Origin: Stutzerimonas nosocomialis
GTDB lineage: Bacteria > Pseudomonadota > Gammaproteobacteria > Pseudomonadales > Pseudomonadaceae
Direction: 5' to 3'
Length of the DNA: 64,000 nt
Assembly: GCF_005876855.1 (NCBI RefSeq)
Contig: NZ_QLAE01000003.1
Coordinates: forward strand, 1 to 64,000
A program made the position numbers and the translations under genes. The notes under the pieces were generated by a model that did not search any database, was not told the DNA's origin, and worked only from the letters and a program-made list of their open reading frames with translations. This document shows, piece by piece, positions 1 to 64,000 of the stretch. How positions within the stretch are numbered: position 1 is the stretch's first letter; every line of letters begins with the position of its first letter.

Positions 1-332
1 CCTGCACCAGCATCTGGTCGAGCAGCGTGAGCCGTAGCCGGCCTGGAAACGCTGATCGTACCGAGGGCGGTGGGCGCCGCCGCCCTGTCCGGTGATCGCC
101 ATGCCGGCACCATCCGAACCACGGGCGCTCTCAGCTGTACCTGATGCGCCGAGCCTGGCTCGCCGGCGCCGGCGCTCATCGCCCGCTTGTCTTAACCGCC
201 AAGCCTAAAGGCACAGGCTGCGGTGGCAGCACGAGGCGATGCCTCGACGGGCGGGATATCGAGGACGCGCCCGGCAGCACAAAAAAAGGCGCCGGATTTC
301 TCCGGCGCCTTTTTCATTTCACGGGGGCTCGA
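1..332. other. Left-edge region without a supported complete gene
   Basis: No complete gene is supported here. A short plus-strand open frame enters from the left edge and stops with TAG at 35-37, so the last residues of a truncated gene could end there, but a dozen codons cannot identify it. The rest is noncoding up to the terminator at 281-314 that closes the symporter operon. Confidence 0.4.
281..314 (-). terminator. Rho-independent terminator of the symporter operon
   Basis: A perfect 9-bp stem, GGCGCCGGA (288-296) with TCCGGCGCC (301-309), encloses a TTTC loop. It is flanked by A7 on the left and T5 on the right. Read on the minus strand it follows the symporter stop codon by about 20 bp and ends in a U7 tract. 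The T5 on the other side means it could also stop plus-strand transcripts. Confidence 0.9.
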
Positions 333-2099
333 TCAATGATCGATGGCCGCCCCGGCTCCACGCGGTACGCGGATGTCTTCGATCAGCGTCTGGATTTCAG
401 CTGGCGGCGGCGCGGTGAACTTGGCGACGACCACGGCAGCGACGAAGTTGAAGATCATGCCCAGGGTACCGATACCTTCCGGCGAAATGCCGAACCACCA
501 CTCGTTCGGGCCCGCGGTCGGGTTGATGAACTTGTAGTAGACGATGTAGCAGAAGGTGAACGACAGCCCGACGATCATGCCGGCGATGGCGCCTTCCTTG
601 TTCATCTTCTTGGAGAAGATCCCCATGACGATGACCGGGAAGAACGAGGCCGCCGCAAGACCGAAGGCGAACGCCACCACCTGCGCCACGAAGGCGGGCG
701 GGTAGATGCCGAACAGGCCGGCGATGACCACCGCGACACCTGCCGCGATACGTGCGGCCAGCAGTTCTCCCTTCTCGCTGATGTCCGGCTTGATGTTGCT
801 CTTGAGCAGGTCGTGGGAGATCGACGTCGAGATCACCAGCAGCAGACCGGCCGCCGTCGACAGTGCAGCCGCCAGGCCGCCCGCGGCGATCAGCGCGATC
901 ACCCAGCCCGGCAGGCCGGCGATTTCAGGGTTGGCCAGAACCATGATGTCGTTGTCGACGTAGAGCTCGGACGCAGCCGGCGTAGGCGCGTTGGTCAGCA
1001 GGCGCTCGCCCGACGCCCCGCGATCGGCGGCGTAGGTCGGCTTGCCGGCGAAGGCAGCGCCCGGGCCGTACTGGATGACGCCGTCGTTGTTCTTGTCCAT
1101 CCAGGCGATCAGGCCCGCGTTTTCCCAGGTCTTGAACCAGTCCGGCACTTCGGCGTAGCTGGTGTTGGGGACCGAGGTCAGCAGGTTGGTCCGCGCGAAG
1201 GCGGCGACTGCCGGAGCGGTGGTGTAGAGGATGGCGATGAACAGCAGGGCGTAACCGGCCGACTTGCGCGCGTCACGCACGGTCGGGGTGGTGAAGAAGC
1301 GAACGATCACGTGGGGCAGGCCCGCGGTACCGACCATCAGCGCCATGGTGATGAAGAAGATGTCGGTGGTGGACTTGCTGCCATCGGTATACGGCGTGAA
1401 GCCCAGTTCCGCGCCCAGGCCGTTGAGGCGGTCCAGCACGGACTCGCCGGTGCCGGTGACTTCGCTGCCGAAGCCCAGCTGCGGGATCGGGTTGCCGGTG
1501 ACCATCATCGAGATGAAGATCGCCGGCACCATGTAGGCGAAGATCATCACGCAGTACTGCGCCACCTGGGTGTAGGTGATGCCCTTCATGCCGCCGAGCA
1601 CGGAGTAGAAGAACACGATCGCCATGCCGATCATCACGCCGGTGTTGATGTCGACTTCCAGGTAACGCGAGAAGACGATACCGACGCCGCGCATCTGCCC
1701 GGCCACGTAGGTGAAGGAGATGAAGATCACGCAGATCACGGCCACGACGCGCGCGGTTTGCGAGTAGTAGCGCGTACCGACGAACTCGGGGACGGTGAAC
1801 TTGCCGAACTTGCGCAGGTAGGGCGCCAGGCACATGGCCAGGAGCACGTAGCCGCCGGTCCAGCCCATCAGGTACACCGAGCCGTCGTAGCCGGCGAAGG
1901 CGATGATGCCCGCCATGGAGATGAACGAGGCCGCCGACATCCAGTCAGCGCCGGTCGCCATGCCGTTGAGTACCGGGTGCACGCCCTTGCTCGCGACGTA
2001 GTACTCGCTGGTCGAACCCGCGCGGGTCCAGATGGCGATGCCGATATAAAGCGCGAAGGTCGCGCCGACGAAGAGGTAAATCAGGGTTTGGGTATCCAT
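333..2099 (-). CDS. Sodium:solute symporter (ActP-like, VC_2705 subfamily)
   Basis: A 588-residue integral membrane protein of the sodium:solute symporter family, predicted to bring a small carboxylate such as acetate into the cell with a cation. The chain is a series of about a dozen hydrophobic segments, starting with one at residues 5-25. GADWMSAASF near residues 51-60 is typical of the family's first core helices. A hydrophilic insert of roughly 60 residues near position 330-390 is a mark of the VC_2705 subfamily. The gene follows the DUF4212 gene by 10 bp, a pairing characteristic of this subfamily, so the two should be one operon. The true substrate cannot be read from sequence; acetate is inferred from ActP homology. 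Confidence 0.88.
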   Translation of the reverse strand: MDTQTLIYLFVGATFALYIGIAIWTRAGSTSEYYVASKGVHPVLNGMATGADWMSAASFISMAGIIAFAGYDGSVYLMGWTGGYVLLAMCLAPYLRKFGKFTVPEFVGTRYYSQTARVVAVICVIFISFTYVAGQMRGVGIVFSRYLEVDINTGVMIGMAIVFFYSVLGGMKGITYTQVAQYCVMIFAYMVPAIFISMMVTGNPIPQLGFGSEVTGTGESVLDRLNGLGAELGFTPYTDGSKSTTDIFFITMALMVGTAGLPHVIVRFFTTPTVRDARKSAGYALLFIAILYTTAPAVAAFARTNLLTSVPNTSYAEVPDWFKTWENAGLIAWMDKNNDGVIQYGPGAAFAGKPTYAADRGASGERLLTNAPTPAASELYVDNDIMVLANPEIAGLPGWVIALIAAGGLAAALSTAAGLLLVISTSISHDLLKSNIKPDISEKGELLAARIAAGVAVVIAGLFGIYPPAFVAQVVAFAFGLAAASFFPVIVMGIFSKKMNKEGAIAGMIVGLSFTFCYIVYYKFINPTAGPNEWWFGISPEGIGTLGMIFNFVAAVVVAKFTAPPPAEIQTLIEDIRVPRGAGAAIDH

Positions 2100-2109
2100 G
2101 CTCAGCGCC

Positions 2110-2376
2110 TCACTCTTCGTGCAAATCGTATTTGCGATCGAGTTTGTTCATCATCAGCACGTAGACGAAGATCTCGATGACGAACACATAGATCGATCCC
2201 TGCTGAGCGAACCAGAAGCCCAGGGGGAAACCGAAGAATTGAATGGCGTTGAGTTGGTCGACCAGGAGAATCCCGAAGCCGAATGACACGATGAACCAGA
2301 TCGCAAGGAGCCAGAGCATCAACCGCAAGTTCTCTTTCCAATAAGCCGTTGCGGCCTCTTGTTTGGTACTGGACAT
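2110..2376 (-). CDS. DUF4212 small membrane partner of the symporter
   Basis: An 88-residue protein with two hydrophobic segments (about residues 17-38 and 50-75) separated by a short loop, the usual form of DUF4212 proteins. Family members are encoded directly upstream of VC_2705-type symporters and are thought to be an accessory membrane subunit; no activity is known. The ATG at 2374-2376 is preceded by a clear ribosome site (GGAGGG). Just upstream on the same transcript is an AACAACAACAAAA run that matches the Crc/Hfq target pattern. Confidence 0.85.
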   Translation of the reverse strand: MSSTKQEAATAYWKENLRLMLWLLAIWFIVSFGFGILLVDQLNAIQFFGFPLGFWFAQQGSIYVFVIEIFVYVLMMNKLDRKYDLHEE

Positions 2377-2388
2377 AAGCCCTCCAGA

Positions 2389-2401
2389 TTTTGTTGTTGT
2401 T
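2389..2401 (-). promoter_or_regulatory. Candidate Crc/Hfq binding site (CA motif)
   Basis: On the minus strand the leader reads AACAACAACAAAA directly before the ribosome site of the DUF4212 gene. In pseudomonads AANAANAA next to the start is the established recognition pattern for Hfq with Crc, which blocks translation when preferred carbon sources are present. A symporter for a secondary carbon source is a typical target. The assignment is by motif only. Confidence 0.55.
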
Positions 2402-2685
2402 ATGCAGGGGTCAAGTTAACAGGCATTGCCGACCACGCCGCTAAGACTTTCGTCGCAATCGCCCGTCCTTGAGCGCAACAGAGGGCCAAGCCCCCGTGCC
2501 ACGCGGCTTCGCACGAAGCCTGAACCTGGCCAAAGGCTATCGCTTCCCCGACCTACGCCCCCTTTTCTCGCGCGCCGGAGGATGTTGCGCAGCCGCGCAT
2601 TGCCGATCATCGCGCAGCGGTGACAACAACAAAGGGGGCTCCGGCGCACGCGCGGTCGGCAGCCCGCACCAATCCGGTGAATGCC
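2402..2685. other. Divergent intergenic region, DUF4212 gene / pulA
   Basis: With the adjoining Crc/Hfq motif this forms a gap of about 310 bp between divergently transcribed genes, and should hold both promoters. I see no confident -35/-10 pair. A second CA-rich run, ACAACAACAAAG (about 2622-2633), lies in the presumed pulA leader roughly 55 bp before the chosen start. Confidence 0.4.
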
Positions 2686-5600
2686 ATGTCCAGACCCTCC
2701 CTGCTCCATGCCTGCCTTCCCGTTCTGCTCTCCGGCCTGCTGGCCTCCCAGGTGGCGCTCGCCGCCCCCCTCGATCCGGCACCGGACGAAGCCCTGCTCT
2801 ACTACCAGCGAGGCGATGGCGATTACGCCGGCTGGGGCCTGCACCTGTGGAACACGCCCCAGTGCAGCGGCGTGCGCGAGGAAACCGGCTGGGACCGTCC
2901 CCTGGCCGCCTCGGGCATCGACCCGCAGCTCGGCGCCTACTACCGCATCCCGCTGACGGCGCAGGCGAGCTGCCTGAACCTGATCGTGCACAAGGGCGAC
3001 ACCAAGGACCTCGGCGGACTGGACCACACCTGGCGCCTGGACGAACTCGGCCGCCGGGTGTTCAGCCGCAGCGGTGATCCCCGGCTGTCCGCCACCCCGC
3101 TTTCCGCACCGGGCGTCGCCATCGACGGCGCCCGCGCCCATTGGCTCGATGCCTACACACTGGTGATCCATGAAGGCGAACAGACCGCGTCACGGTTCGA
3201 GTTGCGCTACTCGCCGACGGCTGATATCCGCATCGACGGCGAGCAGCGCAGCGTCCAGGGTGGCCAGGCCCTTGCCCTGCGCCCGGCTACGCTGCGCAAG
3301 GCGCTCAAGGAACAATTCCCGCATCTGGCCGAACAGCCGGCCTATGCCTTCCAGGCCAGAGCCTCACAACTGCGTGAAGCGTTCAAGAGCCAGCTGGTGG
3401 TGGTCGGCTATGACGGCCAGGGCCGGGTCAGCAGCGCAACCCAGGTACAGATGCCGGCCGCGCTGGACCTCTTGTTCAGCCACGAAGGCGAGCTGGGCGC
3501 GCGAATAGACGCCGCGGGCGTCGAGTTCGCGCTCTGGGCGCCGACCGCGCAGCGCGTCAGGCTGCACGTGTTCGACGAGGCCAGGCGCCTGCTGCCCGGC
3601 TTCCCCAGGCCAATGCAGGAACGCCGCGGCGTCTGGCGCTATCACGGCGACCGGCGGCTGGACCGGCACTACTACCAGTACGAGGTCACGGCCTACCACC
3701 CGGCGACCGGGCGGATCGAGACCAGCCTGGTGTCCGACCCCTACGCCCTGAGCCTGTCGGCCAATGGCCAATACGCCCAGGTGGTGAACCTGGACGACCC
3801 CGATCTCAAGCCCGCCGGCTGGGATTCGCTCGAGCGCCCCGGCGTCTCCCACCCCGAAGCGGCCGTCATCTACGAGACCCATGTGCGCGACTTCAGCGCC
3901 AGCGACCGCGAGCTACCGCCCGCGCTGCGCGGCAAGTACCTCGCCTTCGCCCAGCCGCAGAGCCGTGGCGTGCGCCACCTGCAGACACTGCGCGAGGCGG
4001 GCCTGACCCACGTGCAGCTGCTGCCGGTGTTCGACATCGCCACGGTCGACGAGGATCCCGCGCAGCGGGTGGACATCGACGACCCCTTCGCCAGGCTCTG
4101 CGAGCGCTCGGCCAGCGCGCGGGAAACCTGGGCCGGGTATTGCGGCGGGCAGAGCATCCGCTCGGTGCTCGAAGGCTTCGATCCGGCCAGCGGCCAGGCG
4201 CAGGCGCTCCACGACGCGCTACGCGGGCTGGACAGCTTCAACTGGGGCTACGACCCGTTCCACTTCAGCGTGCCGGAAGGCAGCTACGCCAGCGAGGCGG
4301 AAGGTCCCCGGCGCATCCTCGAGTTCCGCCAGATGGTGCAGGCGCTGGCCCAGCGCGACCTCGCGGCGGTGATGGACGTGGTCTACAACCACACCCACGC
4401 CTCGGGCCTGGGCGAACAATCGGTGCTCGACCGGATCGTTCCGGGCTACTACCACCGCCGCGACCCGGTCAGCGGCGCGGTGGAGCAGTCGAGCTGCTGC
4501 GAGAACACCGCCAGCGAACACCGCATGATGGAAAAGCTGATGGTCGACTCGCTGCGGGTCTGGGCGCGCGACTACAAGATCGCCGGCTTTCGCTTCGACC
4601 TGATGGGCCACCACATGCGCAGCAACCTGCAGGCCGCCTACCGCGCCGTGCGGCAGATCGATCCGGACACCTACTTCTACGGCGAAGGCTGGGATTTCGG
4701 CGAAGTGGCCGGCAACGCACGGGGCATCAACGCGACCCAGCTCAACATGGCCGGCACCGGCATCGGCACCTTCAACGATCGCCAGCGCGACGCCGTACGC
4801 GGCGGCAGCCCGTTCGACGGCGGGCTGGACATCCGCCGCAACCAGGGCTTCGCCAACGGCCTGTTCGTGATGCCCAACGAGCTGAACGCGGGCAGCGCCG
4901 AAGAGCGGGCGAGGCTGCTGCACCTGACCGACCTGATCCGCGTGGGGGTGGCCGGCGGTCTGCGTGACTACCGCTTCGTCAGTGCCGACGGAAGCCTGCG
5001 GCGCGGCGCGGAGATCGACTACAACGGCCAGCCGGCCGGCTATACCCTCGACCCGCAGGAGACCATCAACTACGTCTCCAAGCACGACAACCAGACGCTC
5101 TGGGACAACAACCAGTACAAGCTGCCCGCCTCGCTCCCCACCGCCGAGCGGGTGCGCGCGCAGCTGGTCGCCCTGGCGGTGCCGCTGCTCAGCCAGGGCA
5201 TCCCGTTCATTCACATGGGCTCGGACATCCTGCGCTCCAAGTCGATGGAACGTGACAGCTACGATTCGGGCGACTGGTTCAATGCGGTGGACTTCAGCTA
5301 TGCCGACAACAACTGGAACAAGGGCCTGCCGCGGCAGGACAAGGATGGCGACAACTGGCCGCTGATCCGCCAGATCATCGCCGACCCGAACGCGGCCCCG
5401 GCGCCGACCCATATCGAAGCCGCGCGCCAGGGCTTTCTCGAACTGCTGAAGATCCGCAGCGGCAGCCGCCTGTTCCAGCTCGACAGCGCGCGGGAGGTGC
5501 AGCGCCGGTTGCAGTTCCACAACACAGGTCCGCAGCAGTTGCCGGGCGTGCTGGCGTTCAGCCTGGACGACGGCCCGGGCATGGGCCGTGACCTGGACCC

Positions 5601-5802
5601 CAACCACCTGGCGCTGATGGTGGTGGTCAACGCCAGCACCCGCACCGCACGCCTGCCCGGCGCGGCGGGCTACCAGCTGCATCCGGTACTGCGCACCGCG
5701 CATGACCACCGCAGCCGCGAGTCGGCCACGGTCAATGGCGAATTCAGCGTGCCGCCATTGACCACGGCGGTCTTCGTCAAACCCCAGCAGCGCCTGCGCT
5801 GA
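2686..5802 (+). CDS. pulA: Secreted pullulanase-type alpha-1,6-glucosidase (GH13)
   Basis: A 1038-residue debranching enzyme that hydrolyses alpha-1,6 links in pullulan, starch or glycogen. The start at 2686 gives a classical signal peptide (hydrophobic to about residue 26, ending ASQVALA-AP); an earlier in-frame start at 2620 would bury it behind a non-signal extension. After N-terminal starch-binding (PUD/CBM41-like) and CBM48-type domains comes the GH13 barrel with all four conserved regions: [18 protein letters not shown] with nucleophile Asp638, YGEGWDFGE with acid Glu667, and [10 protein letters not shown] with Asp801. The length fits the long pullulanases of Gram-negative bacteria. There is no lipobox, so it is probably periplasmic or secreted. 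No maltodextrin genes are adjacent. It converges on the next gene with a 15-bp gap. Confidence 0.92.
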
Positions 5803-5817
5803 GGGGATACCCCCCGC

Positions 5818-6345
5818 TCAGCAGTTGGGCTGGCCGGCGGTGTACTTGCGTGACGGGTCGATGGCGGCGTCGAGTTCGCGAATCGCGGAGGTGCCGATCA
5901 GCAGCGGGTAGGTGAAGCGCGAACGGTCGGTGAGGTTGACCTCGATGGTGCGACGCTCGTTGCCCAGGCAGATTTCCATCTCGGCCACCGGACGTTCGGC
6001 GACGTTGGGCGTGGCTTCCTCATCGCCGTCGTCATCGGGGTCGCGGCGTTCCTCGCTGCGCACCTTGATCTCGCTGATACGCACCAGGCGATGCTCGTAG
6101 AGGGTGTCGTCGGCGCCCTCGATGGCCAGGCGAAAGCGCACCCACTCTTCGTCGTCGCGCTCGAAACGCTCGATGTCCTTGGCCGACAGCGAGGCGGTCA
6201 TGGCACCGGTGTCCATCTTCGCCTTGAGCGTCTTGCCGATGTCGTCGACGCGGATGTATTCGTAGCGGCCATAGAGCACCGGGTCGTCGGCGAGAGCCGG
6301 GCCAGCCAGCGCGCAGGCCAGCAACAGGGGTAGGCAACGGCGCAA
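5818..6345 (-). CDS. Exported retropepsin-like (ATP-dependent zinc protease family) protein
   Basis: A 175-residue protein of the RimK-associated family often labelled ATP-dependent zinc protease, whose fold is that of retroviral aspartic proteases. A signal peptide ends near PALADD. The motif KMDTGAMTASL carries the single aspartate expected in this family, which acts as a dimer in retropepsins. A start at TTG 6345 is preferred because AGGAGA lies 6 bp upstream (6352-6357); an earlier TTG at 6366 would place that ribosome site inside the gene. A stretch rich in Asp and Glu (RRDPDDDGDEEA) breaks the core. The substrate is unknown; relatives have been linked to peptidoglycan or glutamate-ligase processes, but the sequence does not decide that. 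Confidence 0.78.
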   Translation of the reverse strand: MRRCLPLLLACALAGPALADDPVLYGRYEYIRVDDIGKTLKAKMDTGAMTASLSAKDIERFERDDEEWVRFRLAIEGADDTLYEHRLVRISEIKVRSEERRDPDDDGDEEATPNVAERPVAEMEICLGNERRTIEVNLTDRSRFTYPLLIGTSAIRELDAAIDPSRKYTAGQPNC

Positions 6346-6712
6346 AAGCGTTCTCCTTCGAAGCAAATGTCAGGGTGAGACAGGGCCCATTGTGCATTCG
6401 TTCGCCCCTCGGTGCAGGCCGGGCCGGCGCCTGGCCGGACGCATTGCCGTCTCGCGCCACCCGGCGCTCAGCCGGTCGGTGCCGTAATGATGGGGCCTGG
6501 GGACGGGTCGGGCGGAACCGATCCCGCCCCCGAAAAAATCTTTACTTCGGGTGTCGGCGCCCCCTCGGATGCGCAACGCTGGCCGATCATCGGGCCATGC
6601 CAGGGCGGTGCCCAGGCGCACCGACGACGCCGGCATTAGACGAACGGCGGTCGAATGTGGCTAATTCACCCGTCTGCAATGCTTGCCAACCTGTTCTGCC
6701 ATGAGGAATCGC
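6346..6712. other. Divergent intergenic region, retropepsin gene / acyltransferase
   Basis: About 365 bp between divergent genes. Apart from ribosome sites at each end and a small CCCGAA/TTCGGG hairpin near 6525-6552, I see nothing: no convincing operator, RNA gene or small ORF. Confidence 0.4.
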
Positions 6713-7609
6713 ATGGGTCGTGTGTTCACCGGCGTGCTCGTCATCGCCCTTCTGTTGCTCAATACCCTGGTGCTGATCGGACCGATGATGGTGCTGGCCG
6801 TCATCCGGCTGGTGCCTGTCCAGGCCGTCCGCGACGCCTGCTCCAGGGGCGTGATGTGGATCGCCGAAAGCTGGGCCGAGATCGACAAGCTGATCTTCGC
6901 CTGGCTCACTCCGACCGTGTGGGACATTCGCGGCGGCGAAGGGCTGCGCCGCGACACTTCGTACCTGGTGATCAGCAACCACCAGTCGTGGGTCGACATC
7001 CCGGCGCTGGTGCAGGTGTTCAACCGCAAGGCGCCCTACTTCAAGTTCTTCCTGAAAAAGGAACTGATCTGGATCCCCTTCCTCGGCGCGGCCTTCTGGG
7101 CGCTCGACTATCCGTTCATGAAACGCTACTCCAAGGCCTATCTCGCGCGGCACCCGGAGATGAAGGGCAAGGACCTGGAGATCACCCGGCGCGCCTGCGA
7201 GAAGTTCAAGCGCCTGCCGGTGACCATCGTCAACTACCTGGAAGGGACGCGCTTCACCTCCGTCAAGCAGGCGCAGCAGGCCTCGCCCTACCAGTACCTG
7301 CTCAAGCCCAAGGCCGGCGGCGTGGCTTTCGTGCTGGCGAGCCTGGGCGAGCAGCTCGACGCGATCCTCGATGTCACGGTGATCTACCCGGGCACCCGCA
7401 TCCCCGGCTTCTGGGAGCTGATCAGCGGGCAGGTGCCGCGGGTGATCGTCGACATCCGCACCCTGCCGCTGGAGCCGGCGCTGTGGCAGGGCGACTACGA
7501 GAACGACCCGGTGTTTCGCCAGTTCCTGCAGGGCTGGGTCAGCGACCTGTGGGCCGAGAAGGACGCCCGTATCGCCGAACTGCGCCAGGAGCGGCACCTC
7601 GACCGTTGA
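6713..7609 (+). CDS. PlsC/YihG-type acyltransferase
   Basis: A 298-residue membrane-associated acyltransferase of the lysophosphatidate family, expected to move a fatty acyl chain onto a glycerophospholipid precursor. A hydrophobic segment of about 25 residues follows the start. The family catalytic motif NHQSWVD (H-x4-D) lies near residues 86-92, and the substrate-binding EGTR motif is in YLEGTRFT about 90 residues later. The start at 6713 is chosen because GAGGAA lies 4 bp upstream; in-frame starts at 6701 (ATG) and 6683 (TTG) are less well placed. The length and the long C-terminal part resemble YihG rather than the essential PlsC. Confidence 0.85.
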   Translation: MGRVFTGVLVIALLLLNTLVLIGPMMVLAVIRLVPVQAVRDACSRGVMWIAESWAEIDKLIFAWLTPTVWDIRGGEGLRRDTSYLVISNHQSWVDIPALVQVFNRKAPYFKFFLKKELIWIPFLGAAFWALDYPFMKRYSKAYLARHPEMKGKDLEITRRACEKFKRLPVTIVNYLEGTRFTSVKQAQQASPYQYLLKPKAGGVAFVLASLGEQLDAILDVTVIYPGTRIPGFWELISGQVPRVIVDIRTLPLEPALWQGDYENDPVFRQFLQGWVSDLWAEKDARIAELRQERHLDR

Positions 7610-7689
7610 CCCGGCGCGGCACGGGCGGCCCGGTTTATCGCCGGGCGCCCTGCTAAACTGCCTGCCGTTTCCCTTCTGAAGATACCGCC

Positions 7690-9069
7690 GTGTCCAGCTC
7701 CGCCTTTTCCAGCCTCCCCCTGTCGGCCGCCATGCTGGCCAACCTCGAATCCCTCGGCTACGCGCAGATGACACCGATCCAGGCGCAAAGCCTGCCGGTG
7801 ATGCTCAAGGGCAAGGACCTCATCGCCCAGGCAAAGACCGGCAGCGGCAAGACCGCGGCCTTCGGCATCGCCCTGCTCGACCCGCTCAACCCGCGCTACT
7901 TCGGCTGCCAGGCGCTGGTGCTCTGCCCGACCCGCGAACTGGCCGACCAGGTGGCCAAGGAGATTCGCCGGCTGGCGCGCAGCGCCGACAACATCAAGGT
8001 GCTCACCCTCTGCGGCGGCGTGCCGTTCGGCCCGCAGATCGGCTCGCTGGAGCACGGCGCGCACGTCATCGTCGGCACCCCGGGACGCATCCAGGAGCAC
8101 CTGAAGAAAGGCACGCTCGTGCTCGACGGGCTCAACACCCTGGTGCTCGACGAAGCCGACCGCATGCTCGACATGGGCTTCTACGACGCCATCGCCGAGA
8201 TCATCGGCCAGACCCCGGCCAAGCGGCAGACGCTGCTGTTCTCGGCCACCTACCCGGCCGGCATCAAGCAGCTGTCGGCGACCTTCATGCGCGACCCGCA
8301 GCAGGTCAAGGTCGAGGCCTTGCACGACGACCAGCAGATCGAGCAGCGCTTCTACGAGATCGACCCGCAGCAGCGGATGGACGCGGTGGTGCGGCTGCTC
8401 GACAGCTTCCGCCCCGAATCCTGCGTGGCGTTCTGCTTCACCAAGCAGCAGTGCCAGGACCTGGTCGAGCACCTCACCGCCGAGGGCATTTCGGCGGCGG
8501 CGCTGCACGGCGACCTGGAGCAGCGCGACCGCGACCAGGTGCTGGCGATGTTCGCCAACCGCAGCCTCTCGGTGCTGGTGGCCACCGACGTCGCCGCGCG
8601 CGGGCTGGATATCGAGACGCTGGACATGGTCATCAACGTCGAGCTCGCGCGCGATGCCGAGATCCACGTCCACCGGGTCGGCCGTACCGGTCGCGCCGGG
8701 CACAAGGGCCTGGCCGTGAGCCTGGTGGCGCCGGCCGAAGCACAGCGCGCCCGGGCGATCGAGGAACTGCAGCGCGCGCCGCTGAACTGGCACCCGCTCT
8801 CGAGCCTCAAGCCCAGGGCCGGCGAGCCGCTGCAACCGCCGATGAAAACCCTCTGCATCGCTGCCGGACGCAAGGAAAAGCTGCGCCCCGGCGACATCCT
8901 CGGCGCCCTGACCGGCGAGGCCGGCATCGCCGGCGCGCAGGTCGGCAAGATCGCGCTGTTCGACTACCAGGCCTTCGTCGCGGTGGAGCGCAGCGTCGCC
9001 CGCCAGGCGCTCAAGCGGCTCAACGAGGGCAAGATCAAGGGCCGCTCGCTGAAGGTGCGCGTCCTCTGA
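7690..9069 (+). CDS. dbpA: ATP-dependent RNA helicase DbpA
   Basis: A 459-residue DEAD-box helicase that remodels 23S rRNA during assembly of the large ribosomal subunit. Motifs run in order: Q motif (GYAQMTPIQAQSLP), Walker A (AKTGSGKT), PTRELA, TPGR, DEAD, SAT, then the second RecA domain with ATDVAARGLD and HRVGRTGRAG. The last roughly 75 residues form the DbpA-type RNA-binding domain that recognises hairpin 92 of 23S rRNA, which separates it from other DEAD-box proteins. The start is GTG. It appears to be transcribed alone. Confidence 0.95.
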   Translation: MSSSAFSSLPLSAAMLANLESLGYAQMTPIQAQSLPVMLKGKDLIAQAKTGSGKTAAFGIALLDPLNPRYFGCQALVLCPTRELADQVAKEIRRLARSADNIKVLTLCGGVPFGPQIGSLEHGAHVIVGTPGRIQEHLKKGTLVLDGLNTLVLDEADRMLDMGFYDAIAEIIGQTPAKRQTLLFSATYPAGIKQLSATFMRDPQQVKVEALHDDQQIEQRFYEIDPQQRMDAVVRLLDSFRPESCVAFCFTKQQCQDLVEHLTAEGISAAALHGDLEQRDRDQVLAMFANRSLSVLVATDVAARGLDIETLDMVINVELARDAEIHVHRVGRTGRAGHKGLAVSLVAPAEAQRARAIEELQRAPLNWHPLSSLKPRAGEPLQPPMKTLCIAAGRKEKLRPGDILGALTGEAGIAGAQVGKIALFDYQAFVAVERSVARQALKRLNEGKIKGRSLKVRVL

Positions 9070-9084
9070 GCGCTGCCCGATAAC

Positions 9085-9141
9085 GCGGCGTCTGCCCTTC
9101 GCCCGCCGTCGCCCGATCACCGGGTGACGGACGGACGCCGC
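9085..9141 (+). other. Structured hairpin downstream of dbpA
   Basis: Outer arms GCGGCGTC (9085-9092) and GACGCCGC (9134-9141) pair perfectly. Inside them is a second, imperfect stem around CGTCGCCCG / CGGGTGACG. There is no T-run, so it could be a Rho-assisted 3' end, a processing site or simply a folded spacer. Confidence 0.4.
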
Positions 9142-9195
9142 CGCGGCCGTTTCGGTACAGGCCTTGCTTTGCTGAAGATTCTTCCGCCCTTCCTG

Positions 9196-9208
9196 TGACA
9201 GGCTGTCA
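9196..9208. promoter_or_regulatory. Perfect small palindrome upstream of yccS
   Basis: TGACAG-G-CTGTCA, 13 bp with 6-bp arms, about 50 bp before the yccS start. This is operator-like geometry but no regulator can be named. Confidence 0.25.
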
Positions 9209-9256
9209 TGAACAGCGTCCAAGATCGGCATTCGCTTCGAGACAGGGCCGTTCTGC

Positions 9257-11446
9257 ATGGTTTCACCCTCCCTTCGCCATTCCTTGCGCCGCCTCTGGGC
9301 GCTGGAGAAATTCGGCTACAGCCTGCGCGTGTTCATCGCCCTGGCGAGCACCATGGGCCTGGCCTGGTACCTGGATCACCCGGCACTGGTGATCCCGCTG
9401 TTCCTCGGCATCATCGCCAGCGCCCTGGCCGAGACCGACGACAGCTGGCTCGGCCGGCTCACCGCCCTGCTGGTCACCCTGTTCTGCTTCAGCATCGCCG
9501 CCATCGCGGTGGAGCTGCTATTCCCCTATCCGCTGCTGTTCGCCGCGGGGCTCGCGGCCTCGGCCTTCGCCCTGGTCATGCTCGGCGCCCTCGGCGAGCG
9601 CTACGCGACCATCGCCTCGGCCACGCTGATCCTCTCGATCTACAGCATGATCTCGGCCGACCAGCGCGGCGGGGAGAGTCCGGATTTCTGGCGCGACCCG
9701 CTGCTGCTGGTCGGCGGCGCGGCCTGGTACGGGCTGCTTTCGGTGCTGTGGAACGCGCTGTTCGCCCACCAGCCCGTGCAACAGAGCCTGGCGCGGGTGT
9801 ACCGGGAGCTGGCGCACTACATCAAGCTCAAGGCCGCACTGCTCGAGCCGGTGCGGCAGATGGACGTCGAGGCCGGCCGCCTGGAGCTGGCCCGGCAGAA
9901 CGGCCGGGTGGTCGCCGCGCTCAACACCGCCAAGGAAACCCTGCTCAACCGCCTCGGCCACGGTCGTCCCGGCGCCACCATCAGCCGTTACCTGCGCCTG
10001 TACTTCCTCGCCCAGGACCTGCACGAGCGGGTCAGCTCGTCCCACTATCCCTATCAGGAGCTGGCCGAAGCCTTCTTCCACAGCGACGTGCTGTTTCGCT
10101 GCCAGCGCCTGCTGCGCCTGCAGGCCAGCGCCTGCCTGGAGCTGGGCGAAGCCATCCGCCTGCGCCAGCCGTTCCAGTACAGCGAGGTCAACGCCCAGGC
10201 GATGGCCGACCTCGACGCCTCCCTCGAACACCTGCGCCAGCAGAACAACCCCGCCTGGCGCGGGCTGCTGCGCTCGCTGCGGGCGCTCTCGGGCAACCTC
10301 GGCACGATGCAGCGCCAGCTCGCCGGGGCCAGCAACCCGGACACCGTGGAAGGCCAGCAGGACAGCAGCCTGCTCAACCGCCACCCGCAATCGCTGCGCG
10401 ACGCCTTCGCCCGCATCCGCCTGCAGCTGACGCCCACTTCGCTGCTGTTCCGCCATGCGTTGCGCATGTCGGTGGCGCTGGTGTGCGGCTACGCGGTGCT
10501 CCACGCGATCCACCCCGAGCAGGGCTATTGGGTGCTGCTGACCACCGTATTCGTCTGCCAGCCCAACTACGGCGCGACCCGGGTCAAGCTGGTCCAGCGG
10601 GTGACCGGCACGGTGCTCGGCCTGCTGGTCGGCTGGGCGCTGTTCGACCTGTTCCCCAACCAGCAGGTGCAGGCGCTGTTCGCCGTGGTGGCCGGGGTGG
10701 TGTTCTTCGTCACCCGCACCTCGCGCTACACCCTGGCCACGGCCGCCATCACGCTGCTGGTGCTGTTCTGCTTCAACCAGGTGGGCGACGGCTACGGGCT
10801 GATCTGGCCGCGACTGTTCGATACCCTGCTCGGCAGCCTGATCGCCGCCGCGGCGGTGTTCCTGATCCTGCCGGACTGGCAGGGGCGCCGGCTGAATCAG
10901 GTGCTCGCCAACACGCTCAGCTGCAACAGTGACTACCTGCGCCAGATCATGTCGCAGTACGACACCGGCAAGCGCGACGACCTGGCCTACCGGCTGGCGC
11001 GGCGCAACGCCCACAACGCCGACGCCGCGCTCTCCACCACGCTGTCGAACATGCTTCTGGAGCCCGGCCGCTTTCGCAAGGAAGCCGAGACCGGTTTTCG
11101 CTTCCTGATCGTCTCCCACACCCTGCTCAACTACATCTCGGGCCTGGGCGCGCACCGCGAAAGCCTGCCGGACGATGCCAGCGACGAGTTGCTCGACAGC
11201 GCCGCCGAGCGCCTGGCCGCGACCCTCGACGAGCTGGCGCTGGCGCTGCGGGAAAACCGCCCCGTGGAGATCTACAGCGAAGAGGAACAGGCGCTGGCGC
11301 AGCGCCTGGAACAGGCGCCCGAGGACATGGACGACGCCCACCGCCTGGTGCAGACCCAGCTCGGGCTGATCTGCCGCCAGCTGGCGCCGCTGCGCAGCAT
11401 GGCCGTGCACGTCATGAAGCACAGCGCCAGGCCCGAGGCCGGCTGA
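9257..11446 (+). CDS. yccS: YccS/FUSC family inner-membrane protein
   Basis: A 729-residue protein with the family's duplicated plan: a block of about six hydrophobic segments near residues 15-165, a long soluble region, a second membrane block near residues 395-540, and a C-terminal cytoplasmic tail. It belongs to the FUSC superfamily, related to aromatic-acid exporters and aluminium-activated malate transporters. YccS itself has no settled substrate. The start at 9257 follows a weak ribosome site. The stop at 11444-11446 directly abuts the stop codon of the convergent binding-protein gene, with no intergenic base. Confidence 0.85.
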   Translation: MVSPSLRHSLRRLWALEKFGYSLRVFIALASTMGLAWYLDHPALVIPLFLGIIASALAETDDSWLGRLTALLVTLFCFSIAAIAVELLFPYPLLFAAGLAASAFALVMLGALGERYATIASATLILSIYSMISADQRGGESPDFWRDPLLLVGGAAWYGLLSVLWNALFAHQPVQQSLARVYRELAHYIKLKAALLEPVRQMDVEAGRLELARQNGRVVAALNTAKETLLNRLGHGRPGATISRYLRLYFLAQDLHERVSSSHYPYQELAEAFFHSDVLFRCQRLLRLQASACLELGEAIRLRQPFQYSEVNAQAMADLDASLEHLRQQNNPAWRGLLRSLRALSGNLGTMQRQLAGASNPDTVEGQQDSSLLNRHPQSLRDAFARIRLQLTPTSLLFRHALRMSVALVCGYAVLHAIHPEQGYWVLLTTVFVCQPNYGATRVKLVQRVTGTVLGLLVGWALFDLFPNQQVQALFAVVAGVVFFVTRTSRYTLATAAITLLVLFCFNQVGDGYGLIWPRLFDTLLGSLIAAAAVFLILPDWQGRRLNQVLANTLSCNSDYLRQIMSQYDTGKRDDLAYRLARRNAHNADAALSTTLSNMLLEPGRFRKEAETGFRFLIVSHTLLNYISGLGAHRESLPDDASDELLDSAAERLAATLDELALALRENRPVEIYSEEEQALAQRLEQAPEDMDDAHRLVQTQLGLICRQLAPLRSMAVHVMKHSARPEAG

Positions 11447-12184
11447 TCAGGGCACCGGCACGCCGAACTGGTTGAAGATCGCCCGGTAGCTGCCGTCGGC
11501 CTGCATCCGGGCGATTTCCCGGTCGAACGCCTGGACGATCTCGTCGCAGCGCGGATGCCCACGACGTACCAGCAGCGACAGCCCGTTCTCGCTGTACGGG
11601 GTGGGCAGCATCTCGTACGCCTCGCGCACCAGGCGCAACTCGTTGCGCAGGTGATGGCGCACCACCTGTTCGTCTTCCAGGGTCAGGTCGATGCGCCCGG
11701 CGCTGAGCATGCGCGCGGCGCTGACGAAATCGGCGACCTCTACCCGTTCCAGCGCGGCGTCCTGCTCGAGTTCCGGCGAATAGGCGTAGCCACGCGACAA
11801 CCCGATCCGATAGGGATGCAGGCTGTGCAGCCCGTCGTAATCGATGGCGCTGCCACGGCGCACCACCCAGCGCAGGCGGTTGTTCAGGTAGGGCCGCGAA
11901 AAGGCGGCGAAGCCCAGCCGTTTGGGGCTGTACCAGGCGCTGGTCAGGTCGTAGTCGCCGCGCACCAGGCCATGCATCACCCGGCTCCAGGGCACCTCGA
12001 CGTACTCGACCTCGTAGCCGGCGCGCCGCAGCGCGGTGGTCACCAGCTCCACGGCCAGCCCGTTGCCGGGCAGGCGCTGGTCGGTATACGGAGGCCAGGG
12101 ACTGGCCGCCAGCCGCAGGGGCTGCGCGGACGCGGGGCCTGCCACGAGCAGTATGAGAAGCAGCAACCAGGACGACGCGCGCAT
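11447..12184 (-). CDS. Family-3 periplasmic solute-binding protein
   Basis: A 245-residue protein with a signal peptide (MRASSWLLLLILLVAGPASA) followed by a bacterial extracellular solute-binding family 3 domain: LRLAASPWPPYTD at the first strand and GYEVEYVEVPWSRVMHGLVRGDYDL after it. Such proteins bind amino acids or small organic ions. No permease or ATPase gene is nearby, so it may serve a distant transporter or act as a sensor component. A good ribosome site (GGGGAG) supports the start. Confidence 0.8.
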   Translation of the reverse strand: MRASSWLLLLILLVAGPASAQPLRLAASPWPPYTDQRLPGNGLAVELVTTALRRAGYEVEYVEVPWSRVMHGLVRGDYDLTSAWYSPKRLGFAAFSRPYLNNRLRWVVRRGSAIDYDGLHSLHPYRIGLSRGYAYSPELEQDAALERVEVADFVSAARMLSAGRIDLTLEDEQVVRHHLRNELRLVREAYEMLPTPYSENGLSLLVRRGHPRCDEIVQAFDREIARMQADGSYRAIFNQFGVPVP

Positions 12185-12353
12185 CGACTCCCCACCGGTG
12201 CATGACGTTGAGTTCCTTTGACAGCCTAGCGGTCCGCTTCGTCGATGCCAGACGTCGCGCCAGCGGGCCGATCTCCGGCGAGCCGCCCGGCGGCGAGGTC
12301 ACAGCGGGCGAACGATCCATTACCATGCGCGCCTTCGATGCGAGGGCGAACGG

Positions 12354-13538
12354 GTGCAGACAAGCGATGTGGTGATCATTGGTGCGGGCGCGGCAGGCCT
12401 GATGTGTGCGTTCGTCGCCGCCGGGCGCGGCCGCCGCGTGCTGCTGCTGGACCATGCCAACAAGGCGGGCAAGAAGATCCTGATGTCGGGCGGTGGCCGC
12501 TGCAACTTCACCAACCTGTACACCGAGCCGGCCAATTTTCTGTCCGGCAACCCGCATTTCTGCAAGTCGGCGCTGGCGCGCTACACCCAGTGGGACTTCA
12601 TCGCGCTGGTCGCCAAGCACGGCGTGCCCTATCACGAGAAGAAGCTCGGCCAGCTGTTCTGCGACAACAAGTCCAGCGACATCCTCGGGATGTTGCTCGA
12701 CGAATGCCGCGAAGCGGGCGTGGAGCTGCGCCTGGAGACCCGTATCGAGCAGATCGAGCGGAGCGAATCGGGCTACCGGCTGCACACCAGCGCCGGCGCG
12801 GTCGCCTGCCAGTCACTGGTGATCGCCACCGGCGGTCTGTCGATCCCCACGCTGGGCGCCACCGGCTTCGGCTACCAGATCGCGCGCCAGTTCGGCCACA
12901 GCGTGCTGCCGACCCGCGCGGGCCTGGTGCCCTTCACCCTCACCGATCCGCAGCTCAAGGCCCTGTGCGGCGAGCTGTCCGGAACCTCGGTGGAAGACTG
13001 CCTGGTGAGCTGCAATGGCCAGCGCTTCCGGGAGAACATCCTGTTCACCCACCGCGGCCTTTCAGGCCCGGCGATCCTGCAGATTTCCTCGTTCTGGCAA
13101 CCGGGCGATACGGTCGAGATCAACCTGCTGCCGCACCTGGACCTGCTCGAATGGCTGACCGCCCAGCAGCGCGAACGCCCCAACAGCGAGCTCAAGACCC
13201 TGCTCGCCGAGCTGTTCACTAAGAAGATGGCCGGCCTGCTGGCCGAGCACTGGTTCGTCTCCAAGCCGCTCAAGCAGTACGTGCCCGCCGAGCTGGAGGC
13301 CATCGCCGAGCGGCTTTCGTGCTGGTCGCTGGTGCCGTCGGGCACCGAGGGCTATCGCACGGCTGAGGTCACCCTGGGCGGGGTGGACACCCAGGAGGTC
13401 TCGTCCAAGACGATGGAGTCGCGCAAATCGCCGGGGCTGTATTTCATTGGTGAGGTGCTGGACGTGACCGGGCACCTGGGGGGCTTCAACTTCCAGTGGG
13501 CCTGGGCTTCGGGCTTCGCCGCCGCCCAGTACGTCTAG
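12354..13538 (+). CDS. YhiN/HI0933-type FAD-dependent oxidoreductase
   Basis: A 394-residue flavoprotein of the HI0933 family, also labelled aminoacetone oxidase family. The N-terminal dinucleotide fold VVIIGAGAAGLMCAFVAAGRG binds FAD. GKKILMSGGGRCNFTN near residue 40 is the family signature. HLGGFNFQWAWASG at the C-terminus completes the FAD site. The start is GTG at 12354. The biochemical role is undefined in most bacteria, and there is no operon partner here. Confidence 0.85.
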   Translation: MQTSDVVIIGAGAAGLMCAFVAAGRGRRVLLLDHANKAGKKILMSGGGRCNFTNLYTEPANFLSGNPHFCKSALARYTQWDFIALVAKHGVPYHEKKLGQLFCDNKSSDILGMLLDECREAGVELRLETRIEQIERSESGYRLHTSAGAVACQSLVIATGGLSIPTLGATGFGYQIARQFGHSVLPTRAGLVPFTLTDPQLKALCGELSGTSVEDCLVSCNGQRFRENILFTHRGLSGPAILQISSFWQPGDTVEINLLPHLDLLEWLTAQQRERPNSELKTLLAELFTKKMAGLLAEHWFVSKPLKQYVPAELEAIAERLSCWSLVPSGTEGYRTAEVTLGGVDTQEVSSKTMESRKSPGLYFIGEVLDVTGHLGGFNFQWAWASGFAAAQYV

Positions 13539-13566
13539 CCGGCCGGCAAGGCGGCCAGCCGGAGGG

Positions 13567-13752
13567 TCATTCGTTGGGCATGTCCGATGGCGGGGAGATT
13601 TCCCGTGGGCCGGCCGGATCGGTGGCGGTGTTCTGGAATTCCTGCTGGTTGTTGTCGTGGTTGTCCATCGACGACTGTTCCTGCTCGTCCGGCGAGCAGC
13701 CGACCAACAGCAGTCCCAGCGATGCACAGAGCGCAAGGTTGCTCAACTTCAT
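13567..13752 (-). CDS. Small lipoprotein A
   Basis: A 61-residue protein with a lipoprotein signal peptide ending in the lipobox LLVGC (Cys19), then a short hydrophilic tail rich in Gln, Asn, Asp and Pro. A ribosome site (GAGGAT) precedes the ATG. The sequence around the lipobox (LGLLLVGCSPDE) is almost the same as in the lipoprotein encoded 60 bp upstream, so the two look like diverged tandem copies. No function can be assigned. Confidence 0.65.
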   Translation of the reverse strand: MKLSNLALCASLGLLLVGCSPDEQEQSSMDNHDNNQQEFQNTATDPAGPREISPPSDMPNE

Positions 13753-13812
13753 GGCGGTATCCTCAGCGAGAAGAATCGGGAAGGCCGCAGGCCAGGCCTG
13801 CGGCCGTCGGCC

Positions 13813-14136
13813 TTACTGACCGGTGCCGGTGCCCGTGCCAGTCCCCGTCTGCGGGGCTACGCTGTCGGTGCCGCCGGTGCCACCGGTATCACCCATTCCC
13901 GTACCGCTGCCGGAGCTGGTCCCCAGCCCGCTGCCGTTGTCCGCCGGTGCGGTGCCAGGCGCCGGGTCCATGGTGCCCGTACCGGTGCCGGTTCCAGTCC
14001 CCGTGCCGGTGGCCGGAGTGGCCGGCTGCTCGGTGGTGGCAGGCGGCGGAGTCACCTCACGCTCGCGGTCTTCGTCCGGGCCGCAGCCAACGAGCAGCAA
14101 GCCGAGCACGGGGGGCAGTAGATAGGTCAAGCGCAT
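13813..14136 (-). CDS. Small lipoprotein B with Thr-Gly repeats
   Basis: A 107-residue lipoprotein. Its signal peptide ends in LGLLLVGC; the tail begins PDEDRERE and then becomes low complexity, with two Thr-Gly dipeptide runs around a Gly/Ser/Asp-rich middle. The ATG at 14136 sits 7 bp after AAGGAGG; a TTG two codons earlier would overlap that spacing. Codons within the repeats vary, so the repetition is kept at protein level. It is probably a flexible periplasmic or surface-tethered protein, perhaps in one transcript with lipoprotein A. No function is known. Confidence 0.65.
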   Translation of the reverse strand: MRLTYLLPPVLGLLLVGCGPDEDREREVTPPPATTEQPATPATGTGTGTGTGTGTMDPAPGTAPADNGSGLGTSSGSGTGMGDTGGTGGTDSVAPQTGTGTGTGTGQ

Positions 14137-14142
14137 GATCAA

Positions 14143-14477
14143 ACCTCCTTACAGGAATGCCGGCTTTGGGCCAGCTTATTCTCGAGTCGAAACTCACCCT
14201 TAAGTTGACCCTGACAAAACCCGAGAGTGCCCCGGCATAGAGCAGCGAAGGCCCCGCTGGTCCGAAGCCTCGGCAACCGGCGCGCGCGGCAGCCGCCGGT
14301 GGCGGCAGGAGACGGAGAGTTCGCGAGGCAGGTCAACGCCCCTCTCATGACGGAAAAGGCACGGTCGGCGTGAGTACAGGGAGAACGGGCTGGCCGGGTG
14401 GATGGCCGGGCGACGCGGCGGGCTTTCGAGCGCTGCCCCCTCGGCAACTGCAGGAGGGGGAGCGGCAGGGCTTCGGG
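14143..14477. other. Intergenic region, lipoprotein B / hemerythrin
   Basis: About 335 bp. It should include the promoter for the lipoprotein genes; TTAAGTTGACCCTGACAA near 14199-14216 is a possible start of one. No conserved gene, RNA or repeat was recognised. Confidence 0.3.
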
Positions 14478-14951
14478 CTAGGCCGCCTTGACGGCGGTCA
14501 GCTCCTTTTTCATCCGGGCCTTGAGCTGGGTCATCTGCTCGCCCATCTCGACCAGGCGCGCCTCGTCGAACAGCTCGCGCGCCCGGGGGAACATCTCTTC
14601 TTCTTCTTCCTCGATATGGTGCTCGAGCATCTCCTTGCAGACCTTGGCGCGGCCGGAGAATTCGAGGGTCGAGGGGTCGGTGGCCTTGAGGTCGGGGAAC
14701 ACCAGCGAATCCACCGCGCGGTGCTCTTCCTTGGCCTCGTAGTACATCTTCACGTCGTCCTTCTCGCCCGCTTCCTTGTAGGCCGGATAGAGGATCTGCT
14801 CCTCGATCTGGGTGTGCATGGTCAGCTCCATCTCGAGCTTCTGCAGCAATTCGGTACGGGTCTTGACTGCTCGCTCGGTCGACTCGGTCAGGCGGGTCAA
14901 CAGATCCTTGAGGCGTTCATGGTCCTGGATCAACAGATCGATGGCATTCAT
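14478..14951 (-). CDS. Hemerythrin HHE domain protein
   Basis: A 157-residue four-helix protein expected to bind a di-iron centre and oxygen or nitric oxide. The iron ligands of the HHE pattern are visible: DHERLKDLL near residue 10, HTQIEEQILYPAY near residue 46, EEHRAVDSL near residue 75, and MLEHHIEEEEEEMFP near residue 110. An acidic run follows the last histidines. The ATG at 14951 is chosen because GAGGA lies about 9 bp upstream; a longer frame to 15182 has no ribosome site and non-homologous sequence. It may act in iron or redox stress sensing. Confidence 0.85.
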   Translation of the reverse strand: MNAIDLLIQDHERLKDLLTRLTESTERAVKTRTELLQKLEMELTMHTQIEEQILYPAYKEAGEKDDVKMYYEAKEEHRAVDSLVFPDLKATDPSTLEFSGRAKVCKEMLEHHIEEEEEEMFPRARELFDEARLVEMGEQMTQLKARMKKELTAVKAA

Positions 14952-15090
14952 CTCGGCATCCTCATCGCTGCGTGACGCCACGCCCGGTGGGGTGGCGTCG
15001 AACAGGGCAGCTTCACGGTGGAATCGGCGGCCGGGTCGTGGCCCGGCATGGGGCTGCGGTGGCCTGGGCCCCGCAGCCTCCGGATCGTGG

Positions 15091-15369
15091 TCAGGCGTAT
15101 TCGTAGGTCGGCAGGCCGGTGCGGCTCTGGCTCTGCAGGTGGGCGATGGCGGGCGACATGCCGGCTTCCAGCGCGAGGTCACGACGGATCGAACTGATCA
15201 CCCATTCCAGCTGCTCTTGGGTCTGCGTCTGGCCCTTGGACAAGGCGCGCTTGATGATGCTGCGATCGCCGCTCTGCAGGGTGAGCAGCAGGCCGCCATC
15301 CGGGCGCGGGGTGGTGATGACTTCGAACTCGGGGAATGCGGCAGTCAGGGTACGTTGTGCAGGGGTCAT
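15091..15369 (-). CDS. DUF3509-like small protein
   Basis: A 92-residue soluble protein with no signal peptide. The pattern FPEFEVITTPRPDGGLLLTL followed by RSIIKRALS and IRRDLALE resembles the DUF3509 family, which is largely confined to Pseudomonas and has no known function. GGAG lies 9 bp before the ATG. The upstream region (about 15430-15475) is strikingly A+T-rich for this genome and probably carries the promoter. Confidence 0.6.
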   Translation of the reverse strand: MTPAQRTLTAAFPEFEVITTPRPDGGLLLTLQSGDRSIIKRALSKGQTQTQEQLEWVISSIRRDLALEAGMSPAIAHLQSQSRTGLPTYEYA

Positions 15370-15429
15370 TTCTTATTACTCCGATTAGGTGCAGCTCCCT
15401 CCTCTAGAGCATCGACCGTGCCAACCGCA

Positions 15430-15475
15430 ACACCATAAATTAATCTTTAAAAATCAATGAGTTATAAAAACGAAT
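15430..15475 (-). promoter_or_regulatory. A+T-rich probable promoter of the DUF3509-like gene
   Basis: A block of A and T runs (ATTAATCTTTAAAAATCAAT and nearby TTATAAAAA) stands out against the surrounding G+C-rich sequence and lies 60-105 bp upstream of the gene. Exact -35 and -10 boxes cannot be fixed by eye. H-NS/MvaT-type binding is also possible. Confidence 0.35.
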
Positions 15476-15580
15476 CGTTTCGACGACCGTGCAAGATGCA
15501 TGACGCCCTGAAAATCCGGCTTGCATTCTGCGATGTACATCACAAAAAGCCCGGCGCCACGCCCTTTCCGCGGGCCCGCA

Positions 15581-16201
15581 TCAGGCACGCCAGACGCTGG
15601 CCAGCCAGGGCTGCTGGGCACGCGGCAGGCCGGACGGGCGGTAGTAATGTTCGATCTCCTCGAAGCCAGCCGCCAGCATGCGTTCGCGCCAGGCCGGCCA
15701 GTCGTACCAGGCGCCGTAGCGCTCGCCGCTCCAGCCTTCCTGGTTGTCGCCACGCGGGTTCGAGCAGAACAGCACGCCTTGCGGCTTGAGGGTACGGTGC
15801 AGGCAGCCCAGCACCTGCGCCAGCGCCGCACTCGGCACGTGGAAGAGCACCGCGTTGGCGAAGACGCCGTCGAAGCGAGCGTCCGGCAGATCCAGCTGCA
15901 GCAGGTTCTGGTGCCAGACCTCGCAACCGCTCTCGGCACGCGCCATCTCCACGAAGGGCTCGGCGCCGTCGACGCCGACCGCCACATGGCCGAGGGCGGT
16001 GAAGGTCTTCAGGTCACGCCCCGGGCCGCAACCCAGATCGAGGATCTGCAGAGGCGATGGGGCCCGGATATGCCGCAGCAGCGCCGCGATGTTCTGGCTG
16101 ACGTCATGGTCGCGGGTGTTCTCGCGAAACGACTCGGCGCTGCCACGGTAGTGGTCCAGGGTCCGCTCGCTGATGGTTTCGAGCTCTTTCGGGTCGCGCA
16201 T
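15581..16201 (-). CDS. Class I SAM-dependent methyltransferase
   Basis: A 206-residue enzyme with the S-adenosylmethionine-binding motif I LDLGCGPGRDLKTF near residues 54-67 and the acidic post-I loop VGVDGAEPFVEMA. FDGVFANAVLFHVP serves as motif III/IV. The pattern RTLKPQGVLFCSNPRGDNQEGWSGERYG resembles small stand-alone methyltransferases of the Methyltransf_25/31 group. The substrate is unknown. A ribosome site (TGGAGA) precedes the ATG. Confidence 0.8.
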   Translation of the reverse strand: MRDPKELETISERTLDHYRGSAESFRENTRDHDVSQNIAALLRHIRAPSPLQILDLGCGPGRDLKTFTALGHVAVGVDGAEPFVEMARAESGCEVWHQNLLQLDLPDARFDGVFANAVLFHVPSAALAQVLGCLHRTLKPQGVLFCSNPRGDNQEGWSGERYGAWYDWPAWRERMLAAGFEEIEHYYRPSGLPRAQQPWLASVWRA

Positions 16202-16419
16202 CGGCGTTCTCCAGGGGGCGAAGTGGGCAGCTTAACGCAGCCGGGGCGCCCGTATCGGCGGCCCTCGCTCGCGCCAGGCAAGCCTTGGACTCCGCGATAT
16301 CACCGCTTTCATGAACTTGCCGCCCGGCGGCTGTCCAACCCTGGACAGACATGCCACGTGCATGCGCCCTCCCGCCGTGCAAACATCGAAGCGTTCGTAG
16401 AAGCGTCGAGAAGAGCCCC

Positions 16420-16797
16420 ATGAATCAACCGTCGACCAAGATCGTTCTGCTCGTCGAGGACGAGCCCCCCATTCTCGCCCTGCTTTCCGACTACCTGGCC
16501 GGCGAGGGTTACGAAGTGCTGGAAGCCGCCGACGCGGCCCGCGCCTTCGAGATCCTCGCCACCAAGCCCAAGCTGGACCTGCTGATTAGCGACTATCGCC
16601 TGCCCGGTGGCGTGTCCGGGGTGATGATCGCCGAGCCCGCGCTCAAGCTGCGCCCGGACCTGAAGGTGATCTTCATCAGCGGCTATCCCATCGAGATCGT
16701 CGAGTCCGGCAGCTCCGTCGCGCGCTCGGCGCCGATACTGGCCAAGCCCTTCTCCCTCGACTCGCTGCGCAGCCAGATCGCCCAGTTGCTCGCCTGA
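16420..16797 (+). CDS. Single-domain response regulator
   Basis: A 125-residue receiver domain with no output domain. Key positions are the acidic pair in LLVEDEPP, the phosphorylated aspartate in LLISDYRLPGG, and the lysine in LAKPFSLDSL. This resembles the short regulators that work with hybrid histidine kinases or in phosphorelays; no kinase gene is nearby. It is followed 27 bp later by the HAD phosphatase gene and may share its transcript. Confidence 0.85.
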   Translation: MNQPSTKIVLLVEDEPPILALLSDYLAGEGYEVLEAADAARAFEILATKPKLDLLISDYRLPGGVSGVMIAEPALKLRPDLKVIFISGYPIEIVESGSSVARSAPILAKPFSLDSLRSQIAQLLA

Positions 16798-16824
16798 GCT
16801 GCCCACCGAACCAAGGGAACCCGA

Positions 16825-17493
16825 ATGTCCGCCTTCGACCTGCTGATCAGCGATTGCGACGGCGTCATCGTCGACAGTGAAATCCTCAGCAAGCGCGTGC
16901 TGTTCGAGGCCCTGTGCGCCTACGCTCCGGCGGCCAGGCTCGGCCCGCTGCTCGAAGACACCTTCGGCCTGACCGTGCCGACCATCGTCAGGCTGGTGGA
17001 GCAGACCTTCGACCTGAGCATTCCCGAGACCTTCGACGAGGATGTCAGGCGCCAGAGCGAGGCCTACGTGGCCGAGGCCGTCGAACCCGTGGCCGGCGCC
17101 CGCGAGGCGCTGCTGGGCATCGACATGCCGCTGGCCGTGGCTTCCAACAGCCGGCGCCATAACGTCGAAGCCTCGCTGGCGCGGGCCGGCCTGACCGAGC
17201 GGGTGGCGGGCAACATCTTCAGCGCCGACATGGTCGTCTCGCCCAAGCCGGCGCCCGACGTCTACCTGCTGGCGGCCGAGCGCATGGGCGTGGCACCCGC
17301 GCGCTGCCTGGTCGTCGAGGACAGCCCCACCGGTGTCCGCGCCGCCCTCGGCGCCGGCATGCGGGTGATCGGTTTCACCGGCGCCAGCCACATCCCGCCG
17401 GGGCACGCCAAGACGCTGCTCGACCTCGGCGTCGTCGCTGTGATCGAGCACATGGACAGGCTCCAGGAAACCGTCACGCGCCTGCGTGGCTAG
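16825..17493 (+). CDS. HAD family phosphatase (HAD-IA)
   Basis: A 222-residue hydrolase with all four HAD motifs: DCDGVIVDSE at the N-terminus with the nucleophile Asp, ASNSRR (motif II), KPAPDVYL (motif III lysine) and VVEDSPTG (motif IV). The alpha-helical cap between motifs I and II places it with the phosphoglycolate phosphatase / beta-phosphoglucomutase / YieH group, acting on small sugar phosphates. The precise substrate is not decided by sequence. Confidence 0.85.
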   Translation: MSAFDLLISDCDGVIVDSEILSKRVLFEALCAYAPAARLGPLLEDTFGLTVPTIVRLVEQTFDLSIPETFDEDVRRQSEAYVAEAVEPVAGAREALLGIDMPLAVASNSRRHNVEASLARAGLTERVAGNIFSADMVVSPKPAPDVYLLAAERMGVAPARCLVVEDSPTGVRAALGAGMRVIGFTGASHIPPGHAKTLLDLGVVAVIEHMDRLQETVTRLRG

Positions 17494-17523
17494 CGCGCGC
17501 GGCCATCCCGGCCACGCACCGCC

Positions 17524-18813
17524 TCACTCGTTGACCTGGCGCAGGTAGGGCGCCGGCGCCGCTCCGAGGTTGTGCAGCATCCGCTCGCTGTACCAGTCGA
17601 TGAAATTGACCACGCCGAACTCGTAGGTCTGGGAATAAGGCCCCGGCTGGTAGGCGCTCGAGTTGATCCCGCGCTGGTTCTCCTCGGCCAGCCGGCGGTC
17701 CTGGTCGTTGGTCGCGTCCCACACCTTGCGCAGGTGCTCCGGATCGTAGTCCACGCCCTCCACCGCATCCTTGTGCACCAGCCACTTGGTGGTCACCAGG
17801 GTCTGCTGCGCGCTGAGCGGCCACACCGTAAAGACGATGATGTGGTCGCCCATGCAGTGGTTCCACGAATGCGGCAGGTGGAGGATGCGCATCGAGCCGA
17901 GGTCCGGGTCCTTGATGCGCCCCATGAGTTTGCGGCAGCCCTGCTTGCCGTCCAGGGTCATCGACACGGTGCCCTTGAGCAGGGGCATGCGCACGATGCG
18001 GTTGCGCAGGCCGAAGCTGGCGTGGGCGAAGGGAATCCGCTCGGCCTCCCACCTGGCGGCGGACTCGGCCACGTGGTCCTTGAAGGCCTGGGTCGCCCGA
18101 GGATCGTTGACGTCGTCCCATTCGAGCAGCGTGTTGAGCAGCTCCGGGTGCGAGCCGTTGCAGTGGTAGCACTCGCGGTTGTTCTCGATCACCAGCTTCC
18201 AGTTGGCCTTTTCCAGCAAGGTGGTCTGCACCGCCACCTTGGTGTTCTCCATGTCGTAGGGCTCCATGTAATGGGCCAGGGTGGCGAGGAAGTCGTCGAT
18301 CGCCGGCGGCTGCTCGGCCAGCGAGACGAAGATGTAGCCGCCGGCGGTCTTGCAATGCACCGGCTTGAGCGCGTACTGGCTCATGTCGAAGTCGGCGCCC
18401 ATCTCGGTGCCGGCGAACAGCAGCCGGCCGTCGAGCTCGTAGGTCCACTGGTGATAGGGGCAGACCAGCTTGGCCACCTTGCCCTTCTCGCTGGTGCACA
18501 GGCGCGAACCCCGATGCCGGCAGACGTTGTGGAAGGCATGCACCACGCCCTCGGCGCCGCGCACGACCATGATCGGGTTGTCGCCCACCTGCAGGGTGAG
18601 GAAGTTGCCCTTGTTCGGTATCTCGCAGGTCATCCCGGCGATCAGCCATTCCTTGTGGAATATCTCCTGCATGTCGAGCTGGAACAGGCGCTCGTCGCTG
18701 TAGAACGGCTGCTCCAGCGAAAAGGTGCGTTCGCGGGTCTGCAGCATCTGCGCGGTGGCCTTGCGCACGGGCTCCAGCGGATCGCCCAGGCTCAGGGTGT
18801 AGGTGGCATCCAT
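17524..18813 (-). CDS. gbcA: Glycine betaine monooxygenase, Rieske oxygenase component
   Basis: A 429-residue Rieske-type oxygenase that removes one methyl group from glycine betaine, giving dimethylglycine and formaldehyde. The [2Fe-2S] ligands are Cys98, His100, Cys118 and His121 (CRH...CPYH). The C-terminal SRPBCC domain, with ENNRECYHCNGSH providing iron-binding histidines, holds the mononuclear iron. The ATG at 18813 follows AGAGGAGT; a longer frame upstream lacks family sequence. It is divergent from the reductase gene gbcB across 386 bp, the same arrangement as in P. aeruginosa, where GbdR activates both. Confidence 0.95.
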   Translation of the reverse strand: MDATYTLSLGDPLEPVRKATAQMLQTRERTFSLEQPFYSDERLFQLDMQEIFHKEWLIAGMTCEIPNKGNFLTLQVGDNPIMVVRGAEGVVHAFHNVCRHRGSRLCTSEKGKVAKLVCPYHQWTYELDGRLLFAGTEMGADFDMSQYALKPVHCKTAGGYIFVSLAEQPPAIDDFLATLAHYMEPYDMENTKVAVQTTLLEKANWKLVIENNRECYHCNGSHPELLNTLLEWDDVNDPRATQAFKDHVAESAARWEAERIPFAHASFGLRNRIVRMPLLKGTVSMTLDGKQGCRKLMGRIKDPDLGSMRILHLPHSWNHCMGDHIIVFTVWPLSAQQTLVTTKWLVHKDAVEGVDYDPEHLRKVWDATNDQDRRLAEENQRGINSSAYQPGPYSQTYEFGVVNFIDWYSERMLHNLGAAPAPYLRQVNE

Positions 18814-19199
18814 CGTTGACTCCTCTGGCCGGGCGCGGCGGCGGCCGGCGATGACAGTGGCGGTTGTGCGACGCAAGGTGAGCCGTGCCCGCCTGCCGGC
18901 GCGAACGCCGCCCGCGCCACCGATGCGCGGGTCCGGGAGGGCTGCCGGACCATGGAATCTGCTTTGTTCGGCTGCCGCGAGTGTGTGTCGCCACCGCGTG
19001 CCGTCCTTGTCCATGGGCGACATGGCCGCGCTCGTTTCCGACGCCCGCAGGCCCGGTGCCAGAGGCCGGTCGCGATAAGCATGCCGATGTCGCAAAGAGG
19101 CAAATGCGGGCCAAGGTCGTTACGCACAATCCGCCGCATCCGGGGCCATGTGACGGGCGGGGCCGGGTCCGACGAGCCAGACGCGAGCACGAGGTGAGC
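18814..19199. promoter_or_regulatory. Divergent gbcA/gbcB control region
   Basis: 386 bp separating two co-regulated divergent genes. In P. aeruginosa GbdR activates this region when betaine or dimethylglycine is present. ATGTCGCAAA at 19087-19096, followed by ATGC at 19104-19107, lies 113 bp before gbcB and recurs 120 bp before glyA, so it is the best candidate for part of a GbdR site. Confidence 0.5.
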
Positions 19200-20300
19200 A
19201 TGTCCAGCAACTTCCTCAATCCGGTCAACACCCAGACCTGGACCAACGGCCGGCACGTCGTGCGCTGCGTCAAGGTGATCCAGGAAACCTGGGACGTGCG
19301 CACCTTCTGCTTCATGGCCGACCAGCCGATCCTGTTCTTCTTCAAGCCCGGCCAGTTCGTCACCCTGGAGCTGGAGATCGACGGCGAGCCGGTGATGCGC
19401 TCCTACACCATCTCCAGCGCGCCCTCGGTGCCGTACAGCTTTTCGCTGACCATCAAGCGCGTGCCCGGCGGGCGGGTGTCCAACTGGCTGCACGACAACC
19501 TGTCCGAAGGCGACCAGGTGCCGGTGCACGGCCCGGTCGGGCTGTTCAACGCCATCGACTACCCCGCCGACAAGGTGCTGTTCCTCTCCGGGGGCGTCGG
19601 CATCACCCCGGTGATGTCCATGACGCGCTGGTTCTTCGACACCAATGCCAACGTGGACATGGTGTTCATCCACAGCGCGCGCTCGCCCAGGGACGTCATC
19701 TACCACCGCGAGCTGGAATTCATGGCCTCGCGGATCGTCAACTTCAGCCTTCACCTGATCTGCGAAAAGCAGAACCTGGGCGAGGCCTGGGCCGGCTATC
19801 GCGGCTACCTGAACCAGAAGATGCTGGAACTGATGGCACCCGATTACCTGGAGCGGGAAATCTTCTGCTGCGGCCCGACGCCCTACATGGTGGCGGTCAA
19901 GCAGCTGCTGCAGGCCAACGGCTTCGACATGCGCCGCTACCACGAGGAGTCCTTCGGCGCGACGCCGCCAGAGGTGCGCGAAGAGGTCAAGGAGCTCGCC
20001 GAGCAGGCCGCCGACGCGCCGCAGGTTCCCGCCGCCGAACTCAACCAGGTTGAATTTCTCGCCACCGGCAAGAGCATCCGCATCGGCCCGAACGAAACCG
20101 TGCACGCCGCCGCCGCCCAGCTCGGCCTGCACATTCCCAAGGCCTGCGGGATGGGGATCTGCGGCACCTGCAAGGTGATGAAACGCTCGGGCGAGGTGGA
20201 GATGGAGCACAACGGCGGGATCACCGACGAGGACATCGCCGAGGGTTACATCCTCTCCTGCTGCAGCGTGCCCAAGGGCGACGTCACCATCGACTTCTGA
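19200..20300 (+). CDS. gbcB: Glycine betaine monooxygenase, reductase component
   Basis: A 366-residue NAD(P)H-dependent reductase that feeds electrons to GbcA. The N-terminal FAD-binding barrel carries RSYTIS (residues 67-72) and the nucleotide-binding half starts with GGVGITPVMSM. The plant-type [2Fe-2S] cluster is at the C-terminus: Cys316, Cys321, Cys324 and a fourth in ILSCC (354 or 355). This domain order is the usual one for the family. The ATG at 19200 follows GAGGTGA. It is divergent from gbcA. Confidence 0.95.
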   Translation: MSSNFLNPVNTQTWTNGRHVVRCVKVIQETWDVRTFCFMADQPILFFFKPGQFVTLELEIDGEPVMRSYTISSAPSVPYSFSLTIKRVPGGRVSNWLHDNLSEGDQVPVHGPVGLFNAIDYPADKVLFLSGGVGITPVMSMTRWFFDTNANVDMVFIHSARSPRDVIYHRELEFMASRIVNFSLHLICEKQNLGEAWAGYRGYLNQKMLELMAPDYLEREIFCCGPTPYMVAVKQLLQANGFDMRRYHEESFGATPPEVREEVKELAEQAADAPQVPAAELNQVEFLATGKSIRIGPNETVHAAAAQLGLHIPKACGMGICGTCKVMKRSGEVEMEHNGGITDEDIAEGYILSCCSVPKGDVTIDF

Positions 20301-20399
20301 AACGACCGGCCACGAAACATAAAGAAAAGCGCGGGGATGAAACGATGTCTGCCACGGGGGCTCGAATTCAATGAGTCAACCAATCGATGGAGACTGCAC

Positions 20400-20663
20400 A
20401 TGAATACCAAGACCCTTACCGCTTTGACCCTTGCCGGCCTGTTCGGCCTGTTCTCCAGCGCCCATGCCGCAGGCACCAGCGACAACCCGTCCGGCGCAGG
20501 CCCGACCAGCTCGGCCACCGAACAGGAAGGCGGCAACACCACCGGCCTGGGCACCCCTGATGCGTCCACTTCCGGCCGTGGCGCCGGCGTCGACACCGGC
20601 TCGGACCTGGGCCCGGACGATGCCGACCAGGCTGGCAGCAGCAGCGGCACCAACCAGAACTGA
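20400..20663 (+). CDS. Small secreted Gly/Ser/Asp-rich protein
   Basis: An 87-residue protein with a clean signal peptide (MNTKTLTALTLAGLFGLFSSAHA) and a mature part of about 64 residues rich in Gly, Ser, Thr, Asp and Asn, without cysteine or aromatic residues. It is likely disordered in the periplasm or outside the cell. A GGAG lies 8 bp before the ATG, and a strong terminator follows the stop by 22 bp, so this is a real transcription unit and not a chance frame. No family was recognised. Its place between gbcB and glyA may be incidental. Confidence 0.6.
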   Translation: MNTKTLTALTLAGLFGLFSSAHAAGTSDNPSGAGPTSSATEQEGGNTTGLGTPDASTSGRGAGVDTGSDLGPDDADQAGSSSGTNQN

Positions 20664-20685
20664 TCCCGCGCTGATCGGTTCCGGA

Positions 20686-20710
20686 GGGACGGCCAAGGCC
20701 GTCCCTTTTT
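20686..20710 (+). terminator. Rho-independent terminator
   Basis: GGGACGGCC (20686-20694) and GGCCGTCCC (20697-20705) form a strong stem, followed by T5 (20706-20710). It ends the transcript of the small secreted protein and probably gbcB, isolating the glyA operon. Confidence 0.88.
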
Positions 20711-21078
20711 CATGTCCGGGATCGGCCTGGACGATCTGCAGTGGCCGAGAGCCGCGCATCGCCCTGCCAGCGACTGTCCCGTGGCAGCGTCGGGGACGCC
20801 CAGCCCTGAGCGCGATGCTTTTATGGTCGCACCGACGGCGCACCGCCGGGCGTATCAGGCGAGACGCCGGGTCTTGACCACGAATGGCCCCACCACCGCC
20901 CCTCCTTCGTCCCTCTGAGCGTCACCCTGCCCGAGCCTGCCTCTGCGCGACACCGGCATGTCGCAAACGCGTTATGCCGTGGCGTAGACAGGCATCCGGA
21001 GCGCCCGACCCGGCCCTACCATCGCAGACAAAGCGGGGCCCTGCCCCGTATCGGATGGCGCGCCACGGGAGACCCGCG
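20711..21078 (+). promoter_or_regulatory. glyA-sox operon leader and promoter region
   Basis: About 370 bp before glyA. ATGTCGCAAA at 20959-20968 with ATGC at 20975-20978 is shared with the gbcB promoter at a similar distance and is a candidate GbdR element. I looked for a glycine riboswitch fold and saw none. Confidence 0.45.
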
Positions 21079-22332
21079 ATGTTCAGCAGACAGGACCAGA
21101 TCAGCGGCTACGACGACGAGCTGCTCGCCGCGATGGAAGCCGAAGAGGCGCGCCAGGAACACCACATCGAGCTGATCGCCTCGGAGAACTACACCAGCAA
21201 GCGGGTGATGCAGGCCCAGGGCAGCGGGCTGACCAACAAGTACGCCGAGGGCTACCCCGGCAAGCGCTACTACGGCGGCTGCGAGCATGTCGACGTGGTC
21301 GAGCAGCTGGCCATCGACCGCGCCAGACAACTGTTCGGCGCCGACTACGCCAACGTCCAGCCCCACTCCGGCTCGTCCGCCAACAGCGCCGTCTACCTCG
21401 CGCTGCTGCAGCCCGGCGACACCCTCCTCGGCATGAGCCTGGCCCACGGCGGCCACCTGACCCACGGCGCCAAGGTGTCGTCCTCGGGCAAGCTCTACAA
21501 CGCCGTGCAGTACGGGATCGACACCGGCACCGGCCTGATCGACTACGACGAGGTGGAGCGTCTGGCGGTCGAACACCAGCCGAAGATGATCGTCGCCGGC
21601 TTCTCGGCCTACTCCAAGACCCTGGATTTCCCGCGTTTTCGCGCCATCGCCGACAAGGTCGGGGCGCTGTTGTTCGTCGACATGGCCCACGTGGCCGGGC
21701 TGGTCGCGGCCGGGCTGTACCCGAACCCGCTCCCCTTCGCCGACGTGGTCACCACCACCACCCACAAGACCCTGCGCGGCCCGCGTGGCGGCCTGATCCT
21801 GGCCCGCGCCAACCCGGACATCGAGAAGAAGCTCAACGCCGCGGTGTTCCCCGGCGCCCAGGGCGGCCCGCTGATGCACGTCATCGCGGCCAAGGCGGTG
21901 TGCTTCAAGGAAGCCATGGAACCGGGCTTCAAGACCTACCAGCAGCAGGTCATCGACAACGCCCGGGCGATGGCCAGGGTGTTCGTCGAGCGCGGCTTCG
22001 ACGTGGTCTCCGGCGGCACCGACAACCACCTGTTCCTGGTCAGCCTGATCAGGCAGGGCATCACCGGCAAGGACGCCGACGCGGCACTCGGCCGGGTCGG
22101 CATCACCGTGAACAAGAATGCCGTGCCCAACGACCCGCAGTCGCCCTTCGTCACCTCGGGCCTGCGCATCGGCACCCCGGCGGTGACCACGCGCGGCTTC
22201 AAGCAGGCGCAGTGCAGCGAACTGGCCGGCTGGATCTGCGATGTGCTCGACCACCTGGGCGATGCCGACGTCGAGGCCCAGGTGGCCAGGCAGGTCGCCG
22301 GGCTGTGCGCGGATTACCCGGTGTACCGGTAG
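21079..22332 (+). CDS. glyA: Serine hydroxymethyltransferase
   Basis: A 417-residue PLP enzyme interconverting serine and glycine with methylene-tetrahydrofolate. The PLP-binding lysine is in [14 protein letters not shown], and [14 protein letters not shown] and [14 protein letters not shown] are family signatures. As the first gene of the glyA-soxBDAG-purU-fdhA run, this copy is placed to combine glycine from sarcosine with methylene-THF made by sarcosine oxidase, giving serine for the dehydratase at 48.6 kb. The ATG at 21079 has GGGAGA upstream; an upstream extension is not family-like. It is probably one of two or more SHMT genes in the genome. Confidence 0.95.
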
Positions 22333-22478
22333 GGTGGAAGGCGCTGTTTCCTTCCACCTTGCTTCGGTGAATCGATGACGCGTGATCCACCCTACGAACC
22401 TATGTCCTTTTCGCCGCGCAATCGGTGAAGCGCGATCCACCCTCCGGCTGCGCGACCGCGATTTCAGGAGCCCCCCTT
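22333..22478. repeat. GGTGGA-type hairpin repeats between glyA and soxB
   Basis: The 146-bp gap holds an inverted pair GGTGGAAG (22333-22340) / CTTCCACC (22351-22358), then two right-hand halves of the same family: GTGATCCACCCTACG (22383-22397) and CGCGATCCACCCTCCG around 22431-22446. The same module recurs at 35.9, 36.65 and 42.26 kb. These are probably REP-like palindromes retained in the operon's untranslated gaps. Confidence 0.7.
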
Positions 22479-23729
22479 ATGCAACGTTATTCCGGCTTCG
22501 GCCTGTTCAAGCACTCGCTCAGCCACCACGAGAACTGGCAGCGCATGTGGCGCAACCCGACGCCCAAGGCGGTGTACGACGTGGTCATCGTCGGCGGCGG
22601 CGGGCACGGGCTGGCCACCGCCTACTACCTGGCCAAGGAATTCGGCGTGAAGAACGTCGCCGTGGTGGAAAAGGGCTGGCTCGGCGGCGGCAACACCGCG
22701 CGCAACACCACCATCGTGCGCTCCAACTACCTCTGGGACGAATCGGCGCACCTCTACGAGCACGCCATGAAGCTCTGGGAAGGCCTGTCCCAGGACCTCA
22801 ACTACAACGTCATGTACTCGCCGCGCGGGGTCTACAACCTCTGCCACACGCTGCAGGACATGCGCGACGCCGAGCGCCGGGTCAGCGCCAACCGCCTCAA
22901 CGGCATCGACGGCGAGCTGCTCGATGCCGCGCAGGTCGCCGCCGAGATTCCCTACCTCGACTGCAGCAAAGGCACCCGCTATCCGGTGATGGGCGCGACC
23001 ATCCAGCGTCGCGGCGGCGTCGCCCGGCACGACGCGGTGGCCTGGGGTTACGCCCGCGCGGCCGACGCGGCCGGGGTCGATCTGCTGCAGCAGACCGAGG
23101 TCACCGGCTTTCGCAAGGAGAACGGTGCGGTGATCGGCGTGGAGACCAGCCGCGGCTTCATCGGCGCCCGCCGCGTCGGGGTGGTCACCGCCGGCAACTC
23201 GGGGCACATGGCGCGCCTGGCCGGCTTCCGCCTGCCGCTCGAATCCCATCCCCTGCAGGCGCTGGTGTCCGAACCGCTCAAGCCCATCATCGACAGCGTG
23301 ATCATGTCCAACGCCGTGCATGGCTACATCAGCCAGTCGGACAAGGGCGACCTGGTGATCGGCGCCGGCATCGACGGTTACGTCGGCTACGGCCAGCGCG
23401 GCTCCTACCCCACCATCGAACACACCCTGCAGGCCATCGTGGAGATGTTCCCGATCCTCTCGCGGGTCCGCATGAACCGCCAGTGGGGCGGCATCGTCGA
23501 CACCACGCCCGACGCCTGCCCGATCATCTCCCGGACCCCGGTGCAGAACCTGTTCTTCAACTGCGGCTGGGGAACCGGTGGCTTCAAGGCCACGCCCGGT
23601 TCGGGCCACGTCTTCGCGGCGAGCCTGGCCACCGGCCAGATGCACGCCCTCGCGGCGCCCTTCTCCATCGACCGCTTCTACAGCGGCGCGCTGATCGACG
23701 AACACGGCGCGGCGGCGGTCGCGCATTGA
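22479..23729 (+). CDS. soxB: Sarcosine oxidase subunit beta
   Basis: A 416-residue flavoprotein subunit of heterotetrameric sarcosine oxidase that oxidises the methyl group of sarcosine. The FAD-binding fold is [18 protein letters not shown] near residue 35. [14 protein letters not shown] contains His184, in the region where the family attaches FMN covalently. [16 protein letters not shown] near the C-terminus is the conserved flavin-binding loop. It is first of the soxBDAG block and followed by soxD after 49 bp. Confidence 0.95.
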
Positions 23730-23778
23730 ACTGAAGTGTCGTGCCCTCTCCAGAGCGAGGGGTATAGGAGGCTCCACC

Positions 23779-24108
23779 ATGCTGCATATCTTCTGCCCCC
23801 ACTGCGGGGAGCTGCGCTGCGAAGAGGAATTCGCACCCGTCGGCCAGGCCCATATCCCGCGCCCGCTGGACCCCGGCGCCTGCACCGACGAGGAGTGGGG
23901 CGACTACCTGTTCTTCCGCGACAACCCGCGCGGGCTGCACCAAGAGCTGTGGCTGCACGCGGCGGGCTGCCGCAAGTACTTCAACGCCACCCGCCACACC
24001 ATCAGCTACGAGATTGTCGAGACCTACAAGATCGGCGAGAAGCCGGAGATGACCGCCGAGGCCCAGTCCGGCGAGAAGAAACCGCTGGCCCAAGGAGCGA
24101 CCGCATGA
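23779..24108 (+). CDS. soxD: Sarcosine oxidase subunit delta
   Basis: A 109-residue subunit of heterotetrameric sarcosine oxidase. The N-terminal FCPHCGELRCEEEF, together with a later histidine and Cys (LHAAGCRKYF), gives the zinc site of the family. It is structural rather than catalytic. A strong TAGGAGG precedes the ATG. Its stop overlaps the soxA start (ATGA), indicating translational coupling. Confidence 0.95.
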   Translation: MLHIFCPHCGELRCEEEFAPVGQAHIPRPLDPGACTDEEWGDYLFFRDNPRGLHQELWLHAAGCRKYFNATRHTISYEIVETYKIGEKPEMTAEAQSGEKKPLAQGATA

Positions 24109-27100
24109 GCCAGAAGAACCGCCTGCCCCGGGGTGGCCGCATCGACCGCACCCGCCCGCTGGACTTCACCTTCAACGGCCAGCGCTTCCAGGGCTGCGCG
24201 GGCGACAGCCTGGCGTCCGCGCTGCTGGCCAACGGCGTCGACATCGTCGGGCGCAGCTTCAAGTACTCGCGTCCGCGCGGCATCGTCGCCGCCGGCGCCG
24301 AAGAGCCCAACGCGGTGCTGCAGATCGGCGCCAGCGAAGCGACCCAGATCCCCAACGTGCGCGCCACCCAGCAGGCCCTCTACGATGGCCTGGTGGCCAG
24401 CAGCACCAACGGCTGGCCGAGCGTCGACACCGACCTGATGGGCATTCTCGGCAAGGTCGGCGGCAAGCTGATGCCGCCCGGTTTCTACTACAAGACCTTC
24501 ATGTACCCCTCCTCCCTGTGGATGACCTACGAGAAGTACATCCGCAAGGCCGCCGGGCTCGGCCGCGCGCCGCTGGAGAACGATCCGGACATCTACGATC
24601 ACATGAACCGGCATTGCGACGTGCTGGTGGTCGGCGCCGGGCCTGCCGGGCTCGCCGCCGCGCTGGCGGCCGGGCGCAGCGGCGCGCGGGTGATCCTCGC
24701 CGACGAGGGCGAAGCCTTCGGCGGCAGCCTGCTCGACACCCGCGAAACCCTCGACGGCAAGCCCGCCGCCGACTGGGTCGAACAGGTCCTGGCCGAGCTG
24801 TCGAGCCTGCCCGAAGTGACCCTGCTGCCGCGCGCCACGGTCAACGGCTACCACGACCACAACTTCCTCACCATTCACCAGCGCCTGGCCGACCACCTGG
24901 GCGAAACCGCGCCGCGCGGCGCCCTCGCCCAGCAGCTCCCGCGCCAGCGCATCCACCGCGTGCGCGCCGGCCGCGTGGTGCTGGCCACCGGCGCCCACGA
25001 ACGCCCGCTGGTGTATGGCAACAACGACGTGCCCGGCAACATGCTGGCCGGCGCCGTGACCACCTACCTGCGGCGCTACGCGGTCGCACCGGGCAAGAAG
25101 CTGGTGCTGGCCACCAACAACGACTACGCCTACCGCACCGCGCTCGACTGGCTCGACGCCGGCCTGCAGGTGGTCGCGGTCGCCGACGTGCGCCACAACC
25201 CGCGCGGCAGCTGGGTGGAGGATGCGCGCGCGCGGGGCGTGCGGGTGCTCACCGGCTGCTCGGTGATCGACGTGCGCGGCAGCAAGCGGGTCGAGGCCGC
25301 CCGGGTCGCCGCCATCGACGCGGTGGCGATGAAGGTCACCAGCCCCGGCGAATGGCTCGAATGCGACCTGGTGGCCAGCTCCGGCGGCTACAGCCCGGTG
25401 GTGCACCTGGCGTCCCACCTGGGCGGCCGGCCGACCTGGCGCGAGGACCTGCTCGCCTTCGTGCCCGGCGAGGGTTTCCAGAAACGCCTCTGCGCCGGCG
25501 CGGTGAACGGCGTGTTCAGCCTCGGCGACGCCCTGGCCGACGGCTTCGAGGCCGGCGCCACGGCCGCCGCGCAGATCGGCTACAAACCCGGCGCCGGCGA
25601 ACTGCCGCGCACCGAGAAGCGGGTCGAGGAGCCGTCCTTCCCGCTGTTCCAGGTGCCGCACGAAAAACCCACCGCGCGGGCGCCCAAGCAGTTCGTCGAC
25701 CTGCAGAACGACGTCACCGCCGCCGGCATCGAGCAGGCGACGCGCGAGGGCTTCGAATCGGTCGAGCACGTCAAGCGCTACACCGCCCTCGGCTTCGGCA
25801 CCGACCAGGGCAAGCTGGGCAACATCAACGGCCTGGCCATCGCCGCCCGCTCGCTGGGCATCGGCATCGCCGAGATGGGCACCACCATGTTCCGCCCCAA
25901 CTACACGCCGGTGACCTTCGGCGCGGTGGCCGGCCGTCATTGCGGCGCCCTGTTCGAGCCGGTGCGCTACACCGCGATGCAGGCCTGGCACCTGCGCAAC
26001 GGCGCCGAGTTCGAGGACGTCGGCCAGTGGAAACGGCCCTGGTACTTCCCGCGCTCCGGCGAGGACATCCATGCCGCCGTCGCCCGCGAATGCCGCGCGG
26101 TGAGAAGCGGCGTCGGCATCCTCGACGCCTCGACCCTCGGCAAGATCGACATCCAGGGCCCCGACGCGCGGGAATTCCTCAACCGCGTCTACACCAACGC
26201 CTGGACCAAGCTGGACGTGGGCAAGGCGCGCTACGGCCTGATGTGCAAGGAAGACGGTATGGTCTTCGACGATGGCGTGACCGCGTGCCTGGCCGACGAC
26301 CACTTCCTGATGACCACCACCACCGGCGGCGCCGCCCGCGTGCTGCAGTGGCTGGAGCTGTACCACCAGACCGAATGGCCGGAGCTCAAGGTCTACTTCA
26401 CCTCCGTCACCGACCACTGGGCGACCATGACCCTCTCCGGCCCGAAGAGCCGCGAGCTGCTGTCGAAGGTGACCGACATCGACCTGGACCGGGACGCCTT
26501 CCCCTTCATGAGCTGGAAGGAAGGCCGGGTCGGCGGCGTGCCGGCGCGGGTGTTCCGCATCTCCTTCACCGGCGAGCTTTCCTACGAGGTGAACGTGCAG
26601 GCCGACTACGCCCTGGGCGTCTGGGAGCGGCTCATCGAGGCCGGAAAGCCCTACGACCTGACGCCCTACGGCACCGAGACCATGCACGTGCTGCGCGCCG
26701 AGAAGGGTTTCATCATCGTCGGCCAGGACACCGATGCCTCGGTCACGCCCGATGACCTCAACATGGGCTGGGCGGTCGGGCGCAACAAGCCGTTCTCCTG
26801 GATCGGCTGGCGCGGCATGAACCGCGCCGACACCCTGCGCGAAGACCGCAAGCAGCTGGTCGGCCTCAAGCCGGTCGACCCGCAGAAGGTACTGCCCGAA
26901 GGCGCCCAGCTGGTGTTCGACCCCAAGCAGAGCATCCCGATGACCATGGTCGGCCACGTCACGTCCAGCTACATGAGCGCGACGCTCGGCCACAGCTTCG
27001 CCATGGGCGTGGTCAAGGGCGGATTGAAGCGCATGGGCGAGCGGGTCTTCGCCCCGCTGGTCGACGGCAGCGTGATCGAGGCGGAGATCGTCTCCTCGGT

Positions 27101-27137
27101 GTTCTACGACCCGAAGGGAGAGCGGCAGAACGTGTGA
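24105..27137 (+). CDS. soxA: Sarcosine oxidase subunit alpha
   Basis: A 1010-residue subunit. The N-terminal domain (FTFNGQRFQGCAGDSLASAL) has the ferredoxin-like fold found in the family. A dinucleotide-binding segment starts at residue 172 (DVLVVGAGPAGLAAALAAG) and binds NAD. The last about 400 residues form a GcvT-like domain that passes the methyl-derived carbon to tetrahydrofolate, giving 5,10-methylene-THF in place of free formaldehyde. The start overlaps the soxD stop by 4 bp. The length matches the family norm of about 1000. Confidence 0.96.
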   Translation: MSQKNRLPRGGRIDRTRPLDFTFNGQRFQGCAGDSLASALLANGVDIVGRSFKYSRPRGIVAAGAEEPNAVLQIGASEATQIPNVRATQQALYDGLVASSTNGWPSVDTDLMGILGKVGGKLMPPGFYYKTFMYPSSLWMTYEKYIRKAAGLGRAPLENDPDIYDHMNRHCDVLVVGAGPAGLAAALAAGRSGARVILADEGEAFGGSLLDTRETLDGKPAADWVEQVLAELSSLPEVTLLPRATVNGYHDHNFLTIHQRLADHLGETAPRGALAQQLPRQRIHRVRAGRVVLATGAHERPLVYGNNDVPGNMLAGAVTTYLRRYAVAPGKKLVLATNNDYAYRTALDWLDAGLQVVAVADVRHNPRGSWVEDARARGVRVLTGCSVIDVRGSKRVEAARVAAIDAVAMKVTSPGEWLECDLVASSGGYSPVVHLASHLGGRPTWREDLLAFVPGEGFQKRLCAGAVNGVFSLGDALADGFEAGATAAAQIGYKPGAGELPRTEKRVEEPSFPLFQVPHEKPTARAPKQFVDLQNDVTAAGIEQATREGFESVEHVKRYTALGFGTDQGKLGNINGLAIAARSLGIGIAEMGTTMFRPNYTPVTFGAVAGRHCGALFEPVRYTAMQAWHLRNGAEFEDVGQWKRPWYFPRSGEDIHAAVARECRAVRSGVGILDASTLGKIDIQGPDAREFLNRVYTNAWTKLDVGKARYGLMCKEDGMVFDDGVTACLADDHFLMTTTTGGAARVLQWLELYHQTEWPELKVYFTSVTDHWATMTLSGPKSRELLSKVTDIDLDRDAFPFMSWKEGRVGGVPARVFRISFTGELSYEVNVQADYALGVWERLIEAGKPYDLTPYGTETMHVLRAEKGFIIVGQDTDASVTPDDLNMGWAVGRNKPFSWIGWRGMNRADTLREDRKQLVGLKPVDPQKVLPEGAQLVFDPKQSIPMTMVGHVTSSYMSATLGHSFAMGVVKGGLKRMGERVFAPLVDGSVIEAEIVSSVFYDPKGERQNV

Positions 27138-27250
27138 GGTGCCGAACCCGGCATCCCGGCCTTATCGCGTGCGCCTCGCCCCTTGTGAATACGGGGGCGA
27201 CGCCGGACCAGACATTCCAACGGCGCCCTGCGGGGTGCAACAGGTGAACC

Positions 27251-27883
27251 ATGAGCGCAGTCAACCTCTACGAACAACGCCCGAGCGACCTCGAAGGACA
27301 ATCGCCGCTGCACCACGCCGGCCTCGCCGGGCTGGTCGGCAAGGGCAGCGCCAGCGCGGGTATCCGCCTGCGGGAAAGGCAGCTGCTCGGCCACCTGGTG
27401 CTGCGCGGCGACGCCCGCGACCCGACCTTCGCCGGCGGCGTGCACAGGGCGTGCGGCGTCGAGCTGCCGGTCGCGCTGACCCTCGCCGCCAACGGCGACA
27501 CCTCGCTGCAATGGCTGGGCCCGGACGAGTGGCTGCTGATCGTCCCGCAAGGCGAAGAATTCGCCGCCGAACGGCGCCTGCGCGACACCCTGGGCAGCGA
27601 GCTGCACTACGCGGTGGTGAACGTCAGCGGCGGACAGACCCTGCTGGAGCTTTCCGGCGAGCGGGTTCGCGAGCTGCTGATGAAGTCCACCTCCTATGAC
27701 GTCCACCCGAGCCAGTTCCCGGTGGGCAAGGCGGTGGGCACCCATTTCGCCAAGACCCAGCTGGTGATCCGCCACACCGGCGAAGACACCTGGCAACTGG
27801 TGGTGCGCCGCAGCTTCGCCGACTACATCTGGGCCTGGCTGCAGGACGCGGCCGCCGAGTACGGGCTGGCCGTCGACGCCTGA
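27251..27883 (+). CDS. soxG: Sarcosine oxidase subunit gamma
   Basis: A 210-residue subunit completing the heterotetramer. It has a GcvT-related fold: NGDTSLQWLGPDEWLLIVP and VNVSGGQTLLELSGERVRELL are characteristic. It lies 113 bp after soxA and has AGGTGA before the ATG. The order B-D-A-G is that of known pseudomonad and rhizobial operons. Confidence 0.93.
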   Translation: MSAVNLYEQRPSDLEGQSPLHHAGLAGLVGKGSASAGIRLRERQLLGHLVLRGDARDPTFAGGVHRACGVELPVALTLAANGDTSLQWLGPDEWLLIVPQGEEFAAERRLRDTLGSELHYAVVNVSGGQTLLELSGERVRELLMKSTSYDVHPSQFPVGKAVGTHFAKTQLVIRHTGEDTWQLVVRRSFADYIWAWLQDAAAEYGLAVDA

Positions 27884-27913
27884 GCCACACGGACGACGCA
27901 CACAGGAGCCATC

Positions 27914-28771
27914 ATGAGCCGCACCCCCGACACCTGGATTCTCACCGCCCACAGCCCGAGCGTGCTGGGGACCGTGGATGTGGTGACCCGCTACCTGTTC
28001 GAGCAGGGTTGCTACGTCACCGAGCACCACAGCTTCGACGACCGCCTGGCCAGCCGCTTCTTCATCCGGGTCGAGTTCCGGGCGCCGGCCACCTTCGACG
28101 AGGCCGGCTTTCGCGCGGGGCTCGACGAACGGGTCGCGCCGTTCGAGATGCACGCCGAGCTGACCCCGCCGGGCTACCGCGCCAAGGTCGTGATCATGGT
28201 GTCGAAGGCCGACCACTGCCTCAACGACCTGCTCTATCGCCAGCGCATCGGCCAGCTGCCGATGGACATCACCGCGGTCGTGTCCAACCACCCGGACCTC
28301 GAACCCCTGGCGCGCTGGCACGAGATCCCCTACCACCATTTCCCCCTCGACCCGCAGGACAAGCCGGCGCAGGAACGGCAGGTGCTGGAGGTGATCGAGC
28401 GGACCGGCGCGGAGCTGGTGATTCTCGCGCGCTACATGCAGGTGCTCTCGCCGCAGCTGTGCCAGACCCTCGACGGCCGCGCGATCAACATCCACCACTC
28501 GCTGCTGCCCGGCTTCAAGGGCGCCAAGCCCTACCACCAGGCCTACCAGAAGGGCGTCAAGCTGGTCGGCGCCACGGCCCACTTCATCAACAACGACCTC
28601 GACGAAGGGCCGATCATCGCCCAGGGCGTCGAGCCGGTGGACCACGCCCACTACCCCGAAGACCTCGTCGCCAAGGGCCGCGACATCGAATGCCTGACCC
28701 TGGCCCGCGCGGTGGGCTACTTTCTGGAACGGCGGGTGTTCCTGCTCGCCAACCGTACCGTCGTGCTCTGA
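27914..28771 (+). CDS. purU: Formyltetrahydrofolate deformylase
   Basis: A 285-residue enzyme splitting 10-formyl-THF to formate and THF. The N-terminal ACT domain (about residues 7-85) senses metabolites; the C-terminal formyltransferase-fold domain has HHSLLPGFKGAKPYHQAY and GATAHFINNDLDEGPII, which contains the catalytic His and Asp. Here it should regenerate THF when the sarcosine oxidase loads the folate pool with one-carbon units. AGGAG lies 5 bp before the ATG, in operon position after soxG. Confidence 0.94.
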   Translation: MSRTPDTWILTAHSPSVLGTVDVVTRYLFEQGCYVTEHHSFDDRLASRFFIRVEFRAPATFDEAGFRAGLDERVAPFEMHAELTPPGYRAKVVIMVSKADHCLNDLLYRQRIGQLPMDITAVVSNHPDLEPLARWHEIPYHHFPLDPQDKPAQERQVLEVIERTGAELVILARYMQVLSPQLCQTLDGRAINIHHSLLPGFKGAKPYHQAYQKGVKLVGATAHFINNDLDEGPIIAQGVEPVDHAHYPEDLVAKGRDIECLTLARAVGYFLERRVFLLANRTVVL

Positions 28772-28934
28772 GCGCGACGGCGAACCGCCTTGCGCGGGGG
28801 CGGCCGAGCCGATCCCGCCAACCCCCACAACGGGTCGCCGACTGCCCTTCGTTCGGTACCTGTCGTGCAAGCGATGCAAGTGCTCCACCACAACGGCGCG
28901 GCCCCGGTCGCGCCCCAACAAGAGGAGAACTCCC

Positions 28935-30134
28935 ATGACGGGTAATCGTGGCGTCGTCTATCTCGGCGCGGGCAAGGTCGAAGTACAGAGCATCGACTAT
29001 CCCAGGATGCAGGATCCGCGCGGTCGCAAGATCGAGCACGGCGTGATCCTGCGGGTGGTGTCGACCAACATCTGCGGCTCCGACCAGCACATGGTGCGCG
29101 GCCGCACCACGGCCCAGACGGGCCTGGTCCTGGGTCACGAAATCACCGGCGAGGTCATCGAGAAGGGTTCGGACGTCGAGAACCTGCAGATCGGCGACCT
29201 GGTCTCGGTGCCGTTCAACGTCGCCTGCGGGCGCTGCCGGTCGTGCAAGGAGCAGCACACCGGCGTCTGCCTCACCGTCAACCCGGCCCGCGCCGGCGGC
29301 GCCTACGGCTACGTCGACATGGGCGACTGGACCGGTGGCCAGGCCGAATACGTGCTGGTGCCCTACGCCGATTTCAACCTGCTCAAGCTGCCCGACCGCG
29401 ACAAGGCGATGGCCAAGATCCGCGACCTCACCTGCCTGTCCGACATCCTGCCCACCGGCTATCACGGCGCGGTCACCGCCGGGGTCGGCCCCGGCAGCAC
29501 GGTGTACATCGCCGGCGCCGGCCCGGTCGGGCTGGCGGCCGCCGCCTCGGCACGGCTGCTCGGCGCCGCGGTGGTGATCGTCGGCGACGTCAACCCGACA
29601 CGCCTTGCCCATGCCCGGTCGGTCGGCTTCGAAGTCGCCGACCTGTCGCAGGACACCCCGCTGCACGAGCAGATCGCCAACCTGCTGGGCGAGCCGGAGG
29701 TCGACTGCGCCGTCGATGCGGTCGGCTTCGAGGCGCGCGGACATGGCCACGAAGGAGCCAAGAGCGAGGCGCCGGCGACCGTCCTCAATTCGCTGATGGG
29801 CATCACCCGGGTGGCGGGGAAGATCGGCATTCCCGGGCTCTACGTCACCGAGGACCCCGGCGCGGTCGACGCGGCGGCGAAGATGGGCAGCCTGAGCATC
29901 CGCTTCGGCCTCGGCTGGGCCAAGTCCCATAGCTTCCACACCGGCCAGACCCCGGTGATGAAGTACAACCGCCAGCTGATGCAGGCGATCATGTGGGACC
30001 GCATCAACATCGCCGACGTGGTGGGCGTGCAGGTCATCAGCCTGGATGACGCGCCCAAGGGCTACAGCGACTTCGATGCCGGCGTACCGAAGAAATTCGT
30101 CATCGACCCGCATCGACTGTTCAGCGCCGCCTGA
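28935..30134 (+). CDS. fdhA: Glutathione-independent formaldehyde dehydrogenase
   Basis: A 399-residue zinc- and NAD-dependent dehydrogenase oxidising formaldehyde to formate without glutathione. Catalytic zinc ligands appear in NICGSDQH and LGHE; the structural zinc site is CGRCRSCKEQHTGVC; and the NAD fold is VYIAGAGPVGLAAA. It detoxifies formaldehyde released by GbcAB and possibly DgcAB. Strong AGAGGAG before the ATG. The 163-bp gap from purU contains TGTCG-N8-ATGC (28861-28877), so it may have its own promoter. The AACAAGAGGAGA run overlapping the ribosome site could also be an Hfq target. Confidence 0.95.
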   Translation: MTGNRGVVYLGAGKVEVQSIDYPRMQDPRGRKIEHGVILRVVSTNICGSDQHMVRGRTTAQTGLVLGHEITGEVIEKGSDVENLQIGDLVSVPFNVACGRCRSCKEQHTGVCLTVNPARAGGAYGYVDMGDWTGGQAEYVLVPYADFNLLKLPDRDKAMAKIRDLTCLSDILPTGYHGAVTAGVGPGSTVYIAGAGPVGLAAAASARLLGAAVVIVGDVNPTRLAHARSVGFEVADLSQDTPLHEQIANLLGEPEVDCAVDAVGFEARGHGHEGAKSEAPATVLNSLMGITRVAGKIGIPGLYVTEDPGAVDAAAKMGSLSIRFGLGWAKSHSFHTGQTPVMKYNRQLMQAIMWDRINIADVVGVQVISLDDAPKGYSDFDAGVPKKFVIDPHRLFSAA

Positions 30135-30140
30135 GCCCCG

Positions 30141-30162
30141 GGCGGAGCCTTCGGGCTCCGCC
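30141..30162. terminator. UUCG hairpin between fdhA and cdhB
   Basis: A perfect 9-bp stem GGCGGAGCC / GGCTCCGCC with a TTCG loop, 6 bp after the fdhA stop and 26 bp from the stop of the convergent cdhB. No T-run on either side, so termination may need Rho. It is symmetrical and could serve both operons. Confidence 0.6.
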
Positions 30163-30188
30163 ACCGGTGGCCTGCCTGGGCGCCGGAC

Positions 30189-30659
30189 TCAAACCTGCGG
30201 CAGACCCATCACCCGCCCGACATGGGCCGATCGCGGCAGGCCGCGCTGCAGGCTGCCGAGCTGCTCGACCCGCCCGGCCACCTGCACATCGAAGGCGGCG
30301 GAACGGCCGCTGCCGGTATCGATGTTCATCAGCATCTGTTCGCTCTCGGCCAGCAGGCGCGTGCCCTCCGTCGTTTCCAGGAAGTGATGGATGTGCAGCC
30401 GCTTGTGGTCGTGCGCCAGCAGTTGGGTGCGCACCTGCACCTCGACGCCGAGCTTGACCTCGGCCAGAAAATTCAGGTGGCACTCCAGGGTGTAGAGGGT
30501 ATGGCCGCTGCGCGCCCTGCCCGCCTCGTCCAGGCCGATGCGGTCCATCAGCCCGTCGGTGGCGAAACTGCAGATCAACAGGTAGAAGGCATCACGCAGG
30601 TGGCCGTTGTAGTCGACCCAGTCGGGTTGCACGGCGGTGCGGTAGGTGACGGGCAGCAT
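30189..30659 (-). CDS. cdhB: Betainyl-CoA thioesterase (carnitine catabolism)
   Basis: A 156-residue hotdog-fold thioesterase. The pattern VDYNGHLRDAFYLLICSFATD is the YbgC/4HBT-type active-site helix with Asp and Asn. It is the last gene of a caiX-cdhC-cdhA-cdhB run, the P. aeruginosa order, where it hydrolyses betainyl-CoA to betaine and CoA. AAGGAG precedes the ATG. The function is inferred from context and family together. Confidence 0.9.
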   Translation of the reverse strand: MLPVTYRTAVQPDWVDYNGHLRDAFYLLICSFATDGLMDRIGLDEAGRARSGHTLYTLECHLNFLAEVKLGVEVQVRTQLLAHDHKRLHIHHFLETTEGTRLLAESEQMLMNIDTGSGRSAAFDVQVAGRVEQLGSLQRGLPRSAHVGRVMGLPQV

Positions 30660-30686
30660 GGCGTATCTCCTTGGGGTCGACCGGGT

Positions 30687-31652
30687 TCAGTCCTCGAAGG
30701 CGAACCCGTGGCGCGCCTTGGTTTCCCTGATCGCGCCGAGCACCGCCAGCAGACAATCATCGCGGTAACGCTCGAGTTCGGCGAGGCTGCGCCGGCCCTG
30801 CTGCTCGGCGGTGCCGGCGACCACATCGTCGATCAGCCGGTCGCTGAGTTCGGGGGCCTGCAGGTAGGTCCAGGGCAGCTGCAGGGCCGGGCCGAACTGC
30901 GCCATGAAATGCCGCATGCCGGCCTCGCCCCCGGCCAGGGTGTAGGTCAGGAAGGAGCCCATGAACGACCAGCGCAGCCCGGCGCCGAAGCGGATCGCAT
31001 CGTCGATCTCGCCGGTGGTCGCCACGCCGTCGTTGACCAGGTGCAGGGCCTCGCGCCAGAGCGCTTCGAGCAGGCGATCGGCGATGAAACCGGGCACCTC
31101 CTTGCGCACGTGCAGCGGCCGCATGCCGAGAGCGGCATAGATGGCCTTGGCGGCCTCGATGGCCTGCGGTGCGGTTCGCTCGCCACCGACCACCTCCACC
31201 AGCGGCAGCAGATAGACCGGATTGAACGGATGCCCGACCAGGCAACGCTGCGGTTGCACGGCGTCGGCGAAGAACTCGCTGGGCAACAGGCCCGAGGTGC
31301 TGGAGGCAATCAGCACCTCCGGATGCGCAGCGGCGCTGATCCGGGCGTGCAGGTCGAGCTTGAGCCCCAGGCGCTCCGGCGCGCTTTCCTGGATGAAGTC
31401 GGCGTCCCGCACGCATTCCTCGATGCTCGCGGCGAAGCACAGGCGCTGCGACGAGGCGCCGGGCGCCAGCCCCTGCTTTTCCAGCGCCGGCCAGGCGTTG
31501 GCCAACCGCGTGCGCAACGCCGCCTCGGCACCCGGCGCCGGGTCCCAGGCGACCACGTCCAGGCCGTGGGCCAGCGCGCGGGCGATCCAGCCGGCGCCGA
31601 TCACGCCGGTGCCGATGGCGGCGAAGGTCTTGATATCGGTGATGAAGGGCAT
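30687..31652 (-). CDS. cdhA: L-carnitine 3-dehydrogenase
   Basis: A 321-residue NAD-dependent enzyme of the 3-hydroxyacyl-CoA dehydrogenase superfamily that oxidises carnitine to 3-dehydrocarnitine. The NAD fold is [17 protein letters not shown], and the catalytic region is [12 protein letters not shown] with [18 protein letters not shown]. The ATG at 31652 follows CGGAGT. A hairpin lies in the 100-bp gap from cdhC. Bacterial carnitine dehydrogenases have this length and no extra hydratase domain. Confidence 0.93.
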
Positions 31653-31703
31653 GACGGACTCCGCTGGCCCGGCGATCCGGGCGGTTGCTGGGAAGGAGCG
31701 GCA

Positions 31704-31731
31704 GCGGACGGGTCCGTTCACGGACGTCCGC
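31704..31731 (-). other. Hairpin between cdhC and cdhA
   Basis: GCGGAC-GG-GTCCG (31704-31716), TTCA loop, CGGAC-GTCCGC (31721-31731): eleven pairs with a two-base bulge. It lies inside the cdhC-cdhA gap with no T-run. It may reduce read-through, protect the upstream mRNA, or be a relict repeat. Confidence 0.5.
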
Positions 31732-31752
31732 TCCCGGGAAGGAAGGAGGCGA

Positions 31753-32640
31753 CTAGCCTCGGGGCTTGAGCTTCATCCTTTCGCGCCCCTCGGCCGGGGT
31801 CAGGGCGCGGCCTCCGAGGCGCTCGATGATCTCGATCACCCGGGCCACCAGCTGGCCGTTGCTCGCCGGCACCCCACGCTCCAGCCAGAGGTTGTCCTCC
31901 AGGCCGACCCGCACGTGGCCGCCGAGCAGCACGGCCTGGGCCGCCATCGGCATCTGCAGCCGGCCGATGCCGAAGCCGGCCCAGGTGGCGCCCGGCGGCA
32001 GGTTGTCGACCATCGCCTTCATGGTGGTGGTGTCGGCCGGCGCGCCCCAGGGGATGCCCAGGCACAGCTGGAACAGCGGGTCCTCGAGCAGCCCTTCCTT
32101 GAGCATCTGCCGGGCGAACCAGAGGTGGCCGGTATCGAAGATCTCCAGCTCGGCCTTGACCCCAAGTTCGGTGATCCGCCGCGCCCCGGCGCGCAGCTGC
32201 GCCGGGGTGGAGACGTAGATGGAATCGCCGTCGCCGAAGTTGAGCGTGCCGCAGTCCAGGGTGCAGATTTCCGGCAGCAGCGCCTCGACATGGGCCAGGC
32301 GCTCCAGCGGCCCGACCAGGTCGGTGCCGGGGCCGAACGCCAGCGGCTGCTCGCCAGGGCCGATCTCCAGGTCACCGCCCATGCCGGCCGTGAGGTTGAT
32401 GATCACGTCGGTGTCGCTTTCGCGGATGCGCTCGACCACCTCGCGGTACAGCGCCACGTCGCGGCTCGGCTTGCCGGTCTGCGGGTCGCGCACATGGCAA
32501 TGGGCGACGGTCGCGCCGGCCCTGGCCGCCTCGATCGCCGCGGCGGCGATCTCCTTCGGGGTGACGGGGATGGCGGGATGCTTGCCGACGGTATCGCCGG
32601 CGCCGGTCACCGCACAGGTGACGATCACGTCGTAGTTCAC
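31753..32640 (-). CDS. cdhC: Dehydrocarnitine cleavage enzyme (BKACE family)
   Basis: A 295-residue beta-keto acid cleavage enzyme (formerly DUF849). It reacts 3-dehydrocarnitine with acetyl-CoA to give acetoacetate and betainyl-CoA. The zinc site HCHVRD lies near residue 47, with later conserved segments [13 protein letters not shown] and [17 protein letters not shown]-like sequence at the end of the barrel. The start is GTG at 32640, with AAAGGAAAA upstream. The neighbouring dehydrogenase and thioesterase genes fix the carnitine role among the many BKACE specificities. Confidence 0.92.
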
Positions 32641-32710
32641 GGTCGTTTTCCTTTATCGGGGGCGAGCGCCCGCGCTGCGCGCCAATCGCACAGTCACGGA
32701 CGAAGGGGGG

Positions 32711-33649
32711 TCAGCGGGTGGCGGCCAGGGCGCTCTGCGCGCTCTCGTTGCCGTCGAAGGCGGTGACGCCGGCGAGCCAGCTGCGCACCACGTCCGGATT
32801 GGCCTTGAGCCAGTCGCGGGCGACCTGGGCCGGCGACCCGCGCGCCATGATCGGCTCCATCAGCTCGGCCTCCTGGGCGCTGGTGAAGCGCAACCCGGTG
32901 AGCAGCCGATCGGCGTTCGGACAGCGCTTGTCGAAGTCCGGCGCCGTCACGGTGGAGACGGTGGCCGCGCCATCGTTGGGACCGAAGACGTCCTCGCTGC
33001 CGGTCAGGTAGGTGATGGGCATCTGGATGTTCATCGGATGCGGCTTCCAGCCGAAGAACAGCACCGGCTTCTCGCTGCGCACCGCGCGCCCGACTTCGGC
33101 CAGCATGGCCGCCTCGCTGGACTCGACCAGGGTGAAGTCGCCGAGGCCGAACTGGTCGTTGTCGATCATCTTCTGGATCGCCGTGTTGGCGCCGGAGCCG
33201 GACTCGATGCCATAGATCCTGCCACCCAGCTGCTCCTTGAATCGGGCGATGTCGGCGAAGGTCCTGAGCCCCGCTTCGGCGGTGTAGGTCGGCACGGCCA
33301 GCACGGCGATCGCGTCGTCGAGCGACGGCTCGGCGGCGACGCGGACCGACCCGTTGGCCAGGAACGGGGCGATGTTGTCGTCCATGATCGGCTTCCAGTA
33401 GCCGAGGAAGACGTCGATCTGCTTGCGCTGGATGCCGGCGAAGATGATCTGCTGCGACGCCTGGGTCTGGGTGGTGGCATATCCCAGCCCCTCCAGCAGT
33501 TCGGCCGCCACCGCGGAGGTCGCGACCACGTCGGTCCAGCCGACCACCCCCATGCGGATCGTCTGGCAACTGGCGTCATCCGCCGCCCACAGCGGACCGT
33601 TGAGCAAACCTGCCAAACAGCAGCCAGCCAGCATCTTGAGACCTTTCAT
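32711..33649 (-). CDS. caiX: Carnitine-binding periplasmic protein
   Basis: A 312-residue OpuAC-type substrate-binding protein. Signal peptide to about residue 22 (GPLWA-AD). GWTDVVATSAVAAELLEGLGY, FLGYWKPIMDD and FFGWKPHPMN are typical of quaternary-amine binders, the tryptophans forming the aromatic box around the trimethylammonium group. It has no permease or ATPase beside it; in P. aeruginosa CaiX uses the CbcWV core, which is encoded here 19 kb away. First gene of the carnitine operon and divergent from cdhR. Confidence 0.92.
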   Translation of the reverse strand: MKGLKMLAGCCLAGLLNGPLWAADDASCQTIRMGVVGWTDVVATSAVAAELLEGLGYATTQTQASQQIIFAGIQRKQIDVFLGYWKPIMDDNIAPFLANGSVRVAAEPSLDDAIAVLAVPTYTAEAGLRTFADIARFKEQLGGRIYGIESGSGANTAIQKMIDNDQFGLGDFTLVESSEAAMLAEVGRAVRSEKPVLFFGWKPHPMNIQMPITYLTGSEDVFGPNDGAATVSTVTAPDFDKRCPNADRLLTGLRFTSAQEAELMEPIMARGSPAQVARDWLKANPDVVRSWLAGVTAFDGNESAQSALAATR

Positions 33650-33841
33650 GAATGCGCTCCTGCAAACCTGTGGGAGGGGTCACCGTCATCGGCCGTCACT
33701 GCGCCGAACGATTCCAGACTACGCGCCAATACCGGCCGCCAAGCGAAGAAATCCGACCTTTCGTAGCACTCAGGCGACCTCGTCGCCGGTATCCTCGGTG
33801 CGACCGGCCCATGTCGGGGCTTGCTCCTGCGGAAAAGCGCC

Positions 33842-34789
33842 ATGCCACACGACCTGCATTTCCTTCTTCTCCCGGGGTTCTCGATGATGGGGCTGATGGC
33901 CGCCATCGAGCCGCTGCGGGTGGTCAACCGCTTTCGCGGCGAGAGCTATCGCTGGCGGCTGCTGAGTGTCGACGGCGCCTCGGTCCAGGCCAGCAACGGC
34001 ATGTCGCTGAACGTCGACGCCGGGCTCGACGCGATCCTGGGCGGGAGCCTGTTCGTGGTCGCCGGCTTCGAACCTCTGGCCGCCTACGGCCCGGGCCTGG
34101 CGCGCTGGCTGCACCAGGCCGACCATGCCGGCGCGACCCTCGGCGCGATCGATACCGGCAGCTTCGTGCTCGCCGAGGCGGGCCTGTTCGCCGGGCAGCG
34201 CCTGACCCTGCACTGGGAAGCCGTCGATGCGTTTCGCGAACGCTATCCGCAGCTGACCGTCACCCAGGAGCTGTTCGAACTGGACGGCCGGCGCATGACC
34301 AGCGCGGGCGGCACCGCCAGCCTGGACATGATGCTCACGCTGATCGGCCGGGACCATGGCGAAGCGCTGGCGGTCTCGGTGTCCGAGCAGTTCGTGCTCG
34401 GCCGCATCCGCTCGCGCAGCGACCATCAGCGCATGCAGATCGCCAGCCGCTACGGGGTCCACAACAAGAAGCTGGTGCAGGTGATCGGCGAGATGGAGCG
34501 CTGCACCGAACAGCCGCTCGCCTGCCACGCCCTGGCGGCCCAGGCCGGGATAACCCCGCGCCAGCTCGAACGCCTGTTTCGCCAGCACCTGGGCCAGACC
34601 CCGTCGGGCTTCTACCTCGCGCTGCGCCTGGACAAGGCCCGCCAGCTGCTGCGCCAGAGCGACCTGAGCGTCCTGGAGGTGAGCCTGGCCTGCGGCTTCG
34701 AGACGCCCTCCTACTTCGCGCGCTGCTACCGGGCGCGCTTCGCCACCCGCCCGAGCCTCGACCGCACCCTGCTACCGGCCAGGGCCTGA
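33842..34789 (+). CDS. cdhR: Carnitine catabolism activator CdhR
   Basis: A 315-residue GlxA-type regulator. The N-terminal DJ-1/PfpI-like domain (LLPGFSMMGLMAAIEPLRVVNR) carries the effector site; the C-terminal AraC/XylS helix-turn-helix pair spans about residues 225-312, with the signature SLACGFETPSYFARCYRARF. It is divergent from caiX across 192 bp, as in P. aeruginosa where CdhR responds to carnitine and activates caiX-cdhCAB. It is a paralogue of GbdR at 47.2 kb. The ATG at 33842 fits the family start. Confidence 0.9.
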   Translation: MPHDLHFLLLPGFSMMGLMAAIEPLRVVNRFRGESYRWRLLSVDGASVQASNGMSLNVDAGLDAILGGSLFVVAGFEPLAAYGPGLARWLHQADHAGATLGAIDTGSFVLAEAGLFAGQRLTLHWEAVDAFRERYPQLTVTQELFELDGRRMTSAGGTASLDMMLTLIGRDHGEALAVSVSEQFVLGRIRSRSDHQRMQIASRYGVHNKKLVQVIGEMERCTEQPLACHALAAQAGITPRQLERLFRQHLGQTPSGFYLALRLDKARQLLRQSDLSVLEVSLACGFETPSYFARCYRARFATRPSLDRTLLPARA

Positions 34790-34936
34790 GTGCCACCGGC
34801 GGCCGAGACGATCGCCCGGGTGACGCTTTCGGCAATTCGCCGGTCGTTTTTGCACCGGGTCGCTCCAGGCTCCGGGGGATAAGCTGCCCCCAACGCGTCG
34901 GCAACCGATCCGGCGCCAGAGCCAAGGGACAGCCTG

Positions 34937-35914
34937 ATGACCCCAGCCGAACTGCACGCCGACAGCATCGTCATCGACGGCCTGATCATCGCCAAATGGA
35001 ACCGCGAACTCTTCGAGGACATGCGCCGCGGCGGCCTCAGCGCGGCCAACTGCACGGTGTCGGTCTGGGAGGGTTTCAAGGCCACGGTGAACAACATCGT
35101 CGCCAGCCAGAACCTGATCCGCGACAACGCCGACCTGGTGCTGCAGGTCCGCTCGACCGCCGACATCCGCAAGGCCAAGGAGCTGGGCAAGACCGGCATC
35201 CTGTTCGGCTTCCAGAACGCCCACGCGTTCGAGGACCAGCTGGGCTACGTGGAGGTGTTCAAGCAGCTCGGCGTGGGCATCGTGCAGCTGTGCTACAACA
35301 CCCAGAACCTGGTCGGCACCGGCTGCTACGAGCGCGACGGCGGGCTGTCCGGCTTCGGCCACGAGGTGGTCGCCGAGATGAACCGCGTCGGCATCATGTG
35401 CGACCTCTCCCACGTCGGCAGCAAGACCAGCGAGGAAGTCATCCTCGCCTCGAAGAAGCCGGTCTGCTACTCCCACTGCCTGCCCTCGGGCCTCAAGGAA
35501 CACCCGCGCAACAAGTCCGACGAGGAACTGAAGTTCATCGCCGACCATGGCGGCTTCGTCGGCGTGACCATGTTCGCGCCCTTCCTCGCCAAGGGCATCG
35601 ACTCGACCATCGACGACTACGCCGAAGCCATCGAGTACGTGATGAACATCGTCGGCGAGGACGCCATCGGCATCGGCACCGACTTCACCCAGGGCCACGG
35701 CCAGGACTTCTTCGAGTGGCTGACCCACGACAAGGGCTACGCCCGGCGCCTGACCAGCTTCGGCAAGATCGTCAACCCGCTGGGCATCCGCACCGTGGGC
35801 GAATTCCCCAACCTCACCGAGACGCTGCTCAGGCGCGGCATGTCCGAACGCACCGTGCGCAAGGTGATGGGCGAGAACTGGGTCAGGGTGCTCGCCGACG
35901 TCTGGCATGAATAG
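34937..35914 (+). CDS. Membrane-dipeptidase-fold protein with a degenerate metal site
   Basis: A 325-residue protein of the renal (membrane) dipeptidase family, first gene of a dgc/etf run as in P. aeruginosa. Two metal ligands remain: His159 in CDLSHVG and His180 in YSH. Asp249 in GTDF is also present. The N-terminal H-x-D pair is absent: where family members have DGHND this protein has DGLII (residues 14-18). The metal-bridging glutamate of the G-x-E-G-G-H loop is Gln93 in FGFQNAH. A classical two-zinc dipeptidase is therefore unlikely. No signal peptide; cytoplasmic. The role in betaine metabolism is unknown. Family membership is certain, activity is not. Confidence 0.85.
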   Translation: MTPAELHADSIVIDGLIIAKWNRELFEDMRRGGLSAANCTVSVWEGFKATVNNIVASQNLIRDNADLVLQVRSTADIRKAKELGKTGILFGFQNAHAFEDQLGYVEVFKQLGVGIVQLCYNTQNLVGTGCYERDGGLSGFGHEVVAEMNRVGIMCDLSHVGSKTSEEVILASKKPVCYSHCLPSGLKEHPRNKSDEELKFIADHGGFVGVTMFAPFLAKGIDSTIDDYAEAIEYVMNIVGEDAIGIGTDFTQGHGQDFFEWLTHDKGYARRLTSFGKIVNPLGIRTVGEFPNLTETLLRRGMSERTVRKVMGENWVRVLADVWHE

Positions 35915-35920
35915 CCCGCA

Positions 35921-36020
35921 GGTGGATGACGGCCAAGCTTCATCCACCGTCCGGTCCGGGGACCGCCCAGGTCCTTTGCGGCACGACCACCTTCGCGGTG
36001 GATGGCTTCGGCCATCCACC
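35921..36020. repeat. Two GGTGGATG hairpin repeats
   Basis: First copy: GGTGGATGA (35921-35929) with TCATCCACC (35940-35948). Second copy: GGTGGATGGC (35997-36006), TTCG loop, GCCATCCACC (36011-36020), followed by CTACG. They lie in the gap between the dipeptidase-fold gene and the DUF5943 gene. Confidence 0.8.
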
Positions 36021-36050
36021 CTACGCCTGACTTGATCCGGAGTGTTTCCC

Positions 36051-36581
36051 ATGCCCACCCACGCCCCCGAAATGCCCATCCAGGTCGACGACGAAACCGG
36101 CGTCTGGACCACCGATGCGCTGCCGATGCTCTATGTGCCGCGCCACTTCTTCGTCAACAACCACAGGGGCATCGAGGAAGCGCTCGGCGCCGAGAAATAC
36201 GCCGAGATCCTCTACAAGGCCGGCTACACGTCCGCCTGGCACTGGTGCGAGAAGGAAGCCGAATGCCACGGGCTCTCGGGCGCGGCGGTGTTCGAACACT
36301 ACATGAAGCGCATCTCCCAGCGCGGCTGGGGGCTGTTCGATATCCAGGAACTGGACCTCGCCAAGGGCACCGCCCAGGTACGCCTGCGCCACTCCGCCTT
36401 CGTGTACGTGTACGGCAAGGTCAATCGCAAGGTGGATTACATGTTCACCGGCTGGTTCTCCGGCGCGCTGGACCAGATTCTCGCCGCCGTCGGCAGCCCG
36501 ATCCGCACGGTGACCGTGCAGGAATACAGCGGTGCCGAAGACGGCCACGACGACGGGCTGTTCGTCACCCGGCCCCTGTAA
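36051..36581 (+). CDS. DUF5943 (V4R-like) protein
   Basis: A 176-residue soluble protein of the DUF5943 family, conserved beside dgcA in pseudomonads. The second half (FVYVYGKVNRKVDYMFTGWFSGALDQILAAVG, then VTVQEYSG) resembles the V4R/4-vinyl-reductase small-molecule binding fold seen in XylR-type sensors, but the usual C-terminal cysteines are replaced. It has no DNA-binding domain. It could bind a pathway intermediate or assist the Dgc complex; the function is unproven. The ATG at 36051 has CGGAG 9 bp upstream, and a GTG three codons earlier is an alternative. Confidence 0.7.
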   Translation: MPTHAPEMPIQVDDETGVWTTDALPMLYVPRHFFVNNHRGIEEALGAEKYAEILYKAGYTSAWHWCEKEAECHGLSGAAVFEHYMKRISQRGWGLFDIQELDLAKGTAQVRLRHSAFVYVYGKVNRKVDYMFTGWFSGALDQILAAVGSPIRTVTVQEYSGAEDGHDDGLFVTRPL

Positions 36582-36603
36582 CCGAACGACCTGCAGAGTC
36601 CGC

Positions 36604-36678
36604 GGAGTGGATGAAGGCGCAGCCTTGTCCGCCGCAACGGACGCCGATCCGGTGGATGGCTTCGGCCATCCGCCCTAC
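36604..36678. repeat. GGTGGATG hairpin repeat before dgcA
   Basis: GGTGGATGGC (36651-36660), TTCG, GCCATCCGCC (36665-36674), CTACG: the same module as at 35997 with one substitution. It is preceded by a degenerate half, GTGGATGAAGGCGCAGCC, from 36607. It ends about 50 bp before the dgcA start. Confidence 0.75.
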
Positions 36679-36730
36679 GCAGATATGCACAGCGCACCGT
36701 GAGCGCGGTAGCCGAATCGAGGAGAAGGTC

Positions 36731-38803
36731 ATGGCCTTCGAAGCAATGTTCCAGCCGATCCAGATCGGCAAGCTCACCATCCGCAACCGGGTGCTCTCGA
36801 CCGCCCACGCCGAGGTCTACGCCACCGACGGCGGGATGACCACCGAGCGCTACGTGAAGTACTACGAGGAAAAGGCCAAGGGCGGCATCGGCCTGGCCAT
36901 CTGCGGCGGCTCCTCGGTGGTCGCGATCGACAGCCCGCAGCACTGGTGGTCCTCGGTGAACCTCGCCACCGACCGGATCATCCCGCACTTCCAGAACCTT
37001 GCCGACGCGATGCACAAGCATGGCGCCAGGATCATGATCCAGATTACCCACATGGGCCGTCGCTCGCGCTGGGACGGCGGCCACTGGCCGACCCTGATGT
37101 CGCCCTCCGGCATCCGCGAGCCGGTCCACCGCGCCACCTGCAAGACCATCGAGCCGGAAGAGATCCAGCGGGTGATCGGCAACTTCGCCCAGGCCGCCCG
37201 GCGTGCCAAGGAAGGCGGCCTGGACGGCGTCGAGCTGTCGGCCGTGCACCAGCACCTGATCGACCAGTTCTGGTCGCCGCGGGTGAACAAGCGCACCGAC
37301 GAATGGGGCGGCAGCTTCGAGAACCGCATGCGCTTCGGCCTGGAAGTGCTCAAGGCCGTGCGCGCCGAGGTGGGCGACGACTTCTGCGTGGGCATGCGCA
37401 TCTGCGGCGACGAATTCCATCCGGACGGCCTCTCCCACGAGGACATGAAACAGATCGCCGCCTATTACGACGCCACCGGCATGCTCGATTTCATCGGCGT
37501 GGTGGGGTCGGGCTGCGACACCCACAACACCCTGGCCAACGTCATCCCCAACATGAGCTTTCCGCCCGAGCCCTTCCTGCACCTGGCGGCCGGCATCAAG
37601 GAAGTGGTCAAGGTGCCGGTGCTGCACGCGCAGAACATCAAGGACCCGAACCAGGCCACGCGCATCCTCGAAGGCGGCTACGTGGACATGGTCGGCATGA
37701 CCCGCGCGCACATCGCCGACCCGCACCTGATCGCCAAGATCAGGATGGGCCAGGTCGACCAGATCCGGCAGTGCGTCGGCGCCAACTACTGCATCGACCG
37801 CCAGTACCAGGGGCTGGACGTGCTGTGCATCCAGAACGCCGCGACCAGCCGCGAGCACCTGGGCGTGCCGCACATCATCGAAAAATCGACAGGACCGAAG
37901 CGAAAGGTGGTGGTCGTCGGCGGCGGCCCGGCGGGCATGGAGGCCGCGCGGGTCTGTGCCGAACGCGGCCATGAGGTGACGCTTTTCGAGAAACAGGAAC
38001 AACTGGGCGGGCAGATCACCCTCGCCGCGCGGGCGCCGCAGCGCGACCAGATCGCCGGCATCACCCGCTGGTACCAGCTGGAGCTGGCGCGCCTGGGGAT
38101 CGACCTGCGCCTGGGCACCCCGGCGGACGTGGACACCGTCCATGACCTGCGCGCCGACATCGTCATCCTCGCCAACGGCGGCCATCCGTTCCTCGAACAG
38201 GTCGAGCACTGGGGCGCGGCCGAAGGGCTGGTGGTCAGCAGCTGGGACATTCTCGCCGGCACGGTGGCCCCGGGCAGGAACGTGCTGGTCTACGACACCA
38301 TCTGCGAATTCACCGGGATGTCGGTCGCCGACTTCCTCGCCGACAAGGGCAGCCAGGTCGAGATCGTCACCGACGACATCAAGCCGGGCGTGGCGGTCGG
38401 CGGCACCAGCTTCCCCACCTACTACCGCAGCCTCTACCCCAAGGACGTGATCATGACCGGCGACCTGATGCTGGAGAAGGTCTACGCCGAGGGCGACAAG
38501 AAGGTCGCGGTGCTGGAGAACGAATACTCCGGCGCCAGGGAGGAGCGCGTCGTGGACCAGATCGTGGTCGAAAACGGCGTGCGACCGGACGAGTCGCTGT
38601 ACTACGCGCTCAAGGAGGGCTCGCTCAACAAGGGCCAGATCGACATCGACGCGCTGTTCGCCATCGCGCCGCAGCCCTGCCTGGCCAGCCTCGACGAAAG
38701 GGCGGCCGGCGGCTACCTGCTGTTTCGCATCGGCGACTGCGTGGCCCAGCGCAACACTCACGCGGCGATCTACGACGCGCTGCGGCTGTGCAAGGACTTC
38801 TAA
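36731..38803 (+). CDS. dgcA: Dimethylglycine demethylase subunit A
   Basis: A 690-residue flavoprotein related to trimethylamine dehydrogenase, required in P. aeruginosa for dimethylglycine to sarcosine. The N-terminal old-yellow-enzyme barrel (FQPIQIGKLTIRNRVLSTAHAEVY) binds FMN, and the C-terminal half has a dinucleotide fold VVVVGGGPAGMEAARVCAERG. Between them is the cluster segment with Cys348, Cys354 and Cys366; the position of the second cysteine in trimethylamine dehydrogenase is Ala351, so only three of four ligands are present. The ATG at 36731 follows GGAGAAGG. It is followed by dgcB after 100 bp containing tandem repeats. Confidence 0.93.
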   Translation: MAFEAMFQPIQIGKLTIRNRVLSTAHAEVYATDGGMTTERYVKYYEEKAKGGIGLAICGGSSVVAIDSPQHWWSSVNLATDRIIPHFQNLADAMHKHGARIMIQITHMGRRSRWDGGHWPTLMSPSGIREPVHRATCKTIEPEEIQRVIGNFAQAARRAKEGGLDGVELSAVHQHLIDQFWSPRVNKRTDEWGGSFENRMRFGLEVLKAVRAEVGDDFCVGMRICGDEFHPDGLSHEDMKQIAAYYDATGMLDFIGVVGSGCDTHNTLANVIPNMSFPPEPFLHLAAGIKEVVKVPVLHAQNIKDPNQATRILEGGYVDMVGMTRAHIADPHLIAKIRMGQVDQIRQCVGANYCIDRQYQGLDVLCIQNAATSREHLGVPHIIEKSTGPKRKVVVVGGGPAGMEAARVCAERGHEVTLFEKQEQLGGQITLAARAPQRDQIAGITRWYQLELARLGIDLRLGTPADVDTVHDLRADIVILANGGHPFLEQVEHWGAAEGLVVSSWDILAGTVAPGRNVLVYDTICEFTGMSVADFLADKGSQVEIVTDDIKPGVAVGGTSFPTYYRSLYPKDVIMTGDLMLEKVYAEGDKKVAVLENEYSGAREERVVDQIVVENGVRPDESLYYALKEGSLNKGQIDIDALFAIAPQPCLASLDERAAGGYLLFRIGDCVAQRNTHAAIYDALRLCKDF

Positions 38804-38884
38804 GAAGCTTGAAGCTGGAAGTGAAAAGCTGGAAGTGAAAAGCGACCGAACCGCTTCCAGCTTCCGGCTTCGGCTTCCGGCTCT
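38804..38884. repeat. Tandem and inverted GAAGC-type repeats, dgcA-dgcB gap
   Basis: AGCTGGAAGTGAAA occurs twice in perfect tandem (38813-38826 and 38827-38840). GAAGCTGGAA (38811-38820) is perfectly inverted as TTCCAGCTTC (38855-38864), followed by CTTCCGG / CTTCGG repeats to 38880. It starts almost at the dgcA stop. The same repeat style is found at 63130-63230. Confidence 0.75.
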
Positions 38885-38903
38885 CCAGATCAGGTGAGCT
38901 GCA

Positions 38904-40883
38904 ATGCTTGATACGATACTTCCGCTTCTGCTCTTCGCCGCCCTGGCTCTGGCCGTGCTCGGTGCGATGAGGCGCTTCGCCCTGTGGCGCCGCGGCCGGC
39001 CGGCACCGGTCGACTGGCTCGGCGGGCTGATGAAGATGCCGCGCCGCTACCTGGTGGACCTGCACCACGTGGTCGAGCGCGACCGGTACATGTCCCGCAC
39101 CCATGTGGCCACCGCCGGCGGTTTCGTGCTCGCGGCGCTGCTCGCCGTGCTGGTCCACGGCCTCGGCCTGCACCACCGCCTCCTCGGGTTCGCCCTGCTG
39201 GCCGCCACGGCGCTGATGTTCGTCGGCGCCCTGTTCGTCGCCAAGCGCCGCCTCGACCCGCCCTCGCGCCTGTCCAAAGGGCCCTGGATGCGCCTGCCGA
39301 AAAGCCTGCTGATGTTCGCGGCGAGCTTCTTCCTCGTCACGCTGCCGGTGGCAGGCATTCTTCCCGAGCACTTCGGGGGCTGGATTCTGGCTGTCATCCT
39401 CGCCGTCGGGGTGGCCTGGGGCGTGTCCGAACTCTTCTTCGGCATGACCTGGGGCGGGCCGATGAAGCACGCCTTCGCCGGCGCCCTGCACCTGGCCTGG
39501 CACCGCCGCCCGGAACGTTTTCGCACGCCGCACGACGCCAGCGCGGCGCGCTCCAGCGGGCTCAAGGCACTGGACCTGGAAGACACCACGGCACCGCTCG
39601 GGGTCGGCAAACCCCGCGACTTCACCTGGAATCAGCTGCTCGGCTTCGACGCCTGCGTGCAGTGCGGGCGTTGCGAGGCGATGTGCCCGGCGTTCGCCGC
39701 AGGCCAGCCGCTGAACCCGAAGAAACTCATCCAGGACATGGTCGTGGGCCTCGCCGGCGGCAGCGACAAGGCCTATTTCGGCAGCCCCTACCCCGGGCTT
39801 GCGGTCGGCCTGCACAGCGGCGCGCCGGACCGACCGATCGTCGCCGACGGGGCCGGGGGCCTGCTCGAGGCCGACACCCTGTGGTCGTGCACCACCTGCC
39901 GCGCCTGCGTGGAGGAATGCCCGATGATGATCGAGCACGTCGATGCCATCGTCGACATGCGCCGGCACCTGACGCTGGAAAAAGGCGCTACGCCGGGCAA
40001 GGGCGCCGACGTGCTGGAAAACCTCATCGCCACTGACAACCCCGGCGGCTTCGCGCCCGGCGGGCGGCTCAACTGGGCGGCCGACCTCGACCTGCCGCTG
40101 ATGAGCGAAAAGGGCTCGGCCGAGGTGCTGTTCTGGGTCGGCGACGGCGCCTTCGACATGCGCAACCAGCGCACCCTGCGCGCCTTCGTGAAGATCCTGC
40201 GCGCGGCCCACGTCGACTTCGCCGTGCTCGGCCTGGAAGAACGCGACAGCGGCGACCTCGCCCGCCGCCTCGGCGACGAGGCCACCTTCCAGACGCTGGC
40301 CAGGCGCAACATCGCCACCCTGTCCGGCTACCGTTTCGCACGGATCGTCACCTGCGATCCGCACAGTTTCCACGTCCTGAAGAACGAATACGGCGCCCTC
40401 GGCGGCCGCTACGAGGTGATGCACCACAGCACCTTCATCGACGAGCTGGTGCGGCGCGGCGCGCTCAGGCTCGGCCAGAGCAAGGCGGGCCGGGTGACCT
40501 ACCACGACCCCTGCTACCTCGGCCGCTACAACGGCGAATACGAGGCGCCGCGCGCCGTGCTCGGGGCCATCGGCATCCAGGTCAGCGAGATGCAGCGCTC
40601 GGGCTTTCGCTCGCGCTGCTGCGGAGGCGGCGGCGGCGCGCCGATCACCGACATCCCCGGCACCCAGCGGATACCCGACATGCGCATGGCCGACATCCGC
40701 GAGACCGGTGCCGAGCTGGTGGCCGTGGGCTGCCCGCAATGCACCGCCATGCTCGAGGGCGTGGTCGGCCCGCGCCCGGAGGTCAAGGACATCGCCGAGC
40801 TGGTGGCCGACGCGCTGATCGAGCCGGACGCCGCGGTGAAGCGGCCGGCGCCGGCGGCGCGTGAAGTGGCGCAGGTGCCGTGA
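38904..40883 (+). CDS. dgcB: Dimethylglycine demethylase subunit B (membrane Fe-S/CCG protein)
   Basis: A 659-residue protein linking DgcA to the electron-transport chain. The first 185 residues hold hydrophobic segments (about 5-20, 70-88, 92-110, 135-150, 158-180). Two [4Fe-4S] motifs follow: Cys251-x2-Cys254-x2-Cys257-x3-Cys261 and Cys329-x2-Cys332-x2-Cys335-x3-Cys339. The C-terminal part is of the heterodisulfide-reductase CCG type, with Cys572-Cys573 in CCGGGGG. This plan resembles membrane ETF-oxidising Fe-S proteins, so electrons may reach quinone through it. Required for dimethylglycine use in P. aeruginosa. Confidence 0.92.
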   Translation: MLDTILPLLLFAALALAVLGAMRRFALWRRGRPAPVDWLGGLMKMPRRYLVDLHHVVERDRYMSRTHVATAGGFVLAALLAVLVHGLGLHHRLLGFALLAATALMFVGALFVAKRRLDPPSRLSKGPWMRLPKSLLMFAASFFLVTLPVAGILPEHFGGWILAVILAVGVAWGVSELFFGMTWGGPMKHAFAGALHLAWHRRPERFRTPHDASAARSSGLKALDLEDTTAPLGVGKPRDFTWNQLLGFDACVQCGRCEAMCPAFAAGQPLNPKKLIQDMVVGLAGGSDKAYFGSPYPGLAVGLHSGAPDRPIVADGAGGLLEADTLWSCTTCRACVEECPMMIEHVDAIVDMRRHLTLEKGATPGKGADVLENLIATDNPGGFAPGGRLNWAADLDLPLMSEKGSAEVLFWVGDGAFDMRNQRTLRAFVKILRAAHVDFAVLGLEERDSGDLARRLGDEATFQTLARRNIATLSGYRFARIVTCDPHSFHVLKNEYGALGGRYEVMHHSTFIDELVRRGALRLGQSKAGRVTYHDPCYLGRYNGEYEAPRAVLGAIGIQVSEMQRSGFRSRCCGGGGGAPITDIPGTQRIPDMRMADIRETGAELVAVGCPQCTAMLEGVVGPRPEVKDIAELVADALIEPDAAVKRPAPAAREVAQVP

Positions 40884-40992
40884 TGATGGCTCGCGCGTTC
40901 CCCTCGCGCCCAGGCCGGGCGCCCCTGGCCCCGCCCTTACGTCCCCGCAAAACAGGACAACGGGCGCCCCGCCCAGCCCCGGAGATTCCGTC

Positions 40993-42222
40993 ATGAGCGA
41001 CATCGTCCGCCGCGACCCGCGTGCCGAGTGGATCGCCCGCAACCGCCTGCATCCCCTGCACGCGGCGATGCAGAAAAGCGAAGCCCGCTGGATCGGCCCC
41101 AACGGGCTGATCCGCAAGAACCCCCATGCGCTCGCGGCAGGGTTCGTCGGCCCCAGCGGCCTCAAGCGCATCGACCGCTCCGGCGCCCAGCAAGGCGGCG
41201 CACCGAAGCGCAGCGCGCCACGAGCCGCGGTGCGCCTGCCGCTGCACCTCGTCGAGCAGCCGAGCCATCTGGTGGCCGTGGTGCCGGACATGGTCGGTGG
41301 CCGCCTCGGCAGCCATGACCACGACGTGCTCGGCCTCGCCCGGCAGCTGGCCGGCGCCACCGGCGCGGTGCTGACAGTGGTCTTCGGCCAGCCCAGGGAA
41401 GACGCCTTCGACACCGCCGGCGTCGATCGGCTGCTGGTCCTGGACGGCGACGCCTATGGCGGCTATTGCCCGGAGCAGCGCCTGCTGGCCCTGCGTGCGG
41501 TGGAGAGCGGCTTCGCGCCGCGCCACTGGCTGCTGCCCGACAGCCGCAGCGGTGGCGGCGAGCTCGGCCGGCGGCTGGCGGCGAGCCTGGGCGAACGTCC
41601 GGCCACGCGGGTCTGGCAGGTGCGCGACGGGCTCTGCAGCGGTCGCGCCGGCGCCGGCCGCGAGGACCTCGTGCAGCCCACGCCGCGCCTGATCCTGGCC
41701 GCCGCCGAATGCGCCGAGCCGGTCAGCGAAACCCGTCATGAGGCCCGCCGGGTCGAACTGCCCGCGCCCGCGATCGGCCATCTGCCACGCATGGAAGACC
41801 TCGGCGCGGTCGCCGTCGACCCGGCCCAGATCCCGCTGGCCGAGGCCGAATTCATCCTCTCCGGCGGCAACGGCGTCACCGACTGGGACCTGTTCCACTG
41901 TGCCGCGGCCACCCTCGGCGCCACCGAGGGCGCGTCGCGGGTGGCGGTGGACGACGGCCACATGCCGCGCGCGCGGCAGGTCGGCGCCACCGGCACCTGG
42001 GTCACCGCGCGGGTCTACCTGGCGGTCGGCATCTCCGGGGCGATCCAGCACCTGCAGGGCATCGGCGGCTGCGACAAGGTCATCGCGGTCAACCTCGACC
42101 CCGGCTGCGACATGATCAAGCGCGCCGACCTCGCCGTCGTCGGCGATTCGGCCGCCATCCTCCAGGCACTGATCGAGCGCGTCGCCGCCCATCGAGAGGG
42201 AGGGCGACGTGATGCGGCCTGA
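40993..42222 (+). CDS. Electron transfer flavoprotein alpha-like subunit with N-terminal extension
   Basis: A 409-residue ETF alpha homologue. The core starts near residue 80; the FAD-binding C-terminal domain has FILSGGNGVTDWDLF and TGTWVTARVYLAVGISGAIQHLQGIGG. Ordinary ETF alpha is about 310 residues. The additional 80-100 residues at the N-terminus (from MSDIVRRDPRAEWIARNRLH) are basic and not membrane-spanning. Its place after dgcB and before the beta-like subunit, as in P. aeruginosa, suggests an ETF dedicated to dimethylglycine oxidation. GGAG lies 9 bp before the ATG. Confidence 0.88.
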   Translation: MSDIVRRDPRAEWIARNRLHPLHAAMQKSEARWIGPNGLIRKNPHALAAGFVGPSGLKRIDRSGAQQGGAPKRSAPRAAVRLPLHLVEQPSHLVAVVPDMVGGRLGSHDHDVLGLARQLAGATGAVLTVVFGQPREDAFDTAGVDRLLVLDGDAYGGYCPEQRLLALRAVESGFAPRHWLLPDSRSGGGELGRRLAASLGERPATRVWQVRDGLCSGRAGAGREDLVQPTPRLILAAAECAEPVSETRHEARRVELPAPAIGHLPRMEDLGAVAVDPAQIPLAEAEFILSGGNGVTDWDLFHCAAATLGATEGASRVAVDDGHMPRARQVGATGTWVTARVYLAVGISGAIQHLQGIGGCDKVIAVNLDPGCDMIKRADLAVVGDSAAILQALIERVAAHREGGRRDAA

Positions 42223-42262
42223 CCTAGGAGCCCTTATCCGGTACGCGCCCATCGACCGCCCC

Positions 42263-42295
42263 GGTGGATCGGTGAAGCGTGATCCACCCTACGGA
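42263..42295. repeat. GGTGGATC hairpin repeat between the ETF genes
   Basis: GGTGGATC (42263-42270), GGTGAAGCGT, GATCCACC (42281-42288), then CTACG. A perfect 8-bp stem of the same family as those at 22.3, 35.9 and 36.65 kb, 10 bp before the next start codon. Confidence 0.8.
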
Positions 42296-42303
42296 GCCCG
42301 GCC

Positions 42304-43077
42304 ATGACTGATCTGCATGTCGTCGCCCTGGTTTCGGTCGGGGCGCATCCCACCTCCGGCCGGCCTCGCCGCGCCGAGCAGGATGCCCGCGCCGTCGAAC
42401 TCGGCCTGCGGCTGTCCGGCGAGCGGTTGCAGGTGGTGCACGCCGGCGATGCTTCCGACGAAACCTTGCGCGCCTACCTCGGCATGGGCCTGCCCGGACT
42501 GACGGTGCTCCAGCAGCCGCCACGGGCCGATGCCCTGCCCGCGCTGGTCGAACACCTGGCGAACTCGCCGGCGCAACTGGTCCTGACCGGGAGCCAGGCG
42601 GAAACCGGCGAAGGCTCCGGCATGCTGCCGTACCTGCTGGCCGAACGGCTCGGCTGGCCACTGGTGGTGGGCCTGGCGGACATCGAATCGGTCGAGAACG
42701 GCCAGGCGCTGGTGTTGCAGGCCCTGCCCCGTGGCCAGCGCAGGCGGCTGCGGGTGCGCCTGCCGTTTCTGGCCAGCGTAGACAACGGCGCACCGGCGGC
42801 GCGCCAGAGCGCCTTCGGCCCGGCACGCCGGGGCCAGTTGCAGGTTCAGGAGGCCGCGCCAGCCGACGATCCGCTGCTCGCCGTCGCCACCCTGCAACCG
42901 GCCCGCCCGCGCCCCAAGCGGCTGAAGGTGGTCAGCGCCGGCAACGCCGCCGAGCGCATGCGCGCCGCCACCCGCAAGGCTACCGGCGGAGGGGGCCAGA
43001 CGCTCGAAGGGGTTTCGCCGCAGGCCGCGGCAGAGGCTATCTTCAATGTGCTGCTGGACGAAGGGGTGCTGCGTTAG
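42304..43077 (+). CDS. Electron transfer flavoprotein beta-like subunit
   Basis: A 257-residue ETF beta homologue, partner of the preceding alpha-like subunit. The pattern LGMGLPGLTVLQQP and LTGSQAETGEGSGMLPYLLAERLGWPLV corresponds to the GS-x-Q-T-D-x-D-T-G-Q loop that binds AMP in beta subunits. The C-terminus (TGGGGQTLEGVSPQAAAEAIFNVLLDEGVL) matches the family end. The pathway role is inferred from gene order. The start lies close to a repeat, so expression may depend on coupling across it. Confidence 0.85.
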   Translation: MTDLHVVALVSVGAHPTSGRPRRAEQDARAVELGLRLSGERLQVVHAGDASDETLRAYLGMGLPGLTVLQQPPRADALPALVEHLANSPAQLVLTGSQAETGEGSGMLPYLLAERLGWPLVVGLADIESVENGQALVLQALPRGQRRRLRVRLPFLASVDNGAPAARQSAFGPARRGQLQVQEAAPADDPLLAVATLQPARPRPKRLKVVSAGNAAERMRAATRKATGGGGQTLEGVSPQAAAEAIFNVLLDEGVLR

Positions 43078-43099
43078 CACTGACCGTGGAGGAAGAACC

Positions 43100-43345
43100 A
43101 TGATGCATGCCGACCTGATCGACGCCGAAGATTTTCGCGAGCGCCTGGTGGCGCTTGGCCTGGCGATCCCACCGGGCTCGAGCCCGGAGCGCGCCTGCGA
43201 GCTGGCCGTGACCGGCCTCGACGGCGAACGGGCGCTGGCCTTGCGCCGGCTGGTGGAGGAACTGCTCGGCAGCCACGCCACGCTGCTGCCGGCCGTACGC
43301 GAGGCGATCTCCCGCAACCTGCTGCCGGCACTGGTGCCACGCTGA
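43100..43345 (+). CDS. 81-residue conserved-looking protein at the end of the dgc/etf run
   Basis: An 81-residue soluble, helical, acidic protein without signal peptide or cysteine. GGAGGAAG precedes the ATG at 43100 (a second ATG follows immediately), and it starts 22 bp after the ETF beta stop, so it is likely translated from the same mRNA. I do not recognise a family. The small size and operon position suggest an adaptor or assembly factor for the Dgc/ETF complex, which is an inference only. Confidence 0.6.
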   Translation: MMHADLIDAEDFRERLVALGLAIPPGSSPERACELAVTGLDGERALALRRLVEELLGSHATLLPAVREAISRNLLPALVPR

Positions 43346-43684
43346 TAGACGAAGCTTCGTGTGGGATTCACCCCCTCGTGAACAACAGGCGCAACGCGGC
43401 GGGCACCGTGGCGGCGGTCTTTCCGCCTCTTGCGGTGGAAGCGGTCGCGACCGAATGATTCGGCGCTCCGTTCGCGGTGAAGACCAGGCGTCCCCACAGG
43501 TCGAGTGCCGCTCGGCCTGACCGCCTGGCCGTTGCACAGCCCTGCGAGGAAAGTGCCCCGGCCCCCCGAGTGGAGGGCGCAAAACGCCGGGCGCAGCGGC
43601 GGGTGGCCTTTCCGCTTGCATGGGAGCGGTCTTGACCGCGAATGGCGTCGCCCCCCTCGCGGGCCCGGCCACTCCCTCAGCCCA
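43346..43684. repeat. Repeat-containing gap: three GGGAGCGGTC-type elements
   Basis: A 339-bp convergent gap. Three related elements are visible: GGAAGCGGTCGCGACCGAA (43437-43455), an inverted copy TTCGCGGTGAAGACCAG with TCCCCACAGG (43471-43500), and GGGAGCGGTCTTGACCGCGA (43622-43641). Each contains a GGTC..GACC type core. Nothing else was recognised, and no T-tailed terminator. Confidence 0.6.
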
Positions 43685-44611
43685 TCACAACCTGGCCTTC
43701 ACCGCATCCAGCCCGCTCTCGCCCTCGCGGGTCCGGACGCCATCGAGCCAGCCGTCGAGCACTTGCGGGTTGGCCTGCAGCCAGGCTTTCACGGCGCCCT
43801 CGGTGCTCGCCTGCTTGCTGTCGACCTGCTGCATGATGGTGTTCTCCATGTCCTGGGTGAACGTCAGGTTCTTCAGCAGTGCGCCGACGTTGGGGCACTG
43901 CGCCACGTAGTCCTTGCGCGTCAGGGTGTTCACGCTGCCGCTCTCGCCGAAGTATTTCTCGCCGCCCTTGAGGTAGCGCATGTCGAACTGCACGTTCATC
44001 GGATGCGGGGTCCAGCCGAGGAAGACCACGAACTGGTCGCGCCTGACCGCCCGGCCGACCTGCACCAGCATCGCCTGCTCGCTGGACTCCACCAGCTTCC
44101 AGTCGCCGAGGCCGAACTCGTCGGCGGCGATCATTTCCTTGATCGACTCGTTGGCCGGCGAGCCCGCGCCGATGCCGTAGATCGTGTGGTTGAAGCGGTC
44201 CGCGTGGGCGTCCAGGTCGGCGAAGGTCGTGACTCCCGCCTCGTAGGCATAGGCCGGCACGGCCAGGGTGTACTCGGTGCCGCTGAGATTCTCCGCGACC
44301 TCGTCGATCTCGCCGCCGGCGACCAGCTTGTCGTAATGGCTCTGCTGCGCGGGCATCCAGTTGCCGAGGAAGACGTCCACCTGCCCCTTCTGCAGCCCGG
44401 CGAAGATGATCGGCACCGCCAGGGTCGAACTCTGCACCTTGTAACCGAGCCCTTCGAGCACGAAACGGGCGATGCCGTTGGTGACCGCGATGTCGCTCCA
44501 GCCCGGATCGCCCAGGGTCACGGTGGCGCATGACGCCTCCTCGGCATGCGCCGACAGGCTGCCCGCGGTCAATGCCAGCCCGAGGGCCCATGCTGCTCGT
44601 GTCGTCTTCAT
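43685..44611 (-). CDS. choX: Choline ABC transporter substrate-binding protein (ChoX type)
   Basis: A 308-residue periplasmic binding protein with a signal peptide ending SLSAHA-EE. VTLGDPGWSDIAVTNGIARFVLEGLGY, FLGNWMPAQQSHYDKL and FLGWTPHPMNVQFD place it in the choline/acetylcholine-binding OpuAC group, with tryptophans for the choline box. It lies 40 bp after betC on the same strand, the common betC-choX pairing, so it should capture choline released from choline sulfate. No dedicated permease or ATPase is present, and it may share CbcWV. Confidence 0.88.
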   Translation of the reverse strand: MKTTRAAWALGLALTAGSLSAHAEEASCATVTLGDPGWSDIAVTNGIARFVLEGLGYKVQSSTLAVPIIFAGLQKGQVDVFLGNWMPAQQSHYDKLVAGGEIDEVAENLSGTEYTLAVPAYAYEAGVTTFADLDAHADRFNHTIYGIGAGSPANESIKEMIAADEFGLGDWKLVESSEQAMLVQVGRAVRRDQFVVFLGWTPHPMNVQFDMRYLKGGEKYFGESGSVNTLTRKDYVAQCPNVGALLKNLTFTQDMENTIMQQVDSKQASTEGAVKAWLQANPQVLDGWLDGVRTREGESGLDAVKARL

Positions 44612-44651
44612 CAGTCTCTCCTTGCTTGGTTGTTCTGCGCCGTGAAGCCCC

Positions 44652-46160
44652 TCAGAGCCTCGGGAAACGGGCGCGGCGCTCCAGATCGTCGAGGTCGATA
44701 TGGTTGCGCATGTACTGCTGGCTGGCGTCGACCATGGGCTGGTGATCCCAGCTGGTGAGCCTGCCGCTTCGCAGCGCCTCGCCGACCAGCCGGCGGCGAC
44801 GCTGGCTGTCCAGGGTAGCCTGATGGATGGCGCCCATGTTCCAGCGCTGGCGCGCCTGCTCGATGAACCCCTCGAGGACGGGCCGGTGCTCGGCTGACCC
44901 GGCGAGGTTTTCCAGCTCCTGCGGGTCGCTGCGCAGGTCGAACAGCATCAGCGGGTCGCGCTCGCTGTAGACGAACTTCCAGTCGCCGCGACGGATCATC
45001 ATCAGCGGCGCGACGGTGCCCTCGCCCATGTATTCGCCGAACACCTCGTCATGCCCGCCATCGCCCTGCAAATGCGGGACCAGCGATCGTCCGTCGAGCG
45101 GCAGGCGCTCGTCGACACGGCCACCGGCCAGCTCGACCAGGGTGGGCAGCAGGTCGACGGTCGAGACCGCCTGGCCGACGCGCGCGGGGGCGAAGCGCGA
45201 CGGGGCGTGCACCAGGAGCGGCACCCGCGCGGCCATCTCGAACCAGTGCATCTTGTACCAGAGGCCCCGCTCGCCAAGCATGTCGCCATGGTCGCCGGAG
45301 AACACCACGACGGTGTCTTCGGCCAGGCCGCAGGCCTCCAGGGTCTCCAGCAGCTTGCCGACGTTGGCGTCGATGTAGCTGCAGGCGCCGAAGTAGGCGC
45401 GGCGGGCGTCGCGAATCTTCTGCTCCGGCAGCTCCCGGTCCCAGAGGTCGATGACCTTGAGCAGGCGCTGCGAATGCGGGTCCTGCTGGTGCTGGGCGAG
45501 CGTATGGCGGGGCAGCGGAATCTCGTCGTCGCGGTGGAGGCTCCAGAACGGCTCGGGGATGGTGTACGGATCGTGCGGATGGGTCATCGAGACGGTGAGG
45601 CAGAACGGCCGGTCGCCATCGCCACGCACGTGGTCGTACAGGTACTGCCGGGCCTTGAACACCACCTCTTCGTCGAAGTCCAGCTGGTTGGTGCGCACGC
45701 AGGGCCCGGCCTGCAGCACCGATGACATGTTGTGGTACCAGCTCGGACGCACCTCGGGCTCGTCCCAGTTGACCACCCAGCCGTAGTCGGCCGGGTAGAT
45801 GTCGCTGGTCAGGCGCTCCTCGTAGCCGTGCAGCTGGTCCGGGCCGCAGAAATGCATCTTCCCCGACAGCGCCGTGCGATAACCGAGGCGACGCAGGTAA
45901 TGGGCATAGGTGGGCACGTCCGCGGGCAGATCGGCGGCGTTGTCGTAGGCACCGATCTTCGACGGCAGCTGGCCGCTGACCAGGGAGAAACGCGAGGGCG
46001 CGCACAGCGGGCTGTTGCAATAGGCGGCGTCGAACACCACCCCCTCGCGGGCCAGGCGCATCAGGTTGGGCAGGCGCATGGGCGAGGCGGCATCGTGCAG
46101 GGGCAGCAGTGGAGCGGCCATCTGGTCCGCCATGATGAAGAGAAGATTCGGGCGTTTCAT
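44652..46160 (-). CDS. betC: Choline-O-sulfatase
   Basis: A 502-residue sulfatase hydrolysing choline-O-sulfate to choline and sulfate in the cytoplasm (no signal peptide). The sulfatase signature CAPSR with Cys53, the residue converted to formylglycine, lies in NSPLCAPSRFSLVSG. Metal ligands appear in FIMADQMAAP and FSGDHGDMLGERGLWYKMHWFE. The C-terminal segment ending in the YMRNHIDLDDLERRARFPR region is specific to choline sulfatases. TGGAGG precedes the ATG at 46160. It is divergent from the LysR gene. Confidence 0.95.
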   Translation of the reverse strand: MKRPNLLFIMADQMAAPLLPLHDAASPMRLPNLMRLAREGVVFDAAYCNSPLCAPSRFSLVSGQLPSKIGAYDNAADLPADVPTYAHYLRRLGYRTALSGKMHFCGPDQLHGYEERLTSDIYPADYGWVVNWDEPEVRPSWYHNMSSVLQAGPCVRTNQLDFDEEVVFKARQYLYDHVRGDGDRPFCLTVSMTHPHDPYTIPEPFWSLHRDDEIPLPRHTLAQHQQDPHSQRLLKVIDLWDRELPEQKIRDARRAYFGACSYIDANVGKLLETLEACGLAEDTVVVFSGDHGDMLGERGLWYKMHWFEMAARVPLLVHAPSRFAPARVGQAVSTVDLLPTLVELAGGRVDERLPLDGRSLVPHLQGDGGHDEVFGEYMGEGTVAPLMMIRRGDWKFVYSERDPLMLFDLRSDPQELENLAGSAEHRPVLEGFIEQARQRWNMGAIHQATLDSQRRRRLVGEALRSGRLTSWDHQPMVDASQQYMRNHIDLDDLERRARFPRL

Positions 46161-46184
46161 GGGCCTCCACGCTGCATATGAAAA

Positions 46185-46237
46185 GTTTATGCGACAGTGC
46201 GTGTGCCATGATGTTAGCCAGATAACGTTGCGTAAAC
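46185..46237. promoter_or_regulatory. Candidate LysR operator, betC/regulator divergent region
   Basis: GTTTATGCGAC (46185-46195) and GTTGCGTAAAC (46227-46237) form an inverted repeat with 9 of 11 matches; GCATA-N9-TATGC (46174-46192) overlaps the left arm. Location in the 112-bp divergent gap is typical for LysR-type control. Confidence 0.4.
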
Positions 46238-46272
46238 CGGTCCAAGGCGGATCATCTGGATAATATTTTCTT

Positions 46273-47196
46273 ATGTATACCCAACTGCATGGAATATCCC
46301 TCGACAGCCTGCTGGTGTTCGAATCCGCCGCGCGCCACCTGAGCTTCACCGCCGCGGCCAGCGAGCTGGGCAGCAGCCAGCCGGCGGTGAGCCAGCAGAT
46401 CAAGCGCCTCGAACGCCAGCTCGACAGCCGTCTGTTCGATCGCGTGCACCGCGGCATCGTCCTCACCGACGCCGGTGAGGCGCTGCTGCGCCAGGTGCAG
46501 GAAGGCCTGCAGGTCCTCGACGACGGCATCGCCTCGGTCACCGCCCAGGCGCAACGCGAAGTGCTGCAGGTGGGCACCGACTTCGCCTTCGCCGCCTACT
46601 GGCTGATGCCGCGGCTGCATCGCTTCCACCAGGCGCACCCGGACGTCGACGTCAGCCTGGTCACCTCCGAGCGCGGCCTGCGCGCCCTGCCGATGGAGAT
46701 CGACCTGGCCATCAGCTTCGGCGACGGCCGCTTCAAGCACGGCGAGGCGCGGCTTCTGTTCGCCGAGGAGGTCTTTGCGGTCTGCAGCCCCCAGCTCGTC
46801 GCCGGGCAGGCCCTGCCGCTGCCGATCGACGCGCTGCGGCGACTGCCGCTGCTGCACCTGCGCCCGGAGACGCGCTCGCGCTGGTTCGACTGGAGCGGGC
46901 TGTTCCGCGCGCTTGGCATCGCGGCCTCGCCGACGCCGGGCAGCCTGCGCTTCGACAACTACACCCTGCTGATCCAGGCCGCCATCGCCGGCCGGGGCGT
47001 GGCCATCGGCTGGCGTCACCTGGTCGACGACCTGGTACGCCAGGGCCTGCTGTGCCGCGTCTGCGACGGCGTGGCGCGCTCACCCTTCGGGTACTACCTG
47101 ATCCTGCCCGAACGCAAGCGCCGTCAGCGGCTGACGGCGCGCTTCGTCGACTGGCTCGAGGCCGAACTGCAGCGCGAGCAGGCCGCCGAGGCGTAG
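46273..47196 (+). CDS. LysR-type regulator of choline sulfate utilisation
   Basis: A 307-residue LysR protein. The N-terminal winged helix-turn-helix is SLLVFESAARHLSFTAAASELGSSQPAVSQQIKRLERQL, followed by a periplasmic-binding-fold effector domain beginning near residue 95. It is divergent from betC, which is the conserved arrangement for the choline sulfate utilisation regulator, the likely coinducer being choline sulfate or choline. The ribosome site before the ATG is weak. Confidence 0.88.
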   Translation: MYTQLHGISLDSLLVFESAARHLSFTAAASELGSSQPAVSQQIKRLERQLDSRLFDRVHRGIVLTDAGEALLRQVQEGLQVLDDGIASVTAQAQREVLQVGTDFAFAAYWLMPRLHRFHQAHPDVDVSLVTSERGLRALPMEIDLAISFGDGRFKHGEARLLFAEEVFAVCSPQLVAGQALPLPIDALRRLPLLHLRPETRSRWFDWSGLFRALGIAASPTPGSLRFDNYTLLIQAAIAGRGVAIGWRHLVDDLVRQGLLCRVCDGVARSPFGYYLILPERKRRQRLTARFVDWLEAELQREQAAEA

Positions 47197-47198
47197 GC

Positions 47199-48302
47199 TC
47201 AGAGGCGCACGCTGGCGAAGGTCGACTCGCTGCGCGCCCGGGTGAGCGCCGCCAGGGCCGAGGAGGTCGACGGCTGCGCCAGCTCCTCGCCGACCGGCAC
47301 CAGCGCCACCACGTTGCTGCGCACCTGGCCGGAACGCTCGTCGCGCGGCGGAATGCCGAAATACTCCCGGTAGCACTTGGAAAAATGCGGCGTGGAGACG
47401 AACCCGCAGACCGAGGCGACTTCGATGATCGACATCGGCGTCTGCTTGAGCAACTGGCGCGCGCGGATCAGGCGCAGCTTGAGGTAGTAGCGCGACGGCG
47501 AGCAGTGCAGGTACTTCTGGAACAACCGTTCGAGCTGGCGACGCGAGACGTCCACGTAGCAGGCCAGCTCGTCCAGATCGATCGGCTCCTCGAGGTTGGC
47601 CTCCATCAGCGCGACGATCTCCTGCAGCTTCGGCTGGTTGGTGCCGAGCATGTGCTTGAGCGGTACCCGCTGGTGGTCCTGCTCGTTGCGGATGCGCTCG
47701 TAGATGAACATCTCGGAGATGGCCGCCGCCAGCTCGCGCCCGTGCTGCTGGCCGATCAGGTGCAGCATCAGGTCCATCGGCGCGGTGCCGCCGGAGCAGG
47801 TGAAGCGGTCGCGGTCGATGACGAACAGCCGCGTGGTCAGCGCCACCCGCGGGAAGGCCTCCTGCATCGCCGCCAGGCATTCCCAGTGAACGCTGCACTC
47901 GTAGCCGTCGAGCAACCCGGCACGCGCCAGGGCCCAGCTGCCGGTGCACACCGCCGCCAGGCGACGGCCCTTGCGCGCCTGCGTCTGCAGCCAGCCCATG
48001 TGCTCGCGGCTGACCGCATGCTGGATGTCGACGCCGCCGCAGACGATGACCATGTCCAGGTCCGGCACGTCGGCGAAGGAGACGTCGGGGGTGATCTGCA
48101 AGCCGTCGCTGGCGCGCACCGGGCTGCCGTCCGGGCTCAGGGTGAGCCAGCGGTAGAGTTCGCGACCGGAAAGCTGGTTGGCCATGCGCAGCGGTTCGAC
48201 CGCCGAGGCCAGGGAGATCAGGGTGAAGTTGTCGAGCAACAAAAAGCCAATGGACTGGGGCTGCGCAGCAGTGGGCTGGATCTGGTTCGCTTGGGCCATC
48301 AT
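47199..48302 (-). CDS. gbdR: Choline/betaine catabolism activator GbdR
   Basis: A 367-residue GlxA/AraC-type activator which in P. aeruginosa responds to betaine and dimethylglycine and turns on gbc, dgc, sox, cbc and other genes. The N-terminal DJ-1-like domain has FLLLDNFTLISLASAVEPLRMANQL; the cysteine of AAVCTGSWALARAG is the nucleophile-elbow position. The C-terminal AraC domain (about residues 225-320) has VDVSRRQLERLFQKYL and VCGFVSTPHFSKCYREYFG. Two adjacent ATGs are possible (48302, 48299); the first gives 367 residues. A BetI-type palindrome lies about 100 bp upstream. It stops 2 bp from the convergent LysR stop. Confidence 0.95.
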   Translation of the reverse strand: MMAQANQIQPTAAQPQSIGFLLLDNFTLISLASAVEPLRMANQLSGRELYRWLTLSPDGSPVRASDGLQITPDVSFADVPDLDMVIVCGGVDIQHAVSREHMGWLQTQARKGRRLAAVCTGSWALARAGLLDGYECSVHWECLAAMQEAFPRVALTTRLFVIDRDRFTCSGGTAPMDLMLHLIGQQHGRELAAAISEMFIYERIRNEQDHQRVPLKHMLGTNQPKLQEIVALMEANLEEPIDLDELACYVDVSRRQLERLFQKYLHCSPSRYYLKLRLIRARQLLKQTPMSIIEVASVCGFVSTPHFSKCYREYFGIPPRDERSGQVRSNVVALVPVGEELAQPSTSSALAALTRARSESTFASVRL

Positions 48303-48323
48303 CGTCTCCTCACGCACAGGCGG

Positions 48324-48341
48324 CACCTCCTGCGGGAGGTG
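48324..48341 (-). other. Hairpin in the gbdR leader
   Basis: CACCTCC (48324-48330), TGCG loop, GGAGGTG (48335-48341): a perfect 7-bp stem in the gbdR 5' untranslated region, about 10-15 bp upstream of its GAGGAG ribosome site. The CCUCC arm could pair with that site instead. Confidence 0.4.
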
Positions 48342-48400
48342 GGCGGTCCGTCTGGCTCTGTGGCCAGTGGGCCAGGTGACGAAGCAATAGCTATGCCGTG

Positions 48401-48421
48401 ATTGATCGGCCGTTCAATAAA
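48401..48421. promoter_or_regulatory. BetI-type operator upstream of gbdR
   Basis: ATTGATCGGCCGTTCAATAA (48401-48420) differs at only two positions from the palindrome upstream of betI (55031 onward) and matches the established bet operator pattern ATTGAT-TGG-CGTTCAAT. CCGTG and CACGG flank it symmetrically. On the minus strand TTGAAC within it is a possible -35 with TAGCTA 18 bp downstream, so BetI bound here would block the gbdR promoter. Confidence 0.65.
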
Positions 48422-48642
48422 AACACGGCACGCATCGAAGCCCCGTGACAGAGCCCCGCGCACTGGCCATGCCCGCGCCCCCTCGGCGCGCCTCGGCAGA
48501 GCGGCTGGGAGTCTCGGTAGCAGCGCAGGAGCGGGCTGGGTAGCCGGAGCGGCACAACGGTAACGCCCGGCCAAAGGCCATCATGGCGCGGCGCGCAACC
48601 GCACCAAAATCACGCGAGCCGCAGGCCGGCGAGCACGCTTTT
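48422..48642. other. Remainder of the gbdR / L-serine dehydratase gap
   Basis: About 220 bp between the gbdR upstream region and the end of the dehydratase gene (both minus strand). No gene, T-tailed terminator or repeat is evident. It presumably carries sequence upstream of the gbdR promoter. Confidence 0.3.
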
Positions 48643-50019
48643 TCAGCACTCGATGGCGTTCACCGCCAGGCCGCCCCGGGAGGTTTCCTTGTACTTGTCA
48701 TGCATGTCGGCGCCGGTGTCGCGCATGGTGCGAATCACCCGGTCGAGCGAGATGAAGTGCTGGCCATCGCCGCGCAGGGCCATCTGCGCGGCGTTGATCG
48801 CCTTCACCGCGGCGATCGCGTTGCGCTCGATGCAGGGCACCTGGACCAGTCCGCCGACCGGGTCGCAGGTCAGCCCGAGGTTGTGCTCCAGGCCGATCTC
48901 GGCGGCGTTCTCCACCTGCTCGGGGGTGGCGCCCAGGACTTCGGCAAGCCCCGCCGCCGCCATCGCGCAGGCCGAGCCGACCTCGCCCTGACAACCGACC
49001 TCGGCCCCCGAAATGGAGGCGTTCTTCTTGCACAGCACGCCGATCGCCGCCGCGGCGAGGAAGAAGCGGACGATGTCGTCGTCGCAAGCATCGGGGTTGA
49101 ACTTGACGTAGTAGTGCAGCACCGCCGGGATGATGCCCGCCGCGCCGTTGGTGGGGGCGGTCACCATGCGCCCGCCGGCGGCGTTCTCCTCGTTGACCGC
49201 CAGGGCGAACAGGTTCACCCACTCCATTGCGCTCATGGTCGAGCCGATCACGTTGGGTTTGCCGAGCTCCTGCAGGCTGCGATGCAGCCGCGCGGCTCGG
49301 CGCCGTACGTTGAGCCCGCCCGGCAGCAGGCCTTCGTGGTGCAGGCCCTGGTTCACGCAGTCGCGCATCGCTTGCCAGAGGGTGAGCAGGCCGGCGCGAA
49401 TCTCGTCCTCGCTGCGCCAGGCCTTTTCGTTTTCCAGCATCAGCTGCGAGATGCTCAGGCCGTGGGCACGGCACAGCTCGAGGAGCTCGGCGGCGCTGGC
49501 GAAATCGTAGGGAAGCCGGGTGTCGTCGCTGTCCAGCACGCCGGTGGAGGCCTGCTCGGCATCAACCACGAAGCCGCCGCCGACCGAGTAGTAGGTGTCC
49601 CGGTGCAACTCGCCGCCCTCGCCTTCGGCCACCAGGGTCATGCCGTTGGGGTGGTACGGCAGGCTTTCGTCGAGCAGCAGCAGGTCGCGCTGCCAGTCGA
49701 AGGGGACCGGATGCTCGCAGTCCAGCAGCAGACGGCCCTCGCGCTTGAGCGTCTCGATGCGCGGACCGATGCAGGCCGGGTCGATGCGATCCGGCCACTC
49801 GCCCATCAGACCCATGACCACGGCGTTGTCGCTGCCATGCCCGACGCCGGTGGCCGACAGCGACCCGTACAGCCGCACCTCGAGCCGCGTCACGCGCTCG
49901 AGCAGGCGCCGCTCGCGCAACGCGCCGACGAACAGCGCCGCGGCGCGCATGGGCCCGACCGTATGGGAACTCGAAGGCCCGATGCCGATCTTGAACAGGT
50001 CGAAAACGCTGATAGCCAT
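48643..50019 (-). CDS. sda: L-serine ammonia-lyase (iron-sulfur type)
   Basis: A 458-residue single-chain [4Fe-4S] L-serine dehydratase converting serine to pyruvate and ammonia. The N-terminal domain starts [24 protein letters not shown]; the catalytic domain carries the cluster cysteines near [23 protein letters not shown] and [20 protein letters not shown]. It is the final step for betaine-derived carbon. It is next to gbdR, as in P. aeruginosa, where it belongs to the GbdR regulon. The ATG at 50019 matches the family start. Confidence 0.95.
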
Positions 50020-50947
50020 GCTCTGCTCCGCTCGCGCATCAAAGGTTGATTCGGACACTCATCATCGTGGTTTTCAGGCGGCGGCGACGTCCAGCACCGA
50101 CGTCTCCGTGCCCAAAACCGCCGACCGCTCCAGGGGCGGCAATACGCACGCTCGCGCTTGAAAAAAGGCGTCGCCAGGGTGGCCCTCTTTCGGCACCAAG
50201 ATGGGGGTCATCCCGATCGTTTCAAGCACCGAACGGGGTCGCCCGAATCACCCCGATCCGCCCTCATCCATCAAGGCTTTTGATCATTCGATCGCAATTA
50301 ATTTCAGTTTTTTCGATTCCGCCGCAGCCCCCGCCAGACGGCGGCCAGAGGCCATTAGGAAGGCTGCAAACCACGCCCGGCGCGGCTTCCAGCTTCCCCA
50401 CGGGGCAAAAACATCTGTTATGGTTTTTATAGGCAGGGCATGTCGTCGCCCAACACGTCAGGGTCGTAAACCGACAATTGCCGCGCCCCCAAGGCTATAT
50501 CGTTTGAGACAGCCGATTTCGTTTCTGTCGCACCGCGCGACGGGCCAAGGCCCACCACCTCGGCCCGAACACCATAAGGGGCGCACCTCCAGCAGCGGAG
50601 GCCTGCCTGACAACAATATTCGAAACTTCGCGCACCTCGGACGAGGTGTCCAGCGCCCAGGGATCGGGATTCGCAGCACTGCCAGAGGATACGGAAAGCG
50701 TTTTGAAGGGATGTGGTAAGAGCCGTCGCCCACTTTGTCCACCCACACGCAGTCCGGCGCATGCACCGCCGGCCGACGCGCCGTGGGTCACGGAGCAGGC
50801 CGAGCGGACGCTCCCCTTCACGCCCACCCGCCTCGCCCATGCGGACCCGCAAGGCAACAGCAGTCGGCATCAACCAGGTGCTGCGCCTGACCGGCGCCAT
50901 CGGACTTGCGCAACCGAACTGGATGTCTACTGAAGGGGAAACACTCC
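50020..50947. promoter_or_regulatory. Long divergent gap between sda and cbcV
   Basis: 928 bp without a supported gene, unusually long for this window. It must carry promoters of sda (minus) and cbcVWX-betX (plus). Two A+T-rich stretches stand out: about 50280-50325 (GCAATTAATTTCAGTTTTTT) and 50415-50435 (TTATGGTTTTTATAGG). TGTCGCA at 50526-50532 echoes the motif before gbcB and glyA. Short open frames on both strands here have no ribosome site and no family-like composition. Confidence 0.45.
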
Positions 50948-52144
50948 ATGCAACCTGGAAAGATCGTGGTGCAAAACCTTTACAAGGTTTTCGGAGAGCA
51001 CCCACAAGAGGCCATCGACCTGCTCAAGCAGGGGATGAGCAAGGAACAGATTCTCGCCGAGAAAGGCGCGGTGATCGGCGTCAGCGACGTCTCGTTCAGC
51101 GTCGAGGAAGGCGAGATCTTCGTCCTGATGGGGCTCTCCGGCTCCGGCAAATCCACCCTTATCCGGCTGATCAACCGACTCATCGAACCCTCGGCCGGTG
51201 ATGTCTTCATCGACGGCCAGAACGTCGCCAAGCTCCCCAAGGACCAGCTCATCGACCTGCGCCGCCGCGACATGAGCATGGTCTTCCAGTCCTTCGCCCT
51301 GATGCCCTCACGCACCGTGCTGGACAACGCCGCCTTCGGCCTCGAAGTGGCCGGCAAGGGCCGCCGCGAACGTGAAGAGCGCGCCATGGCGGTGCTGCGC
51401 CAGGTCGGCCTGGACACCTTCGCCGACAAGTTTCCCCACGAACTCTCCGGTGGCATGCAGCAACGCGTCGGCCTGGCCCGCGCACTGGCGGTCGACCCTT
51501 CAATGATCATCATGGACGAGGCCTTCTCGGCCCTCGACCCGCTCAAGCGCCGCGAGATGCAGGACATCCTGCTGGAGCTGCAGCGGACCCACCGCCGCAC
51601 CATCATCTTCGTCTCCCACGACATCGAAGAAGCCATGCGCATCGGCAACCGCATCGGGATCATGGAAGGCGGCCGGCTGGTGCAGGTCGGCACGCCCCAG
51701 GAGCTGATCGACAACCCCGCCAACGACTACGTGCGCAACTTCTTCGATACCGTCGACACCAGCCGCTACCTCACCGCCGGGCAGCTCAAGGCCGACAGCG
51801 TCCCGCTCTACGTGCACAACGGCAAGGCGCCGGATGCCCAGCAGGTCTGCCAGGACCTGCAGGCGCAGGACAAGCACTACGCCTTCGTGGTCGACGAGGA
51901 CAACAACTTCCGCGGCTCCATCAGCCTGGAGAAGCTCGCCCTGATGGTCGACGGCGGGCAGACCTGCAGCCTCGACGAGGAGGTGCTCAAGCAGATCGAC
52001 CCGGCACCCGAAGACCTGCCGCTGAACCAGGTGATCGAACGCCTGGTGGACAACGAGGGGCCGATTCCGGTGATCGATGGCGACGGGCGCTACAGCGGCG
52101 CCATCAGCAAGGGCCGCCTGTTGAGCCGGCTGCAGGGAGACTGA
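50948..52144 (+). CDS. cbcV: Choline/betaine/carnitine ABC transporter ATPase
   Basis: A 398-residue ATPase of the ProV/OpuAA group. Walker A GLSGSGKST is at residues 62-70; then the Q-loop MVFQSFALMP, signature LSGGMQQRVGLARAL, Walker B IIMDEAFSALDP, and the switch VSHDIEEAM. The C-terminal about 120 residues contain a CBS pair that in relatives senses ionic strength. With CbcW it forms the core serving several separate binding proteins. A 2-bp gap to cbcW implies translational coupling. Confidence 0.95.
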   Translation: MQPGKIVVQNLYKVFGEHPQEAIDLLKQGMSKEQILAEKGAVIGVSDVSFSVEEGEIFVLMGLSGSGKSTLIRLINRLIEPSAGDVFIDGQNVAKLPKDQLIDLRRRDMSMVFQSFALMPSRTVLDNAAFGLEVAGKGRREREERAMAVLRQVGLDTFADKFPHELSGGMQQRVGLARALAVDPSMIIMDEAFSALDPLKRREMQDILLELQRTHRRTIIFVSHDIEEAMRIGNRIGIMEGGRLVQVGTPQELIDNPANDYVRNFFDTVDTSRYLTAGQLKADSVPLYVHNGKAPDAQQVCQDLQAQDKHYAFVVDEDNNFRGSISLEKLALMVDGGQTCSLDEEVLKQIDPAPEDLPLNQVIERLVDNEGPIPVIDGDGRYSGAISKGRLLSRLQGD

Positions 52145-52146
52145 GC

Positions 52147-53037
52147 ATGAACGAGAAGAAGCTCGACCTGGGCAGCTGGGTCAACGATGCGGTGGAGCAC
52201 CTGCTGGAGAACTACGGCGGCGCCTTCGAAACCCTCGGCAGCGGCGTGGCGGCCTTTTCCGAAGCCATCGAGCGGGTCCTGATGCTGCCGCCGGCCTGGC
52301 TGCTGATCGCGATCTTCGTCGGCCTCGGCCTGTGGCGCATCGGTATCCGCTTCGCGATCTTCACCGCCGTGGCGATGGTGCTGATCGTGCTCACCGGTTT
52401 CTGGCAGCAGACGGTGGTGACCCTCGGCCTGACCTTCTCGGCCACCCTGATCAGCCTGCTGCTGGGCATTCCGCTCGGCATCTGGGCCGCGCGCAGCGAA
52501 CGGGTCGCCTTCGTCATCCGACCGATCCTCGACTTCATGCAGACCATGCCGGCCTTCGTCTACCTGATTCCGGCCGCCATGCTCTTCGGCCTCGGCCGGG
52601 TGCCGGGCATCTTCGCCACGGTGATCTTCGCCATGCCACCGGCGGTGCGCCTGACCAGCCTGGGCATCCGCCAGGTGAACAAGGAAATCGTCGAAGCCGG
52701 CCAGTCGTTCGGCTGCAACAGCCGTCAGCTGCTGTTCAAGGTGCAGCTGCCCAACGCCATGCCCTCGATCATGGCCGGGGTCAACCAGACCATCATGATG
52801 GCCCTGTCGATGGTGATCATCGCCTCGATGGTCGGCGCCGGTGGGCTGGGCAACGACGTGCTCGCCAGCATCCAGCGCCTGGACATTGGCCTGGGCTTCG
52901 AAAGCGGCATGGCCGTGGTGCTGCTGGCGATCATCCTCGACCGCATCACCGAAAGCTTCGGCACCCCGCGCACCGATACGCGCCGGGCGCGCTTCTACGG
53001 CTGGGTCAGCAGCCGGCTGCGCATGCAGCGCCAGTAG
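52147..53037 (+). CDS. cbcW: Choline/betaine/carnitine ABC transporter permease
   Basis: A 296-residue inner-membrane permease of the ProW/OpuAB type. Hydrophobic segments begin at about residue 50. The cytoplasmic loop EAGQSFGCNSRQLLFKVQLPNAMPSIMAGVNQ contains the EAA motif that contacts the ATPase. MMALSMVIIASMVGAGGLG is the conserved helix following it. It is the only quaternary-amine permease in the window. The operon continues into cbcX after 33 bp. Confidence 0.95.
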   Translation: MNEKKLDLGSWVNDAVEHLLENYGGAFETLGSGVAAFSEAIERVLMLPPAWLLIAIFVGLGLWRIGIRFAIFTAVAMVLIVLTGFWQQTVVTLGLTFSATLISLLLGIPLGIWAARSERVAFVIRPILDFMQTMPAFVYLIPAAMLFGLGRVPGIFATVIFAMPPAVRLTSLGIRQVNKEIVEAGQSFGCNSRQLLFKVQLPNAMPSIMAGVNQTIMMALSMVIIASMVGAGGLGNDVLASIQRLDIGLGFESGMAVVLLAIILDRITESFGTPRTDTRRARFYGWVSSRLRMQRQ

Positions 53038-53070
53038 CCCATTCCGCCAAGCCCTCGCCAAGGAGTTTTC

Positions 53071-54015
53071 ATGAACGCATCGAAGCACGTCGCCGCCCTC
53101 GGCCTGGCCTGCATGGCCCTGGCCGGCGGCGCCTGGGCCCAGGAGCCACAGAGTTGCCAGAAGGTCCGCTTCGCCGAGATCGGCTGGGCCGACATCGCCG
53201 CCACCACCGGCGTGGCGATGACCCTGACCGAAGCGCTGGGCTACCAGCCGAGCAAGATCATGGCCTCGGTGCCGATCGCCTTCACCGGGGTGAAGAACAA
53301 GCAGATCGACGCCTTCCTCGGCTACTGGGCGCCCTCGATGGACTCGATCATCGAGCCCTTCATCCGGGACGGTTCGGTCAAGGTGCTCGAGACGCCCAAC
53401 CTGACCGGCGCCAAGTACACCCTCGCCGTGCCCACCTATGCCGCCGAGGCGGGCCTCACGAGCTTCGAGGACATCGCCCGGTTCAAGGACCCGCTCGACG
53501 GCAAGATCTACGGCATCGAGCCGGGCAACGACGGCAACCTGCTGATCGAGCAGATGATCAAGGCCGACCAGTTCGGCCTCGGCGACTTCAAGCTGGTCGA
53601 GTCCAGCGAGGCCGGCATGCTGGTGCAGGTGTCGCGGGCGATCAAACGCAAGCAGCCGGTGGTCTTTCTCGGCTGGGCGCCGCACCCGATGAACACCCAG
53701 TACGACCTGACCTACCTCGACGGCGGTGACGACGTGTTCGGCCCCGACTTCGGCGCGGCCCAGGTCTACACCGTGGTGCCGCCGGACTATCAGACGCGCT
53801 GCGCCAACGTCGGCAAGCTGCTCGACAACCTGCGGTTCAGCGTCGAGATGGAAAGCCAGCTGATGGAAAAGGTCCTCGACAAGCAGGACCCCGCCCGTGT
53901 CGCCCGGGACTGGATCAAGGCCAACCCGCAGGTCCTGGACCAGTGGCTCGAGGGCGTCACCACCTTCGACGGCCAGGACGGCGCCAGCGCCGTGAAACGG
54001 TACGTCGGCCTCTGA
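53071..54015 (+). CDS. cbcX: Choline-binding periplasmic protein
   Basis: A 314-residue OpuAC-type binding protein with a signal peptide ending GGAWA-QE. IGWADIAATTGVAMTLTEALGY, FLGYWAPSMDSIIEPF and FLGWAPHPMNTQYD supply the aromatic box for the trimethylammonium head. It is the CbcX of the cbcVWX operon, choline-specific in P. aeruginosa. It is close in sequence style to CaiX (32.7 kb) and ChoX (43.7 kb). AAGGAG precedes the ATG. Confidence 0.93.
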   Translation: MNASKHVAALGLACMALAGGAWAQEPQSCQKVRFAEIGWADIAATTGVAMTLTEALGYQPSKIMASVPIAFTGVKNKQIDAFLGYWAPSMDSIIEPFIRDGSVKVLETPNLTGAKYTLAVPTYAAEAGLTSFEDIARFKDPLDGKIYGIEPGNDGNLLIEQMIKADQFGLGDFKLVESSEAGMLVQVSRAIKRKQPVVFLGWAPHPMNTQYDLTYLDGGDDVFGPDFGAAQVYTVVPPDYQTRCANVGKLLDNLRFSVEMESQLMEKVLDKQDPARVARDWIKANPQVLDQWLEGVTTFDGQDGASAVKRYVGL

Positions 54016-54094
54016 TCGATCGCCAAGGTCCCTGGCGCGCCTTTGCACGCCAGGGACGGCTACGCCTTTCGAACATCCCACAAGGAGCAACACC

Positions 54095-54949
54095 ATGAGC
54101 ATGATCAAGAACGCCGTCCGGGGCCTGGGCGTCGCCTGCCTGGCACTGGGCATGAACGCGGCCATGGCGGCGGACAAGCCGGCCCTGAAGATCGGCTACG
54201 TCAATGGCTGGGACGACAGCGTCGCCGCCACCCACGTCGCCGGGGAAATCCTGCAGAGCAGGCTCGGCTATCCCGTCACCCTGCAGGCGGTCGAACCCGC
54301 GATCATGTGGCAGGGCATCGCCCGCGGCGACCTCGATGTCACCCTGTCGGCCTGGCTGCCCGCCACCCACGGCGAGTACTTCGAAAAGCTCAAGGACCGC
54401 GTGACGGTGCTCGGTAGCAACTACGAAGGCGCCAAGATCGGCCTGGTGGTACCGGAAAGCTTCGCTGCCAGGAGCATCGAGGACCTCAACGACTATGCCG
54501 ACCAGCTGGACGGCAAGATCACCGGCATCGACGCCGGCGCCGGCGTGATGCGCCGCACCGAGGATGCGATCAAGGAATACGGCCTGAACCTGCGCCTGAT
54601 GCCCAGCTCCGGCCCGGGCATGGCCACCGCCCTGTCGCGTGCGATGAAGGCCGACAAGCCGATCGTGGTCACCAGCTGGATTCCGCACTGGATGTTCGCG
54701 CAATGGAAACTGCGCTTCCTGGAAGACCCGAAGAACGTCTTCGGCGAGGCCGAGCACGTCGACACCGTGGCCAATCCCGGCCTGGCGGCCAAGGCACCGG
54801 AAGCCGAAGCCTTCCTGAAGAAATTCAGCTGGTCGGCCGAGGAAGTCGGCGCGGTGATGCTCGCCATCCGTGACGGCGCCAGCCCCGAGGCCGCCGCCAA
54901 GCAGTGGATCGAGGCCAATCCCGAGCGCGTCGACGGCTGGCTTGAGTAA
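54095..54949 (+). CDS. betX: Glycine-betaine-binding periplasmic protein (BetX-like)
   Basis: A 284-residue binding protein with signal peptide (MNAAMA-AD). It is of a different branch from CbcX: LKIGYVNGWDDSVAATHVAGEIL, EPAIMWQGIARGDLDVTLSAWLPATHGEYFEKLKD and SWIPHWMFAQWKLRF match the betaine-binding OpuAC/ProX-like type. In P. aeruginosa BetX is encoded elsewhere and uses CbcWV; here its likely counterpart is the fourth gene of the cbc operon. AAGGAG precedes the ATG. The symbol is assigned by family and context, and substrate preference is untested. Confidence 0.8.
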   Translation: MSMIKNAVRGLGVACLALGMNAAMAADKPALKIGYVNGWDDSVAATHVAGEILQSRLGYPVTLQAVEPAIMWQGIARGDLDVTLSAWLPATHGEYFEKLKDRVTVLGSNYEGAKIGLVVPESFAARSIEDLNDYADQLDGKITGIDAGAGVMRRTEDAIKEYGLNLRLMPSSGPGMATALSRAMKADKPIVVTSWIPHWMFAQWKLRFLEDPKNVFGEAEHVDTVANPGLAAKAPEAEAFLKKFSWSAEEVGAVMLAIRDGASPEAAAKQWIEANPERVDGWLE

Positions 54950-55027
54950 CACCCCGGCGGATGAGGCGCCCCGTGCGCTTCATCCGCGACCGACGACCGC
55001 AAGCGCCTAGCGCCCTGCCCGCCGTCT

Positions 55028-55051
55028 TTTATTGATTGGTCGTTCAATAAA
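55028..55051 (+). promoter_or_regulatory. BetI operator at the betIBA promoter
   Basis: TTTATTGA (55028-55035) and TCAATAAA (55044-55051) form a perfect 8-bp inverted repeat around TTGGTCGT, matching the established bet operator of other proteobacteria. TTGATT (-35 candidate, 55032-55037) and TGCTAG (-10 candidate, 55055-55060) are 17 bp apart, so BetI would cover its own promoter until choline releases it. Confidence 0.85.
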
Positions 55052-55093
55052 GAATGCTAGACTGCCGGGCGCCCCCAAAGCACCGGAGCCCCA

Positions 55094-55687
55094 ATGCCCA
55101 AGCTCGGAATGCAGCCCATCCGACGCAAGCAGTTGATCCACGCCACCCTCGAAGCGGTGGACCAGGTCGGCATGAGCGACGCCAGCATCGCCATGATCGC
55201 CCGCCTCGCCGGCGTCTCGAACGGCATCATCAGCCACTACTTCCAGGACAAGAACGGCCTGCTCGAAGCCACCATGCGCCACCTGATGAAGGCGCTGAAC
55301 CAGGCCGTGCGCGACCGCCGGGCACAGCTGCCCGACGACGATCCGCGCGCTCATCTCAAGGCCATCATCGACGGCAACTTCGACGACAGCCAGGTGAACG
55401 GCCCGGCCATGAAAACCTGGCTGGCCTTCTGGGCGACCAGCATGCACCAGCCGTCCCTGCGCCGCCTGCAGCGCATCAACGACCACCGTCTCTATTCCAA
55501 CCTGTGCGGCCAGTTCCACCGCTGCCTGCCGCCGGACCAGGCACGCGCGGCCGCCCGCGGGCTCGCTGCCCTGATCGACGGGCTGTGGTTGCGCGGCGCC
55601 TTGTCGGGAGATGACTTCGACATCGACCAGGCGCTGAGCCTGGCCTACGAATACCTCGACCAGCAGCTGGCCAAGCAGCCCGGCTGA
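55094..55687 (+). CDS. betI: Choline-responsive repressor BetI
   Basis: A 197-residue TetR-family repressor. The helix-turn-helix [34 protein letters not shown] spans about residues 36-70, and the start [26 protein letters not shown] is the family N-terminus. The C-terminal domain binds choline. It is first gene of betIBA and has its operator 43 bp upstream. CGGAG precedes the ATG. Confidence 0.95.
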
Positions 55688-55750
55688 CCACTGCGGCGCC
55701 GCGGCGGGCCGGTACCGTCCGCCGCGGCCGCACCTTGCGGAGAGAACGAC

Positions 55751-57223
55751 ATGCCTCGATTGCCCCAGCAACGCCTCTACATCGGCGGCCAGTACGTCGA
55801 CGCCACCGGCACCGCCACCTTCCAGAGCATCAACCCGGCCAACGGCGACGTGCTCGCCGAGCTGCAGCAGGCGAGCCGCGCCGATGTCGACCGCGCCGTC
55901 GCCAGCGCCGCCGAAGGACAGAAGGTCTGGGCGGCGATGACCGCCGTCGAGCGCTCGCGCATCCTGCGCCGTGCGGTGGATATCCTGCGCGAGCGCAACG
56001 ACGAGCTGGCCGAACTGGAAACCCTGGACACCGGCAAACCGCTCTCGGAAACCCGCGCGGTGGATATCGTCACCGGCGCCGACGTGCTCGAGTACTACGC
56101 CGGGCTGGTTCCGGCGATCGAGGGCGAGCAGATCCCGCTGCGCGACAGTTCGTTCGTCTACACCCGCCGCGAGCCGCTGGGCGTGGTCGCCGGGATCGGC
56201 GCCTGGAACTACCCGATCCAGATCGCGCTGTGGAAATCGGCGCCGGCCCTGGCCGCCGGCAACGCGATGATCTTCAAGCCCAGCGAAGTGACCTCCCTGA
56301 CCACCCTCAGGCTCGCCGAGATCTACAGCGAGGCGGGCCTGCCCGACGGCGTGTTCAACGTGCTGACCGGCAGCGGCGCCGAAGTGGGCCAGTGGCTGAC
56401 CGAGCATCCGGGTATCGAGAAGATCTCCTTCACCGGCGGCACCGTCACCGGCAAGCAGGTCATGGCCAGCGCATCCGCCTCGACGCTCAAGGAAGTCACC
56501 CTGGAGCTGGGCGGCAAGTCACCGCTGATCGTCTTCGAGGACGCCGATCTCAACCGCGCCGCCGACATCGCGATGATGGCCAACTTCTACAGTACCGGCC
56601 AGGTCTGCACCAACGGCACCCGGGTGTTCGTCCCCCGCGCGCTGCTGTCGCGCTTCGAGGGCAAGCTGCTGGAGCGCATCAGGCGCATCCGTCTGGGTGA
56701 CCCGCTGGACGAGCGGACCAACTTCGGCCCCCTGACCAGCTTCGCCCACCTGAAGAAAGTGCTCGGCTATATCGCAACCGGCCGCCAGCAGGGCGCACGC
56801 CTGCTCTGTGGCGGCCATCGGGTCGAGGACGGCGAGCTCGCCAGGGGTGCCTACGTGGCGCCCACGGTATTCAGCGACTGCACGGACGAGATGACCATCG
56901 CCCGCGAGGAGATCTTCGGCCCGGTGATGAGCCTGCTGGTCTACGACGACGAGGAGGAGGTCATTCGCCGCGCCAACGACACCGAATACGGCCTGGCCGC
57001 CGGCATCGTGACCCGCGACCTGGCCCGTGCGCACCGGGTGATCCATCGCCTGCAAGCCGGAATCTGCTGGATCAACACCTGGGGCGAATCCCCCGCGCAG
57101 ATGCCCGTGGGCGGCTACAAGCAGTCCGGTGTCGGTCGCGAGAACGGGCTGACCACCCTGGCCCAATACACTCGAATCAAATCGGTGCAGGTGGAGCTCG
57201 GCGACTTCGCCTCGGTCTTCTGA
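55751..57223 (+). CDS. betB: Betaine aldehyde dehydrogenase
   Basis: A 490-residue NAD(P)-dependent aldehyde dehydrogenase giving glycine betaine from betaine aldehyde. The catalytic Cys286 is in [13 protein letters not shown] and the general base Glu252 in [18 protein letters not shown] is the coenzyme loop. Length and the start [16 protein letters not shown] match the pseudomonad enzyme, a potassium-dependent tetramer. A GGAGAGA ribosome site precedes it, 63 bp after betI. Confidence 0.96.
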
Positions 57224-57259
57224 ACAGCCACACGCTGCAAGCTTCCGAAGGTGCTGCCC

Positions 57260-58969
57260 ATGGAATACGACTACATCATCATCGGCGCCGGCTCGGCGGG
57301 GAATGTCCTGGCCGCGCGGCTGACCGAAGACGCGGACGTCAGGGTCCTGCTGCTCGAAGCCGGCGGCCCCGACTACCGGCTGGATTTCCGCACCCAGATG
57401 CCCGCCGCCCTCGCCTTCCCCTTGCAGGGACGGCGCTACAACTGGGCCTACGAAACCGAGTCCGAACCGTACATGGACAACCGCCGCATGGAGTGTGGCC
57501 GCGGCAAGGGGCTGGGCGGCTCCTCGCTGATCAACGGCATGTGCTACATCCGCGGCAATGCCCTGGACTACGACAACTGGGCCCAGGCGCCGGGGCTCGA
57601 GGACTGGACCTACCACGACTGCCTGCCCTACTTCCGCAAGGCCGAGACCCGGGACATCGGCCCCAACGACTACCACGGCGGCGACGGCCCGGTGCACGTC
57701 ACCACCCCCAGGGCCGGCAACAACCCGCTGTTCCGCGCCATGGTGGAGGCCGGCGTCCAGGCCGGTTATCCGGCGACCGACGACCTCAACGGCTACCAGC
57801 AGGAAGGCTTCGGCCCGATGGACCGCACGGTGACACCCGAAGGGCGACGCGCCAGCACCGCCCGCGGCTACCTGGACAGGGCCCGCGAGCGGCCGAACCT
57901 GACCGTCGTCACCCACGCCCTGACCGATCGCATCCTCTTCAGCGGCAAGCGCGCCAACGGCGTGGCCTACCTGCAGGGCAACGGCGACGTGCCCAAGGTG
58001 GTCCATGCGCAACGGGAAGTCCTGCTCTGCGCCGGCGCGATCGCTTCGCCGCAGATCCTGCAGCGCTCGGGCGTCGGCCCGGCGACGCTGCTGCGCGAGC
58101 TGGGCATCCCGCTGGTGCACGACCTGCCCGGCGTCGGCCAGAACCTGCAGGACCACCTGGAGATGTACCTGCAGTACAGCTGCAAGCAACCGGTCTCGCT
58201 GTATCCGGCATTGCAGTGGTGGAACCAGCCGCAGATCGGCGCGCAGTGGATGTTCCTCGGCACCGGCATCGGCGCGAGCAACCAGTTCGAGGCGGGCGGC
58301 TTCATCCGCAGCAGCGCCGAATTCGCCTGGCCCAACATCCAGTTCCACTTCCTGCCGGTGGCGATCAATTACAACGGCACCAACGCGGTGAAGGAACACG
58401 GCTTCCAGGCCCACGTCGGCTCGATGCGCTCACCCAGCCGAGGGCGCGTGCAGGTGAAATCCCGCGACCCGCGCGAACACCCGAGCATCCTCTTCAACTA
58501 CATGAGCGCCGAGCAGGACTGGCGCGAGTTTCGCGACGCGATCCGCATCACCCGGGAGATCATGCAGCAGCCGGCGCTGGACGCTTACCGTGGCCGCGAG
58601 ATCAGCCCGGGGCCGGACTGCCGGAGCGATGCCGAGCTGGACGCCTTCGTCCGCCGCCACGCCGAAACCGCCTACCACCCGTCCTGCTCCTGCAAGATGG
58701 GCCTGGACGAGATGGCGGTGGTCGACGGCCAGGGCCGGGTGCACGGCCTCGAAGGGCTGAGGGTGGTCGACGCCTCGATCATGCCGCTGATCACCACCGG
58801 CAACCTCAACGCGCCGACCATCATGCTGGCCGAGAAGATCGCCGACCGGATCCGCGGACGCACCCCGCTGCCGCGCAGCGACGCGCCCTACTTCGTCGCC
58901 GGCGACCGCCCGGCCCGCCTGCGGGCGGAACCGCCGGAAATCGCCAGCGAACTGCCGCAGCCGGCCTGA
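57260..58969 (+). CDS. betA: Choline dehydrogenase
   Basis: A 569-residue membrane-associated GMC oxidoreductase oxidising choline to betaine aldehyde. The FAD fold [18 protein letters not shown] starts at residue 4, with GMC signatures [15 protein letters not shown] and [16 protein letters not shown]. The active-site histidine is in [13 protein letters not shown], and [18 protein letters not shown] closes the FAD site. A GTG three codons upstream is an alternative start. It is the last gene of betIBA, and a strong terminator follows. Confidence 0.96.
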
Positions 58970-58973
58970 AACG

Positions 58974-58999
58974 AAAAAGCCCGCTTTCGCGGGCTTTTT
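58974..58999. terminator. Bidirectional terminator between betA and fba
   Basis: A5 (58974-58978), GCCCGC, TTTC loop, GCGGGC, T5 (58995-58999): a compact symmetrical terminator that serves the convergent betIBA and fba transcripts and marks the right border of the quaternary-amine island. Confidence 0.92.
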
Positions 59000-59013
59000 C
59001 ATGAGCGAGGGTC

Positions 59014-60078
59014 TCAGTTGACCTTCGGGTCCAGCTCGCCGCGGGCATAACGCTCGAACATCTTCTCCAGGGAGATCGGCTTGATCTTGGAGGCGTTGCC
59101 GGCGGTGCCGAAGGCTTCGTAGCGGGCGATGCAGATGTCGCGCATCGCGGCCACGGTCTTGGCCAGGTACTTGCGCGGGTCGAATTCGGCGGGGTTCTTG
59201 GCCATGAATTCACGGATCGCACCGGTGGATGCCAGGCGAAGGTCGGTGTCGATGTTGACCTTACGGACGCCGTACTTGATGCCTTCGACGATCTCTTCGA
59301 CCGGCACGCCGTAGGTTTCCTTGATGTCGCCACCGTACTCGTTGATGATTTTCAGCCACTCCTGCGGCACCGAGGACGAACCGTGCATCACCAGGTGGGT
59401 ATCCGGGATGCGCTGGTGGATTTCCTTGATGCGCTGGATCGACAGGGTGTCGCCGGTCGGCGGCTTGGTGAACTTGTAGGCGCCGTGGCTGGTGCCGATG
59501 GCGATCGCCAGGGCATCGACCTTGGTCTTCTTCACGAAGTCGGCCGCCTCTTCCGGGTCGGTCAGCAACTGGCTGTGATCCAGGGTGCCTTCGGCGCCGA
59601 CGCCATCTTCTTCACCGGCCATGCCGGTTTCCAGGCTGCCCAGGCAACCCAGCTCGCCTTCCACCGACACGCCGCAGGCGTGGGCGAACGCGACGGTCTG
59701 CTGGGTGACGCGCACGTTGTATTCGTAGTCGGACGGGGTCTTGCCGTCTTCGCGCAGCGAGCCGTCCATCATCACGGAGGAAAAGCCCAGCTGGATGGAG
59801 CGCTGGCAGATGTCCGGGCTGGTGCCGTGGTCCTGGTGCATGACCACCGGGATGTGCGGGAATTCTTCCACCGCGGCCAGGATCAGGTGGCGCAGGAAGG
59901 GCGCGCCGGCATATTTGCGGGCACCGGCCGAAGCCTGGACGATCACCGGGGAATCGGTCTTGTCGGCCGCTTCCATGATGGCGCGCATCTGCTCGAGGTT
60001 GTTGACGTTGAAAGCCGGCACGCCGTAGCCGAATTCGGCGGCGTGGTCGAGCATCTGGCGCATGCTGATGAGTGCCAT
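59014..60078 (-). CDS. fba: Class II fructose-bisphosphate aldolase
   Basis: A 354-residue zinc-dependent aldolase splitting fructose-1,6-bisphosphate, used mainly for gluconeogenesis in pseudomonads. Zinc ligands are in [11 protein letters not shown] and [25 protein letters not shown] and the C-terminal [12 protein letters not shown] fit the class II, Calvin-cycle-type subgroup. The ATG at 60078 follows AAAGGAAAA. It is the last gene of the tkt-epd-pgk-fba series, separated from pgk by two small lipoprotein genes. Confidence 0.95.
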
Positions 60079-60238
60079 GTTTTCCTTTCTCCCGGTTAGG
60101 GTCATTCAAACGTTAAAGCCTGCCCCAGGGGCCGGCGCTGTTCAAGCACCGCGCCCCGGGGCGCGGCATTGTACGGGCGGGCGGCAACGACAGCTCTCCG
60201 TCCCTGGTGTTTTTTTGCGTGGCGACCGTGCCGCCGGA

Positions 60239-60568
60239 TCAGAAATTGATCAACGAGGCGCTGCAGCCGTGGGCCAGCACCCTGTCGTCGGCTACGCGGT
60301 ACACCAGCACCTCGCTGCCCTTGTCGTGCAGGGCGATTACGCCATCGCTATAGAAAGCGCCCCGGGTTGCAGGTTCCAGGCGCAAACGATGAATCTGCGA
60401 GTCCCTGCCGATTCGCAGATCGACGCTGCGCCGGTCCTTGTCGGCGTAGCGCCAGGCAATGGTTTGCTGGCTGTCGCAGTTCCAGCGCACCAGCGGTGCG
60501 TCGGGGCCTGCCTGGCGCGCGCAACCGACCAGCAGTGCGGCGGCAAGCAGAAACATCAGGCCTTTCAT
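60239..60568 (-). CDS. MliC-like lysozyme-inhibitor lipoprotein
   Basis: A 109-residue lipoprotein with a signal peptide ending LLVGC (Cys16). The mature part (VRWNCDSQQTIAWRYADKD, a series of beta strands, then AFYSDGVIALHDKGSEVLVY) resembles the MliC/PliC inhibitors of c-type lysozyme, with the two cysteines (WNCD and AHGC) that form the family's disulfide. AGGAG precedes the ATG. It may protect the cell wall from host or competitor lysozyme. Confidence 0.72.
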   Translation of the reverse strand: MKGLMFLLAAALLVGCARQAGPDAPLVRWNCDSQQTIAWRYADKDRRSVDLRIGRDSQIHRLRLEPATRGAFYSDGVIALHDKGSEVLVYRVADDRVLAHGCSASLINF

Positions 60569-60590
60569 CTGTTCTCCTGGAAACCGACGT

Positions 60591-60785
60591 TCAGTCGCAG
60601 TCCTGTTCGTCCGGGCTCATGGCGGTGGGATCTCCGGTGGCCTGCATCTCGACGCGCTGGGCGTTCTGCGCGGTCGGGGTGTCGGCCGGTGGCGGCGCGA
60701 ACAGTTCGCAGGCGCTTTCCGGCGCGCCACCACCGGCACAGCCGGCGAGGGTCAGGCAACACAGGGCAACGGCGGCGTAACGCAT
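60591..60785 (-). CDS. Small lipoprotein of unknown function
   Basis: A 64-residue lipoprotein: MRYAAVALCCLTLAGC leader, then a short Pro/Ala/Asp-rich tail ending DEQDCD. AAGGAGA lies 9 bp before the ATG at 60785, which is preferred over a longer frame to 60824. It is between pgk and the MliC-like gene on the same strand, so it may be co-transcribed with them. No family recognised. Confidence 0.6.
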   Translation of the reverse strand: MRYAAVALCCLTLAGCAGGGAPESACELFAPPPADTPTAQNAQRVEMQATGDPTAMSPDEQDCD

Positions 60786-60878
60786 GGCGAGTCTCCTTTC
60801 CTTGATGGTCAGTTTAAGAGACACCGCCCGGCCCGGGTGGTTGCCTTGTGCCAGCGCAACCGCCCGGGCACGCCGGGC

Positions 60879-62039
60879 TCAGCGGGCGCGCTGCTCGAGC
60901 ACCTCGACCGCTGGCAGCACCTTGCCCTCGACGAACTCGAGGAAGGCGCCGCCGCCGGTGGAAATGTAGGAGATGCGCTCGCTCACGCCGTATTTGTCGA
61001 TGGCCGCCAGCGTGTCGCCGCCACCGGCGATGGAGAACGCCGGGCTGTCGGCAATCGCTTCGGCGAGCACGCGGGTGCCCTGGCCGAACTGGTCGAACTC
61101 GAACACGCCGACCGGACCGTTCCAGAGGATGGTCTTGGACGACTTCAGCAGCTCGGCGAAGTGAGCGGCGGTCTGCGGGCCGATGTCGAGGATCATGTCG
61201 TCGTCGGCCACGTCGGCGATCGCCTTGACGGTGGCTTCGGCGCTCTCGGCGAATTCCTTGGCGACCACCACGTCGACCGGCAGCGGCACGCTGACCTTGG
61301 CCGCGATGGCCTTGGCGGTGTCCACCAGATCGGCTTCATACAGCGACTTGCCGACCTTGTAGCCGGCGGCGGCGAGGAAGGTGTTGGCAATGCCGCCACC
61401 GACGATCAGTTGGTCGCAGACCTGGCTCAGGCTGTTGAGCACGTCGAGCTTGGTCGAGACCTTGGAACCGGCGACGATGGCCGCCATCGGCTTGGCCGGG
61501 CTCTTCAGCGCCTTGCCCAGCGCATCCAGCTCGGCAGCCAGCAGCGGGCCGGCGCAGGCGACCTTGGCGAACTTGGCCACGCCATGGGTCGAACCCTGGG
61601 CGCGGTGCGCGGTACCGAAGGCATCCATGACGAACACGTCGCACAGCGCGGCGTACTGCTGCGCCAGCTCGTCGGTGTTCTTCTTCTCGCCCTTGTTGAA
61701 GCGCACGTTCTCCAGCAGCACCAGCTCACCGGCCTTCACCTCGACGCCGCCGAGGTAATCCTTGATCAGCGGGACCTCGCGGCCCAGGGCCTTGGTCAGG
61801 TAGTCGGCGACCGGCTTGAGGCTGTCCTCCTCGCTGTAGACACCCTCTTCCGGGCGGCCCAGGTGGGAGCAGACCAGCACCGCCGCGCCCTTCTCCAGGG
61901 CCAGCTTGATGGTCGGCAGCGAAGCCAGGATGCGCGCGTCGCTCTTCACCACGCCGTCCTTCACCGGCACGTTGAGATCCTCGCGGATCAGTACGCGCTT
62001 ACCCTGGAGGTCGAGGTCGGTCATCTTCAAAACGGTCAT
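60879..62039 (-). CDS. pgk: Phosphoglycerate kinase
   Basis: A 386-residue glycolytic and gluconeogenic kinase. [12 protein letters not shown] is the N-terminal substrate-binding signature (slightly different from the common R-x-D-x-N-V-P by Glu for Asp), with SHLGRPEEG, the hinge, and the nucleotide-binding [16 protein letters not shown] and [15 protein letters not shown] loops. AAGGAAG precedes the ATG. Confidence 0.96.
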
Positions 62040-62078
62040 AGGATCTTCCTTAAGAGTGGTCGAGTGGCGCGCTGCGGT

Positions 62079-63125
62079 TCAATCGTCATGGGCGACGCGC
62101 AGATAGTGGTCGGCGACTTCGAGCATGCGGTTGGCGAACCCCCACTCGTTGTCGAACCAGGCCAGCAGATTCACCAGCCTGGGGCCGGAAACGCGGGTCT
62201 GGCTGCCATCGACGATGGCCGAATGCGGGTCGTGGTTGAAGTCGCAGCTGGCATGGGGCAGTTCGGTGTAGGCCACGAGGCCCTTGAGCGGCCCGCCTTC
62301 GGCGGCTTCGCGCAGGACCCGGTTGATCGTCTGCGCATCGGTGTCGCGGGCGGTCTGCAGGGTAATGTCCAGGCAGGACACGTTCACCGTCGGCACCCGA
62401 ACCGCTTTGGCCTGAATCCGCCCCGAGAGTTCCGGCAACAGCCGTTCTATTCCGCGGGCGAGCCCGGTGGACACCGGAATCACCGACTGGAAGGCCGAGC
62501 GGGTGCGGCGCAGGTCCTCGTGGTGGTAGGCGTCGATCACCGGCTGGTCGTTCATCGCCGAGTGGATCGTGGTGATCGAGGCGTACTCGATGCCCACCGC
62601 CTCGTTGAGCAGCTTGAGCACCGGCACGCCGCAGTTGGTGGTGCAGGAGGCATTGGAAACCAGCCGTTCACGCCCCGTCAGGCAGCCCTGGTTCACCCCC
62701 ATCACCACCGTGGCCTCGACGTCGGCGGCGCTGCCCATCGGCTGGGAGAACAGCACGCGCGGCACCCCCGCCTCGAGAAAACGCAGCCCATCGGCGCGGC
62801 TGGTATAGGCACCGGAGCATTCGAGCACCAGGTCCACGCCCAGCGCGGCCCAGTCGATCGCTTCGGGGTCGGCCTGGCGCAGCACCTTCACGCAATGGCC
62901 GTTGAGGTGCAGGCAGTCGCCCTCCACGCTCACGTCGCCGGGAAAGCGGCCGTGGGTGGAGTCGAAACGGGTGAGGTATTCCAGACTGGCCATGTCGGCC
63001 AGATCGTTGAGCGCAACGATCTCGAAGTTGAAGGCGGCGTCGCGCTCGTAGAAGGCGCGCAACACGCAACGACCGATGCGGCCGTAGCCGTTCAGGGCGA
63101 TGCGGTAGGGGGGAGTTCGGGACAT
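62079..63125 (-). CDS. epd: D-erythrose-4-phosphate dehydrogenase
   Basis: A 348-residue GAPDH-family enzyme. The NAD fold is IALNGYGRIGRCVLRAFYE, and the catalytic cysteine is in SNASCTTNC. Differences from GAPDH such as STGLARGIERLLPEL, together with the position between tkt and pgk, mark it as Epd, which makes 4-phosphoerythronate for pyridoxal phosphate synthesis. The ribosome site before the ATG is poor, and a heptamer array ends about 10 bp upstream of the start. Confidence 0.93.
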   Translation of the reverse strand: MSRTPPYRIALNGYGRIGRCVLRAFYERDAAFNFEIVALNDLADMASLEYLTRFDSTHGRFPGDVSVEGDCLHLNGHCVKVLRQADPEAIDWAALGVDLVLECSGAYTSRADGLRFLEAGVPRVLFSQPMGSAADVEATVVMGVNQGCLTGRERLVSNASCTTNCGVPVLKLLNEAVGIEYASITTIHSAMNDQPVIDAYHHEDLRRTRSAFQSVIPVSTGLARGIERLLPELSGRIQAKAVRVPTVNVSCLDITLQTARDTDAQTINRVLREAAEGGPLKGLVAYTELPHASCDFNHDPHSAIVDGSQTRVSGPRLVNLLAWFDNEWGFANRMLEVADHYLRVAHDD

Positions 63126-63129
63126 TGGC

Positions 63130-63231
63130 TCTGGAGCCCGAAGCCCGAAGCCGGAAGCCCGAAGCCCGAAGCAGGAGCGGCGCCTGGCACGTCCTGCTTC
63201 TGCTTCAAGCCTCAGGCTTCAAGCTTTAAGC
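63130..63231. repeat. GAAGCCC heptamer array between tkt and epd
   Basis: About five units of CCGAAGC / CGGAAGC (63138-63171) followed after 25 bp by CTTCTGCTTCAAGCC and GGCTTCAAGCTTTAAGC (63196-63233), which read as an inverted set of the same unit. The array touches the tkt stop on one side and the epd start on the other. Same style as the dgcA-dgcB gap at 38.8 kb. Confidence 0.75.
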
Positions 63232-64000
63232 TCATTCCTCCAGCAGTTCTTCAGCCACGGCCAGGATGTTGTCGACCGTGAAGCCGAAGTGCTCGAACAG
63301 CTGGCCGGCCGGCGCGGATTCGCCGTAGGTGGTCATGCCGATGATGCGGCCTTCAAGGCCCACGTACTTGTACCAGTAGTCGGCATGGGCCGCTTCGATG
63401 GCGATCCGCGCGCTGACCTCGACCGGCAGCACTTGCTGCTTGTAAGCCGCATCCTGGGCGTCGAACACGCTGGTGCAGGGCATCGACACCACGCGCACCT
63501 GGCGGCCCTGCGCGGTGAGCTGGTCGTAGGCCTGCACGGCCAGGCCGACTTCGGAGCCGGTGGCGATGAGGATCAGCTCGGGCTCGCCCGCGCAGCTCTT
63601 GAGGATGTAGCCGCCGCGAGCGATGGCCGCTTCGGTCTCGTTGTCGCGGATGTGATACGGCAGGTTCTGGCGCGAGAAGACCAGCGCGCTCGGGCCGTCG
63701 TGGCGCTCGACCGCATGCTTCCAGGCCACCGCCGATTCGACGGTATCGGCCGGACGCCAGGTGTCCAGGTTCGGCGTGCAGCGCAGGCTGGCCAGTTGCT
63801 CGACCGGCTGGTGGGTCGGGCCGTCTTCGCCCAGGCCGATGGAGTCGTGGGTGAAGACGTACAGCACGCGCTGCTTCATCAGGGCCGACATGCGCACCGC
63901 GTTGCGGGCGTATTCCATGAACATCAGGAAGGTCGCGCCGTAGGGGATCAGGCCGCCGTGCAGGGCGACGCCGTTCATGATCGCGCTCATGCCGAACTCG
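63232..64000 (-). CDS. tkt: Transketolase, C-terminal part (truncated by window edge)
   Basis: The last about 256 residues of transketolase; the N-terminal thiamine-binding part lies beyond the right edge. Visible are the pyrimidine-domain segments [35 protein letters not shown] and the C-terminal domain ending [15 protein letters not shown]. It carries two-carbon units in the pentose phosphate pathway and is the first gene of the tkt-epd-pgk-fba run. Confidence 0.95.

Follow-up and report, generated by a model that had tools for sequence, protein, structure and literature searches.

The operators of BetI described in E. coli, Acinetobacter baylyi and Pseudomonas include those of betIBA and of betT-type transporter genes, at which BetI control is relieved by choline (PMC7876524). 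The effect of choline on BetI differs between species, and in A. baylyi the repressor leaves the DNA when choline is present (PMC7876524). A BetI site upstream of betT1 in P. synxantha 2-79 resembles the sites of P. aeruginosa, E. coli and Ensifer meliloti (PMC12442406). The targets of betIBA/betT-type operators are genes for enzymes and transporters, whereas gbdR encodes an activator of catabolism. One gbdR promoter has been described as a BetI target. In P. aeruginosa, the promoter was reported to be repressed by BetI and dependent on sigma54 (Sanchez, Primo, Damiani and Lisa 2017, Microbiology 163:1343). RpoN, together with CbrB and NtrC, is described as activating gbdR, and BetI as repressing it in the absence of choline (PMC10418997). 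According to a 2026 paper, PvrA also represses gbdR of P. aeruginosa directly (PMC13415123). The locus analyzed here lies in a 64,000-nucleotide stretch of Stutzerimonas DNA (the window) and compares closely with that of P. aeruginosa, having the same gene, the same predicted repressor and the same promoter class. The original prediction had offered the link between BetI and gbdR as a departure from the usual description of GbdR. Since this control was published for P. aeruginosa in 2017, the present finding is a rediscovery in another genus. It is essentially correct and not new, and what is added is the comparative extent and the anatomy of the site.

The gbdR gene occupies 47199-48302 on the reverse strand. 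Its product, an activator of betaine catabolism from the AraC family, scores 648.1 bits in the NCBIfam equivalog model NF052371, for which the cut-off is 480. The gene starts with two tandem ATGs, the first at 48302, and the encoded protein is 98% identical to GbdR of Stutzerimonas azotifigens (L007). The upstream neighbor, also on the reverse strand, is a gene for an sdaB-like L-serine ammonia-lyase (48643-50058, TIGR00720). Between gbdR and betI, the genes of a choline/betaine-type ABC transporter extend over 50906-54949 on the forward strand and encode an ATPase, a permease and two substrate-binding proteins. Family cut-offs are passed by the ATPase and by one of the binding proteins, the first, whereas the permease and the other binding protein fall short of theirs. 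This second binding protein, encoded at 54095-54949 directly before betI, is of a divergent choline type (162.6 bits against a cut-off of 379.05). The same genome encodes an orthologue of BetI, the choline-responsive repressor of the TetR family, at 55094-55687 on the forward strand (258.8 bits in the equivalog model TIGR03384, cut-off 201.3). Family matches place betB, for betaine-aldehyde dehydrogenase, at 55751-57223 and betA, for choline dehydrogenase, at 57251-58969 on the same strand.

The predicted BetI-type operator of gbdR is an 18-bp palindrome at 48401-48418, which reads ATTGAACGGCCGATCAAT on the gbdR (reverse) strand, with 98 bp separating it from the start codon of gbdR at 48302. 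The Stutzerimonas sequence has one clear palindrome of this kind, whereas the gbdR promoter of P. aeruginosa reportedly has two overlapping putative BetI sites. The palindrome had been described as a near-copy of the betIBA promoter site with two differences in about 21 positions, and the comparison confirmed this description. The sequence ATTGATCGGCCGTTCAATAAA at 48401-48421 and the sequence ATTGATTGGTCGTTCAATAAA at 55031-55051, in the betI promoter, are identical at 19 of 21 positions. Comparison of the 18-bp core with its reverse complement shows symmetry at 16 of the 18 positions before gbdR and at 12 of 18 in the betI copy. A search of the window with this core, allowing up to three mismatches, returned three matches at two places. 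These are the gbdR site itself, on both strands, and the reference operator of the betIBA promoter (55031-55048, forward strand); the chance expectation for such a search is 0.05 matches. The looser arm pattern ATTGA-N7-TTCAAT, with up to two mismatches, gave six matches in the window against 2.33 expected, a number reached in 5 of 100 shuffles. The arm pattern is much less discriminating than the core.

Across all 4.76 Mb of the genome, the operator consensus, ATTGAWYGNNCRWTCAAT, occurs with at most one mismatch at three places, before gbdR, betI and ectA. The reversed control of this consensus gave zero matches in the same genome at the same threshold. Among relatives, a slightly different pattern with at most one mismatch yielded at least one operator-like match in 30 of 58, including some without gbdR. 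Single operator-like matches at this threshold are not rare. In one genome (G003), a match with no mismatch sits within a reading frame; taken as a chance occurrence, it indicates that single perfect matches arise without function. A larger operator bounded by the outer repeat TGCCGTG...CACGGCA was also considered and was dropped, as S. azotifigens keeps the operator and is without the distal arm, the comparison of this arm having been made in S. azotifigens alone.

Both arms of the gbdR palindrome are shared with the betI operator of the same genome. This bears on the idea that the palindrome belongs to another TetR-type regulator and resembles a BetI site by coincidence. PvrA is a member of the TetR family and has been reported to bind the gbdR promoter of P. 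aeruginosa and repress it (PMC13415123), but the reported PvrA motif, CGGTCA/TGACCG, is absent from 48401-48418. An operator of PvrA or of a similar regulator is very improbable at this position, and BetI is the repressor to which we assign the palindrome.

The class of promoter that adjoins the operator can be read from the gbdR strand, where the sequence across both elements is TTTTTATTGAACGGCCGATCAATCACGGCATAGCTATTGCTT. The operator ends, two base pairs follow, and the element CGGCATAGCTATTGCT begins (48382-48397, reverse strand), which has the GG-N10-GC form of a sigma54 -24/-12 promoter. The breadth of this arrangement was examined in relatives. The scan for relatives of GbdR gave at least 566 confirmed stretches, of which the best 80 were used; one of them (L063) came without upstream DNA and was left out, so that 79 relatives and the window made up 80 upstream regions. 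The sigma54 pattern GGCAYRNNNNTTGC, which was picked after inspecting sites, is present exactly once between -400 and -60 in all 80 of these regions, taken from the best 80 of at least 566 stretches.

The palindrome had originally been placed over a plausible -35 box, which would make BetI a repressor acting on the -35 region of a sigma70 promoter. The palindrome does contain TTGAAC, a -35-like hexamer. A scan for sigma70-like promoters, in which -35 and -10 hexamers had to be spaced 16-18 bp apart, found none in 48280-48660, and it found none at the betI promoter either. Since the scan is silent at betI too, its weight is modest, and the argument for sigma54 rests mainly on conservation. The conserved element in every upstream region is the sigma54 pattern, at a near-fixed distance from the operator, and the gbdR promoter of P. 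aeruginosa has been published as sigma54-dependent (Sanchez et al. 2017). A sigma70 promoter with BetI over its -35 box has very little chance of being the correct description. The operator probably does not cover a -35 box, the adjoining element being of the sigma54 type, and this detail of the original prediction is not supported.

The operator pattern ATTGAWYGNNCRWTCAAT was derived from the sites of the window genome and the matches of relatives, and it was fixed before the 80 loci were scanned. With gaps of 1 to 5 bp permitted between operator and box, an operator with at most three mismatches lies upstream of the sigma54 box in 74 of the 80 regions. The gap is 2 bp in 49 regions and 3 bp in 25. 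Fourteen of the 74 operators have no mismatch, 45 have one, 10 have two and 5 have three; among shuffled flanks treated identically, 1 of 8000 had a site with three mismatches or fewer. An alignment of gbdR upstream regions had been proposed as a check on the palindrome, and its outcome is positive. The order of elements is the same in P. aeruginosa PA7 (L047), in which an operator with one mismatch is followed, after a 2-bp gap, by the sigma54 box. An alternative, overlapping sigma54 box in the PA7 sequence would give a gap of 7 bp.

An exact match to the composite, operator plus sigma54 box, is present in 182 of 398 Pseudomonadaceae genomes, and the reversed control in none. By comparison, gbdR was found at E <= 1e-120 in 262 of the 398, with five candidates scored in each genome listed. 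A row-by-row reading of the Stutzerimonas genomes places the composite in 11 of 13 that have gbdR and in 0 of 43 that are without it. The two genomes with gbdR and no composite are G008 and G004, and in G004 the gene is at a contig edge. Outside Stutzerimonas, at least one genome that has the composite (G382) gave no gbdR match at the threshold used. The composite was absent from all 140 Pseudomonadales genomes outside Pseudomonadaceae (145 were searched, and 5 of these belong to the family).

Not every gbdR locus follows the rule. The gbdR operator is absent in 6 of the 80 regions (L046, L048, L051, L053, L056 and L060), and the sigma54 box is kept in each. All six genomes encode betI. Since the operator can be absent where BetI and the sigma54 box are retained, BetI control is not obligatory. 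Three of the six (L051, L053 and L056) are P. oryzihabitans records, and the promoter sequences of L046 and L048 are similar to theirs. In these five genomes, a perfect operator precedes the betI start by 68-70 bp, and in L060 the site that fits best at betI has a single mismatch. That five relatives with betI and its perfect operator manage without a gbdR operator would fit a site that binds BetI in the window genome and yet has no regulatory effect there. However, the near-fixed spacing of 2-3 bp in 74 of 80 regions suggests selection for placement of the operator against the promoter, and a site without effect is very unlikely. A regulatory operator is the reading that we prefer.

Departures were also seen at betI itself. 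At 9 of 30 betI loci (L172, L183, L184 and L187-L192), the best match within 400 bp of betI has five or more mismatches. The same nine genomes have gbdR operators with at most one mismatch, and their betI genes without a nearby operator may sit inside a longer operon. A second betI-like gene is present in 4 of the 31 genomes examined for betI. In 1 of the 31 (G449, the genome of L057), betI was not found, and the gbdR operator is present.

A sigma54 promoter of this kind would be expected to have sites for NtrC or CbrB and for IHF further upstream. In P. aeruginosa, gbdR is described as being under the control of NtrC/CbrB and IHF. A consensus scan that covered 8 of the 80 regions found only NtrC-like matches upstream of gbdR in the window, each with 4-5 mismatches, and no match to the CbrB or IHF consensus there. 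Two blocks, TGCTACCGA and TTTTGGYGCR, are conserved. With at most one mismatch, each is present in 70 of the 80 regions, compared with 5 and 4 of 80 after shuffling, and they are positioned roughly 120-140 bp and 180-300 bp upstream of the -24 element. These blocks may be activator sites, and the consensus motifs that were tried match neither of them. The motif GTTACCG says little, as it is present in 79 of 80 gbdR upstream regions and also in 35 of 80 shuffled ones. Downstream of the promoter, the gbdR leader has a perfect 7-bp hairpin at 48324-48341 (CACCTCC, 4 nt, GGAGGTG) shortly before the ribosome-binding site, and S. azotifigens has it as well. Perfect hairpins of at least 6 pairs occur in the last 90 bp of the leader in 15 of the 80 regions.

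With these elements in place, 48401-48418 is very probably a BetI operator at the upstream edge of the gbdR sigma54 promoter, through which choline would gate gbdR. The positions from -29 to -46 overlap the upstream part of the footprint expected for sigma54-RNA polymerase. In the absence of choline, a BetI dimer, or a pair of dimers, would lie over about -29 to -46 and keep gbdR off. BetI could do so by blocking the sigma54 polymerase, or by blocking the contact that a looped NtrC or CbrB activator makes with the polymerase. In the presence of choline, repression by BetI would be lifted, and gbdR could be transcribed if nitrogen or carbon limitation provides NtrC or CbrB. GbdR itself would then require betaine or dimethylglycine for activity. 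The BetI gate followed by the effector requirement of GbdR would thus place the demethylation pathway behind two gates in series. The operator and the sigma54 box, as well as their conservation and near-fixed spacing, are direct observations. Repression by BetI in the absence of choline and the control by NtrC/CbrB and IHF come from work on P. aeruginosa, and their extension to this Stutzerimonas, like the steric detail, is proposed. The central claim of the original prediction, that BetI directly represses gbdR and so joins the choline and betaine steps in one hierarchy, draws support from the operator match, from conservation at a fixed spacing and from the P. aeruginosa publication.

The third operator of the genome is a perfect BetI-type site, ATTGAACGCTCGATCAAT, 152 bp upstream of the ectA start (contig C1 28147-28164; 1501-1518 of locus L001). 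The S. azotifigens genome has ATTGAACGCGCAATCAAT at -151 of ectA (L120, L135), and the ectA intergenic regions of the two genomes are identical at 492 of 661 aligned positions. EctA was found in 56 of 56 Stutzerimonas genomes searched. Coverage of these genomes for the operator consisted of 30 fetched loci and six whole-genome scans. In the other 28 of the 30 fetched loci, no operator was found within three mismatches in 600 bp, and the whole-genome scans of G011, G016, G025, G029, G031 and G036, at up to one mismatch, gave no match near ectA. The hexamer TTGAGA, known as the -35 element of the ect promoter of P. stutzeri A1501 (PMC5924519), is found in 26 of the 29 distinct regions aligned, and its distance downstream from the operator is 67 bp (66 bp in S. 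azotifigens). That the site lies upstream of the core promoter points to modulation more than to simple blocking. Among the titles listed for BetI with ectoine, none was recognized as reporting BetI at an ect promoter, and the ectoine review PMC5924519 mentions BetI 0 times.

In the lineage of this Stutzerimonas, whose nearest named relative is S. azotifigens, BetI may have gained the ectoine operon as a third target, a tentative reading that we hold to be slightly less probable than its opposite. Against it stand the close relationship of the two genomes, the position of the site clear of the core promoter, and the occurrence of chance matches such as that in G003. At the same locus, EctA and EctB are encoded in a single open reading frame with no stop between them (2-1366 of L001, reverse strand). 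Open frames of 609-627 amino acids are present at ectA in several Stutzerimonas genomes, and a fusion of EctA with EctB or a read-through is possible.

Repressors are uncommon at sigma54 promoters such as the one proposed for gbdR. The relatives that have betI and have lost the gbdR operator provide a natural test of this control. If the ectA operator is functional, the two main osmoprotectant pathways would be joined under one choline sensor. Choline would then be coupled to the synthesis of betaine, to its breakdown through gbdR, and to the choice between betaine and ectoine. For the family, the prediction is a choline gate on the master activator of betaine breakdown in most of the gbdR-bearing Pseudomonadaceae examined.
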